From contig WGLQ01000008.1 in the NCBI GenBank assembly GCA_016125495.1, positions 1 through 64,000 of the forward strand: a DNA stretch of 64,000 nucleotides, given 5' to 3'. Within the stretch, counting starts at the first letter, position 1, and every line of letters starts with the position of its first letter. Shown here in pieces: positions 1 to 64,000 of this stretch. Under the pieces are notes generated by a model, which was not told the DNA's origin, searched no databases, and saw only the letters and a list, made by a program, of their open reading frames with translations. Both the position numbers and the translations under genes were made by a program. The stretch comes from Hyphomicrobiales bacterium (GTDB taxonomy: Bacteria > Pseudomonadota > Alphaproteobacteria > Rhizobiales > RI-29).

Positions 1-1742
<1,742 letters not shown>

Positions 1743-1874
1743 ATTGCACTCCGAAGGCAAACCGTCCTCGCGGACGGCTGCGGCCTGTGCCACGGGACTC
1801 TGCCCATCGCCGTCGGCCGCTCCCTACCCACCCGTCGATTCCACGCCATGCCGGCGCGACGCGGGCCGATCAAT

Positions 1875-3764
1875 TCACATTCCGAACTTGGCTTGCTCGT
1901 CCTTCAGGGCCATGAGGTGCTCCAAGGCCCCCTCGGTGCCGGTCGCGTTGAATTCCCTCTCGGCCATCGCGATCGCCGCCCCCAGTTCGTCCAGTCGCTT
2001 GGCCGCGATGAGGTCCGCCCATCCTGCAAGAACCACGTCGTCGGGGGTCTCAGGGCGGGCAAAGCCATGCGTCTCGTGCAGTGTCGAACGGTCCACGAGG
2101 GCCAGTGCCGGCCCTTGCCCCAAACCGTCTAGATGATTGCGAAGGTCAATCGTGTCAAGAACCTCGGCCTCGGCATGGAGCGCGAGTAGAGCGTCACGAA
2201 GGCCCGCGAGCAACGCATTGGCGATCGCGAGGCCGGCGATCGTCTCATCGTCGCGATCGATCAGCCAGGGATGGTTGAGCAGCGTCAGCAGCAGCACCGC
2301 GTCGCGCGCGGTGGCGGCAGCCTCGGGGCTGGCAACGAGGAGCGAGCGGGTCAGGGCCTCGGAGTAGCCGGGCAGACCGGCCTGCCTCGGACCATGCGGG
2401 CCGGCCGCGCGATCGGCCCCGCCGGCCGCCATGCCCCGCCTCGCCGGCGCGCGCTCACGATTGGCGAACGTGCGCTCGCCGCGCCCTGCGTGCGTCGATG
2501 CGAATGCCGCCCAGAGGCGATCCGAGAGGTCGCGCTCGTAGTTCCGCCGCACCTCCGGGTGGGCGATGCGCTGGGCCTTGCCGAGCAGCAGTGCCTTGAG
2601 ACCGGCGCGCCGTTCGGGTGTCGACCAGTCACCACTCTCGAAGGTCGACTGCCAGAGCACGTCGGCGAGCGGGCGGGCGGCGCGAAGTGTCGCGGCGACC
2701 GCTTCGGCTCCCTGCTGGGCGAGCAGGTCGTCGGGGTCGAGACCATCCGGCATGAACGCAAAGCGCAGGCTGCGCGACGGTTGTAGCCGCTCCAGCGCGA
2801 GTTCGAGCGCGCGGAGCGCGGCCCGCCGGCCGGCCCCGTCGCCGTCGAAGCAGAGGATGGGTTCCTGCGCCATCCGCCAGAGCTGCGCCAGTTGGTCCTC
2901 GGTCAACGCCGTGCCGAGCGGGGCGACGGCATGGCGTATGCCGGCCCGCCAGAAGGCGATGACGTCCATGTAACCTTCCGCGACCACGACCTCGCCGGTG
3001 TCGTGGCTGGCCGGGCGGGCGCGGTGGGCGTTGAAAAGGACGCTGCCCTTGTGAAAGAGGGGCGTCTCCGGCGAGTTCAGATATTTCGCCGGCTGACCCG
3101 GCTCGAGCGCGCGCCCGCCGAAGGCGATGGTGCGACCACGCAGATCGGCGATCGGGAACATCACGCGATTGCGGAAGCGGTCGTACGGCTCACGGATGTC
3201 CGGTCCGGCGACGGTCATACCGGCCCGCGCCATCTCGGCATCGGTGAAGCCCTTGGCCGCAAGGTGCGCGCGCAGCGCTTGGCGATCGCCGGGGGCAAAG
3301 CCGATGGAGAAGACATCGCGGACCTCGCGGTCGAGCCCGCGGCGATCGAGATAGGCGGCGGCCTCGCGCCCGACGGAACGCGCGAGCTGGCCGCGATAGA
3401 AGTCCTCGCTCGCCGCCATCAATTCGAGCAGGCGGTCGCGCTCCTCCTCCTGGCGGACCATGGTCGGTGACGCCTTGGGCAGGGCAACACCCGCCTCCTC
3501 GGCCAGCCGTTCGACGGCCTCCGAAAAGCTCACCCCCTCGGTCGTCATCAGGAACTTGAAGATGTCGCCATGCTCGCCCGTCGAGAAGCAGTGATAGAAG
3601 CTCTTCTGGTCGTTCACGGTGAAGGAGGGTGTCTTTTCCTCCTTGAACGGGCTCAAGCCGACATACTCGCGGCCCCGGCGCTGCAGGCGGACCCGGCGCG
3701 ACACGACCTGGCTCACCGGAAGGCGGGCACGAATTTCGTCGAGCAGTTGCGGCGGAAAGCGCAT
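1875..3764 (-). CDS. dnaG: DNA primase DnaG with degenerate zinc-binding motif
   Basis: Primase that makes RNA primers for lagging-strand replication and works with DnaB helicase. I use ATG 3764 (MRFPPQLLDEIRARLP), giving 629 aa; the frame is open 120 nt further upstream but that stretch does not resemble the family. The N-terminal zinc-binding domain, about residues 20-85, is recognisable (GLSPFKEEKTPSF, then FYHCFSTGEHGD). However, three of the four usual Cys/His ligands are replaced: CxxH reads S-P-F-K and CxxC reads C-F-S-T. The catalytic core has the TOPRIM signatures VVVAEGYMDVIAF and CFDGDGAGR, so polymerase activity should be intact. The C-terminal DnaB-interaction region is weakly conserved, as is usual. 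The gene precedes rpoD on the same strand. Confidence 0.96.
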   Translation of the reverse strand: MRFPPQLLDEIRARLPVSQVVSRRVRLQRRGREYVGLSPFKEEKTPSFTVNDQKSFYHCFSTGEHGDIFKFLMTTEGVSFSEAVERLAEEAGVALPKASPTMVRQEEERDRLLELMAASEDFYRGQLARSVGREAAAYLDRRGLDREVRDVFSIGFAPGDRQALRAHLAAKGFTDAEMARAGMTVAGPDIREPYDRFRNRVMFPIADLRGRTIAFGGRALEPGQPAKYLNSPETPLFHKGSVLFNAHRARPASHDTGEVVVAEGYMDVIAFWRAGIRHAVAPLGTALTEDQLAQLWRMAQEPILCFDGDGAGRRAALRALELALERLQPSRSLRFAFMPDGLDPDDLLAQQGAEAVAATLRAARPLADVLWQSTFESGDWSTPERRAGLKALLLGKAQRIAHPEVRRNYERDLSDRLWAAFASTHAGRGERTFANRERAPARRGMAAGGADRAAGPHGPRQAGLPGYSEALTRSLLVASPEAAATARDAVLLLTLLNHPWLIDRDDETIAGLAIANALLAGLRDALLALHAEAEVLDTIDLRNHLDGLGQGPALALVDRSTLHETHGFARPETPDDVVLAGWADLIAAKRLDELGAAIAMAEREFNATGTEGALEHLMALKDEQAKFGM

Positions 3765-3989
3765 GGGCGACGGCCTTCGGGGCGAGCGGTGGCGACCGGA
3801 ACGGCGGGCCGATGGCGATTGATGGCCCAATTGGTAGACTGATTCGGTCCCGGGCCGGCGTATTGCCGGGCGCCCACCGAGCAATTGGGGAAAGGCTGTT
3901 CATCGCCGGTGGAAGCCCCGCGATGGCGTACCCGATCGAACCGATCGCGCCAGCGGCGGCGAGACGCGAGCGCGCTCCACCTTTCCGTG
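3765..3989. other. Intergenic region upstream of dnaG
   Basis: 225 bp between the end of the YqeY-like gene and dnaG, both on the minus strand. It contains an AT-richer patch (about 3825-3900) that could hold a dnaG promoter. I could not pick a convincing -35/-10 pair and see no terminator with a T-tract. Confidence 0.4.
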
Positions 3990-4439
3990 TCAGCCGAGGC
4001 GTCGCTTGACCAGCGCGCTCGCCTTGGCGAAATCCATTTGACCCGCGTACTTTTCCTTGAGCCGGCCCATGGTGCGGCCGATGTCCTTCAGCCCCGAACA
4101 GCCGAGTTCGGCGAGGGTGGCATCGACAGCAGCCTCGGTTTCGGCCTCGGTGAGCTGGCGCGGCAGAAAACCCTCGATGATCGTGATCTCCTCGCGCTCC
4201 TGCTCGGCAAGGTCGAGCCGGCCGGCGCCCTCATAGGTTTCGGCCGATTCGCGGCGCTGCTTGATCATCTTTGCCAGGATGTCGAGGATCTCGGCGTCGC
4301 TCACGCTCTCGCCGCCAGCGGTGCGCGCGGCAATGTCGCGATCCTTTATCGCCGCCGTGATCAGCCGGAGGGTCGACGTGCGCCGACGCTCCTGGCCCTT
4401 CATGGCTGCCTTCAGTGCCTCGTTGATCTCGGTGCGCAC
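3990..4439 (-). CDS. GatB/YqeY domain protein
   Basis: Small cytosolic YqeY-family protein (149 aa) related to the C-terminal tRNA-binding tail of GatB, the amidotransferase subunit. The sequence runs from MRTEINEALKAAMKGQ through STLRLITAAIKDRDIAAR to GLKDIGRTMGRLKEKY, all typical of YqeY. The biochemical role of free-standing YqeY is not settled. The start codon is GTG at 4439, preceded by a GGAG element about 9 nt upstream. It is divergent from carA and precedes dnaG-rpoD, a common order in this bacterial group. Confidence 0.92.
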   Translation of the reverse strand: MRTEINEALKAAMKGQERRRTSTLRLITAAIKDRDIAARTAGGESVSDAEILDILAKMIKQRRESAETYEGAGRLDLAEQEREEITIIEGFLPRQLTEAETEAAVDATLAELGCSGLKDIGRTMGRLKEKYAGQMDFAKASALVKRRLG

Positions 4440-4544
4440 TGCAATCGCTCCATTCCAACGGCTCGGCGGCCCGGCCCATCTAGGTCCGAATCACGCCTGC
4501 CCACAACCCCGCGCCGCCATTTTCGCCCCGCAATTCCTCGCGCG

Positions 4545-4573
4545 TTGACCTGACGGCACCATCCTCCTACGTT
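4545..4573 (+). promoter_or_regulatory. Candidate sigma-70 promoter of carA
   Basis: TTGACC at 4545-4550 is separated by 17 bp from TACGTT at 4568-4573, close to the alphaproteobacterial housekeeping consensus. Transcription would start near 4580, leaving a leader of about 108 nt before the carA ATG. Judged by eye only. Confidence 0.45.
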
Positions 4574-4590
4574 CCGCCCGAGTGAACGGA

Positions 4591-4641
4591 CCCTGTCGTT
4601 GCAGGGCCCGATCGGGCCAGCCGGCGGGCGGACGACCCGCC
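4591..4641 (+). promoter_or_regulatory. Stem-loop cluster in the carA leader
   Basis: Three inverted repeats follow the candidate promoter: CCCTG/CAGGG (4591-4606), the 14-bp palindrome GGCCCGATCGGGCC (4605-4618) and GGCGGG/CCCGCC (4623-4641). The first two overlap by two bases and so compete partly. There is no T-tract, so this is not a standard attenuator; a translational or Rho-linked leader is possible. High GC makes chance hairpins common. Confidence 0.3.
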
Positions 4642-4687
4642 ACACCCGCAAGCGACAACCTGCCAACCGACACCAGGACACGAGCGC

Positions 4688-5920
4688 ATGAACAGCACCG
4701 ACGCAAAGTCGCGGCACGTCCCTGCATGGCCTGCCGAACACGAGGAACGCCCGACCGGCGTGCTCGTTCTCGCCGACGGTCTGGTGATCCGCGGCCGGGC
4801 AATTGGCGCGGTCGGGAGCGCGGCCGGGGAGGTTTGCTTCAATACCGCCATGACGGGCTACCAGGAGATCCTCACCGACCCGTCGTACGCCGGACAGATC
4901 ATCACCTTCACATTTCCCCACATCGGCAACGTCGGCACGAACTCCGAGGACAGCGAAACCTTCAATCTCGCGGCCCGATCCGGTGTGCGCGGTTGCATCA
5001 TGCGGGCCGACGTCACGGGACCGAGCAACTACCGGGCCGTCCAGCATCTCGACGAATGGCTGAAGGCGCGCGGCATCATCGGGCTTTGCGGCATCGACAC
5101 CCGCGCGCTCACCGCGCGCATCCGCGAGCGTGGCATGCCGAATGGCGTCATCGCCCACGATCCGCTCGGCCGGTTCGACCTCGATCGCCTCGCCCATGAG
5201 GCAAGGAACTGGTCGGGTATCGACGGCGCCGATCTCGCGAGTGAGGTCACGACGGCGCAGTCTGCTACCTGGGACGAGGGCACCTGGGCGTGGGGCCAAG
5301 GCTATCGCCGGCCGGACGATCTCGGGTTCCATGTAGTGGCAGTGGACTACGGTTTGAAGAGGAACATCCTTCGGTGCCTCGTGGCGGCCGGCTGCCGGGT
5401 GACCGTCGTGCCAGCCGAAACCAGCGCCGAGGCGATCCTGGCGCGCGGGCCGGACGGGATATTCCTGTCCAACGGCCCCGGCGATCCGGCCGCAACGGGG
5501 AGTTACGCGGTGCCGATCATCGAGAAGCTGGTGGCGAGCGGCAAGCCGCTGTTCGGCATCTGCCTCGGCCACCAGATGCTGGCCCTCGCGCTCGGCGCAC
5601 GCACCAGCAAGATGCACCAAGGGCACCACGGGGCGAACCATCCGGTCAAGGACCACACGACCGGCAAGGTCGAGATCACCTCGATGAACCACGGCTTCAC
5701 GGTCGATCGCGAGAGCCTGCCCGAGACCGTCGAGGAAACGCACGTCTCGCTGTTCGACGGCTCGAACTGCGGCATCCGCCTCAAGGGCCGTCCGGTGTTC
5801 TCGGTGCAATACCACCCCGAGGCGTCGCCCGGCCCGCAGGACAGCCACTACCTTTTTGCGCGGTTCGTCGAGATGATGCGCACGGGCAAAACGGGCCGGC
5901 GCGAGATCGGCCGGCCATGA
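4688..5920 (+). CDS. carA: Carbamoyl-phosphate synthase small subunit
   Basis: Glutaminase subunit of carbamoyl-phosphate synthetase: it hydrolyses glutamine and channels ammonia to CarB for pyrimidine and arginine synthesis. 410 aa. The N-terminal CarA domain is clear (EVCFNTAMTGYQEILTDPSY). The class I glutamine amidotransferase domain begins near residue 215 (VVAVDYGLKRNILR) and carries the nucleophile Cys292 in FGICLGHQ with His376 and Glu378 in QYHPEASPGP, so the catalytic triad is intact. The stop codon overlaps the ATG of the next gene (ATGA at 5917-5920). carB lies 1.55 kb downstream. Confidence 0.98.
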   Translation: MNSTDAKSRHVPAWPAEHEERPTGVLVLADGLVIRGRAIGAVGSAAGEVCFNTAMTGYQEILTDPSYAGQIITFTFPHIGNVGTNSEDSETFNLAARSGVRGCIMRADVTGPSNYRAVQHLDEWLKARGIIGLCGIDTRALTARIRERGMPNGVIAHDPLGRFDLDRLAHEARNWSGIDGADLASEVTTAQSATWDEGTWAWGQGYRRPDDLGFHVVAVDYGLKRNILRCLVAAGCRVTVVPAETSAEAILARGPDGIFLSNGPGDPAATGSYAVPIIEKLVASGKPLFGICLGHQMLALALGARTSKMHQGHHGANHPVKDHTTGKVEITSMNHGFTVDRESLPETVEETHVSLFDGSNCGIRLKGRPVFSVQYHPEASPGPQDSHYLFARFVEMMRTGKTGRREIGRP

Positions 5921-6984
5921 GTGGAGGGCTCGCAGCGGCCCTCGCCTTCCTCGCGGCGAGCACGTTCACCCTGGTCGGCGGCTGGTCCGTCGCCACCGCC
6001 GGAGAACTGCGCGGCGGCACGAACGCGGCAACCGTCGGGTTGCCCGCACCGATCCTCTCGGAATGGCAATCCGATGAGTTGCAGGACCATCCGCTCGTCG
6101 GCCGAGTGTGGAGCCGGGAAGCGGACGGCCTCGTTGCGCCGCGGACCATGATCGAGGCCCTGCTCGGCACGGATTTCGCCCTGCTCGGCGAGGTGCACGA
6201 CAACGGGGACGCACATCGAATCCAGGCACTCGCCGTCGAGGCCCTCGCTCAGCGTCGGCGGCGACCACCGGCGGTCGTGATGGAGATGGTGCGGAACGAC
6301 CAGACAGCGAACCTGCCGGACGGGACGAGCGGAACACTCGCGCCGCAGGCCGCAACGATCGCGGCCGATGCCTTTTTCGAGGGCGTCTCCTGGGAGGCGA
6401 GCGGCTGGCCGGACAGGACGCTCTATCGCCCGCTCATCGAGGCGATCATGGGGTCCGGGCTCGCGATCCGACCCGGCAGCGACACCCGCGAGCGGGTGCG
6501 CCAGCTCGCCCGGCAAGGCCCGGCGGCGTTGGACGAGGCGACGCGGCGTGCACTCGGCCTCGATGCCGATCTCGAGGCACCGCTCGGCGAGGCACTGGTC
6601 GATGAACTGGTCGTCGGCCACTGCAATCTGATGCCGGCGGATGCCATGGCGCCGATGGTGAGTGTGCAGCGCTACCGGGACGGTTGGATGGCGGCGGCGC
6701 TGGTGGCAGCGGACGCCGGTGGTGGCGCCGTCCTCATCGCTGGAAATGGACACGTGCGCGACGACCGGGGTGTTGCCTGGTATCTTCGCCGGCTGGCACC
6801 GACGCGCCACATCGTCAGCGTCGTGGTGATCGAGGTGAGCGCGGACGCCATGGATCCCGCGGGCTACGTGCCGCGCGATCCGCAGGGCCGGGCGGCAGCC
6901 GATTTCGCCGTCTTCGTGCCACGTGCCGAGCGAGCCGACCCTTGCGAGGACTTGCGCAAGAGGTTCGGCAAGTCCGCGGGCTGA
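5917..6984 (+). CDS. ChaN-like (DUF399) haem-binding-type protein
   Basis: 355-aa protein of the ChaN/DUF399 family, whose studied members are surface or periplasmic haem-binding lipoproteins. It opens with a signal peptide-like stretch (AAALAFLAASTFTLVGGWSV) and lacks an obvious lipobox. Family motifs are LLGEVHDNGDAHR near residue 90, a conserved VVMEMVRNDQ, and AGNGHVRDDRGVAWYL towards the C-terminus with the second conserved His. It is translationally coupled to carA through an ATGA overlap, although no functional link with carbamoyl phosphate is known. Export and haem binding are inferred from the family only. Confidence 0.82.
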   Translation: MSGGLAAALAFLAASTFTLVGGWSVATAGELRGGTNAATVGLPAPILSEWQSDELQDHPLVGRVWSREADGLVAPRTMIEALLGTDFALLGEVHDNGDAHRIQALAVEALAQRRRRPPAVVMEMVRNDQTANLPDGTSGTLAPQAATIAADAFFEGVSWEASGWPDRTLYRPLIEAIMGSGLAIRPGSDTRERVRQLARQGPAALDEATRRALGLDADLEAPLGEALVDELVVGHCNLMPADAMAPMVSVQRYRDGWMAAALVAADAGGGAVLIAGNGHVRDDRGVAWYLRRLAPTRHIVSVVVIEVSADAMDPAGYVPRDPQGRAAADFAVFVPRAERADPCEDLRKRFGKSAG

Positions 6985-7470
6985 CCCGACTGCGTCTTGC
7001 GGGCGTCGGCGGTCACGGGCGGGCGCCGTTCCGCAAGGACTTCACCGCGATCAGTGCGCTCGGCATGGACGGCGCGCGCCGGCCGGCGACGAGACGGAAC
7101 AAGCGATCGAGGGTGCAGGACCAGGCGGCGTGACGAGCGAGGTCGGCGCGGTAGTCACCGGCAGCGGCGCGATAGAGGACCATCATCGAGTTCATCGTTC
7201 ATTGCTTTCTTCTTGTTTGGCGGGTGCACACCCCGCTGCAGTGGACAACCGACAAGAAAATCACTTGTTCCACTATCAACGCACATGAACATGACGAGCG
7301 CATGCCAGCCCTTGGAGGCCACGCAGATGTGATGCCGGCGCACTCGGGCCCGGCCGCGCCTCGCGCAGGAACGCGACGGTCGAGAAGCGGCCTTCGCACT
7401 TGCACAAGCCGGTGTAAGAGCGCAATCACCGCTGGCCAACGCGCCGATCGTGCAGTAGACGGACGCCTCG
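6985..7470. other. 486-bp gap between chaN-like gene and carB
   Basis: Contains one plausible short minus-strand gene (7013-7195). To its right is an AT-richer stretch (about 7190-7290) with an imperfect GGGTG/CACCC inverted repeat near 7218-7234. The last 180 bp before carB show neither a Shine-Dalgarno sequence nor a clear promoter. Confidence 0.5.
7013..7195 (-). CDS. Hypothetical 60-aa basic protein
   Basis: Short reading frame convergent with the ChaN-like gene. It begins MNSMMVLYRAAAGDYRADLA and ends SLRNGARP. I do not recognise a family. Support comes from codon use: almost every third position is G or C and the common codons (GCC, CTC, CGC, GTC) match neighbouring genes. An AT-rich promoter-like region lies just upstream and the ribosome-binding site is weak (AAGAAGAAAG). 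It could still be a chance frame. Confidence 0.42.
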   Translation of the reverse strand: MNSMMVLYRAAAGDYRADLARHAAWSCTLDRLFRLVAGRRAPSMPSALIAVKSLRNGARP

Positions 7471-10400
7471 ATGCCAAAACGCACCGACATCCATTCCATC
7501 CTCATCATCGGGGCTGGGCCGATCGTGATCGGCCAAGCCTGCGAATTCGACTATTCGGGCACACAGGCCTGCAAGGCGCTGAAGGCCGAGGGCTACCGGA
7601 TCGTCCTGGTCAATTCGAACCCGGCGACGATCATGACCGACCCCGATGTCGCCGACGCGACCTATATCGAGCCGATCACACCCGAAATCGTCGAGCGGAT
7701 CATCGAGCGCGAGCGGGCGGCGCATCCCAGCGAGCGCATGGCACTGCTGCCGACCATGGGGGGCCAGACGGCGCTCAATACGGCGCTCGCCCTCGAGCGC
7801 AAGGGGGTCCTCGCGCGTCATGGCGTCGAGATGATCGGGGCGCGGGCCGAGGCGATCAACAAGGCCGAGGACCGTGAGCAGTTCAAGCAGGCCATGGCCC
7901 GCATCGGGGTGGAGACGCCGCGTGGCGAGACATTGCAGGGGATGCTGCGCGAGGCGGTCGACGAGCGGGGCAACCCGATCCTCAGCGATGGCAAGGCCAT
8001 CCTGGAGCTGACGCCCGAGGCGCGCTCGAAGGCTCTGGCGATCGCGCAAAGGCTGGGTTTTCCGGTCGTCATCCGCCCGTCCTTCACGCTCGGCGGTCAG
8101 GGCGGCGGTATCGCCTACAATCGCGAGGAGTTCCTCGCGATCGTCGAGCGCGGTGTCGATGCCTCGCCGACCAACGAGGTTCTGGTCGAAGAGAGCGTGC
8201 TCGGCTGGAAGGAATACGAGATGGAGGTCGTCCGCGACAGGGACGACAACTGCATCATCGTGTGCTCCATCGAGAACGTCGATCCGATGGGCGTGCATAC
8301 GGGCGACTCGATCACCGTCGCGCCGGCCCTGACGCTGACCGACAAGGAATACCAGATCATGCGCAACGCCTCGATCGCGGTGCTGCGCGAGATCGGGGTG
8401 GAGACCGGCGGTTCGAACGTGCAGTTCGCGGTCAATCCAACGGATGGGCGGCTCGTCGTCATCGAGATGAACCCGCGCGTTTCGCGCTCTTCGGCACTCG
8501 CCTCCAAGGCGACCGGCTTTCCCATCGCCAAGGTCGCCGCGCGGCTCGCCGTCGGTTACACCCTCGATGAACTCGACAACGACATCACGGGCGGGGCATC
8601 GCCCGCCTCGTTCGAGCCGACGATCGATTATGTCGTCACGAAAATCCCGCGCTTTGCCTTCGAGAAGTTCCGCGGCGCCGATACCACGCTCACCACCTCG
8701 ATGAAGTCGGTCGGCGAGGCGATGGCGATCGGGCGCACGTTCGCGGAATCGCTCCAGAAGGCGCTGCGCTCACTCGAGACGGGGCTTGCGGGGCTCGATG
8801 ATATCGAGTTCGAGGGCCTCGGGCAGGGCGACGACAAGAACATCATCCGCGCCGAACTCGGCAGACCGGCACCCGACCGCCTGCTGAAGGTCGCCCAGGC
8901 GATGCGGCACGGTATGGACGATGCGCAGATCCACGACTGCTGCGGGATCGATCCGTGGTTCCTCGCGCGCATCCGCGAGATCGTGGAGACCGAGGAGCGC
9001 GTGCGCGTGCACGGCCTGCCGGACACCCGGCGCCAGATGCTCGCACTCAAGTCCATGGGCATTTCCGATCCGCGCCTCGCGCGCCTCTCGGGCAAGAGCG
9101 CGGCCGAGGTCGAGGCGCTGCGCCGCGGGCTCGGAGTCGTGCCGGTCTACAAGCGCATCGACACGTGCGCGGCCGAGTTCGCCTCCCCGACGGCCTACAT
9201 GTACGCCACTTACGAGGACGGTCTCGACGGCGCGCCCGCGTGCGAAGCCGCCCCGAGCGCCCGGGAAAAGATCGTGATCCTCGGGGGCGGCCCGAACCGC
9301 ATCGGCCAGGGTATCGAGTTCGACTACTGCTGCTGCCATGCCGCGTTCTCGCTGTCGGCGGCGGGCTACGAAACCATCATGGTCAACTGCAATCCCGAGA
9401 CCGTCTCGACAGACTACGATACCTCGGACCGCCTCTACTTCGAGCCGCTGACGGCCGAGGACGTCATCGAGATCATCCGCAAGGAGCAGACGAACGGCAC
9501 CGTCAAGGGGGTGATCGTGCAGTTCGGCGGCCAGACGCCGCTGAAACTCGCCCGCCCGCTCGAGGCCGCCGGCATCACCATTCTCGGCACGAGCCCGGAT
9601 GCCATCGACCTTGCCGAGGATCGCGACCGTTTCGCCGCGCTTGTCGAGAAGCTGCAGTTGCGACAGCCCGCCAACGGCATGGCGAGTTCCATCGAGCAGG
9701 CGGCAGCGATCGCGGCCCGGATCGGCTATCCGGTCGTGATCCGTCCTTCCTACGTGCTCGGCGGGCGGGGGATGGAGATCGTCCACGACGACGAGGAACT
9801 GGCGCATTACATGGCGCGGGCGGTGGCCGTCTCGGAAGGTTCGCCAGTGCTGATCGACCGCTACCTGCGCGATGCGATCGAAGTCGACGTGGACGCGCTC
9901 GCCGACGGTCGGGAGGTGTTCGTCGCCGGCGTCATGGAGCACATCGAGGAAGCCGGCATCCATTCGGGGGACTCGGCGTGCTCGCTGCCGCCGCATTCGC
10001 TCGCGCCCGGGATGGTCGAGGAGCTCAAGGCCCAGACCGTCGCGCTCGCCCGGGCGCTCGGGGTCACCGGCCTCATGAACGTGCAGTTCGCGATCAAGGA
10101 TGGCGAGATCTATCTGCTGGAGGTCAATCCAAGGGCGAGCCGGACCGTGCCGTTCGTGGCCAAGGTGATCGGTCAACCGGTCGCGGGGATCGCGTCGCGG
10201 GTGATGGCCGGTACGCCACTCGCGACTTTCGGGCTCGTCGACAGGAACCTGCGGCACGTTGCCGTCAAGGAAGCCGTCTTCCCATTCGCCCGCTTTCCCG
10301 GGGTCGATCCGATTCTCGGGCCGGAGATGCGCTCGACCGGTGAAGTCATGGGGATCGACCGTGACTATGCGATCGCCTTCGCCAAGAGCCAGCTCGGGAG

Positions 10401-10827
10401 CGGCACCACACTGCCCGCTTCGGGAACCGTCTTCGTCTCCGTCAAGGACAGCGACAAGGACGGGATCGTCGCGCCGGTCCGTGACCTCATCGAAATGGGC
10501 TTCGAGGTGGTCGCGACACGCGGAACGCGTCGGCACCTCGAGGCCCATGGGCTCGCCTGCCAGCACGTGAACAAGGTGCTCGAGGGGCGTCCCCATATCG
10601 TCGATGCCATGAAGAACCGTCAGATCGAAATGGTCTTCAATACCACCGAGGGTAGCAAGGCGATCAACGACTCCAAGGACATCAGACGTACCGCCTTGCT
10701 CTATCACATCCCATATTATACAACGCTGGCCGGCGTTCTGGCCGTGACGCGGGCCATTCGAGCCCTGCGAAGCGGACAGCTCTCGGTTGCACCATTACAA
10801 AGCTACGTCCATTCCGACGCCGTCTAG
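7471..10827 (+). CDS. carB: Carbamoyl-phosphate synthase large subunit
   Basis: Synthetase subunit (1118 aa) that makes carbamoyl phosphate from bicarbonate, ammonia and two ATP. It shows the internal duplication of the family. The first half starts [20 protein letters not shown] and has the ATP-grasp segment [15 protein letters not shown]. The second half repeats these as [20 protein letters not shown] and [16 protein letters not shown]. The C-terminal MGS-like allosteric domain, about 980-1118, ends near [17 protein letters not shown]. It is close to the usual length, with slightly longer linkers, and lies downstream of carA and the ChaN-like gene on the same strand. Confidence 0.98.
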
Positions 10828-10863
10828 ACCCCAAGCTTTGATGTGCGCTCCGCTCCGAGGCGA

Positions 10864-10892
10864 TTGACGTTCGTCACGGGTTCCTGTGCAAT
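10864..10892 (+). promoter_or_regulatory. Candidate sigma-70 promoter of greA
   Basis: TTGACG at 10864-10869, a 17-bp spacer and TGCAAT at 10887-10892. Initiation near 10899 would give a 5' leader of about 43 nt before the greA ATG, so greA can be transcribed independently of carB. Assigned by eye. Confidence 0.45.
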
Positions 10893-10941
10893 CATTCCTC
10901 GCTTCCGCCGGCCGTCCGGGCCGGACCCCAAGGAGTTGGCT

Positions 10942-11421
10942 ATGGCGATCGACAAAGTCCCGATGACCGTGGAGGGTCACGCCGCACTCGAGGCCGAGCT
11001 GCACCGTCTCAAGGCCGTCGAGCGTCCGCGCATCATCCAGGCCATCGCGGAGGCGCGAGCGCACGGTGACCTCTCGGAGAATGCCGAGTACCACGCCGCC
11101 AAGGAGGCCCAGGGGCTGAACGAGTCGCGGGTGGCGGAGCTCGAGGACAAGCTCTCGCGCGCCGAGGTGATCGACGTCGCCCAGCTCAGCGGAACGAGCG
11201 TGAAGTTCGGCGCAACCGTGAGGCTCGTCGACGAGGACACCGAGGAAGAGGTGACCTACAAGATCGTCGGCGAGTTCGAGGCGGACGTGAAGCTCGGCAA
11301 GGTCTCGATCTCGTCACCCATCGCCAGGGCCCTCATCGGCAAGGATATCGGGGACACCGCCGAAGTGATCACGCCCAAGGGATCGAAGTCCTACGAGATC
11401 CTGGCAGTCAGCTTCAAATAG
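10942..11421 (+). CDS. greA: Transcription elongation factor GreA
   Basis: 159-aa GreA factor that enters the RNA polymerase secondary channel and stimulates cleavage of backtracked RNA. The N-terminal coiled coil carries the acidic tip signature [17 protein letters not shown]. The C-terminal FKBP-like domain ends [14 protein letters not shown] and [11 protein letters not shown] start at ATG 10942 rather than further upstream because AAGGAG sits 7 nt before it and the protein then has the standard length. It follows carB with its own candidate promoter. Confidence 0.97.
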
Positions 11422-11496
11422 GCAGGACGAGGACCGGCTGGCGGATGCGCGCGATGCAGCGTCGCCTTGCAACGCCATGCCGTCCGCGTTGCAGCG

Positions 11497-12312
11497 TCAG
11501 GCCGAGGAAGCCCCTGACGATCCGCTCGAACCACCACCCGAGCCCTCGCCCGTGCCCCTCATGCGCTTGATGCTCGCGCGAATGCCGGAGGCCTGCTGGC
11601 GCAACGCCCCGAGATTGGGACGGTTCTCGAGGATCGCGCGCCACTTGCTGCGCGATGCGTCATCGGTCTTGCCTTCCGCCGCACCAAGGACAACGGGCGC
11701 GTCGGCGCCGGCCTCGGCCGCGCGCTCACTGAAGGCCAAGCGCTCGCCGAGCGAGGCCGTCTCACGCCGCTCGGAACCCGTCGAAGGAGTCGGGCCGGCG
11801 ATGCCAGCCGACAGCGGCCGGGTGGTCGAGGCCGGGGTCGTCGCGGTCGCGGCGGCCGAAGGGGTTGCTGGCGGTGTCGTGCCCGTCGGGGTCGAGCGCT
11901 GGGCCGAGGCGGTTGCCCCGGTAGTGGAGGAAGTGGCGGACGTGGGGGCTGCTGTCGCGGGCGTCGGCGCCGTCAACGCTTCCTCCGCCAGCAGTCGCTC
12001 GACCTCGGTGAAGCGCGGCCGTTCCGTCATCCGCCGACCTTCGGCACGCAGGCGCTGCGTCGAGCCACCGAACAGCAGGCGAAACAGATGAAAGACGACG
12101 AGCGCCGGGATCGTCAGCAGGAACAGTCCGATCGCGAGGGCCGGGTCGGGCGGCATGGCAAAGACCCGCTCGAGGCGATAGCCGATGGCATCGCCCGCCA
12201 GCCCGATATCGAAGATCAGGTCCTCGTTGACCCGAAAGCTCGTCAGGTTCGCGGCATAGACCGTCAGCGCGAACGCCGCCAGGCCGAGAAGAAATGGCAC
12301 TGTGAATCGCAT
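11497..12312 (-). CDS. Hypothetical two-span inner-membrane protein with disordered tail
   Basis: 271-aa protein with no recognised family. Residues 1-22 (MRFTVPFLLGLAAFALTVYA) form an N-terminal membrane or signal-anchor segment, and about residues 58-82 (ALAIGLFLLTIPALVVFHLF) form a second span. The middle, residues 110-185, is almost only Ala, Thr, Pro and Ser and is surely disordered. The end is glycine/serine-rich (GEGSGGGSSGSSGASSA). The gene converges on greA. The topology suggests a small loop of about 35 residues between the two helices and a long cytoplasmic tail. Coding status is supported by the sharp hydrophobic segments. Confidence 0.7.
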   Translation of the reverse strand: MRFTVPFLLGLAAFALTVYAANLTSFRVNEDLIFDIGLAGDAIGYRLERVFAMPPDPALAIGLFLLTIPALVVFHLFRLLFGGSTQRLRAEGRRMTERPRFTEVERLLAEEALTAPTPATAAPTSATSSTTGATASAQRSTPTGTTPPATPSAAATATTPASTTRPLSAGIAGPTPSTGSERRETASLGERLAFSERAAEAGADAPVVLGAAEGKTDDASRSKWRAILENRPNLGALRQQASGIRASIKRMRGTGEGSGGGSSGSSGASSA

Positions 12313-12651
12313 GTCTTGGCCGCTACCCGTCGGTTAAGGTCATACAATTCAGCATGTTCCGCCCCTCGGGCGCAAGCGCCAGTCGGTTTCGAGGGTTACC
12401 ACGACGCATCATGCACGCGAGTTGAACGGAAACGACGGCATCGATCGACGCTGGATGCCGATAGCGTGCATCCGCCACGGGCGTGCGCGCCCCTGAGTTC
12501 CTGCCGATCATGTCCTGCCGGTCATGGCGCGTGCGCGGCAGGCTTGGCAGCCGCGCGCCAGTTCCGCGTCGACACCCTCTCGGGCGCGGTCATTCAGCTC
12601 CGGGACCGCGTGGCAATCGGCGCGTCGAGCCGGATAGGGGCGATGACGGCT
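12313..12651. other. Intergenic, no supported gene
   Basis: About 340 bp upstream of the membrane-protein gene. It has an AT-richer patch at about 12335-12360 that may hold that gene's minus-strand promoter. Short overlapping frames exist on both strands, but none has a ribosome-binding site or family resemblance. Confidence 0.4.
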
Positions 12652-12888
12652 TCAGCGGGCCGGACGCCAAACCAGCCAGCCGGACAACCAGCTCGACCAG
12701 TCATCCGATGACCGAGGGTCAGTGACCATTTGCTCGGCCTGGGCAAAGCGCATGTCGATGTGCGGCGCCGGCACGGTGGACTGCCCTACCGCCTCGGCTT
12801 CGAACGTGGACGGGGCGACCTCATCCATCGGGGCCATAGCAAAGCCGGCTGCACGAGCGGCGTTGGCCAACACATCTTTCCCCATCAA
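12652..12888 (-). CDS. Hypothetical small protein (78 aa)
   Basis: Unrecognised small protein that begins MMGKDVLANAARAAGFAM and ends in a tryptophan-rich segment (DDWSSWLSGWLVWRPAR). The main support is a good Shine-Dalgarno element (GAGGAAG) about 5 nt before the ATG, plus largely GC third positions. No signal peptide or membrane segment is obvious; the Trp-rich tail could be amphipathic. It stands alone between two other minus-strand genes. It may equally be a decayed gene remnant. Confidence 0.4.
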   Translation of the reverse strand: MMGKDVLANAARAAGFAMAPMDEVAPSTFEAEAVGQSTVPAPHIDMRFAQAEQMVTDPRSSDDWSSWLSGWLVWRPAR

Positions 12889-13175
12889 ACTTCCTCACCG
12901 CGCAGAATTCCAGTTGACAGTCGCCGTTTCGCTGCATCGTCGCACAGTGTGACGGTGATCTCGTGTCCGTGTCAATGCGCAATATCGCGAAAGGTTTCGT
13001 GAAGCGAGCGGGCTTCCCGCCGCCCTCGCCATCATGCGCCGGTCATCGCTTATGCGGCGTGAACAGCGCGCGCAGGCGGCACCCCTCCGCACCCCTCGCA
13101 CGGGTCGGGCGAGGCCGAGGTGACAGTGCTGGAATGGTCGACATTGCCCGGAACAGGCGAGGCGGGCGGTTCCCC

Positions 13176-14612
13176 TTACCGCGGCAACCGACCCAGATCC
13201 TCGAGCGCGCCAAGGCTCGGGTCGAGAACCCAAACGTCGCTGCACTGCGAGGCGATTGCCAGTCGCATGCCGTCGCGGTCGAAGGCCAGAGTGCGAACCC
13301 AAGGTGCAAAGGCATCACATCGCAGCATGGCGACCTGCCCGCCGGAACCTGCGTTCCACGCGAAGGCGCCGAGTGAGCCCGTGATGATGACACTCCCATC
13401 CGGGGCGAAGGCAGCCGTCTTGACATTCTCGTTGTGCTGAAGCGTCAGAAGCAGTTCGCCTGACCGGGCGTCCCAAACCCTGGCAGTTTGGTCGTTCGAA
13501 GCGGTCACGATGCGGCTGCCGTCAGCGTTGAAATGCCCGTCATTCAACGAGTTCTGGTGGCCGGACAGCACAAACTGCTCCAGCAACGTGCGCGCGTCCC
13601 AGGATCGGGCCGTGTGGTCTCCAGAAACTGTGAGAATCCGTGTGCCGTCCGGACTCCAACGAGCCATCTCGACACTCTCGGAATGGCCGGTCAAGTCGCC
13701 GATAAATTCTCCCTCGCCTGTCCAGACCTTGGCCGTCTTGTCCCTCGAGGCCGTGAGGATGCGACTGCCGTCCGGACTGAACTCAGCGTGAAAAACCCAG
13801 GAACTGTGCCGGTCGAGGATGGCGAGAAGCTTACCCGTCGCAACGTCCCAAAGACCGGCGTCGCTGTCCATGGAACTCGTCACCAGGCGGCTGCTGTCCG
13901 GGCTGAATGCAATATGGAGCACGTCATCGCCATGACCTGTGAGGACGAACCGCCGCGCGCAGGTCGCAGCGTCGTAGATGGCCGCGGTGTCATCCTCGGA
14001 GGCGGTTGCTATCCAACGTCCATCAGGGCTGAAGGTCGCAAACTTCAAGTCATCTTTATGTCGGTCGGAAACGGAGCAATCGGAGATGACGTCGCCGCTT
14101 CGCGTGTCGCGAAGACCGAACACACCCGATCCGTCTTCGATGGTGACGATCCTTTCACCGTCCGGACTAAACCAGGCACCCCCGAAGTGCGAGCCCGTAG
14201 AAGCCTCCATTCTGATCGGCGATTTGGCAGTTGCTCCGAGGTTCATCGCCGAATAGGCGGCAATGCTCGCGATAGCCATCGCGCCAACGACGAGCGCAGA
14301 CAGCTTCGCCATCGAGATGCGGCGCGGCGAATGTTCGGTCTCGTCGATGGGCGTGCGTGCCCCCTTGGAGATCGTCTCCCTGGCCTGCCCGACCGTGTCG
14401 GCCGGTACCGAGGCTGGAGGGCTTGGTGACAGGTTGAACGCATGCGAGACGAGTTGCCAATCACTCCAGCCGGCGATCCAGACGTGGTCGTCCGCGAGCA
14501 AGAGCCCCCGATCGATCAACTCCGACATCTGCTTGTCATCGAAGGGGCCAGACTGTTTCCCCGCCTGTGAGACGTACCATTGGCGCAGACTGGACCGAGA
14601 ATGCTCTGACAT
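13176..14612 (-). CDS. GYF_2 - transmembrane - WD40 repeat protein
   Basis: 478-aa protein with an uncommon architecture. Residues 11-57 form a GYF_2 (DUF4339) domain (QWYVSQAGKQSGPF, then WIAGWSDWQLV). Residues about 100-125 are a single membrane helix (KLSALVVGAMAIASIAAYSA). From residue 140 to the end I count about eight WD40-type repeats, each with FSPDG-like and A-S-x-D-x-T-A-x-x-W/Y-D cores (for example FSPDGSRILTASRDKTAKVW), enough for one beta-propeller. Inferred topology: GYF_2 in the cytoplasm, propeller in the periplasm. The coding sequence looks less GC-rich with laxer third positions than its neighbours, hinting at transfer. Its function is unknown; both domains bind peptides. 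Confidence 0.85.
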   Translation of the reverse strand: MSEHSRSSLRQWYVSQAGKQSGPFDDKQMSELIDRGLLLADDHVWIAGWSDWQLVSHAFNLSPSPPASVPADTVGQARETISKGARTPIDETEHSPRRISMAKLSALVVGAMAIASIAAYSAMNLGATAKSPIRMEASTGSHFGGAWFSPDGERIVTIEDGSGVFGLRDTRSGDVISDCSVSDRHKDDLKFATFSPDGRWIATASEDDTAAIYDAATCARRFVLTGHGDDVLHIAFSPDSSRLVTSSMDSDAGLWDVATGKLLAILDRHSSWVFHAEFSPDGSRILTASRDKTAKVWTGEGEFIGDLTGHSESVEMARWSPDGTRILTVSGDHTARSWDARTLLEQFVLSGHQNSLNDGHFNADGSRIVTASNDQTARVWDARSGELLLTLQHNENVKTAAFAPDGSVIITGSLGAFAWNAGSGGQVAMLRCDAFAPWVRTLAFDRDGMRLAIASQCSDVWVLDPSLGALEDLGRLPR

Positions 14613-14863
14613 CTAATGACTGCCAAATCAGGAGCTCAAGCCGACAGGCAATGCCCCACCGAATACGACCTCTAGCAGCGAGGCGAACCTGCTGCAAAGC
14701 GTCGTTCAGAGCATCAACCCAGCAATGGTCCAGGGGGTACACGCATCTTGCCAGCCTGTCACGAGACGTTCACCATGCATCCGAGGGCGGCGCGTGCTGA
14801 AGTGAGGCCGGACCCAGATCGAGAGCGTCGCCCGAGGGTCCGCAACCCTTGGAGATCAATGCA

Positions 14864-16912
14864 ATGGGAGACTCCGACGGCCCGGGCGGTAGAGGTCCGC
14901 GCTCGATCGCCCTCGTTGGGCCGTTCCAAAGCGGCAAGACCACACTTCTCGAAGCCATCCTCGCGCGAACGGATGCCCGCGCCCGTCAGGGCACGGTGGC
15001 CGAGGGCACCTGCCTCGGTGATGGGACACCGGAAGCGCGGGCGCACTCCATGAGTGTCGAAATCAACTGCGCCGAGACGCAGTTCCTCGGCGAAACCATG
15101 AGCTTCATCGACTGCCCGGGTTCGATCGAATTCCAGTCGGAGACCAGCGCCGCGCTGAGCGTCGTCGATGCGGCGGTCGTGGTGTGCGAGCCGGACGAAA
15201 AGAAGGTCCCGGCGCTTCAGGTCATTCTGCGCGAACTCGAGGAACGCGGCATTCCGCACTTCCTCTTCCTCAACAAGATCGACCGCGCGAGCGCGCGGGT
15301 GCGGGAAATCCTCTCCCTGCTGCAGCCGGCGAGCGCTCGCCCGCTGGTGCTCCGCCAGATCCCGATCTGGGAGAACGGGATCGCGACGGGCTACGTCGAC
15401 CTCGCGCTCGAGCGCGCGCATCTCTATCGCGAGCATGCCCCGAGCGTGGTCATCGACATGCCGGCGGACATGGTCGAACGCGAGTCCGAGGCACGCTTCA
15501 ACATGCTCGAGAAGCTCGCGGACTATGATGACGAGCTGATGGAGCAGCTACTCTCGGACATGCAGCCACCGCGCGACAAGGTCTTCGAGGATCTCGCCCG
15601 CGAGTTGCAGGAGGGTCTCATCTGTCCGGTCCTGTTCGGCTCGGCCGAGCATGGCAACGGCATCGTGCGGCTGCTAAAGGCCCTGCGTCATGAGGCTCCG
15701 ACCGTTGAAAAGACCGCCGAGCGGCTGGGACTGGGCGGAGGGAAGTCCGCGGTGCACGTCTTCAAGACGTTGCATACACCGCATGGCGGGCGCCTGTCGG
15801 TGGCGCGCGTGCTCGCGGGTGAACTGGCGGAAACCGCGACGCTCACCTCCGGTGACCAGTCGAACCGAATCGCGGGTCTCGCAACGCTCATGGGCCAGGA
15901 TGTGCGCAAACGTGGCGCCGCCGTCGCGGGCGATGTCGTCGCCATCGTGCGCCTCGATGGCGCCAAGACCGGCGATACGCTCTCGGCCGATGGCACCAAG
16001 CCGCCCATGGTCGCGACGATGCCGGTGCCGCAACCGGTTTTCGCCCGGGCGCTCTCGGTGGCGGACCGCAAGGACGAGGTCAAACTGACCGCCGCTTTAC
16101 AGAAGATCATCGAGGAGGATCCGGCGCTTCGGCTGGACCACGATCAGGACCTGCACGAACTGGTGTTGCATGGACAGGGCGACATGCACCTGCGGGTGGC
16201 CCTCGAAAAGCTCCAGCGCAAGTTCGGCGTGACGGCGACCGCGAGCAAGCCGCGCATCGCCTACCGCGAGACGATCCGCAAGAGCACCGAAGTGCGCGGT
16301 CGCCACAAGAAGCAGTCGGGCGGGCACGGCCAGTTCGGCGACGTGGTCCTCAGAATCGCGCCGCTGCCCCGCGGCGGCGGCTTCGAGTTCAGCGACACGA
16401 TCACCGGCGGCGTGGTGCCCAAGCAGTACATCAGCTCGGTCGAGGCGGGGGCACGCGAGTCGCTGGCGCGCGGGCCGCTCGGCTTTCAGGTCGTCGACGT
16501 GTCGGTGGTCCTGACCGATGGCTCCTATCATACGGTCGATTCCTCCGATATGGCCTTCAAGACAGCCGCACGCATCGGCATGTCGGAAGGCCTGCCGCAG
16601 TGCTCCCCGGTGCTGCTGGAGCCGTTGATGGCTGTCACGGTGGTGTGCCCGAGCGAGGCGACGGCGCGCATCAACGCCATCATCTCCGGACGCCGGGGCC
16701 AGATCCTCGGGTTCGACACGCGCGCTGGCTGGCTCGGCTGGGACCAGGTCGAAGCGCACATGCCGGCGGCCGAGATCGGCGACCTCATCGTCGAAATCCG
16801 CTCGGCGACTTCGGGGGTCGGGACCTTCACCAACCGGTTCGACCATCTTTCGGAACTGACCGGCCGGCTCGCCGATCAGGTGATCGAGGCACAAACGGCG
16901 GCGGCGGCTTGA
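14864..16912 (+). CDS. Elongation factor G-like GTPase
   Basis: 682-aa EF-G paralogue, not the ribosomal-operon FusA. The N-terminal G domain has an altered P-loop (VGPFQSGKTTLLE), a switch II reading DCPGSIEF instead of DTPGHVDF, and NKID for guanine recognition. Domains III-V follow, with the EF-G domain IV hallmark RGRHKKQSGGHGQFGDV and a C-terminal domain V (RINAIISGRRGQILGF). The catalytic switch-II His is replaced by Ser, typical of EF-G-like proteins whose role is unresolved. I chose ATG 14864 over an upstream TTG because GGAG sits 9 nt before it. It is followed at 16961 by a terminator oriented for the opposite strand. Confidence 0.9.
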   Translation: MGDSDGPGGRGPRSIALVGPFQSGKTTLLEAILARTDARARQGTVAEGTCLGDGTPEARAHSMSVEINCAETQFLGETMSFIDCPGSIEFQSETSAALSVVDAAVVVCEPDEKKVPALQVILRELEERGIPHFLFLNKIDRASARVREILSLLQPASARPLVLRQIPIWENGIATGYVDLALERAHLYREHAPSVVIDMPADMVERESEARFNMLEKLADYDDELMEQLLSDMQPPRDKVFEDLARELQEGLICPVLFGSAEHGNGIVRLLKALRHEAPTVEKTAERLGLGGGKSAVHVFKTLHTPHGGRLSVARVLAGELAETATLTSGDQSNRIAGLATLMGQDVRKRGAAVAGDVVAIVRLDGAKTGDTLSADGTKPPMVATMPVPQPVFARALSVADRKDEVKLTAALQKIIEEDPALRLDHDQDLHELVLHGQGDMHLRVALEKLQRKFGVTATASKPRIAYRETIRKSTEVRGRHKKQSGGHGQFGDVVLRIAPLPRGGGFEFSDTITGGVVPKQYISSVEAGARESLARGPLGFQVVDVSVVLTDGSYHTVDSSDMAFKTAARIGMSEGLPQCSPVLLEPLMAVTVVCPSEATARINAIISGRRGQILGFDTRAGWLGWDQVEAHMPAAEIGDLIVEIRSATSGVGTFTNRFDHLSELTGRLADQVIEAQTAAAA

Positions 16913-16960
16913 GCAAAGGTGGTGTGGCACACCGGGTTGATGCTGCTCCGTGCCCATCCG

Positions 16961-16996
16961 AACAAGAAAAAAGCCCCGTCGCATTGCGACGGGGCT
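16961..16996 (-). terminator. Strong Rho-independent terminator, minus strand
   Basis: Perfect 11-bp stem (AGCCCCGTCGC / GCGACGGGGCT) with a 3-nt loop at 16972-16996. Read on the minus strand it is followed at once by TTTTT CTTGTT. Read on the plus strand there is no T-tract, so it serves minus-strand transcription arriving from about 17.0-17.2 kb, not the EF-G-like gene. Confidence 0.88.
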
Positions 16997-17163
16997 AGTC
17001 AGGTGTCCCGATCGGCGGGACCGTGATCGCCGTGGCGACCACTGAAGGCATCTAGGGAGGGAAGACCTTCGCCCGGGAAAATGGTGCATCCGAACGGGTT
17101 GCGCCAGTCGCATGGTTTCATGGGAGCTATGCACGAATCGGCGCACTTCATGAACGGCTCGGC
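16964..17163 (-). ncRNA. Candidate AbcR-like (alpha-r15) small RNA downstream of the lsrB/vtlR homologue
   Basis: A minus-strand promoter-like pair (CTGAGA 17198-17193, 17-bp spacer, TATGCT 17175-17170) precedes about 200 nt that end in the strong terminator at 16961-16996. Between them I see successive hairpins: a GCAT/ATGC stem (17110-17132) whose loop holds CTCCCA; GAAGG/CCTTC (17044-17070) whose loop holds CTTCCCTCCC, complementary to Shine-Dalgarno sequences; TGGTCGCC/GGCGATCA (17024-17041); and GTCCCG/CGGGAC (17005-17021). From memory, AbcR1/AbcR2 of Sinorhizobium lie beside lsrB, Brucella abcR2 lies beside vtlR, and CUCCCA is a key targeting motif there. The adjacent gene here is the lsrB/vtlR homologue. 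A 50-codon frame overlaps the locus but is less convincing. The exact 5' end is a guess. Confidence 0.55.
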
Positions 17164-17169
17164 TCAGCG

Positions 17170-17198
17170 AGCATAGCCGCCGGGTCCGTGTCTCTCAG
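17170..17198 (-). promoter_or_regulatory. Candidate promoter of the sRNA
   Basis: On the minus strand, CTGAGA (-35) and TATGCT (-10) are spaced by 17 bp, each matching 4 of 6 consensus positions. Located about 75 bp after the LysR stop codon. An alternative promoter closer to the terminator would give an RNA nearer the usual AbcR size of 110-130 nt. Confidence 0.35.
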
Positions 17199-17272
17199 TC
17201 CGGCGCCATTCAGGCGTGCGCGCCAAACATGGCGCGGGGGCTCGGCGACGGCCCTACGCCGAGCGCTCGCCG

Positions 17273-18166
17273 TCAGAACCGCCATTGCCGCGCCTTGGCG
17301 ATGAGGAAGTCGCGAAAGACGTTGACGCGCTTGGAGTGGCGCATTTCCTCGGAGAACACGAAGTAGGTCTGGAAGTCGAGCAGTTCCTCGGTTTCGAGCA
17401 CCGCGACCAGGTCGCTGTCGTTGGCGACCAGATAGTCGGGCAGAACCGCGAGGCCGATCCCCTGGCGAACGGCATGCATCAGGCCATAGACGTTGTTGAT
17501 CTCCATGGCGCACCGACGTGGCGCGGCACCGGCCGGAAGGCCAACGGTCTGCAACCAATTGAAGACCTGGACCGACACCGGATGATCACCGCCGAAACCG
17601 ATGATCCGGTGGCGATCGAGGTCGTCGGCGCCGGTCGGCGCGCCGTGGCGGCGGATGTAGGAGACCGACGCATAGCAGTGCAAGTGCACGGTAAAGAGCG
17701 GTCGGCGGATGAGATCGTTCTGCTGTGGCTCGCGCAGCCAGATGCCGCAGTCGGCCTCGCGCATCGAGATGTCGAGTTCCTGGTCCGCCAGGATGAGCTT
17801 CAACTGAATGTCCGGGTAGAGCTCGAGGAATTCGTCGAGGCGCGGCGTGAGCCATGCCGAGCCGATCCCGGTGGTGGTCGTCACACGCAGCTCGCCGGTG
17901 GGCTTGTCCTTGGAATCGGCGAGCAGCGTTTCGGCGCTCTGGAGCTTGTTGAAGACGTCGTGGGCCGTCCGGTACAACAATTCACCTTGCTCTGTGAGAA
18001 CGAGACCACGGGCATGGCGATGGAACAGGGAGACGTTGAGATCGCGCTCGAGCGCGCCAACCTGCCGGCTGACAGCTGATTGGCTCATCTGCAAGAGGTC
18101 GCCCGCGTGGGTGAAGCTGCCTGCTTCGGCCGCCGCATGGAAAATGCGCAGCTTGTCCCAGTCCAT
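17273..18166 (-). CDS. LysR-family regulator of the LsrB/VtlR type
   Basis: 297-aa LysR-type transcription regulator. The N-terminal winged helix-turn-helix is clear (MDWDKLRIFHAAAEAGSFTH, then MSQSAVSRQVGALERDL), followed by FHRHARGLVLTEQGELLYRT and an effector-binding domain. The sequence and its position next to trxB match LsrB of Sinorhizobium and VtlR of Brucella, which control AbcR sRNAs, redox response and host interaction. Three cysteines in the effector domain (about 140, 164, 219) could be redox-active. I use ATG 18166; a GTG at 18196 is an alternative start. A candidate sRNA lies directly downstream on the same strand. Orthology is inferred from remembered sequence and synteny. Confidence 0.88.
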   Translation of the reverse strand: MDWDKLRIFHAAAEAGSFTHAGDLLQMSQSAVSRQVGALERDLNVSLFHRHARGLVLTEQGELLYRTAHDVFNKLQSAETLLADSKDKPTGELRVTTTTGIGSAWLTPRLDEFLELYPDIQLKLILADQELDISMREADCGIWLREPQQNDLIRRPLFTVHLHCYASVSYIRRHGAPTGADDLDRHRIIGFGGDHPVSVQVFNWLQTVGLPAGAAPRRCAMEINNVYGLMHAVRQGIGLAVLPDYLVANDSDLVAVLETEELLDFQTYFVFSEEMRHSKRVNVFRDFLIAKARQWRF

Positions 18167-18275
18167 CCTCGGCTGTCGAAGCAGACGTTGCGGCACAACT
18201 CACCATCCATTCTGGCGATCGCTTCGTGGCGAACGCTCGATTGTGCGACTGCCTGGGCACGGGCCGCGCGCTGCC

Positions 18276-19238
18276 TCAGCCCGCCTCGGCCGAAACCGGC
18301 TCCTCGGCAAGGAACCGCTCGGCCTCGAGCGCCGCCATACACCCCATTCCGGCCGCCGTGATCGCCTGACGATAGACGTCGTCGGTCACGTCGCCAGCGG
18401 CAAAAACGCCCGCCACGCTCGTTGCCGTCGAACGCGGCTCGGTCGTGACATAGCCGTCGGCACGCATCGCCAAGTGGCCACGGAACACCTCGGTCGCCGG
18501 GCTATGGCCGATGGCAATGAAGACGCCGTCCACGGGCCGCACGCTCTCTGTCCCGGTCTTGAGGTTGCGCAGGCGCACACCGGTGACCGAGCGTGGCTCG
18601 CTGTTGCCGACGATTTCCTCGACCACAGTATCCCAAATCACCTCGATGCGCTCGTTTCGCAAGAGCCGATCCTGCAGAATCCGCTCCGCGCGCAGGCTGT
18701 CGCGGCGATGAACGAGCACCACACGGCGCGCAAACCGGGTCAGGAACAGCGCCTCCTCGACGGCCGTGTTGCCACCGCCGACAACCACGACCTCCTTGTC
18801 GCGATAGAAAAACCCGTCGCACGTCGCGCAAGCCGAGACGCCAAAGCCCTTGTACGTCTCCTCCGAAGCGATCCCGAGCCAGCGGGCCTGGGCGCCCGTC
18901 GCCACGATCACCGCATCGGCGCGATATTCGTCGCCTCCGTCGCCGAAGAGGCGGAACGGACGACGCGAGAAATCAACCCTGGTGATGAGGTCGTCGATGA
19001 TCCTGGTTCCGACGTGTACCGCCTGCGCCTCCATTTGCTCCATGAGCCAGGGGCCCTGGATCACCTCGGCAAAGCCCGGATAATTCTCGACGTCGGTCGT
19101 GATCATGAGCTGGCCGCCCGGCTGCATGCCGCGCACCATGACGGGCGACAGCATGGCGCGGGCGGCGTAGATGGCCGCCGTGCAGCCGGCCGGACCCGAT
19201 CCGACGATCAGCACCTTCGTGTGGTGGACCTCTCCCAT
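18276..19238 (-). CDS. trxB: Thioredoxin reductase
   Basis: 320-aa flavoprotein that passes NADPH electrons to thioredoxin in the cytosol. FAD-binding motif VLIVGSGPAGCTAAIYAARA at the N-terminus; redox-active CATC (Cys137, Cys140) in SACATCDGFFYRDK; NADPH-binding VVVVGGGNTAVEEALFL; C-terminal FAD motif VAGVFAAGDVTD. Start ATG 19238 has GGGGAGAG just upstream, so the longer open frame to 19274 is not used. It lies 110 bp upstream of the LysR gene on the same strand. Confidence 0.97.
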   Translation of the reverse strand: MGEVHHTKVLIVGSGPAGCTAAIYAARAMLSPVMVRGMQPGGQLMITTDVENYPGFAEVIQGPWLMEQMEAQAVHVGTRIIDDLITRVDFSRRPFRLFGDGGDEYRADAVIVATGAQARWLGIASEETYKGFGVSACATCDGFFYRDKEVVVVGGGNTAVEEALFLTRFARRVVLVHRRDSLRAERILQDRLLRNERIEVIWDTVVEEIVGNSEPRSVTGVRLRNLKTGTESVRPVDGVFIAIGHSPATEVFRGHLAMRADGYVTTEPRSTATSVAGVFAAGDVTDDVYRQAITAAGMGCMAALEAERFLAEEPVSAEAG

Positions 19239-19300
19239 TTCTCTCCCCGGTTCATCTCCAAGTCGCTGCCGCACTGGGCGCTGCGGGCGCCATCCGGGCG

Positions 19301-19924
19301 TCAGCGTGCCGATGTCAGTTTCTTGACCACGGCCGACAGCTTGTGACGCAGGCGATGGAAGCCCTTGCGGCCCTCCGAAACCATCCAGTTCATCTGCAAC
19401 GAGCGGCGCGGGCCCTCGAAAGGATGGTGGCCATGCCAGGAATTGTCGGAGCGTTTGAAGACCAGGAGCGTGCCGTTGTCGGGCGCCACTTCGGCGACGT
19501 AATCCTCGACGTCGTGGCCGTTGCGCAGGATGCGCAGCTTGCCGCCCTCGTGCTGCCAGTCTTGGTTGAGGTAGAGGAGGACGGTGATGATCTTATCCTT
19601 GGAATCGGTGTGGATCTGGCCGTCCTTGGCGCGCGTGTAGCCGCGCAGCGAGTACATCTTCGGGCGGCCGTCGAGTTCGACGCCGAACTTCTCGGCGATG
19701 GCGACCTCGAACTCGGGACCATCCAGTTCGTCGATGACCTCCTTGATGGTCATGTTCTCCTCGAGCGACTCGATCGGATAGGAACCGCCCTTTTCAATGA
19801 AGGGGTAGGTCGCGTTGATTCGCGCGAGGCTCTCGGGTGAGAGGAACCCGGGCACGACAGTGAAAAGGTATGGGTCGGTTCGGAGCGGGGCGGCGCGAAG
19901 TCGTTCCATTCTCAGGTGGGTCAT
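19301..19924 (-). CDS. 2OG-Fe(II) oxygenase family protein
   Basis: 207-aa prolyl 4-hydroxylase-like 2-oxoglutarate/iron dioxygenase. The iron-binding HxD is in GQIHTDSKDKIITVLLYLN and the distal His is in NSWHGHHPFEGPRRSLQMN, with the 2OG-binding Arg nearby. N-terminal PYLFTVVPGFLSPESLARI is typical of small-molecule or sugar-linked oxygenases of this group. Start ATG 19924 is chosen because GGAGGA precedes it; the frame is open further upstream but without family resemblance. It sits between trxB and an ELM1-like gene on the same strand. The substrate is unknown. Confidence 0.82.
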   Translation of the reverse strand: MTHLRMERLRAAPLRTDPYLFTVVPGFLSPESLARINATYPFIEKGGSYPIESLEENMTIKEVIDELDGPEFEVAIAEKFGVELDGRPKMYSLRGYTRAKDGQIHTDSKDKIITVLLYLNQDWQHEGGKLRILRNGHDVEDYVAEVAPDNGTLLVFKRSDNSWHGHHPFEGPRRSLQMNWMVSEGRKGFHRLRHKLSAVVKKLTSAR

Positions 19925-20012
19925 GCTCCAATCCTCCATCTCGCTCAGAGCCATTCGCCAGATTTCACCGGGGCCGAGTGGCGCTTCGCGCCGGCCGCCC
20001 CCAGCAACCGGA

Positions 20013-21149
20013 TCAGCCCGCCACCCTGGCGCCGCCGCGCTCGAGCCAGCGCCGCTCGACTTCGCGCGCGATGAGACCCGTCGAGTGCAGCGGCTGGTAA
20101 CTCCATCCCTCGAGGCTGCCAATGCGCTCCGGCAGTGGCCGGGTGGCCCCATATCTGCGCAGCGCCTCATGGAAACGGTTGAACTTCGGCGAACCGCCAG
20201 CCGGCTCGAAGACATACACCGGCCGCCCGGTGGCGCAAGCTTCTCCCGTCATGTTCACGGAATCGCCGGTGACGACCAACAGATCGGCTGCGGCCAGCAT
20301 ATGGGCATATGGGTTTTCGCCCGCGCCATTCCAGATCAGCGAGGGTGTGCCCGCGATGGCCTCGCGAACCGCTTCCACCAATTCCGGCGGACTGCGCCGC
20401 GACGGGGTCACGAGAAAGCTCGCGACGTGGGCCGAAAGCGCGCCGAGCCGCCGTGCGAGCACCTCGAAGTCGGCCCGCCGGAAGGGGTAGACGGCATTCG
20501 GTCCGCCGAGGACGACCGTCGCGCGGGGACTGGGCAACTGCTTGATCGTGGTCGGCAAGGCGGCCCGCAGACCGGCGAGGCGTTCAGGCGTCAGCGCGTG
20601 CGGCGGCGTCAGCGTGGTGAAGACATTGGCGCCGCGCCTGCGATCGTGCTCGGGAACCCAGATGAGGTCGGCAATCGAGGCCGGCATCTTGGGGTCCTGC
20701 AAGACGACGCGAAAGCACGCCGGCCCCGCCACCGCCGCCAGGGCGCGCAGATAGGGGATCGAGAGGCGGCCGGTGGCAATGGCCAGCTCCGGCCAGGGTG
20801 GCTGGAGGGGCGAGCCCGGACGTCCGAGGCGCTCGTTGGCGACGAGTGGGGCATAGGGGGCCAGGAGGCGCGTCAGGCCCTTGGGGGATACATGCTTGAC
20901 GGTGACCGCCACACCGAGCGCATCGGCAAGGCCCAGCGCCTGGACATCCATGCCGGCCTTGCCGTCGGTGATGACCCAGCAACGCCGACCGGCGAGGTGG
21001 CCGGGCTGATCGCTCGTGCGAACACCGGGCGGGCGCGAGCCGGAGGACGGGGGCGGGGCACCATGGGCATGCCGTTGGATCGTCTCGGATGGCACGGTCG
21101 TCTCTCGCTCGATGGGCGCAAGCGCACGGTGCGGCATGGCGCAGCGCAA
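20013..21149 (-). CDS. ELM1/GtrOC1-family putative glycosyltransferase
   Basis: 378-aa protein of the family named after plant mitochondrial fission factor ELM1 (DUF1022), widespread in alphaproteobacteria and thought to be GT-B type glycosyltransferases. Recognisable segments: CWVITDGKAGMDVQALGLAD, PWPELAIATGRLSIPYLRAL, VVLGGPNAVYPF and, in the C-terminal half, LLVVTGDSVNMTGEACATGR with YVFEPAGGSPKFNRFHEAL. No signal peptide. The start may be 21149 or the Met at 21137. It is transcribed divergently from the Lrp-type gene; the neighbouring 2OG oxygenase on the same strand could modify the same envelope product, but that is speculation. Confidence 0.85.
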   Translation of the reverse strand: MRCAMPHRALAPIERETTVPSETIQRHAHGAPPPSSGSRPPGVRTSDQPGHLAGRRCWVITDGKAGMDVQALGLADALGVAVTVKHVSPKGLTRLLAPYAPLVANERLGRPGSPLQPPWPELAIATGRLSIPYLRALAAVAGPACFRVVLQDPKMPASIADLIWVPEHDRRRGANVFTTLTPPHALTPERLAGLRAALPTTIKQLPSPRATVVLGGPNAVYPFRRADFEVLARRLGALSAHVASFLVTPSRRSPPELVEAVREAIAGTPSLIWNGAGENPYAHMLAAADLLVVTGDSVNMTGEACATGRPVYVFEPAGGSPKFNRFHEALRRYGATRPLPERIGSLEGWSYQPLHSTGLIAREVERRWLERGGARVAG

Positions 21150-21328
21150 TTTTCTTTCAGAACAGGCCTTGTTCGTTTCGCAAATCGGTCGTTAAACAAC
21201 GCAACGCGCACTCGTCCCGGGCGACCTCGGCAGGCAGCGGACACCTCGGCACCTCGGCTGAGCGTCCCGGCGGCAGGGCTCCCTCTAATCACTCGCGCCC
21301 AACGCTGCAACTCTTCGAGCCGAACCGC

Positions 21329-21835
21329 ATGAAGCTCAAGCCGGACGACATCGACCTCCACATTCTTCGCGAGCTTCAACACGACGGACGCATCACGAAC
21401 GTGGCTCTGGCGGGGCGGGTCGGGATTTCGGCGCCACCGTGCCTGCGCCGCGTCCGGGCGCTCGAGGACGGGGGCATCATCAGGGGCTATCACGCGGATC
21501 TCGACGGGCCGCGCCTCGGCTTTTCCGTCACCGCCTTTGCAATGGTCGGGTTGCACCGCCAATCGGAAGCCGATCTCACCGCCTTCGAGGAACTGGTCGG
21601 CAGGTGGCCGCTGGTCCGCGAATGCTACATGCTCTCGGGTGAAGTCGATTTCATCCTCAAGTGCGTCGCGCCCGATCTCGAGGCGTTCCAGACGTTCGTG
21701 ATACGCGACCTCACGGCAGCGCCGAATGTCGACAGCGTCAAGACGTCGCTGACGATCCGGCGCTCCAAAGCACTCGTCGGGCCGCCACTCGAATCGTCAC
21801 TGGCGATGCAAGAGGACAAGCCGACAGCCCGATGA
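21329..21835 (+). CDS. Lrp/AsnC-family transcription regulator
   Basis: 168-aa feast/famine regulator. The N-terminal helix-turn-helix (DDIDLHILRELQHDGRITNV, then GISAPPCLRRVRALEDGGII) is followed by an AsnC ligand-binding domain (LSGEVDFILKCVAPDLEAF). I start at ATG 21329; the open frame extends 240 nt upstream across the divergent promoter but is not family-like. An lrp gene close to trxB and an lsrB-type gene is a recurrent order in Rhizobiales. A hairpin at 21896-21919 follows the gene. Confidence 0.93.
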   Translation: MKLKPDDIDLHILRELQHDGRITNVALAGRVGISAPPCLRRVRALEDGGIIRGYHADLDGPRLGFSVTAFAMVGLHRQSEADLTAFEELVGRWPLVRECYMLSGEVDFILKCVAPDLEAFQTFVIRDLTAAPNVDSVKTSLTIRRSKALVGPPLESSLAMQEDKPTAR

Positions 21836-21895
21836 GCGAGGGAGGGTGGTGCTGGCGTGCCCGCCTCGAGAGCCGACGCCATCCTGCTCGCGGAA

Positions 21896-21919
21896 CCGCC
21901 GCCCGTTGACGGGCGGCGG
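21896..21919 (+). terminator. Terminator-like hairpin after lrp
   Basis: Perfect 10-bp GC stem (CCGCCGCCCG / CGGGCGGCGG) with a TTGA loop, followed on the plus strand by CAATCGTTTTCGC. It sits between the convergent lrp and glycine-rich membrane protein genes and could serve both. The T-run is short. Confidence 0.55.
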
Positions 21920-21967
21920 CAATCGTTTTCGCTGGCCAGCGATGAGCCATGGCGAAGCCAAGCCGGA

Positions 21968-22282
21968 TCAGCGCGATGCCATCATGCTCCGGAGGATGCC
22001 GACGATCAGCATCAGCACACCGCCACCGGCACCACCGCCCGCGACGTCGGTCAGGATCGAGCCGATGTCGAGACCGCCCGCCGGAGCGCCTCCGCCCACC
22101 GCAACGCCAGCCGCGCCCCCGAGCTTTTCCAGGATCTGCCCGCCGATGCCGCCGCCGAGAATGCCGGCGATCGAGTTGCCGAGCGTGCCGAGGCTGAGGT
22201 TCTTGAAGATCGTGCCGATGAGATTGCCGCCGACGGCACCCGAGACCAGCTGAATGATCAGACCGATGACGAAATCGTCCAT
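21968..22282 (-). CDS. Glycine-rich small membrane protein
   Basis: 104-aa protein of a family common in Rhizobiales but of unknown role. It is dominated by glycine-zipper-like hydrophobic stretches (VIGLIIQLVSGAVGGNLIG, NSIAGILGGGIGGQILEKL, GGGVLMLIVGILRSMMASR). Start ATG 22282 has GGAGAG 4-5 nt upstream, so the longer open frame to 22393 is rejected. Homologues are, as I recall, sometimes mislabelled as methyltransferases; nothing here supports that. Confidence 0.78.
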   Translation of the reverse strand: MDDFVIGLIIQLVSGAVGGNLIGTIFKNLSLGTLGNSIAGILGGGIGGQILEKLGGAAGVAVGGGAPAGGLDIGSILTDVAGGGAGGGVLMLIVGILRSMMASR

Positions 22283-22927
22283 TTTTCTCTCCATCATGTC
22301 CGGTGCTGCCGGACCCATGGCGGCCGGCACCGGCCGGCCGCAATTCGTTGGCGACGATGTCGCAACCGCCTCGCGGCGTCGCGAATCGAACACTGTATGG
22401 ACACCGCCCCTGGCCGCTTTAGACCCACTGGGCTGGTCGGCTCAATCGAAATGTCGATCGATCAGTGCGCAAACTGTCTCACCTGTGGCGCGGGTCTGCA
22501 GGTGGCCGCGCTGGGCTCCAGCGCGCGTCAACCAAGTTTCCATAGCTCTCGGATAGCGTCGTGACCGGGTGAGTGGAGCCGCCCCTCAGAGCCCGAAGGG
22601 CCGGGGCGGAACGAGTGGGGTGCGTGCCGTGCAAGACGAACTGATCGCCATACTGCTGGCGTCGCTGATGGCCGTGTCGGCCATGATCTGTCAGCCGAGT
22701 GTCGAAAGTGCCAGGAGCAACAACCAGATCATCGCTGCGCTGATGCGCTAGGCGGTTGAAAAGGGGGCAAAGCGTTCTGGTCAGTGCGAGTGCGGCGAAC
22801 CGGCCACCCGGAGGACCTGCTCGCGCGCGAACGCGAAGTTTTGAGGCGACCACGAAGGGCAACCTGCGTATGGTCGCCTCGAGCGGCCGGGGCAGTGGGC
22901 GCCGGCCTCGAATCCAGGGGTGGATCG
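22283..22927. other. 645-bp region with no firmly supported gene
   Basis: Holds the divergent upstream regions of the glycine-rich protein and of the secreted protein at 22928. A short plus-strand frame (22569-22751, or from GTG 22629) encodes an amphipathic stretch (VQDELIAILLASLMAVSAMI) with decent codon use, but it has no clear ribosome-binding site and no family. I leave it unannotated. No repeats, tRNA or terminator seen. Confidence 0.4.
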
Positions 22928-23260
22928 ATGCGACTTCTCTTTGCATTGGCGATGGGCGCGGGCCTCGTGCTGGCCGGCGCGTCGGCCGAAGCCGGCGGCT
23001 CGGGTGGCAAGGGGCCGCGCGCCTCGCAGCATCCGCAGTCGGACTACTACCGCGGCGGGCCACAGGTGCGCGGATTCCGGCGCAGCGTCGGCGGCTATTC
23101 CTACGAATACAACGACGGCCAGATCGACGCGCGCGACCAGTCGGTGTTCCTCGATCCCGAGCTCGACAGTCCCAGACGCGATCGCGGGCCCTTCGACAGC
23201 GGCTTCTTCTTCGACAGTGGCATCGGCGTCGCCATCGACGACAGCCCCTACCTCAACTAG
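22928..23260 (+). CDS. Hypothetical secreted protein (110 aa)
   Basis: Small protein with a clear Sec signal peptide (MRLLFALAMGAGLVLAGASA, cleavage likely after AEA near residue 22). The mature part is polar, rich in Ser, Asp, Arg and Gly, with aromatic blocks (YRGGPQVRGF, GGYSYEYNDG, FFFDSGIGVAIDDSPY). No cysteines and no family recognised. Start ATG 22928 has GGGGTGG upstream. It is followed by another small secreted protein at 23403; they may share a transcript. Confidence 0.7.
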   Translation: MRLLFALAMGAGLVLAGASAEAGGSGGKGPRASQHPQSDYYRGGPQVRGFRRSVGGYSYEYNDGQIDARDQSVFLDPELDSPRRDRGPFDSGFFFDSGIGVAIDDSPYLN

Positions 23261-23402
23261 CGGCCGCTGCGAACGGGCCACACCGTCGCGTGAGCCGCAA
23301 CGCGGGTCGCGCAATACCGATGACGCCATCGCGAGAGACGGTTAATCGTCTAGGCGCCGCCCGCGACGACGGGCGACAGCTCAAATCTCGCGAGGAAATG
23401 TA

Positions 23403-23732
23403 ATGCGTATCAGATCGGGCAGACGCGGGCTCGCGGCAGGCATGTCGCGGGCGCTTCTGGGTATCGGGACGGCGTTGGTGCTGAGCTTGGCTGTGAGCGG
23501 TGTTGCCGAGGCCAAGTGCACCCGGCTCGGCTTTTCCGTGAACGACTATGGCAAGGAAGGGCCGATGCGCGACGCCGAGGCGCTGCTCGACAAGTACATC
23601 GCGAGCTGGGCGGCGGAAAACGGGATCAAGAAATACCGCGTGGGCAAGAAGACCACCACCTGCAAGCTCTTCCTCGACGTCATCCTCTTCGACGAACATA
23701 CCTGCACGGCGACCGCCTCGGTCTGCTGGTAG
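23403..23732 (+). CDS. Hypothetical secreted Cys-containing protein (109 aa)
   Basis: Signal peptide across residues 1-37 (basic start, then LGIGTALVLSLAVSGVAEA), with a mature domain starting KCTRLGFSVNDYGKEGP. Four mature cysteines (KCT, TTTCK, HTCTATAS, SVCW) could form two disulphides in the periplasm. AGGAAAT lies just before the ATG. Length and pattern fit a small conserved rhizobial secreted family, but I cannot name it. It is the second of two neighbouring small exported proteins. Confidence 0.75.
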   Translation: MRIRSGRRGLAAGMSRALLGIGTALVLSLAVSGVAEAKCTRLGFSVNDYGKEGPMRDAEALLDKYIASWAAENGIKKYRVGKKTTTCKLFLDVILFDEHTCTATASVCW

Positions 23733-24075
23733 CAGCTCGGCGGCGGCTCGGGCGGAGACCCGCGCAGGCAGGCGCGCGCGGCCCCTTTGGTCCTGCGGAT
23801 TTGCCGCGCCAGACGCTTGCGTCCGAGAGCTCGGACGTGCACCATTCGCCGCGCGGGTGAGGCCGGCTGCCTCGGGGCATCGGCCCGGCGGCCGGGTTCG
23901 CCCGAGTTCGCGCGCCTCGCGTGCCGCGACAACCTTGAAAGTGCAGCGCGCACCCCGCCTGCTGAAGCTTCTGCCCCAGGGCGGAACTCTCGCAGGTGTT
24001 CGGTGCACGTTGCCGGTTGCCGCGCGTGTCTCCGGCGGGCGAGCACCATCGCACATTGAAGAGTAGCCGCGCTCG
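23733..24075. other. 343-bp gap upstream of the GST gene
   Basis: No supported gene. Overlapping minus-strand frames span it but have no start signal or family resemblance. Several short GC inverted repeats occur, none with a T-tract. Confidence 0.4.
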
Positions 24076-24681
24076 ATGATGATCCTCCGCTCCGCCGACC
24101 CCTCGCCGTTCGGCCGCAAAGTCAAGATTGTCGCCCACATCGCGGGGCTGTTCGACCGCATCAAGGTCGAAACGGCCGATACACGCGACCCGGCCGACAG
24201 CATTCGAAAGCAGAACCCGCTCGGTAAGATTCCAACCCTGTTGCTCGAAGACGGCAGCGTGCTCTACGACAGCCGCGTGATCTGCGAGTATCTGGACAGC
24301 CTGCACTCCGGCCCGAAGCTGCATCCCTCCGGCGCCGGGCGTTTCGATGCGTTGCGGCTCCAGGCGCTCGCCGACGGCATCATGGATGCCGGGGTGGCGG
24401 TCATGTACGAACGGCGCTTCCGCACCGAGCAGCAGCAGTCACAGGCCTTCATCGACCATCAGCTCGGCAAGGTGGAGCGGGCGCTCGACCAGCTCAACGC
24501 TTCGCCACCGGCCCTGCCCAAGAACCCGGATATCGGCCACGTCGCGCTCGCGGCGGCGCTCGGCTACCAGGACATTCGCTTCGAGGGCCAGTGGCGCCAG
24601 CGCTACCAGCAGCTGGTCGGATGGTTGGACGCCTTCATGGCGGTGGTGCCGGCCTATGAGCTGACGCGCCCGAAGATCTGA
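24076..24681 (+). CDS. Glutathione S-transferase family protein
   Basis: 201-aa cytosolic GST. The N-terminal thioredoxin-fold domain has the active-site region SADPSPFGRKVKIVAHIAG, the cis-Pro region NPLGKIPTLLLEDGSVLYDS and the Ser/Arg-containing SRVICEYLDSL. The all-helical C-terminal domain spans about residues 90-200. Likely glutathione-dependent conjugation or peroxide detoxification; the substrate cannot be deduced. A second Met follows the first, so the start is uncertain by one codon. An M20 dipeptidase gene follows 90 bp downstream. Confidence 0.92.
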   Translation: MMILRSADPSPFGRKVKIVAHIAGLFDRIKVETADTRDPADSIRKQNPLGKIPTLLLEDGSVLYDSRVICEYLDSLHSGPKLHPSGAGRFDALRLQALADGIMDAGVAVMYERRFRTEQQQSQAFIDHQLGKVERALDQLNASPPALPKNPDIGHVALAAALGYQDIRFEGQWRQRYQQLVGWLDAFMAVVPAYELTRPKI

Positions 24682-24772
24682 AGATTGCGCCACGCACGAC
24701 GGCCGGTGCTGCGAGCGGGCGGGATCCTCTCGCGTCGCTCCCGCCGGCTCGCGCACTCAAGGAGTCCACGAC

Positions 24773-26173
24773 ATGACCGCAGTCCTCGACAATGTCCTCG
24801 CGCACCTCGATCGCGATCGCCGAGGCGCCCTCGACCGCCTCTTCGAGCTGCTCGCCATCCCCAGCATCTCGACCGATCCAGCGTACGCGGCCGATTGCAT
24901 CAGGGCTGCGGAATGGAGCGCGCGCGAACTCGCCGCCATCGGATTCGAGGCCAGTGTCAGGGCGACCAGCGGGCACCCCATGGTGGTCGGCCACTACCGC
25001 TCGAGACGACCGGGGGCTCGACATGTGCTGTTCTATGGGCATTACGACGTGCAGCCGGTGGACCCGCTTGGCCTCTGGTCGTCACCGCCGTTCGAGGCCC
25101 GGCTCACCGAGGAGCCTGGCAATGGCGAGGTTATCGTCGCGCGTGGCTCCTCGGACGACAAGGGCCAGTACATGACGTTCCTCGAGGCCTGCCGGGCATG
25201 GCACGAGACGACGGGCGATCTGCCGCTCTCGGTGACGGTGCTGCTCGAGGGTGAGGAGGAATGCTCGAGCCCAAGTCTCGAGCCGTTTCTCGAGGCCAAT
25301 GCGGATGAGCTTCGGGCCGAGGTGGCGCTGGTCTGTGACACCGGGCAGGTGGACGCCACGACGCCGGCGATCACGACGATGCTGCGCGGCCTCGCGGACC
25401 TCGAGTTCACGGTGAAGGGTCCTTCGCGCGATCTGCATTCGGGCATGTATGGCGGGGCGGCGGTCAATCCGATCCACGCCGTCGCACGCATCCTCGGGCG
25501 TCTGCACGACGAGGACGGCCGCGTGCGCATCCCAGGCTTTTACGACGACGTCACGGAGGTACCGGCCGAACGCAAGGCACAATGGGAGGCGAGCGGGCGG
25601 ACGGCCGAGACGTTTCTCGGGGAGATCGGCCTCACCCGGCTGTCGGGCGAGCGCGGACGCGGGCTCAACGAACTCATCTGGGCGCGGCCGACGGCAGAGG
25701 TGAACGGCATCTTCGGCGGCTATACGGGACCCGGAACAAAGACCGTGATCCCCTCGACAGCGACCGCCAAACTCACCTTCCGTCTCGTCCCGAACCAGGA
25801 CCCGCGCAAGATCGTGGCGGCGGCCGAGGACTTCGTTCGGGCCAATCTCATGGCGGATTGCAGCGTCTCCTTCGATAGCCGTGGCGTCGGGGCGGCGATC
25901 GGCTTCGATACGGATCAACCGGACATCGCCGCTGCCGCCGCAGCGCTCGGTCAGGAGTGGGGCAAGCCGGCCGTGCTCGTCGGTTGCGGCGGTTCGATCC
26001 CGATCGTGCACGACTTCAAGCACCGGCTCGGGATGGATACGCTCCTCATCGGTTTTGCGCTCGACGACGACCGCATCCACTCGCCGAACGAGAAGTACAA
26101 CGTCACGAGTTTCCAGAAGGGCGCGCGCAGCTGGGCGCGGATCATGGCTGCGCTGGCCGAGGCCGGGTCGTGA
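24773..26173 (+). CDS. M20/M28-type dipeptidase
   Basis: 466-aa zinc metallopeptidase of the M20 family (ArgE/DapE/CPG2 group, carnosinase-like branch). Metal ligands are visible: HYD in FYGHYDVQPVD, the bridging Asp in GSSDDKGQ, catalytic Glu-Glu in LLEGEEECSSPS, Asp in CDTGQVDA, and the C-terminal His in SPNEKYNVTSF context. The lid domain spans about residues 190-350 (LHSGMYGGAAVNPIHAV). AAGGAG precedes the ATG by about 9 nt. It is probably a cytosolic dipeptide or acyl-amino-acid hydrolase. Same strand as the upstream GST. Confidence 0.93.
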   Translation: MTAVLDNVLAHLDRDRRGALDRLFELLAIPSISTDPAYAADCIRAAEWSARELAAIGFEASVRATSGHPMVVGHYRSRRPGARHVLFYGHYDVQPVDPLGLWSSPPFEARLTEEPGNGEVIVARGSSDDKGQYMTFLEACRAWHETTGDLPLSVTVLLEGEEECSSPSLEPFLEANADELRAEVALVCDTGQVDATTPAITTMLRGLADLEFTVKGPSRDLHSGMYGGAAVNPIHAVARILGRLHDEDGRVRIPGFYDDVTEVPAERKAQWEASGRTAETFLGEIGLTRLSGERGRGLNELIWARPTAEVNGIFGGYTGPGTKTVIPSTATAKLTFRLVPNQDPRKIVAAAEDFVRANLMADCSVSFDSRGVGAAIGFDTDQPDIAAAAAALGQEWGKPAVLVGCGGSIPIVHDFKHRLGMDTLLIGFALDDDRIHSPNEKYNVTSFQKGARSWARIMAALAEAGS

Positions 26174-26365
26174 CGCCGCAGGGCCCGGTGTCGGCGCGCC
26201 GCGCGCACCACGATCGGGCCGGCGGACGGCTCCGGCCATTCCAGCCAACCAACTGATGCTGTTCTGCAATCGAATTGGCTTGACGCCCAGTGCGCCGACA
26301 TCGAGCTTGGGGCGTTGGGCGAGCGTGCCGAAACGATAACTCGAGGATCACGGAGGTCGGCGGGA

Positions 26366-27085
26366 ATGCAGTGGTTGCGAGACGGGTCGACGGGTTCAGC
26401 ATGCAGCTGGCGGGACGTGGCGCTGGCAGCCCTCATGGCGGTCGTTGCGGCAACGATCGGGACACCGGCCGCGGCCAGGGACGAACAGCCGGGCCGCTTC
26501 GACTATCTCACGCTGGCCATCTCCTGGTCGCCGACCTACTGCGCCAGCGACGAGAAAGCCGAGGACGAACCGCAATGCACGGGCGTGCGCCCCTACGCTT
26601 TCGTGTTGCATGGCCTCTGGCCGCAGTACGAGAGCGGCTGGCCGGAATTCTGCCGGACCCCGCGCGAGCCATGGGTGCCCAAGCACGTCATCACTGAGAT
26701 GCTCGACATCATGCCGAGCCCGCGCCTCGTCATCCACCAGTACCGCAAGCACGGAACGTGCAGCGGTCTCGAGGCCGAGCCGTTCTTCAAGGCATCGCGC
26801 GCGCTCTTCAAGCGGGTGCGCATTCCGGAGGAATTCGTTCGCCCGGAAAACTACATCCGCACGACGCCCGAGGCGATCGAGAAAGCCTTCATCGAGGCAA
26901 ACCCCGGCATGAAGGCCGAGCACATCGCCATCGATTGCGGCCGGCGGGCGCAGCTGCGCGAGGTGCGCATCTGCTTCACACCGCGCGGCGCGTTCCGCGA
27001 GTGCACGTCCAATGAGGACCAGCGGCGCCTCTGTCGTGCCCGTCAGGTGACGATGCCGCCCGTGCGGGCGCGGCGCGGCGGCTAG
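26366..27085 (+). CDS. Secreted ribonuclease T2
   Basis: 239-aa RNase T2 with an N-terminal signal segment (VALAALMAVVAATIGTPAAA). Both catalytic blocks are present: CAS1 FVLHGLWPQYESGWPEFC and CAS2 HQYRKHGTCSGL, with catalytic histidines, and paired cysteines consistent with periplasmic or extracellular folding. It cleaves RNA through 2',3'-cyclic phosphates, probably for nutrient scavenging. Start ATG 26366 has GGAGG upstream; the longer frame from 26315 is possible but would bury the signal peptide. Confidence 0.94.
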   Translation: MQWLRDGSTGSACSWRDVALAALMAVVAATIGTPAAARDEQPGRFDYLTLAISWSPTYCASDEKAEDEPQCTGVRPYAFVLHGLWPQYESGWPEFCRTPREPWVPKHVITEMLDIMPSPRLVIHQYRKHGTCSGLEAEPFFKASRALFKRVRIPEEFVRPENYIRTTPEAIEKAFIEANPGMKAEHIAIDCGRRAQLREVRICFTPRGAFRECTSNEDQRRLCRARQVTMPPVRARRGG

Positions 27086-27383
27086 CGCGACCGCAAAGAC
27101 GTCCTTTACGGTCGGCAGCGAGCCACGATGCGTGCCGCCCAACCGACGTGCCGCCCATTTTGTCAGCCGCGCACCAGCGACCGGCGAAGCATATGAAATC
27201 CCGACGTTTTTGTTGTGTTCCTGAATTTTCGGGTTGCATGGCGTCCGTTGCGTCGCAAATGAGCAACAGCCGCCACCCCACTCCACCACCAGGCTTGCGG
27301 AGTGACTGGCGGCGCTTGCGGCCCGAAACGAATATCCGCAGTCTTATCAACGGGGTGGCAATAACTGGCGGCGGGGAATTGAA
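27086..27383. other. Intergenic, AT-richer stretch
   Basis: 298 bp between RNase T2 and the next membrane protein. The segment 27190-27245 is clearly less GC-rich (poly-T and TGAATTTTCGGG) and could hold a promoter or a weak terminator; no decisive element recognised. Confidence 0.35.
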
Positions 27384-28052
27384 ATGGGGCGGCTACGTGA
27401 ACGGCGGGCACTGCAGAGACAGAACCGGGCAATGCGGCCAAAACTCCAGCAGCCGTTGGTGATCGTTCCGCCGATCGACCTTTCGAGGGAGTTCAAACGC
27501 GGCGCGCATTCGAAGACCATGCGGTCCAGCAACCATGCCGGTTGGGGGTTCGGCGGTTTCCTGCTCGGCGTCGCGTTCTGGCATCTGGTCGGGTTCTGGT
27601 CCTACATGGCGCAGACCATGCCGATCGGAGTTCCGGTGCCGGCCGTCGAGGTCGCCCGCGCGGTCCCGGCCGAAGTGGTCGCCCCGGCCAACGTCGCCGC
27701 CGCGCCGACCGCGAGCCTGGCCGTCGTCAGCGAGCGCCGGGGGCCGCGGCCAAACCATCAGGGCGAAGCAACCGTCCGCGCTGGAAAGTCGGCGAGCCTC
27801 GAAAGGAAGCCTGCCGACAGGCGTCCCGAACGTCGCGCAAGCGCGACGTCGCAGGTCACACAAACCGTCGCTGACGCTGGCGCCGCGGGTCACCCGCTCG
27901 ATCGCCTCGCGAGCTGTTCGGAACTGTTGATCGATCGCGAGGCAAAGAGCACGCGTGCGCAGGCTTGTCAGTTGCGGCCGGGCATCGGACCAGATGGCTT
28001 CGAGTCCTTCCAGACGGCGCAGAACTTCGAGATGGTCGCGTTCCGGAAATAG
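27384..28052 (+). CDS. Hypothetical single-span membrane protein
   Basis: 222-aa protein, unrecognised. A basic N-terminus (about 50 residues) is followed by one membrane helix (GWGFGGFLLGVAFWHLVGFW). A long Ala/Pro/Arg-rich, probably disordered linker (about 75-165) leads to a compact conserved-looking C-terminus (ASCSELLIDREAKSTRAQAC) with two Cys that may pair. The layout suggests a periplasmic C-terminal domain. GGGGA precedes the ATG. The next plus-strand gene at 28482 has a similar basic, Pro-rich composition. Confidence 0.68.
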   Translation: MGRLRERRALQRQNRAMRPKLQQPLVIVPPIDLSREFKRGAHSKTMRSSNHAGWGFGGFLLGVAFWHLVGFWSYMAQTMPIGVPVPAVEVARAVPAEVVAPANVAAAPTASLAVVSERRGPRPNHQGEATVRAGKSASLERKPADRRPERRASATSQVTQTVADAGAAGHPLDRLASCSELLIDREAKSTRAQACQLRPGIGPDGFESFQTAQNFEMVAFRK

Positions 28053-28481
28053 CCGCGACGCAAGGCCAGAGCAGCTTGTCCTTGCGAGCCGTCGCGTTGA
28101 GCATTGAAGCCGGTTGCGATGGCTCCTTGGCGTTCCTCGACCGAATTCGAGGGTGCCGGCGAGCCGAATGCCCCGTCTCCGACGAAAGCCACCCCTCCTA
28201 TCCTCCTACACGACGTCCCGGGACGCGAACGACAGCCGGTCGATGGCGGATCGCGGCGGGTCGGTTGACATCGATGATTATCTCACTGAATCCGAACACA
28301 CTTCTGCTTTTCTGGAGTGCTGCCGATACGCAACAATGCGTGCATTCGATGAGAGAGTTTTTTCGGAAACACCGAAAATTCCAGCAAAATTGGCGCGTTT
28401 CGGGACGCCTGGAAACCTCGGATTAAGCACCCTCTGCCAACCTGAACTCAGTTGAAGGCGCACTGGCAGGAGTGACCGAGC
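28053..28481. other. 429-bp AT-richer intergenic region
   Basis: No firm gene. It holds a TTGACA at 28265-28270 without a good -10, and an AT-rich inverted repeat TTTTCGG/CCGAAAA (28360-28378). A frame at 28243-28455 lacks a ribosome-binding site. The low GC relative to neighbours suggests promoter/operator DNA for the gene at 28482 or a short acquired segment. Confidence 0.4.
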
Positions 28482-29195
28482 ATGCTAGGCATATCATTGG
28501 ATTGGATCTCCGGGTGGTTCCGCAGCGGACCTCGCGCCGGCATGCCGGTCGCAGCGGCGAGTCCTTGCGAGGCCGACGCGCACGCACAGAGTAAGCCCGA
28601 AAGACGCGCGCAGGTCGCCCGCCGGGCGCAACTGCTGCGCGAGGGAACGCAGGAGCAGGCGCGCGTCGCCCCCCCTCCGCCGCCGTTCGCCAAGAGCGTG
28701 GCACCCGAAGGTGTGATGCGGCGGCTCGACGGTGAGGCCGGCGACAAGGCCATCCGCGTCGCACTGCCCCAGGCATCAGCTCCGGTCCCCATGCCTCCGC
28801 CGCCCGTGGTACCGACCACAACAATCCACGCACGCCAACCCCACGCGATCCCGGCCATCGTGCCGGCGCCCTTGGCAGAGGCCGACGCGGCCGCCGTTGC
28901 GCGCCCTGCTTTCGGCCCCGTCATCGAGACTGACAAGCCGGCTGGGAAAACGGCCCGCCCACTGAGCGCGCGCCCGCACCTCAACCGTTCGCGGATGCCA
29001 CTCGTTGCGCCTGGACACGCGCCGCGTCCGACGCAGCGGGCGCACGCCAAGAAGCCGTCACGCCAGCCGAGCGCCCGCGCGGTTCAGGCGCAATGCGTCG
29101 GGCTCAAGGCTTCGCAGCGGCCACGCACGATCAACCGGCCGGTTTCCCAGGTCGCCGCAAAACGGAACCCTGGGGCACGCGCCAGACGGCGTTGA
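28482..29195 (+). CDS. Hypothetical Pro/Ala/Arg-rich protein
   Basis: 237-aa low-complexity basic protein. The N-terminus (MLGISLDWISGWFRSG) could be a short amphipathic helix; the remainder is Pro-, Ala- and Arg-rich and likely disordered (VAPPPPPFAKSVAPEG, MPPPPVVPTTTIHARQ). There are three cysteines and no family recognised. An AGGAG lies about 10 nt before the ATG and third positions are GC-biased, which favours a real gene, but minus-strand frames overlap it. It converges with the gene at 29402. Confidence 0.5.
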   Translation: MLGISLDWISGWFRSGPRAGMPVAAASPCEADAHAQSKPERRAQVARRAQLLREGTQEQARVAPPPPPFAKSVAPEGVMRRLDGEAGDKAIRVALPQASAPVPMPPPPVVPTTTIHARQPHAIPAIVPAPLAEADAAAVARPAFGPVIETDKPAGKTARPLSARPHLNRSRMPLVAPGHAPRPTQRAHAKKPSRQPSARAVQAQCVGLKASQRPRTINRPVSQVAAKRNPGARARRR

Positions 29196-29401
29196 CCTAT
29201 CGCGGGACCAGCGAGCAGGTCCGAAACGCACGCCCTCGACAGGGCGAGACAGGATCGGGCCATTGGCCCGACCAGATGGCCGCGAGCCGCCTTCGCCTGG
29301 CGCCATGCCCCCACATCAGGCTGCCGGCGGGGAATGGCTCGCGGCCCCGATCTCGGAATGCAGGCGGCCAACGGTGGTCGGGTATTCCAAGCGGCGCTGC
29401 C

Positions 29402-30235
29402 TCACTCGACGGGGCGCAATTCGGCCCGCCGCTCGGCGGCCGTCTTGGTCGTCGTCTTGGCCGGACGGGGTTGACGCGGCAAGCGGTGCGCGCGCCAGTC
29501 GGCGGGGGCGAGCCCAATGTGGCCGAGGCCGGGTAACGTGCGCACGTCCTCGAGTTCGGTCGGGTCCTGGCCCCAGGCAGCCGCCATGGCGATCACGTGC
29601 GACTCGCAGGGATATCCGGCCTCGCCGGTGCCTGGCTCGCGCTTTCGGCGCGGCGCCCCGCTCGCCTTGAGGCGCCGAAGTTCCAGCACCTTGAGACCGA
29701 GCTGGCGTTCCTCGGGGGTGATGGCGCCGCGATTCCAGATGACGCCCTCGTCGCCCCAGGCGAACGCCCTCTGGAGTTCTCCGTCGCCGTAGCGCGCCCA
29801 GGCATAGAGCTCGATGAGGGTATAGGTGAAGTAGTATTGGACCTCCCCGAAACGTCGCGCGAGGTCCTCGAGCAATTGCCCGCAACGATCGACGAAGCGG
29901 GTGCCGACGGGATGCGGAAGGGCCATGCCGACCACGTAGATGCGTCCACCCACGGCCGGGGAGACGAATACGTAGTCAGGGCTCAGTTCCTCGTCGTATA
30001 TGCTCCCTATGCCGGTTCGCCAGTTCACCCGCTGCACGTTCTCGAGGCCGAGAGCATCGACGACCTCCTCTGGATCGTCCGCTCGGATCGCCAGCCATGC
30101 CGTCTCACAGCCGAAGGCGACCGGCAGGTCCGGTGCGATGTCGTGGTCCGTCAGCATCGCCCGCGTCCACGGGACGGCCGTGGAGACCAGGAAGAAGGCG
30201 GCGAGGCCGGCGATGACGACCAGTATGAGGATCAC
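29402..30235 (-). CDS. Hypothetical membrane-anchored protein
   Basis: 277-aa protein with an N-terminal hydrophobic segment (VILILVVIAGLAAFFLVSTA), so membrane-anchored or exported. The globular part includes FGCETAWLAIRADDPEEVVD, VFVSPAVGGRIYVVGMALP and VQYYFTYTLIELYAWARYG, typical of a conserved bacterial family of unknown function; the C-terminus is basic. I start at GTG 30235, which has GAGGGAG upstream and begins directly with the hydrophobic helix; the ATG at 30403 would add 56 unlikely residues and overlap the divergent gene's start. Divergent from the AIM24 gene. Confidence 0.72.
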   Translation of the reverse strand: MILILVVIAGLAAFFLVSTAVPWTRAMLTDHDIAPDLPVAFGCETAWLAIRADDPEEVVDALGLENVQRVNWRTGIGSIYDEELSPDYVFVSPAVGGRIYVVGMALPHPVGTRFVDRCGQLLEDLARRFGEVQYYFTYTLIELYAWARYGDGELQRAFAWGDEGVIWNRGAITPEERQLGLKVLELRRLKASGAPRRKREPGTGEAGYPCESHVIAMAAAWGQDPTELEDVRTLPGLGHIGLAPADWRAHRLPRQPRPAKTTTKTAAERRAELRPVE

Positions 30236-30402
30236 GCAGCGCAGCTCCCTCGTCCGATCAGCAGGGGACCTCGGCCTGTCTAGGTCCACGAATCGCCTCG
30301 AGGCAAGCGAGTGGCCGCCTGCAAGCGCCCATTGCACCCCGCCGTCCACCTCTAACCGCTCGATCCGTTCGCCCCAGCCAGCAACCAGACAAGGAGCAAG
30401 CA

Positions 30403-31263
30403 ATGGCCATCTTCAGCTCGGTTCCGCAGATGCCCCGCGCCCGCCACGAGAGACGGGAGGGTCGCGCGGACGACATCGACTTCGAGATCAAAGGGGCCGA
30501 AATGCAGTTCGTCGAGATCGAACTCGATCCCGGCGAGAGCGCCATCGCGGAGGCCGGCGCCATGATGTTCAAGGACGCCGCGATCTCCATGGACACCATC
30601 TTCGGCGACGGCTCGGGCGGCGAGAGGTCGCAAGGCTTCCTCGGCAAGCTGGTCGGCGCCGGCAAACGGGTCATCACGGGCGAAAGCCTCTTCACGACAC
30701 TGTTCCGGCATGAAGGCCAGGGCAAGGCGCGGGTCGCCTTCGCCGCCCCCTATCCGGGCCACATCATCGCGATCAAGCTCGATGCCGTGAACGGTCGGCT
30801 GATCTGCCAGAAGGACAGCTTTCTGGCGGCGGCGCGGGGCGTTTCGCTGGGCATCCACTTCCAGCGCAAGATCATGACCGGGCTCTTCGGCGGGGAAGGC
30901 TTCATCATGCAGTCGCTCGAGGGCGACGGCTGGGTATTCGTGCACGCCGGCGGCACGATCGTGGAACGCTCGCTCGATGACGGGGAAGTGCTGCACGTGG
31001 ATACCGGCTGCCTTGCCGCGATGACCGGCACGGTGGATTTCGACCTCGAGCGGGCCGGTTCGGTCAAATCGATGATCTTCGGCGGCGAGGGCATGTTCTT
31101 CGCGCGGCTGACGGGGCCCGGCAAAGTCTGGTTGCAGAGCCTGCCGTTCTCGCGGCTTGCGGGGCGCATGCTCGCGGCAGGCGGGCCCATGGGGCGCAGC
31201 GTCGGGGAAGGCTCGGTGCTCGGATCCCTCGGGAACATCCTCGACGGCGACAACAGCATCTAG
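30403..31263 (+). CDS. AIM24 / TIGR00266 family protein
   Basis: 286-aa protein of the AIM24 family, a double beta-sandwich found in bacteria and mitochondria with no established biochemical role. Family segments: MQFVEIELDPGESAIAEAGA and MMFKDAAISM at the start, then EGFIMQSLEGDGWVFVHAGG, GCLAAMTGTVDFDLERAG and GEGMFFARLTGPGKVWLQSL. AAGGAG precedes the ATG. No signal peptide. Mitochondrial Aim24 affects inner-membrane organisation; a membrane-associated role here would be inference. Confidence 0.9.
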   Translation: MAIFSSVPQMPRARHERREGRADDIDFEIKGAEMQFVEIELDPGESAIAEAGAMMFKDAAISMDTIFGDGSGGERSQGFLGKLVGAGKRVITGESLFTTLFRHEGQGKARVAFAAPYPGHIIAIKLDAVNGRLICQKDSFLAAARGVSLGIHFQRKIMTGLFGGEGFIMQSLEGDGWVFVHAGGTIVERSLDDGEVLHVDTGCLAAMTGTVDFDLERAGSVKSMIFGGEGMFFARLTGPGKVWLQSLPFSRLAGRMLAAGGPMGRSVGEGSVLGSLGNILDGDNSI

Positions 31264-31500
31264 TCGCCCCCTCCCAGGCGGCCGACGTCAACGAGCCGGC
31301 GAACGGTGCATTTCAGCCGCGGCTGTGCGCCGGGCGCAAGTTGCACTGGACTTTCCACGCGTCAGGGTCTTTCAACGGCCGCGGCTTGCCCCCATCTGGC
31401 TCTTAGCCGGCACACGCCGAGCGTGTGACCGGCCTCCCGTCTTCATGGCCAAGTCGATATTCAGGTTCCCCTCAGCCGGGTCGGCAGGAAGAGAGCACCT

Positions 31501-32529
31501 ATGTCACTCATGATGTTGATCGCGGGCTTGGCAATCCTCGTGGTCACGGGTGACGCTTTCATTCGAGCGGCGGTCTCGGTCGCGCTTCGGCTCAATGTGC
31601 CGATGCTGGTCGTCGGCCTCACGATCGTCGCCTTCGGCACTTCGGCGCCGGAACTCGTCGTCTCGCTCAACGCCGCTCTGACGGGCTCTCCCGGCATCGC
31701 GGTCGGCAACATCGTCGGCTCCAACATCGCCAACGTCCTGCTGGTGCTGGGGCTGCCGGCCCTGCTCGCCAAGACGAGCTGCGATCAGCCGTTCATCCGC
31801 TCCAACCTCTTTTTCATGCTCGGTGCGAGCCTATTGTTCATCGCCTTCTGCATGTCGGGCACGCTCGAACACTGGCATGGGCTGGTCCTCTTCTTCATGC
31901 TCGTCGTGTTCCTCGGCATTCTGGCCTACCGCACGACGGTCCTCGGAGCGCCGGCCGACGTGGTGGAAGAGGCGGCCGAGATCGCCGAGAAGCCGATGTC
32001 GAACGGCCTCGTGGCGTTGTTCCTGTTGATCGGTCTCATCGGCATGCCGTTCGGCGCCCATCTGACGGTCCACGGCGCAAGTGCGCTCGCCCGTCAACTC
32101 GGGGTCGACGAGGCGACCATCGGGCTCACCATCGTGGCGGTCGGCACGTCGCTTCCCGAGCTGGCAACGACATTGATGGCGGCGCTGCGCAGCCGGGCTG
32201 GTCTCGCGCTCGGCAACGTGCTCGGCAGCAACATCTTCAACATTCTCGGCATCATGGGCGTTACGGCGATCGTGACACCAGTTCCGGTGCCGAAAATCAT
32301 GCTCGAACTCGACCTCTGGATCATGCTCGGTGCGTCCCTGATGCTAGTGCCGTTCATTTTCAACCGCCTCTGCATCACGCGGTTGGCGGGGGTCGCGTTC
32401 CTCGGCATCTATGCGACCTATCTGGCGGTGGTCTACGCCCCCGGCCACAGCGTAGGGGCAGCGGAGATCGCCACCAAGCCGACGCCCGCGCCGATGGGTG
32501 TCGGCGTCAGTTACCAAGCCAGGCCCTGA
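31501..32529 (+). CDS. Calcium/sodium antiporter (CaCA family)
   Basis: 342-aa inner-membrane cation exchanger of the YrbG type, with about ten membrane helices. The two inverted alpha-repeats are obvious: GLTIVAFGTSAPELVVSL with GNIVGSNIANVLLVLG, and GLTIVAVGTSLPELATTL with GNVLGSNIFNILGIMG. The ion-binding Glu in each SAPEL/SLPEL is present. Likely Ca2+ export coupled to Na+ or H+. The stop is 2 nt before the GTG of the following SDR gene, so they may be co-transcribed. Confidence 0.94.
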   Translation: MSLMMLIAGLAILVVTGDAFIRAAVSVALRLNVPMLVVGLTIVAFGTSAPELVVSLNAALTGSPGIAVGNIVGSNIANVLLVLGLPALLAKTSCDQPFIRSNLFFMLGASLLFIAFCMSGTLEHWHGLVLFFMLVVFLGILAYRTTVLGAPADVVEEAAEIAEKPMSNGLVALFLLIGLIGMPFGAHLTVHGASALARQLGVDEATIGLTIVAVGTSLPELATTLMAALRSRAGLALGNVLGSNIFNILGIMGVTAIVTPVPVPKIMLELDLWIMLGASLMLVPFIFNRLCITRLAGVAFLGIYATYLAVVYAPGHSVGAAEIATKPTPAPMGVGVSYQARP

Positions 32530-32531
32530 CC

Positions 32532-33320
32532 GTGAGCAGCATGCCCAAGAGCCCGCGAGGCGTCGCGCTCGTCACCGGTGCCGCAAGGCGTATCGGGCGC
32601 GAAATCGCTCTCGATCTCGCCAGGGAGGGCTGGACGGTGGCGGTGCACCACAATGCCTCGCACGAGGCCGCAATCGAAGTTGTCGAGCGCATCGGCGCGG
32701 CGGGTGGAACGGCCGCTGCCTTCGAGGCGGACCTTGCCGAGAGCGAACAAGTGGCGGGGCTGGTGCCGCAGATCGAGCGCACGCTCGGCACCGTCACCTG
32801 CCTCGTCAACAACGCCTCGCTCTTCGAGGACGACCGCATCGAGAGCCTCGATGAAGCCTCCTGGACGCGGCACCAGGACATCAACCTCAAGGCGCCGCTG
32901 ATGCTGGCGAGCGCGCTCGCCCAGGGGCTCACCCTGGCGGGACCGGAGGCCGGGCAGGGCAATGTCGTCAACATCATCGATCAGCGCGTGCTGAAGCCGA
33001 CGCCGCACTTCTTTTCCTACACCGTCTCCAAGGCCGCGCTCTGGTTCGCCACACGAACGATGGCGCAGGGCCTGGCGCCGCGCGTGCGGGTCAATGCGAT
33101 CGGCCCCGGCCCGGTGCTGCAAAGCATCCACCAGAGCGCGGAGCAGTTCCGCCGGCAGTGCGAAGCCACCCCTCTCGGCCGCGGTACGACCCCGGTTGAG
33201 ATTTGTGCAGCGATCCGCTTTCTCCTTGACGCTCCCGCCATGACTGGACAGATGATGGTCCTCGATGGTGGCCAGCATCTGGTCTGGCAGACGCCCGACG
33301 TGGTCGGCGTCGATCTCTAG
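32532..33320 (+). CDS. SDR-family pteridine-type reductase (FolM-like)
   Basis: 262-aa short-chain dehydrogenase/reductase. NADP-binding GAARRIGREIALDLA, the NNAS motif in CLVNNASLF, and catalytic Tyr-x3-Lys in FSYTVSKAALW are present. The preceding NIIDQRVLKPTPHF is typical of FolM-like dihydromonapterin/dihydrofolate reductases. The next plus-strand gene is folB, supporting a role in pterin/folate metabolism. The start may be GTG 32532 or ATG 32541; neither has a strong ribosome-binding site, consistent with coupling to the antiporter gene. Confidence 0.85.
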   Translation: MSSMPKSPRGVALVTGAARRIGREIALDLAREGWTVAVHHNASHEAAIEVVERIGAAGGTAAAFEADLAESEQVAGLVPQIERTLGTVTCLVNNASLFEDDRIESLDEASWTRHQDINLKAPLMLASALAQGLTLAGPEAGQGNVVNIIDQRVLKPTPHFFSYTVSKAALWFATRTMAQGLAPRVRVNAIGPGPVLQSIHQSAEQFRRQCEATPLGRGTTPVEICAAIRFLLDAPAMTGQMMVLDGGQHLVWQTPDVVGVDL

Positions 33321-33439
33321 CCGAAGCCCCGGTTGTGCAGCGCGCCCTGCACGCTTCCGGGTGAGCAGCCGGTCAAACGCCCGGCAGGGCCATAGATGGT
33401 GGCGCGACCGGCCAAGGTGGGCCCTGGGCAGGATTGAGC

Positions 33440-33853
33440 ATGAACGAGCAATCGCCCGTGCGCCGGCCGTTGATCGCCAACGCGCTCAACAAGACCCGGC
33501 ACGTCTTCGTCAACGATCTGACACTCGAGATGCTGATCGGTGTCTACGAGCATGAGAAGGTCGAGCGCCAGCCGGTGATCATCTCCCTCGACCTCACGGT
33601 GCGCGACACGGGTGGCCCGATCAACGACGAGATCCATGGCGTCGTCTGCTACGAAAAGGTCGTCAACCGGGTGCGCGACATCTGCGCATCGGGCCACGTG
33701 AACCTCGTCGAGACGCTGGCTGAGCGAGTCGCCGAGAGCTGCCTCAACGACACGCGCGTCGAAGCGGTCCGAGTGCGCATCGAAAAGCCCAACGCGATCC
33801 CCGATTGCCGCTCGGTCGGGATCGAGATCGAGCGGTTGCAGGCTCGGACCTGA
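33440..33853 (+). CDS. folB: Dihydroneopterin aldolase
   Basis: 137-aa FolB, which cleaves dihydroneopterin in folate biosynthesis. Characteristic segments: DLTLEMLIGVYEHEKVERQP with the conserved Glu, CYEKVVNRVRDI with the catalytic-region Tyr, VNLVETLAERVAESCL and VRVRIEKPNAI with the catalytic Lys. I use ATG 33440; a TTG two codons earlier is less likely. The FolM-like SDR lies 119 bp upstream. Confidence 0.94.
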   Translation: MNEQSPVRRPLIANALNKTRHVFVNDLTLEMLIGVYEHEKVERQPVIISLDLTVRDTGGPINDEIHGVVCYEKVVNRVRDICASGHVNLVETLAERVAESCLNDTRVEAVRVRIEKPNAIPDCRSVGIEIERLQART

Positions 33854-34097
33854 CGGCATCGCCGACGGGTTGGCGAACCGGGAGAGCACCGGCCGCGCCG
33901 CATGGCCGGTCGCAACACGATCGGCGTATGGGCCGTCCACCAACAGCCCCCTCGGCACGACGGCACATTGCTGCCGCAATCGCTTCCCACCTCACACATA
34001 CCGGACTTGTTCCCCGGCGTTTCGACTCCGGACACCGAGCTGTCGACCGTAGGCGGCCGACAGGGCGCGTCGAGACGTCAACGTTGCGAGGTACCCG

Positions 34098-34610
34098 ATG
34101 AAGCGCATTCATGGCCTCATGCGGGTGATCGTCGCGGGTTTCTTGTCTTGCGTTCCCCTCGCGATCGCTCCCGCGATTGCCTCTCCCGCCCGGACGGCGG
34201 ACGACGGCGAGAATTGCCACAGCATGCTCGTCATCCGCGTCATCGATGGCGACACGGTGCACGGCTATATCGACACGTCGGATCCACTGGTTGCGATCCG
34301 CGCCAACCTGCGGCTCGAGCGCGTCGACGCTCCCGAGCGCGGGCGCAGGGCGAGTTGCGAGCAGGAGCGCGAAAGGGGCGAGGCGGCACGGGCGTACGTG
34401 GCGCGGCTTCTCGATGGCGCCATCGAGAAACGGAGCCGCAAGCTGGTGCGGGCCTGCGACCTCAGGCGTGACAAGTACGCTTTGCGCCGGGTCGGTCGTC
34501 TCGAGGTCAGGCTGGAGAACGGCTGGGTCGACGTCGGCGCCCTGCTCCTCAAGCGCGGCCTCGTGCGCGAGAGCGAGGCGGGCGGGCGGCGCTCGACCTG
34601 GTGTGCCTGA
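34098..34610 (+). CDS. Thermonuclease (SNase-like) protein, exported
   Basis: 170-aa protein with a signal peptide (VIVAGFLSCVPLAIAPAIAS) and one staphylococcal-nuclease OB-fold domain. Key motifs are VIRVIDGDTVHGYID, carrying the metal-binding Asp, and LRLERVDAPERGRRASC, carrying the conserved Arg/Asp; a basic region and GWVDVGALLLKRGLVRE follow. Probably a periplasmic or secreted Ca2+-dependent nuclease, although many bacterial members have unknown substrates. GAGG precedes the ATG. Confidence 0.86.
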   Translation: MKRIHGLMRVIVAGFLSCVPLAIAPAIASPARTADDGENCHSMLVIRVIDGDTVHGYIDTSDPLVAIRANLRLERVDAPERGRRASCEQERERGEAARAYVARLLDGAIEKRSRKLVRACDLRRDKYALRRVGRLEVRLENGWVDVGALLLKRGLVRESEAGGRRSTWCA

Positions 34611-34856
34611 CGATCGGCCCCCGTCTGAGGCCGGGCCCGCGGCGCACCGCGGCGGGTCCCGCCACAATTGGACGAAAAACGATCCAGAATCGCCCCATTC
34701 GGGTCAAACGCTCACCCAACGCTAAGACAATCTTAAGCCTCACATTCGATTGTTCGGGACGTAACCGCGTTTTTGGCATGCCCACCGCCGAAGGCGCTCG
34801 GTCCTTCGCGGCGCGTTCGCGTTGCCGCAAGGATGAACCGCGGAAGTGAGGACAAC

Positions 34857-35918
34857 ATGTATCGCTTTGTTCTTGGTTTTGGGCTTGCGGCATCGGTGCT
34901 GCTCGCCGGCGAGGCGAAGGCGGCCGACAATCCGGCAATCCGACTGTCACCGATGAACCAGGTGCCGGCGTGCGTCACGCCCGACCGGCTGATGGCGTAT
35001 GTCAAGAAGCGCAACCCCGGCCTGCTACCCGCCTTCCGGGACGTCGCACACTACTACCAGAAGCATGGCGAGGCGGTCGGCGTGCGCTGGGACTATGCCT
35101 TCTATCAGATGATCGTCGAGACCAACTGGCTGAAGTACAAGACCGGTAGCGGTCGTCCGAGCGATGTGGCGCCGAGCCAGAACAACTTCGCCGGCCTCGG
35201 TGCGACCGGTGGCGGCGTTCCCGGCGAGCGTTTCGCCGACGTCAGCACAGGCGTCCTCGCCCATCTCCAGCACATCAAGATGTACTCGGGTGAGCACATC
35301 GAAAATGCGGTCGCCGAACGCACCCGCAAGGTGCAGAGCTGGCTCATCTCGGATTGGGCCAGCAAATTCGACCGTCCGATCACCTATTCGGATCTGACCA
35401 AGAAGTGGTCGCCGAGCGATTCCGGCTACGCCAACGACATCAAGTCGATCGCCGAGCGCTATCTGGCCGCTCACTGCCCGGAAGGGCCGAATGCCGGGCG
35501 GCGTGAGGAGATCGCCTCGAACAACACCGGCGCGACGGCCGCAGGCTCCACGGGCGCGGCCAAGTCCACGACGACGACAACCGCCTCGACGGCAGGCTCG
35601 ACCACCAGGACCACCGGCGGCCAGAGCGACAGCCGGCGCAGCACCGGGACGCGCGTCGCCAGCGCATCGGCGGCACCGGTCGGCCCGCTCTGTCGGGTCT
35701 GGACGGCTGAGTTCTCTGGCGCTGAACGCGCCGTGCTGATCCGCTCGGCGAGCACCTCTGCGGTCAACTACACCGCTCTCGCCGTGCAGGGCGATCTCGC
35801 CGGGCCGCAGACGGATGCGTTCATCCGCCAGCACGCCCAGGGCGGCGAGAAGATCGGCGAATTCCCCGATACGAGCAGCGCGCTGACCAAGGCATTCGAG
35901 CTCTGCCCCCAGAGCTGA
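34857..35918 (+). CDS. Exported glucosaminidase-domain (FlgJ-like) protein
   Basis: 353-aa secreted protein. Signal peptide [19 protein letters not shown]; then a glucosaminidase (GH73-like) domain, about residues 55-200, with the catalytic-site region [17 protein letters not shown] and the family sequence [18 protein letters not shown] Thr/Ser/Gly-rich linker (about 215-275, including a run of threonines) follows, then a C-terminal domain ([19 protein letters not shown]) resembling SPOR-like peptidoglycan-binding folds. It probably cuts peptidoglycan glycan strands. GAGGA precedes ATG 34857. An intrinsic terminator follows at 35957. Confidence 0.85.
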
Positions 35919-35956
35919 AGAGCCGTCACCCGGACCATCCGCCAGTCGAACAGCAG

Positions 35957-35987
35957 GGGCCGCCCTCCAGGGCGGCCCTTTGCTTTC
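35957..35987 (+). terminator. Rho-independent terminator after the glucosaminidase gene
   Basis: Perfect 10-bp stem GGGCCGCCCT/AGGGCGGCCC with a 2-nt loop (effectively 4), followed by TTTGCTTTC. It separates the exported glucosaminidase from uvrC and argues against the most upstream possible uvrC start (35980). Confidence 0.8.
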
Positions 35988-36075
35988 GGCGGACACAGAG
36001 GCCGACGGGGAACGAACGCACAGCCCGGTCCGCGCGGTGGTTGCGGCGTCCGCCGGGCCGGCCCATAACCCTCCC

Positions 36076-38235
36076 ATGAACGACAACGGCCGCAACGACG
36101 AGACCGCGCCGGAGACCGGCAAGCGGGAAAGCCCGGCAGCACCGGGGGCCAGCGCTCGCGGCGACGGGCCGGAGCCTTTGGGCGCGCCCTCGACGCCGGT
36201 TCCGGGCGCCGAGATTCTGGCGGACGCCGCGCCCGCGACAGGCGCAGAGCGAGCCGAAGGGGGCGCGCCAGTGCGCGGTCCCGACGTCATCGCCCGCATC
36301 CTCAAGACACTGCCGAACGGACCCGGTGTCTATCGCATGCTCGATGCGGCAGGCGAGGTGATCTACGTCGGCAAGGCCCGCAGCCTCAAGAAGCGCGTGC
36401 AGAACTACACCCGCCTCGGTGGACACACGAACCGCATCGCCCGCATGATTCTCGAGACAGTGGCGATGGAGGTGGTGACGACGCGCACCGAGAGCGAGGC
36501 GCTTCTGCTCGAGGCCAACCTCATCAAGCGCTTCAGGCCGCGCTTCAACGTGCTGCTGCGGGACGACAAGTCCTTTCCCTACATCCTCATCGCGCGCGAT
36601 CACGGGGCGCCGCAGATCCTCAAACACCGCGGAGCCCGCAAGCGCGCCGGCGATTATTTCGGTCCCTTCGCCTCGGCGGGCGCCGTCGACCGGACGATCA
36701 ACACCTTGCAGCGCGCGTTCCTGCTGCGGACCTGCTCGGATGCGGTCTATGAAAGCCGGACGCGGCCATGCCTGCTCTTTCAAATCAAGCGATGCTCGGG
36801 ACCGTGCACGGGGGAAATCTCGCGCGAGGACTACGACCAACTCGCCAACGAGGCGGTCCGCTTCCTGTCCGGCAAGGGTACGAGTGTGCGCGAGACGCTG
36901 AACGACCTCATGACCGCGGCGGCCGAGCGCCTCGAGTTCGAACAGGCCGCGCGATACCGCAATCGCCTCTGGGCACTCGCGCACGTGCAACAGCACCAGG
37001 GGATCAATCCGCAGGGCATCGACGAAGCGGACCTTTTCGCCGCGCACCAGGAGGGAGGGCAGACCTGCATCCAGGTCTTTTTCTTCCGGACCGGGCAGAA
37101 TTGGGGCAACCGCGCCTATTATCCCAAGGCCGATCGGTCGCTTGCGGTCGAGGAGGTGCTCGACGCGTTCATCGCCCAATTCTACGACGACAAGCCGGTG
37201 CCGCGATTGGTCCTTCTCAGCCATGACGTAGAGAACCGGGAGTTGCTCGGGGAGGCGCTGTCGCTCAAGGCCGAACGCAAGGTCGAGGTGGCCGCTCCCC
37301 AGCGTGGAGGCAAACGCGAGCTGGTCGATCAGGCTCTCGCCAACGCGCGCGAGGCGCTCGGGCGAAGGCTCGCGGAAAGCTCCTCCCAGCGCCGGCTGCT
37401 CGAGGGCATAGCGGGCACCTTCGGTCTCGACGACACACCGCGGCGCATCGAGGTCTACGACAACTCCCATACCCAGGGTACCAATGCCGTCGGCGCCATG
37501 ATCGTGGCCGGGCCCGAGGGGCTCGAAAAGGGGCAGTATCGCAAGTTCAACATCCGCTCCGACGACCTCGCCCCCGGAGACGACTACGCGATGATGCGTG
37601 AGGTGCTGACACGGCGATTCAAGCGCCTCCTCAAAGAGCATCCGAATGGCGATCCGCAATGGTTCATCGAGCACGACCGCGCCGAACCGGTCGAGACCGT
37701 CGAAGAGGGCGATGGGACGGACGCCGCCGCCGCCGACGAGGTGAACGGCAACGACGATGCGCGCGAGGCGGGCGCCGTCGCCTGGCCGGACCTCGTTCTC
37801 GTCGATGGTGGCAAGGGCCAGCTCGCGGCGGCCGAAGGGGTGCTGGCCGACCTCGGCATCGAGGGCGTCAAGGTGGTCGGCATCGCCAAGGGGCCGGAGC
37901 GCGACGCGGGACGCGAGCACTTCCACATGTCGGGGCGGCAGGTGTTCATGCTCGAGCCACGCGACCCGGTGCTCTATTTCATCCAGCGCCTGCGCGACGA
38001 GGCGCATCGCTTCGCCATCGGCACGCACCGGGCACGGCGGTCCAAGGAGATCGCACGCAATCCGCTGGACGAGATCCCGGGCATCGGGCCGAGCCGCAAA
38101 CGCGCGCTGATGAAGCATTTCGGCTCGGCAAAGAGCGTGAGCAAGGCCGGGGTGGCCGATCTCCTCGAGGTCGAGGGCATCTCGCAGGCGCTCGCCCAGC
38201 AGATCTACGACTTCTTCCACGAGGCCGGGCGCTGA
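36076..38235 (+). CDS. uvrC: UvrABC excinuclease subunit C
   Basis: 719-aa nuclease subunit that makes both incisions in nucleotide excision repair. After a disordered N-terminal extension of about 65 residues come the GIY-YIG domain ([20 protein letters not shown]), a Cys-rich segment ([19 protein letters not shown]), the UVR motif ([20 protein letters not shown]), the RNase H-like domain ([17 protein letters not shown], then [11 protein letters not shown]) and C-terminal helix-hairpin-helix repeats ([18 protein letters not shown]). An acidic insertion of about 35 residues splits the RNase H-like domain. Start ATG 36076 lacks a good ribosome-binding site. In relatives pgsA follows directly; here it is 7.9 kb away. 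Confidence 0.96.
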
Positions 38236-38390
38236 AGTTCTCGCGCGACCCGCCGGTGCTCATGGCAACCACATCCTACATGTTTCGCCAGCAACAGCCG
38301 GCGAACAATGTTTGGAGATTGCACAAATGCTCCTGGTCGTTCCAAGGTAACAGCGGGTTCACGCCCAAGTGAAAACCGGAGATATTGCTC

Positions 38391-38774
38391 ATGAACTCCA
38401 TCCTCGCCAAGTCGGCTCGTCTCGTCGCGTGCGGAGCCTTGCTCGCTGTCATGACCGGCGCGGCCGGCGCAGCCTCTGTCAGTGAGGGCACCGCAACGAC
38501 CCCCTCCAGCCAGCCGGCCGGGTCGTATCAGGTTGCCTACGCATGCGGCTGGTATGCGATCTCGGTCTGCTCGAAGGGGTACAATTCCGCGCAGAAGGGC
38601 GCCAACCGCTATGGCGGCTATGTGATCCACACGAGCCACCCGGATTATCCGAACTTCCGCAACGGCTGGTATTGCGCCGTGGTCGGCCCGACCAGCAAGT
38701 CGGCTGCCCAGGGGACCGCTCGCTACATGCGCTCGATCGGTGCGCACACCGCCTACGCCAAGAACGCCTGCTGA
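38391..38774 (+). CDS. Hypothetical secreted Cys-rich protein (127 aa)
   Basis: Signal peptide (SARLVACGALLAVMTGAAGA) and a short mature domain with four cysteines (VAYACGWYAISVCSKGYNSA, NGWYCAVVG, AKNAC) likely to form two disulphides. It is rich in Tyr, Gly and Ala. I do not recognise the family, though AQKGANRYGGYVIHTS and YPNFRNGWYCAVVG look like a folded domain. GGAG precedes ATG 38391. It is the only plus-strand gene of the segment inserted between uvrC and pgsA. Confidence 0.75.
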   Translation: MNSILAKSARLVACGALLAVMTGAAGAASVSEGTATTPSSQPAGSYQVAYACGWYAISVCSKGYNSAQKGANRYGGYVIHTSHPDYPNFRNGWYCAVVGPTSKSAAQGTARYMRSIGAHTAYAKNAC

Positions 38775-38801
38775 ACGCCAACCGATCGCTGGCCACTGGC
38801 C

Positions 38802-39095
38802 TCAGAAAACTACGCTCCAGGGATGTTCCCTGGGGCGCGCTTCCGGATGTGCGCGCAGGAAGTGGTGCAGCACGTGCAGCAACTCCCGGCTGTGATGCCG
38901 GTCGCCGCGTGACTGCGCCTGGCGGAAATCGTCGATGATCATGTCGCGGACCGCGAGCGTCCCACCGCGCGCCTCGGAGAGGTAGCGCGCGAGTGCGCAC
39001 GCAACCACCTCGGGCACGTGCTCGTGCTCGGCGATGGCGAGAATCTCGGCCTCCGTCAGGCCGCTCAGCGCGATGCAATCCTCCAATGAGATCAT
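38802..39095 (-). CDS. Hypothetical protein (97 aa), conserved-looking
   Basis: Small cytosolic, mostly helical protein (MISLEDCIALSGLTEAEILA, then EHEHVPEVVACALARYLSEA), with a His-rich C-terminal half (RGDRHHSRELLHVLHHFLRA). I recall similar proteins in Rhizobiales but no function. ATG 39095 has GGAGG directly upstream and is preferred to the frame start at 39122. It is last in a run of six minus-strand genes, 84 bp beyond the P450 stop. Confidence 0.72.
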   Translation of the reverse strand: MISLEDCIALSGLTEAEILAIAEHEHVPEVVACALARYLSEARGGTLAVRDMIIDDFRQAQSRGDRHHSRELLHVLHHFLRAHPEARPREHPWSVVF

Positions 39096-39179
39096 GGGAG
39101 CCTCCGGCTTCGACGCCCCCACGCCGTTCTGATCATTCTGTCACGCGGATGTCACATTGTCATCTGCTCTTGACCACAC

Positions 39180-40598
39180 TCAGCGCGCGCGCAGATGCAC
39201 CCGCATCGGCATCCGGCCGCCCGTGGTCAGGAACATCTGACCCGTCGGGCGCGGCTCGTAGCCCGGCTCGACCTCGAAGCGGGCAGCGCGCACGAAGTTC
39301 GCAAGCAGAACCTTCGTTTCGATCATCGTGAAGGCGGCACCGATGCAGATGCGTGGGCCAGCCCCGAAGGGGAGATAGTTGTAGCGTCCCGGAGCGCCAG
39401 CGGCATCCGGGGCAAAGCGCCCGGGGTCGAATGCGTCCGGATCGCGCCAGAAACGGCGGTGACGGTGGATGGCGTAGATCGGGACGATGGCGATGGTGCC
39501 GGCCGGGATGCGGGTGCCGGCGAGGGTCACGTCCTCGCGCACGTCACGCACGATGATCGGTGCGGTCGGATAAAGGCGCATGGTCTCCTTCAGCACCTGC
39601 TCGGTGACGATGAGGGAGGGCAAGTGACGTGCCTCGATCGGGCTCTCGCCGGCGACGCTTTCCACCTCTGCGGCGATGCGCTCGGCCCAGGCGGGGCTGC
39701 GGGCGAGAAGATAAAGAGCCCAGGTGAGCGACAGGGCCGTCGTGTCGAAGCCGGCGATGAGGAAGGCGAGGATGTTCTCGACGACCTGCTCGATCGGCAT
39801 TTGCGTGTCCGTCTCGGGGTCGCGCACACGCACGAGACGGGCGAGGAGGTCATCGGCCGGTTCGTTGTCGGCGAGGCGCTGTAGCACGAGTTCGCGCACA
39901 GCCGCTCTGGTGCGCCGCTCGTGGGCACGCATCGCCGTGCCGCCCGGCCTCGGCAACGCATGCGGCAAGCCGAGCATGCAATAGAGCACCCACCAGTTGA
40001 CACGGCCGAAATAGTCGCCGTGTCCCTGTTCGATGGCCGCCAGCACGTTGTCCGCGCCGCGCGCGAGCATGGTCGCGGAGATGACGGCGAAGGCGGCGCG
40101 CATCATGTCGCGGTCGATCGCACGGGAAGCGGGACCGGAACCGGCGGCGGCCCGCCACCCGGCGATGGTGTCGCCTGCCGCCCGGGCCATGACCGGCACG
40201 TAACGCAGCAATTCCTCGTGGCGAAAGAGCGGGGCTGCGGCCTGGCGCTGGCGCCGCCATTTCTCCCCTTCGGAGGCGATCATCGCTTCGCCCATCATCG
40301 GCCCGAGTACCGCGTTCTGAAGCTTGCCCTTCGGGAAGCGCCCGTCGCGCGACATGAGCAGGGGCTCAACCGCCTCGGGTCCCGTGACGAACGCCATGCG
40401 GGGCGGCCCGGGGGCGATGACGACGTCGTCCTCGTAGGCCTGGCGGGGCACGAGGGCGACGTTGTCGGTCAGGGTGCGAACCAGATTGAGAGGAAAACGA
40501 AGCGGGTGGGGCGCGGGTTCGACGCGCGGCGGCACGAGGCGCGGGATGGCGCCTTCCGCGTCGATGGCATCGTCGTGCGGGCGCGCACCCATCGTCAT
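39180..40598 (-). CDS. Cytochrome P450
   Basis: 472-aa P450 monooxygenase with all signatures: I-helix AGFDTT (282-287), ExxR in LKETMRLYP (Glu338, Arg341), the PERF-like FDPGRFAPD, and the haem loop FGAGPRICIG with Cys418. It resembles bacterial fatty-acid/alkane-type CYP102/CYP4-like enzymes more than CYP101 types. No membrane anchor, so probably soluble and needing separate ferredoxin/reductase partners, none of which are nearby. Its ATG overlaps the hydroxylase stop (ATGA), showing translational coupling. The substrate is unknown; the context suggests a fatty acyl product. Confidence 0.95.
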   Translation of the reverse strand: MTMGARPHDDAIDAEGAIPRLVPPRVEPAPHPLRFPLNLVRTLTDNVALVPRQAYEDDVVIAPGPPRMAFVTGPEAVEPLLMSRDGRFPKGKLQNAVLGPMMGEAMIASEGEKWRRQRQAAAPLFRHEELLRYVPVMARAAGDTIAGWRAAAGSGPASRAIDRDMMRAAFAVISATMLARGADNVLAAIEQGHGDYFGRVNWWVLYCMLGLPHALPRPGGTAMRAHERRTRAAVRELVLQRLADNEPADDLLARLVRVRDPETDTQMPIEQVVENILAFLIAGFDTTALSLTWALYLLARSPAWAERIAAEVESVAGESPIEARHLPSLIVTEQVLKETMRLYPTAPIIVRDVREDVTLAGTRIPAGTIAIVPIYAIHRHRRFWRDPDAFDPGRFAPDAAGAPGRYNYLPFGAGPRICIGAAFTMIETKVLLANFVRAARFEVEPGYEPRPTGQMFLTTGGRMPMRVHLRAR

Positions 40599-41395
40599 TC
40601 CTTGCCTCCGTGGTCGCCGACCCGCTCGCGAAGGTGCGACAAGGGGCGCCGCTCGGTGTTCACACGATCGTAAAGCGGCTCATAGTCCGGCCATTCCGTG
40701 CCGAACAGGCGGTCGAGCACGCGGGTGCCGAGACCGTAATTGCCCGTGTAACGCGAGTGGTGGAGGGCATGGTAGGTGGTGGTCGTCAGGATGCGGCCGA
40801 CGTGACGGTTGTAGCCGGTGGCGCGAAACTCGAAGTTGGCGTGGCTGAAGGAGTTGATCACGAGATAGCCGATGTACCAGCCGGCGATGCCGAAGAAGTT
40901 CACGTCGACGAAGGCATCGGCGAGCGCGAAGGGCGCCAGCATGCCGAGGTCGAAGATCAGCTTCTCGGAAAAGGAGAACGAAATCGCCGTGAAGGGTGTA
41001 TTGAGGTGGCTTTTGTGGTGCTCGGCGTGGATCCAGTGCAGGGCCTCGAGATGGAAGGCGCGGTGGGAAAAATAGTGCCAGATCTCGGCCCACAGCGTGA
41101 TGGCGAGCGCGGTCACGGCGAACGAGGCGAGGGAGGTCGCCTCGAAGAACCCGAGCCAGAGGAAGGCGGCGAGGATGACGGCATGGATCGGAGCGTGGAT
41201 CGAATTGAGAAGCTCGCGGCGCAGCTGGCGCCCTTTGACGGGGATATCGTAGATCGCACGCGCGCAGATCCGCCAGTTCGAGCGGCGTGCCCAGTACCAG
41301 AGCCCGGCCATGAGGTGGCCGAGCACCGCGATGATCGCGAGCATGACCACCTCCGCGGCCGTGAGGTCGAGCGGCGGCAGATCGGGCATCGTCAT
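40595..41395 (-). CDS. Fatty acid hydroxylase / sterol desaturase family protein
   Basis: 266-aa integral-membrane di-iron oxygenase with four hydrophobic segments. The histidine clusters that hold the iron are complete: HYFSHRAFH, HWIHAEHHKSH and YHALHHSRYTGNYG. Family members hydroxylate or desaturate fatty acyl chains, sterols or lipid-linked substrates (OlsE of ornithine lipids belongs here). It overlaps both neighbours by 4 nt: its ATG with the stop of the GNAT fusion and its stop with the P450 ATG. It therefore belongs firmly to this three-gene unit. Confidence 0.93.
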   Translation of the reverse strand: MTMPDLPPLDLTAAEVVMLAIIAVLGHLMAGLWYWARRSNWRICARAIYDIPVKGRQLRRELLNSIHAPIHAVILAAFLWLGFFEATSLASFAVTALAITLWAEIWHYFSHRAFHLEALHWIHAEHHKSHLNTPFTAISFSFSEKLIFDLGMLAPFALADAFVDVNFFGIAGWYIGYLVINSFSHANFEFRATGYNRHVGRILTTTTYHALHHSRYTGNYGLGTRVLDRLFGTEWPDYEPLYDRVNTERRPLSHLRERVGDHGGKE

Positions 41396-42498
41396 TCACC
41401 TTCACCGGGCGCGGCGCCCGGCTCCTGCGATGCAGCGCGCTGGCGCATCGCCTTCACGTAGAGCTTCAACATGCGCCGCGCGCCCGCTTCCCCGCTCAGG
41501 GCTTCACCGTGCTCGACGAGATCGAGGCGCATAGGCACGGACGGACCGTTCTCGCGGTGGAAGAACTCGTTTCCGGAGACCGAAAAGCCGAGGGCGCTAT
41601 AATAGTCCACCAGCGTCGGCACGCAATCGATGTAGCACTCCTTCATGCCGTGGCGCAGGCCGTACTGCACCTGACCGGCGATGAGCCGCATGGCCGCCGG
41701 CCCACCGCGGTGGGACGATGCGACGACGAACTTGGTGCAGATACCCGTCGCGGCGGGATGATGACGCGAGCCGCGCATGCCATAAACTTCCTCGAGCGCC
41801 CCGAGTTCTCCCTCGCGCGCGTAGTTGGCGCGCAGCGTGCCGATCACCGCGCCCTGCCGCAGCGCGATGAAGCAGTGACCGAATTCGTCGAGGGGGTCGC
41901 GGATGATGCTGTCGCTGTGGTTCGCATAGGGGGAGTTGCGGCACAGCTCGAGGCAATAGACACGGTAGCGAAGGCGTTGCGCCTCGATCAGCATGTCCTG
42001 GTTGCGGCATATCCGCACCTCGAGGGCATCCGCCATGCCGCCCGGGGCGATCTTGGCTGTGAGCGTCAGATTGTGACTCGTTCGATCGGCGGCGGTGCGC
42101 GCGAGACTGCGCATGAGTTCGGCGGCCAACATGGAATCGACGCGTTCGATCGAGGACAATGTCGCATCGTCGAGCAACAGGGCGGTTACCGGCTCGCCGG
42201 CCGTCACCGTGGCATTGGCCGGAGTGCCGTGGAGAAAGCCGATCTCGCCGATCGGCATGCCGGGGCCGACTACGATCGGATCGGCCACGCCTTCGGCCGC
42301 GAGATCCACGTGGACCGTGCCGGTGGCGATCAGGACCATATCGCGGTAGTGCTCGCCCCGGCGGCGCAGGATTTCGCCAGCGGCATAGTCCTTCTGCGCG
42401 CAATGGCGGGCGAGAGCCTCGAGGAGCGTTGCTGTATGCGCGCCCTTGCCGGCGCCCACACCCGGGGCGCTCAGATGGGCGGCGATCTCGGCTGGCAT
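41392..42498 (-). CDS. Cyclic-nucleotide-binding-domain / GNAT acyltransferase fusion
   Basis: 368-aa two-domain protein. Residues about 15-140 form a CRP-like cNMP domain (AAGEILRRRGEHYRDMVLIA, then PIGEIGFLHGTPANATVTAG); the phosphate-binding Arg of the canonical PRxAT cassette is Asn here, so nucleotide binding is doubtful. Residues about 165-345 form a GNAT domain starting LRYRVYCLELCRNS and containing TKFVVASSHRGGPAAMRLIA (acyl-CoA/ACP loop) and DYYSALGFSVSGNEF. The RYRVYCxE start resembles FeeM N-acyl amino acid synthases and LuxI-like enzymes rather than simple acetyltransferases. The stop overlaps the hydroxylase ATG. N-acyl transfer is an inference. Confidence 0.85.
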   Translation of the reverse strand: MPAEIAAHLSAPGVGAGKGAHTATLLEALARHCAQKDYAAGEILRRRGEHYRDMVLIATGTVHVDLAAEGVADPIVVGPGMPIGEIGFLHGTPANATVTAGEPVTALLLDDATLSSIERVDSMLAAELMRSLARTAADRTSHNLTLTAKIAPGGMADALEVRICRNQDMLIEAQRLRYRVYCLELCRNSPYANHSDSIIRDPLDEFGHCFIALRQGAVIGTLRANYAREGELGALEEVYGMRGSRHHPAATGICTKFVVASSHRGGPAAMRLIAGQVQYGLRHGMKECYIDCVPTLVDYYSALGFSVSGNEFFHRENGPSVPMRLDLVEHGEALSGEAGARRMLKLYVKAMRQRAASQEPGAAPGEGE

Positions 42499-42616
42499 GG
42501 CGGCAACCCGTGTGACGCTCGGTCGATTGCGGTCGCAGGAAGTGTGCCCGCGATGGTGCGCGCCGTCAACGCACGCCCGGCTGGCGGCGGCAGCGCCTGC
42601 GCCTCCTTCGGCTTGC

Positions 42617-44443
42617 TCATTCGACCGGGCGCAACGTCAGATCGTCGATGCGCTCGCCGCGTCGCAGCTGATCCGATCGCGGATAGGTGCGCACCCTCGG
42701 CACTCGACCCTCCGCGAGCCAACCCTGCATTTTCACCCACCAGTCGAGCGTCAGGAGTTCGCCGTGGGCATCACGAAAGAGACGCCGAAGCTCGCGGGTC
42801 GGCAACCGCAGGTGCGCCTCGAGCTCCTCGGGCAGGAAGATCGTGCCCTCCTCCATGAACCAGTCCGGCACATCCTCCTCGCCCGGCTCGCGATCGACGT
42901 CGCTCCTCACCTTGACATCGGTCAGACGGTCGACGGCGTCGTAATCGAAGAGGTAGACGAAGCGCAGCGTGCTGACCCCATAATTGCGCCCGTCGAGGTC
43001 GCGGTTGAAGACGTTCATGGCGGCGTTGTTGCGGATGCACTGACCGAGGCGGATGACGACGGTCTCGGCCTCCTGCGGCGTGCAATTCTCGAGGAAGAGA
43101 GGAACGGGAACGAGCTTGCGCTGGACGATGAGATGGTCGAGGCGCACCCCCTCGCCTCTGCACTCGACCGAAGAGGGGGCATATTTCAGGAGTTCGTCGA
43201 GGACGGTGTCGGAGAGCAGTTCGCGCGGCAGCATGAGGTTCGAGTAGACGATGTTGTCGAGCATGCTGCCGGAGCGGTTGATCTCGTGCACCTGCCGGTA
43301 TTTGCCGAGCACACTCTCCTTGCCGTCGTAGCGCTCCCATTTGTACTGATCGCTCGGCGTATCCCGAATGACCTTGAGGATGAACGGCAGGCTGTCGTTC
43401 GTGAAGGCAATGGCGACGCTGCCTCGCGGGCCCGGGGCGTGCACGAAGGGGCGCCAACTCTGCTCCCTTGCGCCGACGATCTGCTCCATGACGGCCATTT
43501 TGCCGACGTGGTTGTAGCCAATCGTCGAATAATGCTGACCGCGGGGGCGCCGCGGCATCAGAGAAAACAAATAGTCGACCAGTTCGTGATACCAGGGGAT
43601 CGCAACGTGAAAATTGGCGAGCGTGGATGAAAACACGTGACTCAGGGTCGTATCGCGGAGAATGACCGCGTCGACCTCCAGCCCCTCCTTGGGATTGAGC
43701 AGGGCGAGTGCCAGCGGCCGGCGCTCGCCGGCAACTTCGACGGCACCGATGATATAAGCCCCACGGTTGCGGTAGAACCCTTCGCTGACGATCTCGAGAC
43801 GGGTGATTGGGCGATCGGGCGAGATCCCGAGTTCGCCGTTGATGCGCTCGGCAACGAGACGCGCATCATCGCCGAGGTCGCGGAACGGCACGTCGATCCG
43901 CGGCATGCGGAGAACCTCCTCGACGAGTTCCGGTGTCATGGCGCCGCCGACCTCGATGACCCTCAGGAAGGCGGCCCGATCGGTCGGCGCCACACGGCGC
44001 TGGCGCACGGGCACGCGCCAGAGATGGCGGTGCAGCGCCCGGCGGAGCGATCCGAAGTAGGCGAGAGCGAGATCGGCCTCGTACGTCTCGCTGACGATGC
44101 CTCGATATTCCTCTTCGACCCCGACCCACAGTTCCATCGCCTCGTCGCCCTCGGTCAGATCGCCGGGCAGCGCCGAGACGGTCTCGCCGAGAACCTCGGA
44201 ATAGAGCGAGATCCGTTCCTTGCTCAGTTCGATCGAACGCTTCCAGCGGCGCTCCTCGAAGGCGCGCTTGGCGAGGGCCGGGATCGCCCGGGAACGGCAA
44301 TAGTACTCTGCGAACGTCGCATGCACGAGGCGGGCGAGGGCGCGGGCACGGGCCTCGGGGTCCGATGCGCGGCGCACGCCGTCCAGTCCCGAGAGGACGA
44401 TCGCCCGCACTCCCCCCTCGGCCGTGATGCAATCGTCCTTCAT
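42617..44443 (-). CDS. aceK: Isocitrate dehydrogenase kinase/phosphatase (divergent AceK)
   Basis: 608-aa AceK-type protein, which in enterobacteria phosphorylates and dephosphorylates isocitrate dehydrogenase to steer carbon into the glyoxylate bypass. The N-terminal regulatory half is typical (LYSEVLGETV, WVGVEEEYRGIVSETYEADL, ALAYFGSLRRALHRHLWRVP). The kinase half has the Lys-containing FILKVIRDTPSDQYKWERYD, VQRKLVPVPLFLEN, RDLDGRNYGVSTLRFV and LFDYDAVDRLTDVKV; the last normally reads DYDE. No aceA or aceB is nearby, unlike enteric operons. It lies 21 bp after the MttB-family gene on the same strand. Confidence 0.88.
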   Translation of the reverse strand: MKDDCITAEGGVRAIVLSGLDGVRRASDPEARARALARLVHATFAEYYCRSRAIPALAKRAFEERRWKRSIELSKERISLYSEVLGETVSALPGDLTEGDEAMELWVGVEEEYRGIVSETYEADLALAYFGSLRRALHRHLWRVPVRQRRVAPTDRAAFLRVIEVGGAMTPELVEEVLRMPRIDVPFRDLGDDARLVAERINGELGISPDRPITRLEIVSEGFYRNRGAYIIGAVEVAGERRPLALALLNPKEGLEVDAVILRDTTLSHVFSSTLANFHVAIPWYHELVDYLFSLMPRRPRGQHYSTIGYNHVGKMAVMEQIVGAREQSWRPFVHAPGPRGSVAIAFTNDSLPFILKVIRDTPSDQYKWERYDGKESVLGKYRQVHEINRSGSMLDNIVYSNLMLPRELLSDTVLDELLKYAPSSVECRGEGVRLDHLIVQRKLVPVPLFLENCTPQEAETVVIRLGQCIRNNAAMNVFNRDLDGRNYGVSTLRFVYLFDYDAVDRLTDVKVRSDVDREPGEEDVPDWFMEEGTIFLPEELEAHLRLPTRELRRLFRDAHGELLTLDWWVKMQGWLAEGRVPRVRTYPRSDQLRRGERIDDLTLRPVE

Positions 44444-44464
44444 GCGCCGCTGCCTCCGAGATGC

Positions 44465-46018
44465 TCAACCGACCGGCGGGCTGCCACCCTCGCGGGTCCT
44501 TCGCGCAACGAAGTCGGCAAGCGCTTCGAGCACCGACGGGTCCTTGGGTGGCGCCTCGAAATCCGCGAGCACGCGCTTCCAGAGGCGGTTGGCCCGCCGC
44601 GTCGCATCGACCGCGCCAGCCTCGCTCCACTGGCCGAAGTTGGACCAATCGGCAACCAGCGGCTCGTAGAAGGCACTGCCGTAGCGCGCCATCGTCTGGC
44701 TCGCGGAAAAGAAATGGCCGCCGGGCGCGACCTCGGCGATGGCGGAAAAGCCGATTGCGTCCCGACCGACCTCGACGGGCAGCATCACCTCGGCCACCGA
44801 CTGGCAAACCTCGAGGTCGGTGATGAATTTTTCGCACGAGAACGTCAGGCCGCCCTCGAGCCAACCGGCTGCATGGTATATGAAATTCGCCCCGGCCAGC
44901 AACGCGCCCCAGAGTGCGAGCTGCGTTTCGTTCGCGCCCTGGACGTCGGGCGCGTTCGATGCGCTGCCAGCGGCCGAGCGCCAGGGCAGGCCGATGTGGC
45001 GGGCGAGCTGGCCGGCGCCGAAGTTGGTCTTGATGTGCTCCGGCGTACCGAAGACGGGAGCGCCCGAGCGCATGTCGACATTGGTGGAGAACGCGCCATA
45101 GACGACGGGGGCGCCGGGGCGCACGACCTCGGCAAGGGTGATGCCGGCGAGCGCCTCGGCGTGGCTCAGCGTCAGGGCGCCCGCGATGGTGATCGGGGCC
45201 ATGGCACCGGCGAGGCAGAACGGGGTGATGACGGTGGGCTGGCCCCATTCGGCGAAATCGATGATGCCCTGGGCCATGGGAATGTCGAGCTGGCGGGGCG
45301 AGTTGGTGTTGATGACGGTGAAGGTGCGCGGCTGGTTCTTGAGGTCGTCCATCGTGATGCCGGCCTCGATGCAGATCATCTCGAAGGAATCCAGCGTCTG
45401 GCCGCTGCCGCGCGCGTAGACGAAGGGCACCTTGTCCGAGAGGCGCAGCTGGACCTCGGTCGCAGCCAGATGGCGAATTGCCGCCGGCACGTCCTGCGGT
45501 TCCACCGCCGGCCCGAGCTTGGGCATGATGTCGAAGCACTGCTGGATGCGGATCGTCTCCTCGAAGTCGGCGAGCGTGCCCGGTCGGCGGCCGCGATCGA
45601 GGTCGGTGATGTTCGGGCAACCGGCGCCGATACCGAACATGAGGCTGCGACCACCCATCGGGATGTGGCGGCCCGGTGACTGGCCGGCGACGACGAACGA
45701 ACGCGGGGCCCGGGCGAGGGCCTCGGTGACCATGCCACGGTCGATGTAGACCATCTGTTCGGCCTCATCGACGCGCGCGCCCGCACGCCCCAGGATGGCG
45801 CGCGCGCCGGCGTGCAGCACCTTGAGCCCCAGTTCCTCCAGCACGCGCAGCGAGGTCTCGTGGATCGTCGCCACCTCGTCGGCCGAAAAGACCTCGGCGA
45901 ACGGTAAGCGGTTCTCGATGATGCGATAGTTGGTTGCGCGTGGTGCCGTCCGCGCACGCTCCGGTCGCCGGCTCGTCCGCCTGCCTGCCCGCGCCGCCCG
46001 GTCCACACTTTCGGTCAT
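44465..46018 (-). CDS. Trimethylamine methyltransferase (MttB) family protein, non-pyrrolysine
   Basis: 517-aa TIM-barrel corrinoid-dependent methyltransferase of the MttB superfamily. Family segments: HETSLRVLEELGLKVLHAGA, VAGQSPGRHIPMGG, MFGIGAGCPNITDLDRG, VINTNSPRQLDIPMAQGIID and TLSHAEALAGITLAEVVRPG. The frame has no internal amber codon, so it belongs to the non-pyrrolysine branch, whose studied members demethylate glycine betaine or other quaternary amines. No corrinoid protein or activase is nearby. I start at ATG 46018 (GGGAG upstream); the frame stays open to 46561 but crosses the divergent pgsA start. Confidence 0.88.
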   Translation of the reverse strand: MTESVDRAARAGRRTSRRPERARTAPRATNYRIIENRLPFAEVFSADEVATIHETSLRVLEELGLKVLHAGARAILGRAGARVDEAEQMVYIDRGMVTEALARAPRSFVVAGQSPGRHIPMGGRSLMFGIGAGCPNITDLDRGRRPGTLADFEETIRIQQCFDIMPKLGPAVEPQDVPAAIRHLAATEVQLRLSDKVPFVYARGSGQTLDSFEMICIEAGITMDDLKNQPRTFTVINTNSPRQLDIPMAQGIIDFAEWGQPTVITPFCLAGAMAPITIAGALTLSHAEALAGITLAEVVRPGAPVVYGAFSTNVDMRSGAPVFGTPEHIKTNFGAGQLARHIGLPWRSAAGSASNAPDVQGANETQLALWGALLAGANFIYHAAGWLEGGLTFSCEKFITDLEVCQSVAEVMLPVEVGRDAIGFSAIAEVAPGGHFFSASQTMARYGSAFYEPLVADWSNFGQWSEAGAVDATRRANRLWKRVLADFEAPPKDPSVLEALADFVARRTREGGSPPVG

Positions 46019-46153
46019 CTGCCATCTCCCGATCGCCAGCCCCCAGCCGAACAGAAACCGGGCGCGCCCGCAAGGCCGCTGACGGGCGCATGGGATGGTT
46101 GCCTTGCACGCGGATCGATTGACGGGGCAGGCTGGGCCGGCGAAACATCGCCG

Positions 46154-46726
46154 ATGATCTGGACGGTGCCCAACATCCTCACCTTCGCGCGGTTGGCGGC
46201 CGTACCCGCCGTGGCGCTCGCACTGCTCGCGGTCGGCGGTCCGTCCGGCCGTCTGCTCGCGTTCTGGCTGTTTGTGGCGGCCTCGCTCACCGACTTCATC
46301 GACGGCTATCTGGCACGCCGGCTCGACCAATCGTCCGAACTCGGTCGCATGCTCGACCCGATCGCCGACAAGCTCCTCGTCATGATCGCGCTCGTCGCAC
46401 TGGTCGCCGATGGTACCATCACCGGCCTCGACATCGCGGCCGCGCTCATCATCATCGCGCGTGAGGTGCTCGTCTCGGGCATTCGTGAGTTCCTCGGCGA
46501 GCGTGGCAAGGGGCATCTCGTGCGCGTCAGCATGGCGGCCAAGGTCAAGACGACGCTGCAAATGCTGGCACTCGCGTCACTGATGCTCGTCGGGGCCTTG
46601 GGCGGGGGGACCGCAGAGGCGATGGTTGCACAGGTTGGGCACGCACTCCTCTGGATCGCCGCCCTGCTCACGGTTTATACGGGCATCGAGTACCTGCGCG
46701 CGGCGCTCGCCAATCTCGACAAATAG
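46154..46726 (+). CDS. pgsA: CDP-diacylglycerol-glycerol-3-phosphate 3-phosphatidyltransferase
   Basis: 190-aa inner-membrane enzyme making phosphatidylglycerophosphate, the precursor of phosphatidylglycerol and cardiolipin. The CDP-alcohol phosphotransferase motif is complete: DFIDGYLARRL, then GRMLDPIADK (D-x2-D-G-x2-A-R-x8-G-x3-D-x3-D). About five membrane helices. It starts the pgsA-moaD-moaE-GNAT run and is divergent from the MttB-family gene across 135 bp. Confidence 0.96.
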   Translation: MIWTVPNILTFARLAAVPAVALALLAVGGPSGRLLAFWLFVAASLTDFIDGYLARRLDQSSELGRMLDPIADKLLVMIALVALVADGTITGLDIAAALIIIAREVLVSGIREFLGERGKGHLVRVSMAAKVKTTLQMLALASLMLVGALGGGTAEAMVAQVGHALLWIAALLTVYTGIEYLRAALANLDK

Positions 46727-46768
46727 ACGAGGGCGGACGGGCAGCGGCCGAAACAGCGAGGACTTTGC

Positions 46769-47020
46769 ATGAAGCTCAAGTATTTCGCCTGGGTGCGCGA
46801 GCAGATCGGGGCGGCCGAGGAGGAGATCGAGGTGCCGGCGGGCGTTGCGACGGTCGGCGAACTCATCGCTTGGCTCAAGTCGCGCGGGCCCGAATTCGAG
46901 GCCGCCTTCGCCAAGGCCGAGGTGATCCGCGCCGCCATCGACCAGACGCACGCCAAACACACGGCCCCGATCGCCGGAGCCCGCGAAATCGCGTTCTTTC
47001 CTCCCGTCACCGGAGGATGA
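46769..47020 (+). CDS. moaD: Molybdopterin synthase sulphur-carrier subunit
   Basis: 83-aa ubiquitin-like MoaD. It carries sulphur as a C-terminal thiocarboxylate to convert cPMP into molybdopterin. Starts MKLKYFAWVREQIGAAEEEI and ends with the required Gly-Gly (FFPPVTGG). Four nt before moaE, so translation is coupled. Confidence 0.95.
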   Translation: MKLKYFAWVREQIGAAEEEIEVPAGVATVGELIAWLKSRGPEFEAAFAKAEVIRAAIDQTHAKHTAPIAGAREIAFFPPVTGG

Positions 47021-47024
47021 GCCG

Positions 47025-47480
47025 ATGATCCGGGTCGGGACGGAGGATTTCGACATCGGCGCCGAAGTGGCGCGGCTGAAGGCGGGGCGCACGGATGTCG
47101 GGGCGATCGTGACGTTCACGGGCACCGTGCGCGAAATGACGGGCGGGCTCGAGAGCTTCACCCTCGAGCATTATCCGGGCATGACGGAGCGCGAACTCTC
47201 CGACATCGAGGCCGAGGCGCACAGGCGCTGGCCGCTCATGGACAGCCTCATCGTCCATCGCCACGGCACCATGAAGCCCGGCGACAACATCGTCCTCGTG
47301 GTCACACTGTCGGCGCACCGCGAGGCGGCGTTCGCCGCGGCGGCATTCCTCATGGATTACCTCAAGACGTCGGCTCCCTTCTGGAAGAAGGAACAGCTCG
47401 CGGACGGCAAGAACCGCTGGGTGGAGGCGCGCGAGGAGGACGAGGAGGCGCGGGCGCGCTGGCGGGGGGAGGGGCGATGA
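47025..47480 (+). CDS. moaE: Molybdopterin synthase catalytic subunit
   Basis: 151-aa MoaE, which with MoaD inserts the dithiolene sulphurs into molybdopterin. Family motifs: GAIVTFTGTVREMTGG, LTLEHYPGM-like FTLEHYPGMTERELSD, HRHGTMKPGDNIVLVV and the catalytic-lysine region APFWKKEQLADGKNRWVE. The C-terminus is charged. Its stop overlaps the start of the following GNAT gene by 4 nt. Confidence 0.96.
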   Translation: MIRVGTEDFDIGAEVARLKAGRTDVGAIVTFTGTVREMTGGLESFTLEHYPGMTERELSDIEAEAHRRWPLMDSLIVHRHGTMKPGDNIVLVVTLSAHREAAFAAAAFLMDYLKTSAPFWKKEQLADGKNRWVEAREEDEEARARWRGEGR

Positions 47481-47950
47481 GCGAGACGTTCCTGCCGCCG
47501 TTCTCGATCGCGCGTGAGCCTGCGACGGCGCCCGGTGTGCCCGATCTGATCGCGGACCTGCAGGCCGAACTCGATCGGCACTATCCGCCCGAGCACAATT
47601 TCGGGCTCTCGCTCGAGGCGCTCGCGGCCCCGCACATCCGGTTTTTCGTCGCGCGCGACGCCGCAGGGCGAGCCGCCGGTTGCTGCGGATCGAAAATCTT
47701 CGACGATTACTGCGAGCTGTCGCGCCTCTGGGTGGCGCATGGCGCGCGCGGGCACGGTCTCGCGCGCCGGCTGGTTGCGGCCAACGAGGCCAATGCGCGC
47801 GCCGAGGGCCGGGTGGTCATGCGGCTCGAGACGGGCGATGCGCAGGCCGAGGCGCTCGGGCTCTATCGCGCGCTCGGCTACCGCGAACGGGGACCGTTCG
47901 CCGACTACTGGGAGGTGCCGACGAGCATCTTCATGGAGAAGAACCTCTAG
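47477..47950 (+). CDS. GNAT-family N-acetyltransferase
   Basis: 157-aa acetyltransferase. Motif A is seen as CELSRLWVAHGARGHGLARR, with R-G-x-G-x-A binding acetyl-CoA, followed by MRLETGDAQAEALGLYRALG and the terminal GYRERGPFADYW. It resembles YsnE/PA-type small-molecule acetyltransferases; the substrate is unknown. It overlaps moaE by 4 nt (ATGA), so it is probably part of the molybdopterin transcript without a demonstrated functional link. A long perfect hairpin follows. Confidence 0.9.
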   Translation: MSETFLPPFSIAREPATAPGVPDLIADLQAELDRHYPPEHNFGLSLEALAAPHIRFFVARDAAGRAAGCCGSKIFDDYCELSRLWVAHGARGHGLARRLVAANEANARAEGRVVMRLETGDAQAEALGLYRALGYRERGPFADYWEVPTSIFMEKNL

Positions 47951-47963
47951 CACCGGGGGCTGG

Positions 47964-47989
47964 CCGGCGCGCGGGAGCCCGCGCGCCGG
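47964..47989. terminator. Bidirectional terminator-like hairpin
   Basis: Perfect 12-bp GC-only stem (CCGGCGCGCGGG / CCCGCGCGCCGG) with an AG spacer, centred in the 52 bp between the convergent GNAT and katG genes. No T-tract on either side, so its efficiency is uncertain, but position and stability suggest it ends both transcripts. Confidence 0.55.
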
Positions 47990-48002
47990 TCCGGTTTCGA
48001 CC

Positions 48003-50237
<2,235 letters not shown>

Positions 50238-50251
50238 TTAGCGCAGTTCCA

Positions 50252-50291
50252 ATTATCAGGTAAAGTTGGCTTCTCTGATCGTTGCGATAAG
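50252..50291. promoter_or_regulatory. Candidate OxyR operator between katG and oxyR
   Basis: The 101-bp divergent spacer has nested inverted repeats: ATCAG (50255-50259) / CTGAT (50275-50279), and TTATC (50253-50257) / GATAA (50286-50290). Outer half-sites are about 32 bp apart, close to the four half-site spacing of tetrameric OxyR. The bases do not match the classical ATAG-N7-CTAT series well, so this is tentative. Confidence 0.4.
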
Positions 50292-50299
50292 AAGTTCTG

Positions 50300-51241
50300 A
50301 TGCCCCAGATCTCCCTGCGCCAATTGCGCTACTTCGACGCCCTCGCCCGCCATGGGCACTTCGGGCGCGCCGCCGAGGCCTGCTCGGTGACGCAGCCCGC
50401 CCTTTCCATGCAAGTCAGGGAACTCGAAGAGGCCCTTGGCGCGGTGCTGGTCGAGCGCGGCGCGCGCACTGTCCGTTTGACCGGATTCGGTGCGGAAGCG
50501 GCCCGCAGGGCCCGCGAGATCCTGCGGTCGGTGGACGACCTCGGGGATGCTGCGCGGGCTTCAATGGGGCGTCTGGCTGGGCGACTGCGCGTCGGCATCA
50601 TCCCGACCGTCGCACCCTATCTGTTGCCGTTGGTGATCGGCGACCTCGCACGCACGCACCCCGATCTCGACCTCAACGTTCGCGAGGCGGTCACACAAAA
50701 GCTCGTCGAGGAACTGCGCGACGGCCGCCTCGATGCCGCCATCGTCGCGCTGCCGATCTCGGAGCCCTCACTCGTGGAGGTCGCGCTCTTTTCGGAAAGC
50801 TTCCTGCTCGTGCGGCCGCGCGCCAATGCGCACTTGCCGGTTCCCGATGCAAAGGCGCTCGCCGAGATGCGGCTGCTCCTGCTCGAAGAGGGACATTGTT
50901 TTCGCGATCAGGCGCTGTCGTTCTGTGCGATCGACTCGGCATTGCCGCGCGACCTCCTGGACGCCAGTTCGCTCTCCACCCTCGTGCAAATGGTCGGTGC
51001 CGGAATCGGCGTCACCCTCATTCCGGAGATGGCGGTCGCCGTCGAGACGCGCTCGGCGGCGGTCGTGGTCGACCGTTTCGAGGAGCCGCAGCCGAGACGC
51101 ACGATCGGCATGGTTTGGCGCAACGCCAATCCGCTGGCACGCCAATTCACGGAGATCACGCAATCGGTTCGGCGTTCGGCGAGCGCGCTCTCCGAGCCTG
51201 CGGGCAAGCGGGCACGACCGCGCCGCACGCCGAGGCGCTGA
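50300..51241 (+). CDS. oxyR: Hydrogen peroxide-sensing regulator OxyR
   Basis: 313-aa LysR-type regulator. Helix-turn-helix at the start (LRQLRYFDALARHGHFGRAA, then TQPALSMQVRELEE). The peroxide-sensing cysteine pair is conserved as Cys200 and Cys209 in EEGHCFRDQALSFC, the hallmark that separates OxyR from other LysR proteins. It is divergent from katG, its expected target, and converges on the YbjN-like gene. The C-terminal tail is basic (KRARPRRTPRR). Confidence 0.96.
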   Translation: MPQISLRQLRYFDALARHGHFGRAAEACSVTQPALSMQVRELEEALGAVLVERGARTVRLTGFGAEAARRAREILRSVDDLGDAARASMGRLAGRLRVGIIPTVAPYLLPLVIGDLARTHPDLDLNVREAVTQKLVEELRDGRLDAAIVALPISEPSLVEVALFSESFLLVRPRANAHLPVPDAKALAEMRLLLLEEGHCFRDQALSFCAIDSALPRDLLDASSLSTLVQMVGAGIGVTLIPEMAVAVETRSAAVVVDRFEEPQPRRTIGMVWRNANPLARQFTEITQSVRRSASALSEPAGKRARPRRTPRR

Positions 51242-51271
51242 GCCGCAGGCAGGTGGCGGATGGCGCGCCGT

Positions 51272-51769
51272 TCAGGCCTTGCCTTCGGTCTCGAACATCG
51301 TGCCGGCGAGTGCCTCGCGCGGCGCCTTGCCGGCCCAAACCACGAACTGGAAGGCCTGATAATAGCGCTCGCATGCATCGAGGGCGGCTTCGAGCAGCGC
51401 CTCGCACTGCTCGCGGCTGGCCACCGCATTGTTCAGCATGAGACCATGGCGATAGAGAACGAGGCCGTCGCTCGGCCAGATGTCGAAATGACCGAGCCAG
51501 AGTTGCTCGTTGATCTGGGCGATGAGGCGGTAGACCTCGGCGAGGCGTGCCTCGGGCACCTTGAAGTCGAAGGCGCAGGCAACGTGCAGGGTCTCGAGAT
51601 CCTGACGCCAGTTGAAGGAAAGCTGGTAGTCGGTCCAGCTGCCGGCGACGGCCAGAGTCAACTCGTCTTCACCGCTGCGCTCGAATGCCCAATCGTGGGC
51701 GCCCGCGATGCGCTCCAGCTTCTCGAGGGGCGTCGAGCGGTTGTCAGCCTTCAGCGTCACTCCAGCCAT
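51272..51769 (-). CDS. YbjN-domain protein
   Basis: 165-aa cytosolic protein of the YbjN family (type III secretion chaperone-like fold). Segments such as AFERSGEDELTLAVAGSWTD, YQLSFNWRQDLETLHVACAF and LGHFDIWPSDGLVLYRHGLM are typical of alphaproteobacterial members. YbjN proteins are linked to stress responses, but their biochemistry is unknown. GAGAGG precedes the ATG. It lies 170 bp after ubiK on the same strand. Confidence 0.86.
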   Translation of the reverse strand: MAGVTLKADNRSTPLEKLERIAGAHDWAFERSGEDELTLAVAGSWTDYQLSFNWRQDLETLHVACAFDFKVPEARLAEVYRLIAQINEQLWLGHFDIWPSDGLVLYRHGLMLNNAVASREQCEALLEAALDACERYYQAFQFVVWAGKAPREALAGTMFETEGKA

Positions 51770-51940
51770 CGATGCCTCTCGAATTCGAAGCTGACCCGGT
51801 GTTCAGGGCCGAGCGCCCCGTCCATCGCCAGCTAGACCCGCTGGCCGACGAGTCGCAACCTTGCGCCCGGCGCTGTCCACGCGAAATGGCCCTTGGCCAC
51901 GACGACAGCCCTGCCGCCGGACCTGCGCCAGGCCCCACGC

Positions 51941-52219
51941 TCAGCGATTTCCGGCATGTTCGGGTGGAACCGGACCGAGGCGCGCTTCCAACACGGCCAA
52001 GCGCTCGGCGAGGCGCGCATTCTCGGTGCGGGCACGCTCTGCCATCTCGCGCACGGCCTCGAACTCCTCGCGCTGCACGAGATCCATGTCGCGCAGGAAG
52101 CGCTCGGCCTGGCTGCGCATGACGGCCTCGACCTCCGCCTTCATGCCCTGGGCGGCGCCTGCAGCGTCCGTCATGAGCTTGGCGAGTTCGTCGAGCAGGC
52201 GATTCTGGGTCTGGGTCAT
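51941..52219 (-). CDS. ubiK: Ubiquinone biosynthesis accessory factor UbiK
   Basis: 92-aa YqiC/BMFP-type protein: an N-terminal amphipathic region (MTQTQNRLLDELAKLMTDAA) and a C-terminal trimeric coiled coil (REEFEAVREMAERARTENAR). In E. coli UbiK assists the ubiquinone biosynthesis complex and binds lipids. ATG 52219 has GGGAGC upstream; the longer frame to 52306 is not family-like. It is divergent from lgt, the standard Rhizobiales arrangement. Confidence 0.85.
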   Translation of the reverse strand: MTQTQNRLLDELAKLMTDAAGAAQGMKAEVEAVMRSQAERFLRDMDLVQREEFEAVREMAERARTENARLAERLAVLEARLGPVPPEHAGNR

Positions 52220-52527
52220 CGAAGCTCCCTTGCTCCTGGCGTCGCAGCCGGACAGACGGTTGCCGGGCACGAGGTTCGCGGGATCGCGCGAACATGGACA
52301 GGCCATTGCGGCACGACTGTGGGCACGACCGCCGCATTGGCCACACCGGGCGCACTACTCCCCAGTTTCGTCGGTGACAACCCCACGCTCGAGGGGCGCG
52401 AATCGGCGGGACGGACACACCCTGCCCGGGTTGGTCGAACTTGACTTGCGGTCGGAGCCAAACCACCCTCCGCGCGCCGTGGCTGGCGCTCGCGCGAGCG
52501 CCGCTGACAGCCGACGAGGGACGAGCC
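52220..52527. other. Divergent ubiK/lgt intergenic region
   Basis: 308 bp that must hold promoters for ubiK (minus) and lgt (plus). Short inverted repeats occur, but no convincing -35/-10 pair, riboswitch or small gene was identified. Confidence 0.4.
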
Positions 52528-53442
52528 ATGACCGTGACGATCCTCTTTGCCGCAGGGACACTCGCGCTCTCCGCGCTCGTTTTCGTTGCGCCCGATCCGG
52601 TGGCGTTCCAGATCGGGCCGCTCGCTGTGCGGTGGTATGGTGTCGCCTATATGGCGGGTCTGCTGATCGGCTGGTTCTACGTGCGCCGGCTGGTGGCGAG
52701 CCCGCGGCTCTGGGCCGATGAACGCGCCCCGCTCACGCGCGATCAGGTCGATTCACTGCTGCTCTGGGTGACTTTCGGCGTGGTGGTCGGCGGGCGGCTC
52801 GGCTACGTGCTCTTCTACAATCCCGTATTTTTCGCCCAAAACCCGCTGGAGATTCTTTCCGTCTGGAAGGGCGGCATGTCGTTCCATGGCGGCCTGCTCG
52901 GCGTCACGTTCGCGCTCCTCGTATTCGCGCGGCTCAACGACACCTCGTTCTTTTCACTCACCGATATCGCGAGCGCTGCGGTCCCGATCGGCCTCTTCTT
53001 CGGTCGCATCGCGAATTTCATCAACGGCGAGGTCTACGGGCGGCCGAGCGACGTGCCCTGGGCGATGGTGTTCCCGCGCGAAGTGCTGGCACCAGCCGAC
53101 GAGGTGGTGGCCCGCCATCCGAGCCAACTCTACGAGGCGGCGCTCGAGGGGATCGTGCTCTTCCTCATCGTGCGGATGTTCACGCACGGGCGCCTGGCGA
53201 TGCGCTGGCCGGGCTTCGTCACCGGCGTCTTCCTCATCGGCTACGGTTTGGCGCGCGGTTTCTGCGAGCTCTTTCGGGCCTACGATCCCGACCACATGCT
53301 GGCACTGCACCCCTTTGTGACTCCCGGGATCGTCTATTCGATCCCGATGGTGCTGGTCGGGGCCTACCTCGTACACACACGGCGCTTCAAGGCGGAATCG
53401 CAGGCGCTTTCGGCGGGGCGGACGGGGCGTAGCCGTGGATGA
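52528..53442 (+). CDS. lgt: Prolipoprotein diacylglyceryl transferase
   Basis: 304-aa inner-membrane enzyme that transfers diacylglycerol from phosphatidylglycerol to the lipobox cysteine of prolipoproteins. About seven membrane helices; the Lgt signature is clear (GLFFGRIANFINGEVYGRP), with the catalytic Arg/Asn, plus GGMSFHGGLLG and HPSQLYEAALEG. Start ATG 52528 is chosen over an upstream in-frame ATG because the family begins with the first hydrophobic segment. Its stop overlaps the start of midA by 8 nt, so the two are coupled. Confidence 0.96.
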   Translation: MTVTILFAAGTLALSALVFVAPDPVAFQIGPLAVRWYGVAYMAGLLIGWFYVRRLVASPRLWADERAPLTRDQVDSLLLWVTFGVVVGGRLGYVLFYNPVFFAQNPLEILSVWKGGMSFHGGLLGVTFALLVFARLNDTSFFSLTDIASAAVPIGLFFGRIANFINGEVYGRPSDVPWAMVFPREVLAPADEVVARHPSQLYEAALEGIVLFLIVRMFTHGRLAMRWPGFVTGVFLIGYGLARGFCELFRAYDPDHMLALHPFVTPGIVYSIPMVLVGAYLVHTRRFKAESQALSAGRTGRSRG

Positions 53443-54610
53443 ATCCGATCTTGGCGAGGGCGCTCTTGCACAGGGAGCCGAGCCCATCCGCTGCGAGATC
53501 GTTCGCCGGGTGGCCTCGGCCGGTGCCGTTGGCGTCGGCGTCGACGCGTACATGGACCTATGCCTCAGGGGAGATGGGGTCGGCTACTATCGTCGCCAGA
53601 CGGCGCTCGGGCGGGGCGGCGATTTCGTCACGGCGCCGGAGATCAGCCAGGTTTTCGGCGAGCTGATCGGCATCTGGTGCGTGCTCGCGTGGCGGTGGAT
53701 GGGCGAGCCGGACGCGATCCGGCTGGTCGAGATCGGGCCGGGACGCGGCACGATGATGCGCGACATCCTGCGGGCCCTCAAGGTCGCGCCAAAGCTCCGC
53801 CAGCAGCTCCGGGTCGAACTGCTCGAGGTCAGCGAGGCGCTCGAAGCCACGCAGCGCGCGATACTCGCGAACAGCGACGTCGCCATCACCTGGAGCACGC
53901 CGCCCGCCAGTCGCTTCGAAGGTGCCACCATCCTGGTCGCGAACGAATTGCTGGATGCGCTCGCAATCCATCAGGCGGTTTGGGTCGAGGGGGCCTGGCA
54001 TCCAAGGATCGTCGTGGCGGGGGCCGACGGGCGGCTCGGCTTCGGACACGCCGCCGACGCCATAGCGCCACCCCCGCTCGTGGGCGCGTCGGCCAACCAT
54101 TCCGGCCGCGAACAGCCAGCCGAAGGCACGATCACCGAATGGCGCATGCTGGGCGCATCCGGTGCGGAACCGGACAGCAGTCTCGTCGGCATGCTCTCTC
54201 AGATGGCCGAAGGCGGCCCCTTTGCCGGGCTGCTCGTCGATTATGGCTACGATGGTCCGGCGCCGCTCGGCGATACACTTCAGGCCGTGCGCGATCACCG
54301 ACACGTCGATCCGCTCGAGGACCCGGGCCTGGCCGATCTCAGCGCGCTGGTCGATTTCGCGGACCTGCGCCGGCAGCTCGGTCAGGCGGGTCTCTCGGCA
54401 ACGGCCAGCCTCACACAGGGCGAGTTCCTCACCGCACTCGGCATCGGGGCGCGTGCCGCGCGGCTCGTTGCGGCGGCGAGCGACGCGGGCGCGGTCAACC
54501 GCATCGAGAGCGGCGTTCACCGTCTCCTCGCGCCGAACGGAATGGGCACTCGATTCCGGGCGATCGCCGTGCACAATGGCCAGACGTCGCCGCCACCGTT
54601 CCCGGCCTAG
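53435..54610 (+). CDS. SAM-dependent methyltransferase, MidA/NDUFAF7 family
   Basis: 391-aa DUF185 protein. The mitochondrial homologue NDUFAF7 (MidA) dimethylates an Arg of complex I subunit NDUFS2. Family features: an N-terminal GRGGDFVTAPEISQVFGELI, SAM-binding LVEIGPGRGTMMRDILRAL, VANELLDALAIHQ and LLVDYGYDGPAPLGDTLQAV. A role in complex I assembly is plausible here but unproven. The start is GTG 53435 inside the 3' end of lgt, and pgeF follows within 30 nt, so these genes likely form one operon. Confidence 0.92.
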   Translation: MDESDLGEGALAQGAEPIRCEIVRRVASAGAVGVGVDAYMDLCLRGDGVGYYRRQTALGRGGDFVTAPEISQVFGELIGIWCVLAWRWMGEPDAIRLVEIGPGRGTMMRDILRALKVAPKLRQQLRVELLEVSEALEATQRAILANSDVAITWSTPPASRFEGATILVANELLDALAIHQAVWVEGAWHPRIVVAGADGRLGFGHAADAIAPPPLVGASANHSGREQPAEGTITEWRMLGASGAEPDSSLVGMLSQMAEGGPFAGLLVDYGYDGPAPLGDTLQAVRDHRHVDPLEDPGLADLSALVDFADLRRQLGQAGLSATASLTQGEFLTALGIGARAARLVAAASDAGAVNRIESGVHRLLAPNGMGTRFRAIAVHNGQTSPPPFPA

Positions 54611-54637
54611 GCAGCGGCGATCGTTGGGGAGGTGACA

Positions 54638-55414
54638 ATGGCGGAATACCTGACGGGCCGCGACCTTGCCGGCGCCGGCGGTGCGCACCACGCCTTCTTC
54701 ACACGGCGCGGAGGCGTTTCGGACGGTCTCTACCGGAGCCTCAACGGGGGCGTCGGCTCGAAGGACGACCGGACCGCCGTTGCCGAAAACCGCGCGCGCA
54801 TGGCCGTTGCGCTCGGCGTCGATCCCGAACGCCTGCTGACGCCCTACCAGATCCATAGCGCCCGCGCCGAGATCGTCGATGAGCCCTGGCGGGATCCCGC
54901 GAACCGGCCGCAGTGCGACGCCCTCGTCACGGCGACACCCGGCCTTGCGATCGCCGTCAATACCGCCGATTGCGCACCCGTGCTGCTTCACGATCCCCTG
55001 GCCGGGGTCGTCGGGGCGGCACATGCCGGCTGGAAGGGGGCCGTCGCCGGGGTCGTCGAGGCCACGGTTCTGGCAATGGAATCATGTGGCGCGCGACGTG
55101 ATTCGATTTTCGCGGCCGTCGGCCCGTGCATCTCGGGGCCGAATTACGAGGTGGGCGAGAGGTTTCGCACAGAATTCCTGGAGCGCGACCCCGAGGCCGC
55201 CGGTTATTTTCTCTTGCCGCACGCCGAATCGAAGCCGCACTTCGATCTGCCGGGGTATGTCACAGGCCAGCTCGCACGCCTCGGAATTGCGCAAATCGAA
55301 GCTGTTTCGGCATGTACCTACCAGGATCCGGAGCGCTTCTTCAGCTATCGCCGCTCGACTCATCTCGGCGAACCGGACTACGGGCGCCAAATATCCGCCA
55401 TCGTTCTGGTCTAA
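54638..55414 (+). CDS. pgeF: Peptidoglycan editing factor PgeF (multicopper polyphenol-oxidase family)
   Basis: 258-aa DUF152 protein. E. coli PgeF (YfiH) removes misincorporated L-Ser peptidoglycan precursors; earlier names call the family laccase-like. Metal ligands are visible: His in LTPYQIHSARAEI, Cys in VNTADCAPVLL, His in GAAHAGWKGAVAG; AAVGPCISGPNYEVG and CTYQDPERFFSYRR are also typical. I use ATG 54638, with GGGGAG upstream, over a GTG two codons earlier. It follows midA at 27 nt. Confidence 0.93.
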   Translation: MAEYLTGRDLAGAGGAHHAFFTRRGGVSDGLYRSLNGGVGSKDDRTAVAENRARMAVALGVDPERLLTPYQIHSARAEIVDEPWRDPANRPQCDALVTATPGLAIAVNTADCAPVLLHDPLAGVVGAAHAGWKGAVAGVVEATVLAMESCGARRDSIFAAVGPCISGPNYEVGERFRTEFLERDPEAAGYFLLPHAESKPHFDLPGYVTGQLARLGIAQIEAVSACTYQDPERFFSYRRSTHLGEPDYGRQISAIVLV

Positions 55415-55434
55415 AGGTTTGTCCACAGCTCGTA

Positions 55435-55452
55435 CCCGGTCCATCGACCGGG
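55435..55452 (+). terminator. Terminator-like hairpin after pgeF
   Basis: Perfect 7-bp stem CCCGGTC/GACCGGG with a CATC loop, 20 bp after the pgeF stop. No T-tract, so only a weak candidate. Confidence 0.3.
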
Positions 55453-55619
55453 CATGCCCAGGCGCCAAAGTTCGTTGCGCGTTCAAGGCTGGACGAGCGG
55501 GGGTCCGAGACGTACCAAGAATGGTGGGGTAGCGGTCGTCGGAGTGCGTTCAAGTCGCGCGTAATCCTGCAAATGCTTCGGAACGACCGAGCAGGACGAG
55601 ATCAAAAGGGGGTATCGAG

Positions 55620-56726
55620 GTGACGCGCGCAATTGGATGGGCACAGCCCAGGAATTTGAGGCCGTTCGCGCTCGCTGCGTGGGTCGGCTTGGCCTCTTTC
55701 ACGCTCGCAGGCTGCGAGACAATGGGACTGTTCACGGGGGGCGGTGACCAACAGCTCTCGGCTCAGGTGCCGCAGTCCGGCCAAATGGTGCGCAAGTCGG
55801 TGGCGTTCACGACGCCCGTCTTCGGCGCACCGGACAAGATTTCCAAACAGCTCGAGGCGGCCGTGGTCGCCGAAACGGAGCGCCTGCTGGTGCCCGTGGT
55901 CAAGACCGCAGGCGTCAAGGCCGACTACGTCGTGCGCGGGTATGTGGTGGCCGCGCCGGGTACCGCCGGCACCGAGCTGTCCTACATCTGGGACGTCCTC
56001 GACGGCACCGACAAGCGCGTCCATCGCATCACGGGCAAGCGCGTGATCGCCGGCGCCGCGCAGCGTGATCCATGGGCCTTGGTCAGTGCGGCCGAGTTGC
56101 AGGCTGTCGCCACGCAGACCGCCACCGATCTCGCGGCCTTCATCCCGGCGACACAGGCCCCGGCCCCCGTCGCTCCGGCAAGTACCGCACCGGCGATCGC
56201 GCAGACCGGAGCCGGTCAGCCGGCGTTGGCCCAGGCCCAGCCCACGCCGCTGGCGCCGCAAGCCGCCGCCGCCAGCCAGACGGCGCAGCCGCAACAGGCC
56301 GTGGTTCGCGCCGCGCCACAGCCAGCTGCGAGCACCGCTCAGCCGATCGTCGCGATCGTGCCGCCCGTGACCGGTGCGCCCGGTGACGGCAACAACTCTC
56401 TGGCGGGCGCGCTCCAGCGCCATCTCGCCAAGAAGGGCATCCGCACGACGGCCTCGGGCGGCGGCGAATTCTATACCGTCAAGGGCAGTGTTCAGATGGG
56501 CCCGCCAACGGCCGGCAATCAGGCGATCCGCATCGAATGGGCCGTCCTCGACCCGAGCGGCAAGCACGTGCGCACGGTCGTACAGCGCAACACCGTGCCG
56601 CAGGGGGCTCTCAACCAGGCTTGGGGGGCGACCGCCGAAGGAGCCGCCGAAACTGCGGTGCCGAGCATCATCAGCATCATCCAGCAGCGCCAGCAGGCCC
56701 AGGCCGGACGCACCACGAACGGATGA
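55620..56726 (+). CDS. Outer-membrane-type lipoprotein of unknown function
   Basis: 368-aa lipoprotein: signal peptide with lipobox SFTLAGCE (lipidated Cys32), which makes it a substrate of the Lgt encoded 2.2 kb upstream. The body has two related halves separated by an Ala/Pro/Gln-rich linker (about 180-250): YVVRGYVVAAPGTAGTELSY with IWDVLDGTDKRVHRITGKRV, and FYTVKGSVQMGPPTAGNQAI with RIEWAVLDPSGKHVRTVVQR. This suggests a duplicated beta-rich domain. The start is GTG 55620. A lipoprotein between pgeF and prs is standard in Rhizobiales; its function is unknown. Confidence 0.85.
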   Translation: MTRAIGWAQPRNLRPFALAAWVGLASFTLAGCETMGLFTGGGDQQLSAQVPQSGQMVRKSVAFTTPVFGAPDKISKQLEAAVVAETERLLVPVVKTAGVKADYVVRGYVVAAPGTAGTELSYIWDVLDGTDKRVHRITGKRVIAGAAQRDPWALVSAAELQAVATQTATDLAAFIPATQAPAPVAPASTAPAIAQTGAGQPALAQAQPTPLAPQAAAASQTAQPQQAVVRAAPQPAASTAQPIVAIVPPVTGAPGDGNNSLAGALQRHLAKKGIRTTASGGGEFYTVKGSVQMGPPTAGNQAIRIEWAVLDPSGKHVRTVVQRNTVPQGALNQAWGATAEGAAETAVPSIISIIQQRQQAQAGRTTNG

Positions 56727-56997
56727 CGGACGGCACCCGCCCACCCGTCTCGCGGATGTGCACAACAGACGAAATATCAGCGACCCGGCCGGTTTACACC
56801 GCCGGGTCGCATTGCTATGAGCCGCATCGAAGCGTCATGATCCCGTCACGTCGTCGCGGCGGACTCGCGGATCGGACCGGCGCCCTGTCGTTTCGAGGTC
56901 AACTTCGTCCAGCGCTTGCGGGAATCGGGGCGGCGCTGGAACCTCGGGCGGCTGTTCCAGGCCGGTGCGCGTGGCGATCGTGCAGGGAGTGACCGCC
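56727..56997. other. Spacer before prs with a long inverted repeat
   Basis: Contains a perfect 10-bp stem GCGACCCGGC/GCCGGGTCGC with an 11-nt loop (56780-56810) about 55 bp after the lipoprotein stop, probably a terminator although no T-tract follows. The remaining 190 bp presumably carry the prs promoter; no clear -35/-10 seen. Confidence 0.45.
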
Positions 56998-57930
56998 ATG
57001 AAGATCGTCGCTGGCAACAGCAATCCGCCCCTGGCGCGAGACATCTGCAGCTACCTCGGGATCGAACTGACGAAAGCAACCGTCAAGAAGTTCCCCGACA
57101 AGGAAATTTTCGTCGAGATCGAGGAGAACGTGCGCGGCGAGGACGTGTTCGTCCTGCAGTCGACGTCGGCCCCGGCGAACGACCACCTCATGGAACTGCT
57201 CATCCTGATCGATGCCCTGAAGCGGGCATCGGCACGGCGAATCACCGCGGTGATGCCCTACTTCGGATATGCCCGCCAGGACAGGAAGCCAGCCGCGCGC
57301 ACGCCGATCTCCGCCAAGCTCGTCGCCAACATGATCGAGCGGGCGGGTGCAAACCGGGTTCTGACGCTCGACCTCCACGCTGGCCAGATCCAGGGGTTCT
57401 TCGACATCCCGACGGACAACCTATTCGCGGCCCCCGTGCTCGTGCGCGACATCAAGGAACGCTACAGCCTCGACAACCTCACCGTGGTCTCGCCGGACGT
57501 CGGCGGTGTGGTCCGCGCACGGCTCATCGCAAAGCGCATCGGGGCGCCGCTCGCCATCGTCGACAAGCGCCGGCCGCGTCCCGGCGAGGCGGAGGTGATG
57601 AACGTCATCGGCGATGTCGAGGGGCACCGCTGCATCCTGGTGGACGACATCGTGGATTCCGGCGGCACGCTGATCAACGCCGCCATCGCCCTCATGGAGC
57701 GGGGCGCCCTCAGCGTGATGGGCTACATCACGCACGGCGTTCTTTCGGGTGAGGCCCTGAAAAGGATCGAGAAGTCGCCACTCGATCCGCTCGTCGTCAC
57801 CGATTCGATCTATTCGAGCGAACCGCGCGAGCTGCCGGCCAACCTGCGTTTCCTCTCCATCTCTGCCCTGATGGGCGAGGCCATCCAGCGCACCGCCAAC
57901 GAAGAGTCGGTCTCCAGCCTCTTCGACTAG
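56998..57930 (+). CDS. prs: Ribose-phosphate pyrophosphokinase (PRPP synthase)
   Basis: 310-aa enzyme making PRPP from ribose 5-phosphate and ATP, feeding purine, pyrimidine, NAD, His and Trp synthesis. Motifs: [36 protein letters not shown] (ATP flap), the catalytic-lysine/PP-loop region and the PRPP-binding [14 protein letters not shown]. Start ATG 56998 has GGGAG upstream and gives the usual length. A DUF1989 gene follows after 10 nt and is probably co-transcribed. Confidence 0.97.
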
Positions 57931-57940
57931 GAGGTGCGCC

Positions 57941-58543
57941 ATGGCCGAGCCGGCCCGGATCGATCAGGTGATACCGCCACGCGGGCATTGGAGTTCGGTC
58001 ATCGAGGCCGGCGAAGTGCTCACCATCGTCGATCTCGAAGGTCAGCAGGCGGTCGATTTCCTGGTCTACGGGGCGGACGATCCGCTCGAGCGCTACCACG
58101 CGCCGAACACCTTGAAGGCCGCGGGCACGGTGATGCTGACCACCGGGCACGTGCTCTATTCCGATATCGCCCGCCCGCTCATGACGATCGTCGAGGACAG
58201 CTTCGGAGGTCACGACACGATCGGCGGTTGCTGCTCGGCGCCCAGCAACCGGATGCTCTATGGCACCGCCAACACGGGCTGTCGGGAAAACTTCCTTTCC
58301 GCACTTTCGGCCCATGGCCTCGGTCGGCGCGACATCGTGCCCAACGTCAATTGGTTCATGCGGGTGCCGGTCGGGGCGGCAGGGGATGCGGCGATCGCGC
58401 TCGGGGCATCCAAACCCGGTGATCGCGTGCGCCTGCGGGCCGACCAGAAAGTGATCGCCGTACTCTCGAACTGCCCGCAGGTGCTCAACCCCTGCAACAA
58501 CTTCAACCCGACCGCGATCCGCGTCCTCGTCGGCTCGGAGTGA
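57941..58543 (+). CDS. DUF1989 / urea carboxylase-associated family protein
   Basis: 200-aa cupin-like DUF1989 protein. Typical segments are VDLEGQQAVDFLVYGADD, DTIGGCCSAPSNRMLYG, NTGCRENFLSAL, VNWFMRVPVG and CPQVLNPCNNFNPTAIRVL. Members are often encoded near urea carboxylase/allophanate hydrolase genes, and some are aminomethyltransferase-linked; neither is present here. The Cys/His/Glu pattern suggests metal binding. AGGAGG lies between the prs stop and this ATG. Ends 20 bp from the convergent tspO gene. Confidence 0.88.
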   Translation: MAEPARIDQVIPPRGHWSSVIEAGEVLTIVDLEGQQAVDFLVYGADDPLERYHAPNTLKAAGTVMLTTGHVLYSDIARPLMTIVEDSFGGHDTIGGCCSAPSNRMLYGTANTGCRENFLSALSAHGLGRRDIVPNVNWFMRVPVGAAGDAAIALGASKPGDRVRLRADQKVIAVLSNCPQVLNPCNNFNPTAIRVLVGSE

Positions 58544-58563
58544 GTTGCAGGGATCGATGTCGC

Positions 58564-59037
58564 TCAGGGATTGAGGCGCACGATCTCGCTGTTGAGGCAA
58601 ATCGCAAAGCTCACCCAGACCCAGTAGGGAACATAGAGCCAGCTCGCGAGGCGCGAATGCCGCCAGCTCGCGAACTGGAATGCGCCGATCACGGCCCACA
58701 GGACCCAGAGTTCGGCGAGCGCGAGCGTCATCAGGCGCTGGTCGAAGAAGAGATAGACCCAATAGGGATTGAGGACGAGCTGGGCGACCCAGAACAGCAC
58801 CGCCCAGGACCCGGGCGAGCGGATCACGACGAGCCAGCCGGCAAGCGCACTCAAAACATAGAGTACCGGCCAGACGATGCCGAAGGCAGCGGGGTTCGGC
58901 ATCCACGACGGCTTGACGAGAGCATCGTACCAGTCGCTCGCGCCGCCGGCAGGGCCGAGCATCGCGGCGAAGTAGGCCGAAGCCAGGGTCAGAGCAAAAA
59001 AGACGATGAACCACAGTATGTTGGCGAGTGTGCGCAT
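58564..59037 (-). CDS. TspO/MBR-family tryptophan-rich sensory protein
   Basis: 157-aa membrane protein with five helices and high Trp content. Hallmarks: VKPSWMPNPAAFGIVWPVLY (loop 1 and helix 2), LSALAGWLV, and WVAQLVLNPYWVYLFF. Bacterial TspO binds or degrades porphyrins and, in Rhodobacter, modulates photosynthesis genes. ATG 59037 follows GGGAG; the frame extends to 59169 without resemblance. It lies downstream of rsmB on the same strand. Confidence 0.92.
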   Translation of the reverse strand: MRTLANILWFIVFFALTLASAYFAAMLGPAGGASDWYDALVKPSWMPNPAAFGIVWPVLYVLSALAGWLVVIRSPGSWAVLFWVAQLVLNPYWVYLFFDQRLMTLALAELWVLWAVIGAFQFASWRHSRLASWLYVPYWVWVSFAICLNSEIVRLNP

Positions 59038-59175
59038 GTCGTTCTCCCAGCGCGCCGGCCGGCGCGATCGGCGTGCGTCGCCGGAGTCGATTAGCACAGC
59101 GATGATCGGCTCACAGCTCGCGAGGAACGCGATACTCTGATTCCCTTGCAGCACATTTGCAGGGATCACGCACCG

Positions 59176-60465
59176 CTACGACCGGCGCTCGAGCACGGTG
59201 ATGAAGAACCCGTCGGTCGCGGTTCGCGCCGGCGTCAGCAGCAGGCCATCGTGCGGACGCGGCCAGGCCGAAGGCGCCGCCCCGGCCATCGCACGCCACG
59301 CCCCTTCCAGGGGCAGCGGCGTGAACGTCGGATGCCGTTCGAGGAATGCCGCGATCCGCCCCTCGTTCTCCTCGCCAAGCACCGAGCAGGTGATGTAGCA
59401 GAGCCGACCGCCCGGCCGCACATGGCGGGCCGCCTCGGCTAGGATGGACGACTGCTCGGCGAGCCGCGCCGCGAGCGCTTCCGGCGTCAGGCGCCACTTG
59501 GCATCCGGCCGGCGACGCCAGACACCAGAACCGGTGCAGGGCGCGTCCACCACGACCCGGTGCATCCGGCCCGCGAGATCATCGAGGGCGCCATCGCCCG
59601 GCGCCCGCACCTGGACGTTGCGCGCCCCAGCGCGTTGGAGGCGTTCGTAGATGGGTTGCAGGCGCAGGCGATCGCTGTCATAGGCGAAAATCTGGCCTTT
59701 ATTCTCCATGGCGGCAGCGAGCGCGAGGGTCTTGCCGCCGCCCCCGGCGCAAAGGTCGAGAACCTGCATGCCCGGCAATGCCTCGACAAGGGCCGCCACC
59801 GCCTGCGAACCCTGGTCCTGAACCTCGAAGTGGCCACGCTGGAAACCGGCCTCGGCCTGGACATTCGGTGTGCGGCCGCCGCCGTCCGGTGGCGCGATGC
59901 GAATGGCGGTCGAGACCAGGCCAGCGGGCGCGGCGCCGAAGCGCTCGAGAGTGCGCAGCACCTTTTCGGGTGTGCTCTTCAACGTATTGCAGCGCAGATC
60001 GAGCGGCGCGCGACGCGCCAGAGCCTCGCCCTCGGCGGACGCAGCAGCGCCGAACGCTTCAGTAAAGGCCGGCCAGAGCCAGCCCGGCACGTTGGCCCTC
60101 TCGTGATCGGCGATATGGAGCGGTTCCGTCGGCTCGAGGGCGCGCTGTTCACCCGCCGACAATGGCTCCGGGGCATGGTCAGTGCCAATGCACAAGGCGG
60201 CGATCGCCCCGACATCGAGGCCCCAGGTGTCGCGCAATGTCGCGAGCACCAACGCGCGGGGACTGTCGCTGCCCATACGGGCGGCCGCCGAGAGCCTGCG
60301 CCGCAAGGCATCGTAGACGAGATTGCCGATGGCGGAGCGGTCGCCAGCGCCGGCGAAGCGGTGCGCCCGGCCCCAGTCGGCGAGTGCGATCGCAGCCGGA
60401 CGGTGGCGGTCGGCGACCTCCGCGAGGACCTCGATGGCAGCCGCGATGCGGCCGGCGGGTTTCAT
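59176..60465 (-). CDS. RsmB/NOP-family rRNA cytosine-C5 methyltransferase
   Basis: 429-aa SAM-dependent RNA m5C methyltransferase of the RsmB/NOL1/NOP2/Sun group. It has an N-terminal RNA-binding helical region and PUA-like lead-in, SAM-binding VLDLCAGGGGKTLALAAAME, VVVDAPCTGSGVWRRRPDAK with one catalytic Cys, and RLCYITCSVLGEENEGRIAA with the second. Likely target 16S rRNA C967 or an equivalent site. ATG 60465 is used; the frame opens at 60540, overlapping guaB. It follows guaB on the same strand. Confidence 0.9.
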   Translation of the reverse strand: MKPAGRIAAAIEVLAEVADRHRPAAIALADWGRAHRFAGAGDRSAIGNLVYDALRRRLSAAARMGSDSPRALVLATLRDTWGLDVGAIAALCIGTDHAPEPLSAGEQRALEPTEPLHIADHERANVPGWLWPAFTEAFGAAASAEGEALARRAPLDLRCNTLKSTPEKVLRTLERFGAAPAGLVSTAIRIAPPDGGGRTPNVQAEAGFQRGHFEVQDQGSQAVAALVEALPGMQVLDLCAGGGGKTLALAAAMENKGQIFAYDSDRLRLQPIYERLQRAGARNVQVRAPGDGALDDLAGRMHRVVVDAPCTGSGVWRRRPDAKWRLTPEALAARLAEQSSILAEAARHVRPGGRLCYITCSVLGEENEGRIAAFLERHPTFTPLPLEGAWRAMAGAAPSAWPRPHDGLLLTPARTATDGFFITVLERRS

Positions 60466-60529
60466 CTCTCGACCGCTCCGGGAGGCAACAGGGTTGTAGG
60501 GGCCGCGCGCGGGTGCAACGCCGAGCTGC

Positions 60530-62131
<1,602 letters not shown>

Positions 62132-62135
62132 TTAC

Positions 62136-62945
62136 TCAAGCGGCTGTTTCGCCACTGCCTTCCAGAGCCGGCCCGCGAAAACCTGTGGCCAGGACATAGA
62201 GCTCGGCCGAATCGGCCCTGCTGGATGGCGGCTTGACGTGGCGCACGGTCCGGAAATGCCGTTTCATCGTTGCCAACAGTTCGCCTTCCGTGCCCCCCTG
62301 CAGCACCTTGGCGAGAAAAAAGCCGCCCGGCGCGAGAATTTGCAGGGCGAACGCGAGCGCAACCTCGCAGAGCGCCATGATGCGCAGGTGATCGGTGGCG
62401 CGGTGGCCGGTGGCGGGAGCGGCCATGTCCGTCAGCACCCCATCGGCCCGCTCGCCCCCGAGCGCGTCCAGGAGCGCCCGTTCGGCCCCGTCGGCCATGA
62501 AATCCATGGTCAGGATCGTGACACCCGGGATCGGCTCCATCGGCGAGATGTCGAGGGCGATCACCCGCCCCGCCCCCGCCTCCCCATCTGCCCCGGTGCC
62601 AGCGGCCGCCACGCGCGCGGCCGCCACCACACTCCAGCCACCCGGCGCGGCCCCGAGGTCGACTATGCGCATGCCCGGCTTCAAGAGGCGATGACGCTCG
62701 TCGATCTGCATGAGCTTGTATGCGGCGCGCGAGCGCAACCCCTCACGCTGGGCAGCCTCGACATAAGGGTCGTTGAGCTGGCGCTCGAGCCAGAGCTTGG
62801 ACGAGAGCTTTCGCCCGCGTGCCGACTTGACGCGTGTCGTCAGCTGGCGGTTCGCGCCACTGGCCGCGCCTCGACCCGAGGTCTTGCCGGTGCCCTTGGC
62901 CGGCCCCTTGCCCCGGCCACCGCCGGCCCCACCCGCCGCGTTCAT
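62136..62945 (-). CDS. rlmE: 23S rRNA 2'-O-ribose methyltransferase RlmE (FtsJ/RrmJ)
   Basis: 269-aa FtsJ-type enzyme, which methylates U2552 of 23S rRNA in E. coli. SAM-binding VDLGAAPGGWSVVAAARV; catalytic K-D-K-E tetrad visible as Lys in RSRAAYKLMQID, Asp in GVLTDMAAPATGH, Lys in FFLAKVLQGG and Glu in SRADSAELYVLA. A basic Gly/Lys-rich N-terminal tail (GGRGKGPAKGTGKTSGRG) of about 35 residues exceeds the E. coli form. Its ATG overlaps the stop of the Ppx/GppA gene by 4 nt, a typical Rhizobiales pair. Confidence 0.95.
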   Translation of the reverse strand: MNAAGGAGGGRGKGPAKGTGKTSGRGAASGANRQLTTRVKSARGRKLSSKLWLERQLNDPYVEAAQREGLRSRAAYKLMQIDERHRLLKPGMRIVDLGAAPGGWSVVAAARVAAAGTGADGEAGAGRVIALDISPMEPIPGVTILTMDFMADGAERALLDALGGERADGVLTDMAAPATGHRATDHLRIMALCEVALAFALQILAPGGFFLAKVLQGGTEGELLATMKRHFRTVRHVKPPSSRADSAELYVLATGFRGPALEGSGETAA

Positions 62946-64000
62946 CTTCCGCCTCCACGGCGCGAGCGGCGGCGGCGTTGCTCGATGTTGAAGAGACCGT
63001 CCTCACTCATCAGGGTGGTCAGTATGCCCTCCCGAAGCCCGCGATCCGCCACCCGGAGGCGCTCGGCGGGCCACATCCGCAAAAGGGCCTCGAGGATGGC
63101 GCAGCCCGCCATCACGAGGTCCGCACGATCGCGGCCAATGCACGGCTGGGCGATGCGCTCGCCGTGGGTCATGTCGACCAGGGCGCTCGAGACGCGCGCA
63201 ACGTCGGCAACGTTCATCCAATAGCCGTCGACGCGCTGGCGCTCGTAGCGCGGCAGCCCCATGTGCACACCGGCGACGGTGGTGACCGTACCGGAGGTGC
63301 CGAGGTGGTGGAAGCGGGCGCCGGCCAAGCGCCGACGAAGCTCGTGATCGCGCTCGAACGGCTCGAGCATGGCGAGGACGTCGCCAACCATCTCCTCGAA
63401 CACGGGCCGCGTCACCGGGCGATCGACGTAGCGCTCGGCCAGCGTGACGACGCCGACGGGAAGCGACGTCCAGGCGGCGATGCTGTCCTGCAATGCATGG
63501 CGCAGGGCTGGACCGCGACGCTCGCGCGCCGCGCCGCCGGCGACCCCGTCCGATAGATCGAGCCAGATGATTTCCGTGGAGCCGCCGCCGATGTCGAAGA
63601 CGAGCGCCCAGTCGCATCCCGCATCGATCAACGAGGCACAGCCAGAGACCGCCAGCCGGGCCTCGGCCTCGCGCGAGAGGATTTCGAGACGCAGCCCGGT
63701 CTCCTCGGCGACCCGTTCAATGAAAGCTTCGCCGTTGACCGCGATCCGGCATGCCTCGGTCGCCACCAGACGAGCGCGGCGGACACCACGGCGTTCGAGC
63801 TTGTCCGAACAGATCCGGAGCGCCTCGATCGTGCGTCGCATTGCCTCGTCCGAGAGGAACCGGCTCTGGGCGACGCCCTCGCCAAGGCGAATGACCCGCG
63901 AAAAGGCGTCGATCACGTAGAAGCCGCGACGGGTCGGTCGAGCAACGAGGAGGCGGCAGTTGTTCGTGCCGAGGTCGAGAGCACCATAGAGGTGCTCGGC
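62942..64000 (-). CDS. Ppx/GppA phosphatase family protein (5' end outside window)
   Basis: Exopolyphosphatase/guanosine pentaphosphate phosphatase family; 352 codons plus stop are visible and the start lies beyond 64000. The phosphate-1 loop of the ASKHA fold is at the window edge (YGALDLGTNNCRLLVARP), followed by LVATEACRIAVNG, ALVFDIGGGSTEIIWLDL (phosphate-2 loop) and LGTSGTVTTVAGVHMGLPRY. The C-terminus is very basic (RRRRSRRGGGR). It hydrolyses polyphosphate or pppGpp; which one cannot be told from sequence. Translationally coupled to rlmE. Confidence 0.93.
   Translation of the reverse strand, partial: AEHLYGALDLGTNNCRLLVARPTRRGFYVIDAFSRVIRLGEGVAQSRFLSDEAMRRTIEALRICSDKLERRGVRRARLVATEACRIAVNGEAFIERVAEETGLRLEILSREAEARLAVSGCASLIDAGCDWALVFDIGGGSTEIIWLDLSDGVAGGAARERRGPALRHALQDSIAAWTSLPVGVVTLAERYVDRPVTRPVFEEMVGDVLAMLEPFERDHELRRRLAGARFHHLGTSGTVTTVAGVHMGLPRYERQRVDGYWMNVADVARVSSALVDMTHGERIAQPCIGRDRADLVMAGCAILEALLRMWPAERLRVADRGLREGILTTLMSEDGLFNIEQRRRRSRRGGGR

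Follow-up and report, generated by a model that had tools for sequence, protein, structure and literature searches.

Genes for the anti-Shine-Dalgarno (aSD) RNAs AbcR1 and AbcR2 are described directly downstream of trxB-vtlR in Agrobacterium, in the order trxB, vtlR, abcR1, abcR2 (PMC7486931), and in S. meliloti with lsrB and SMc01226 as their neighbours on either side (PMC3712013), the latter in agreement with the place beside lsrB that the original prediction had given for Sinorhizobium. They belong to alpha-r15, a family assigned to the Rhizobiaceae and Brucellaceae, with two or more copies per genome and an aSD action on ribosome-binding sites (PMC3712013); lengths of 120 and 114 nt are given for the S. 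meliloti pair (PMC7143759), where AbcR1 is reported to be activated by LsrB (PMC8844928). The stretch of 64,000 nt analysed here (the window), which comes from a Hyphomicrobiales bacterium, carries an lsrB/vtlR-like LysR gene followed on the same strand by a spacer ending in a strong hairpin, and the question arises whether this spacer encodes an AbcR of its own or only the tail of the preceding message. The original prediction proposed an AbcR-type RNA of about 200 nt. With a probability of about 0.85 we read the locus as a gene for a small RNA of approximately 107 nt beside lsrB, a compact and divergent AbcR that would block translation of nutrient-transporter mRNAs.

Genomic context of the spacer

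No recognisable gene lies between the end of the EF-G-like gene on the plus strand (16912) and the stop codon of the LysR gene on the minus strand (17273), and the gene order expected upstream, LysR first and trxB beyond it, is found as well (Table 1). A trxB match is present in the DNA fetched around the LysR gene in all 80 loci taken from named records, those of Sinorhizobium, Agrobacterium and Brucella included. The nearest LysR protein among the searched genomes is only 71% identical (L040). The EF-G-like gene stands on the opposite strand behind lsrB in 10 of these 80 loci (2.5 kb fetched), so that the neighbourhood with this gene is partly conserved. LysR genes with 54-59% identity and trxB in the locus also occur in records of Pelagibius, Kiloniella, Minwuia and Magnetospirillum (L203, L216, L232, L246, L254) and are putative LsrB orthologues by identity, although LsrB is called unique to Rhizobiales in PMC11975290.

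Table 1. Features of the trxB-lsrB locus and of the predicted RNA gene (positions in the window)
Feature	Position	Strand	Remarks
EF-G-like gene	14849-16912	+	
Intrinsic terminator, 11-pair stem and five T	16966-16996	-	equivalent terminators in relatives
Predicted sRNA, ~107 nt	16966-17072	-	5' end inferred from -10, 3' end from terminator
SL3, 6-pair hairpin	17005-17022	-	predicted fold
SL2, 8-pair hairpin	17023-17042	-	predicted fold
SL1, 5' hairpin GAAGG...CCTTC	17044-17070	-	same arms in L040, L044, L047, L050 and others
aSD loop CTTCCCTCCC, equivalent of AbcR aSD1	17055-17064	-	position is that of the CTCCC loop of relatives
Predicted -10, CATTTT	17078-17083	-	in register; family consensus CATAT at operator +49
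Predicted -35, TGGCGC	17101-17106	-	in register; one mismatch to family TTG at operator +26
Predicted LsrB/VtlR operator GCATAGCTCCCATG	17119-17132	-	one mismatch to published GCAT-N3-TG-N3-T
LysR-family gene, lsrB/vtlR orthologue	17273-18196	-	proposed activator; 54-71% identical to LysR proteins near trxB elsewhere
trxB, thioredoxin reductase	18276-19274	-	TIGR01292 407.7 bits, above cut-off; upstream neighbour

Terminator and predicted secondary structure

The minus-strand terminator announced in the original prediction, with an 11-bp stem and five T, is borne out: it reads AGCCCCGTCGC-AAT-GCGACGGGGCT followed by TTTTTC, with three loop bases and G-C in 9 of the 11 pairs. The stem is followed by no T run on the plus strand, its polarity thus being wrong for the EF-G-like gene, as had been stated. 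Five terminator-like sites are found in 6 kb as compared with 3.4 on average in shuffled sequences. Such a count is ordinary, but the stem at 16996-16966 is long and has the most pairs among the five. The 127 nt at 17090-16964 fold with -57.0 kcal/mol versus -40.4 +/- 3.6 for shuffles (z -4.66; reached by 0 of 200), and the 200 nt originally delimited give z -3.33. As to the extent of the RNA, the predicted product of about 107 nt revises the earlier figure, the 5' boundary of which was wrong.

Two loops able to pair with ribosome-binding sites had been proposed, and one of them stands as the aSD loop of SL1; the other, CTCCCA, is part of the predicted operator, which precedes the deduced start site, and is therefore outside the RNA. 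SL1 reads GAAGG-TCTTCCCTCCCTAGATG-CCTTC, a pattern occurring once in the window and in 0 of 100 shuffles, albeit derived from the same stretch, and RNAfold prefers the form GAAGGU...GCCUUC. The stem around the aSD loop of the window is short and by itself unremarkable, its simple stem score being equalled by 838 of 2000 shuffles, and the top stem by this score is not GAAGG...CCTTC but GGCGA...TCGCC, a competitor of both SL1 and SL2. It is conservation that gives the predicted SL1 hairpin its weight. Throughout the wider set the same loop is enclosed by many different stems, and the stem outdoes 95% of shuffles in 56 of 112 units, about 6 being expected.

Compensatory changes had been suggested earlier as a check. 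In alignment A3, 96.6% of cells agree with the 16 pairs, and eight of these pairs change on both sides, seven in the terminator and one in SL1; the other SL1 pairs served to select the rows and for that reason are invariant. The first alignment, A1, comprised 41 of the 57 non-window units; MAFFT left SL1 unaligned, only the terminator was predicted, and for this reason no model was built from A1.

Operator and promoter

For abcR1, the LsrB motif GCAT-N3-TG-N3-T is placed at -61 to -49 (PMC8844928). The start near 17072 deduced from the -10 element would give the box of the window a position of about -60 to -47, in keeping with S. meliloti. Boxes resembling GCATRGCTGACATG lie upstream of the units of relatives, and GCATNNCTNNNATG with at most one mismatch is present at 87 of 116 units versus 2 of 180 shuffled stretches. 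Across the 4.05 Mb genome GCATAGCTNNYATG is matched exactly only once, at the operator of the window; with one mismatch allowed there is no excess (15 matches versus 14 for the reversed control), so that only the exact match is telling. The identical 14-mer recurs in four relatives (L058, L061, L067, L093), in which it stands 95-102 nt from the aSD motif versus 73 nt in the window; in the two closest relatives with the same box orientation (L040, L044) the distance is 77-79 nt, the operator of the window thus lying 4 to 6 nt nearer to the hairpin.

Among 81 other units with at most one operator mismatch, TTG occurs at box +26 in 70 and within +22 to +33 in 78. A promoter matrix built from these LysR-downstream sites, with the window excluded, was run over approximately 128,000 positions of the 64 kb window and scored 25.0 at 17132, the next best value being -0.3; the operator score, too, is unique within the window. 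This promoter score is nevertheless low for the family, the median of which is 44.9, with 9 of the 81 relatives as low or lower. A -35/-10 pair as good as that of the locus is met at 30 positions of the window (fraction 0.00023), and a simple promoter scan found nothing. The operator and promoter tests are independent of the SL1-based choice of rows described below for the covariance model. The conserved promoter (operator, TTG at +26, CATAT at +49) offers a tool for finding such RNAs where sequence search fails.

The same arrangement bears on a 50-aa open reading frame at 17151-16999 of the minus strand, which might be taken for a small-protein gene. The frame is indeed open, but the predicted operator and promoter fall inside it and its stop codon comes after SL3, short of the terminator, and the distances between conserved blocks in relatives differ, by eye also by non-multiples of three; the peptide reading was rejected, and we give it next to no probability.

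Conservation of the unit downstream of LysR genes

A unit was defined as a CTCCC loop with a terminator no more than 135 nt beyond it on the LysR strand, and was sought in 101 LysR-downstream regions, the window among them (the 30 best LysR matches, 60 picked for spread and 11 obtained via the Rfam AbcR model, ar15), as well as in the 80 loci from named records, five loci being common to both sets as the same DNA. The LysR strand carries it in 58 of 101 regions (47 of 90 without the ar15-derived ones) and in 55 of 80 loci, versus 1 of 101 and 2 of 80 on the reverse strand and none in either shuffled set; 43 and 25 loci, respectively, have no unit by this rule. The window was at first scored through the CTCCC inside its operator; excluding operator copies neither removes it from the count nor alters the total of 58. 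These 58 units span 21 family-level groups, that of the window genome included, one of the groups (f28) depending on a single doubtful unit (L094).

Two side observations concern the placement of such units. In group f34, a box-SL1-terminator unit occurs away from lsrB in L255 and L262 (genomes G033 and G109), the lsrB genes of which have no unit behind them. In L126 of group f7, two tandem matches of model R1 (see below; 601-747 and 858-1005, minus strand) follow one LysR gene, like abcR1/abcR2.

On these grounds the explanation that hairpins and terminator are merely the 3' untranslated region of a trxB-lysR message, with no separate RNA, can be weighed. It draws on the common strand and on the position of the terminator, about 280 nt past the LysR stop codon, where the same structure may also end lysR transcription. 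Against it, the spacer contains the predicted operator and a -10 that keep the register of 81 other promoters, the aSD hairpin is met again in several families, the units of L255 and L262 have no LysR or TrxB gene detectable by tblastn within the fetched 3.5 kb, and AbcR1 and AbcR2 of S. meliloti each start at a mapped site of their own (PMC3712013). We hold this explanation to be very unlikely and favour a transcription unit of its own.

Covariance-model searches

No Rfam family exceeded its threshold in the window. A match to the alpha-r15 model, the lack of which the original prediction would have held against itself, was not obtained: ar15 (AbcR, RF02345; gathering score 40 bits) has no match in the window or in the genome. 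At E 0.01 it also gives nothing in 11 of 15 loci checked, the nearest relatives of the window among them, which argues for divergence within the family rather than absence. Across 249 genomes of the order, ar15 has a match at E 0.001 in 36 and above the cut-off in 12, four genomes of group f11 passing the cut-off; a number of these matches directly follow the LysR orthologue on its strand (e.g. G060, G083, G085, G222), whereas others, such as those of G019 and G165, are not of this kind. The ar15 controls (L233, L251, L209) score 64-122 bits, and the loci of Sinorhizobium, Agrobacterium and Brucella give ar15 matches of 64-122 bits behind the LysR gene, so that the position of the window unit is the AbcR position.

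In a permissive Rfam search most of the better weak matches cover the terminator, including that of suhB (MmgR, RF00519; 21.4 bits, E 0.1). This match, together with the aSD motif described for the first loop of MmgR (PMC7143759), would suit an unrelated aSD RNA of MmgR/suhB type standing beside lsrB by chance; suhB and ar15, however, share an Rfam clan (CL00108), which means that the match cannot tell them apart, and position and predicted LsrB operator fit AbcR. We consider such a coincidence highly improbable.

Model R1 was built from 15 relatives with the window excluded (16 were considered, L256 being dropped as no terminator was found). The rows were chosen for a GAAGG...CCTCCC...CCTTC hairpin suggested by the window, which makes its E-value optimistic; in a search of the window it matches 17074-16967 (32.9 bits, E 4.4e-7). 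Across the whole genome the best match is the same site (E 2.8e-5), which, along with the constant presence of trxB in the loci from named records, upholds the central claim of an AbcR-type aSD RNA beside lsrB/vtlR. R1 also matches the AbcR found by Rfam beside lsrB in a Brucella record and covers ar15-found AbcR loci (e.g. L209, 3762-3872 by R1 versus 3758-3873 by ar15). At E 0.05 its matches number 54 for a set of 90 loci and 46 for the set of 80, counts that include training rows, the window and some other-strand or partial matches. The locus suggests that much of the lsrB-linked RNA group escapes the Rfam model.

The pattern GAAGG-N6..15-CCTCCC-N2..12-CCTTC matched 170 of 397 genomes, many of the hits being chance-like; it served only to find copies and misses the window, where the gap is 5. 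A DNA search with the whole spacer against 60 relatives, all from outside the family and so bearing on selection between lineages rather than within this one, returned short scattered matches in 5 only.

Missing second module and copy number

A second aSD motif (TTCCCCTC or UUCCCCUC) is absent between SL1 and the terminator of the window unit, as it is from L040, L044, L047 and others; TTCCCCTC is found in 46 of 55 units from named records and in 40 of 58 of the other set. R1 detects no clear second copy in the genome (36 contigs, 99.35% complete), the next best match (21.4 bits, E 0.03) looking like a different RNA. This candidate, L264 1501-1592 (G000:C33:21869-21960, plus strand), carries TTCCCCCC twice, with TTGACA upstream and a strong hairpin of terminator type next to a T run; its Rfam matches are all sub-threshold.

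The missing module raises the alternative of a decayed AbcR gene, an ancestral locus whose promoter is no longer active, with which the -35 TGG in place of TTG, the low promoter score and the displaced operator would also agree. The operator, SL1 with its aSD loop, and the terminator with its 11 pairs and five T have, however, stayed intact despite the distance to the nearest LysR protein, and L040 and L044, with an intact TTG, likewise lack the second motif. Decay thus appears quite unlikely, and an active compact gene is preferred.

Proposed function and targets

Locus, operator, promoter register, SL1 with its aSD loop and terminator, as predicted features, are supported by the comparison; transcription, binding and control by LsrB, Hfq binding and transporter targets we infer. 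By position, promoter and 5' module the element is probably an orthologue of AbcR, namely a compact variant with a single aSD module and in a single copy. The spacer downstream of trxB-lsrB would constitute its own transcription unit, in which LsrB would bind GCATAGCTCCCATG at about -60 to -47 and activate the weak sigma-70-type promoter TGGCGC-N17-CATTTT, yielding an RNA of about 107 nt with its 5' end near 17072 and its 3' end at the terminator, near 16966. The first hairpin of this RNA would display CUUCCCUCCC for pairing with purine-rich ribosome-binding sites, probably with the assistance of Hfq, the gene for which is present in the genome, and pairing would block translation, for example of amino-acid ABC transporter mRNAs. 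The scheme follows the control described for S. meliloti AbcR1 and the action described for AbcR1/2 (PMC8844928, PMC3712013); two target tests weigh neither for nor against the ABC-transporter role. The pattern GGGAGGGA-N2..9-ATG has 15 matches in the genome versus 4 for the reversed pattern, and 9 of the 15 precede an open reading frame of at least 100 aa, among them L278, which we take to encode an amino-acid ABC permease. Pairing of the loop with the ribosome-binding sites of six periplasmic binding proteins is only slightly better than with those of 29 control genes (p 0.10; start codons chosen by script).

We lean towards the view that the pairing of LsrB with an AbcR-like RNA is ancestral throughout the order, beyond Rhizobiaceae and Brucellaceae, and that the RNA has shrunk to one aSD module in several lineages, that of the window among them, where it would also be down to one copy. 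If true, the RNA of the window would be a minimal natural test of the role of the second module and of the duplicate. The locus suggests that the link between LsrB, a redox regulator, and an aSD RNA is older and wider than described and that a compact single-module form exists. A few rhizobial sRNAs, names not given, are said to reach Xanthobacteraceae, Beijerinckiaceae or Bradyrhizobiaceae (PMC7143759); with this spread and the ar15 matches in the four f11 genomes, an occurrence outside Rhizobiaceae and Brucellaceae has some precedent. No report of an lsrB-linked single-module form was found in the titles and beginnings of abstracts searched, and we do not claim that it is unpublished.

Comparison with known systems

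AbcR1 and AbcR2 (alpha-r15, RF02345; Sinorhizobium, Agrobacterium, Brucella) share with the predicted RNA the place downstream of lsrB/vtlR on the same strand, the 5' hairpin with a CUCCC-type aSD loop, the terminator and a similar length, and AbcR1 also an LsrB-type operator at about -60, predicted in the window. The RNA of the window differs in staying below the ar15 threshold, in lacking the second aSD motif, in the one copy found, in other middle hairpins and in a -35 element departing from the family. With ar15 silent and the second motif absent, the unit falls outside ar15 as defined, yet occupies the orthologous place. MmgR (alpha-r8; RF00519, suhB, of the same clan as ar15) is alike as a short RNA with an aSD loop, a terminator and a weak model match. 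We know of no link of MmgR to lsrB. Its control is attributed to NtrC and AniA (PMC7143759), which sets it apart. The LsrB/VtlR regulon of A. tumefaciens, described as comprising abcR1, atu1667 and vrsA (PMC7486931), has its likeness here in the LysR orthologue and the matching predicted operator.
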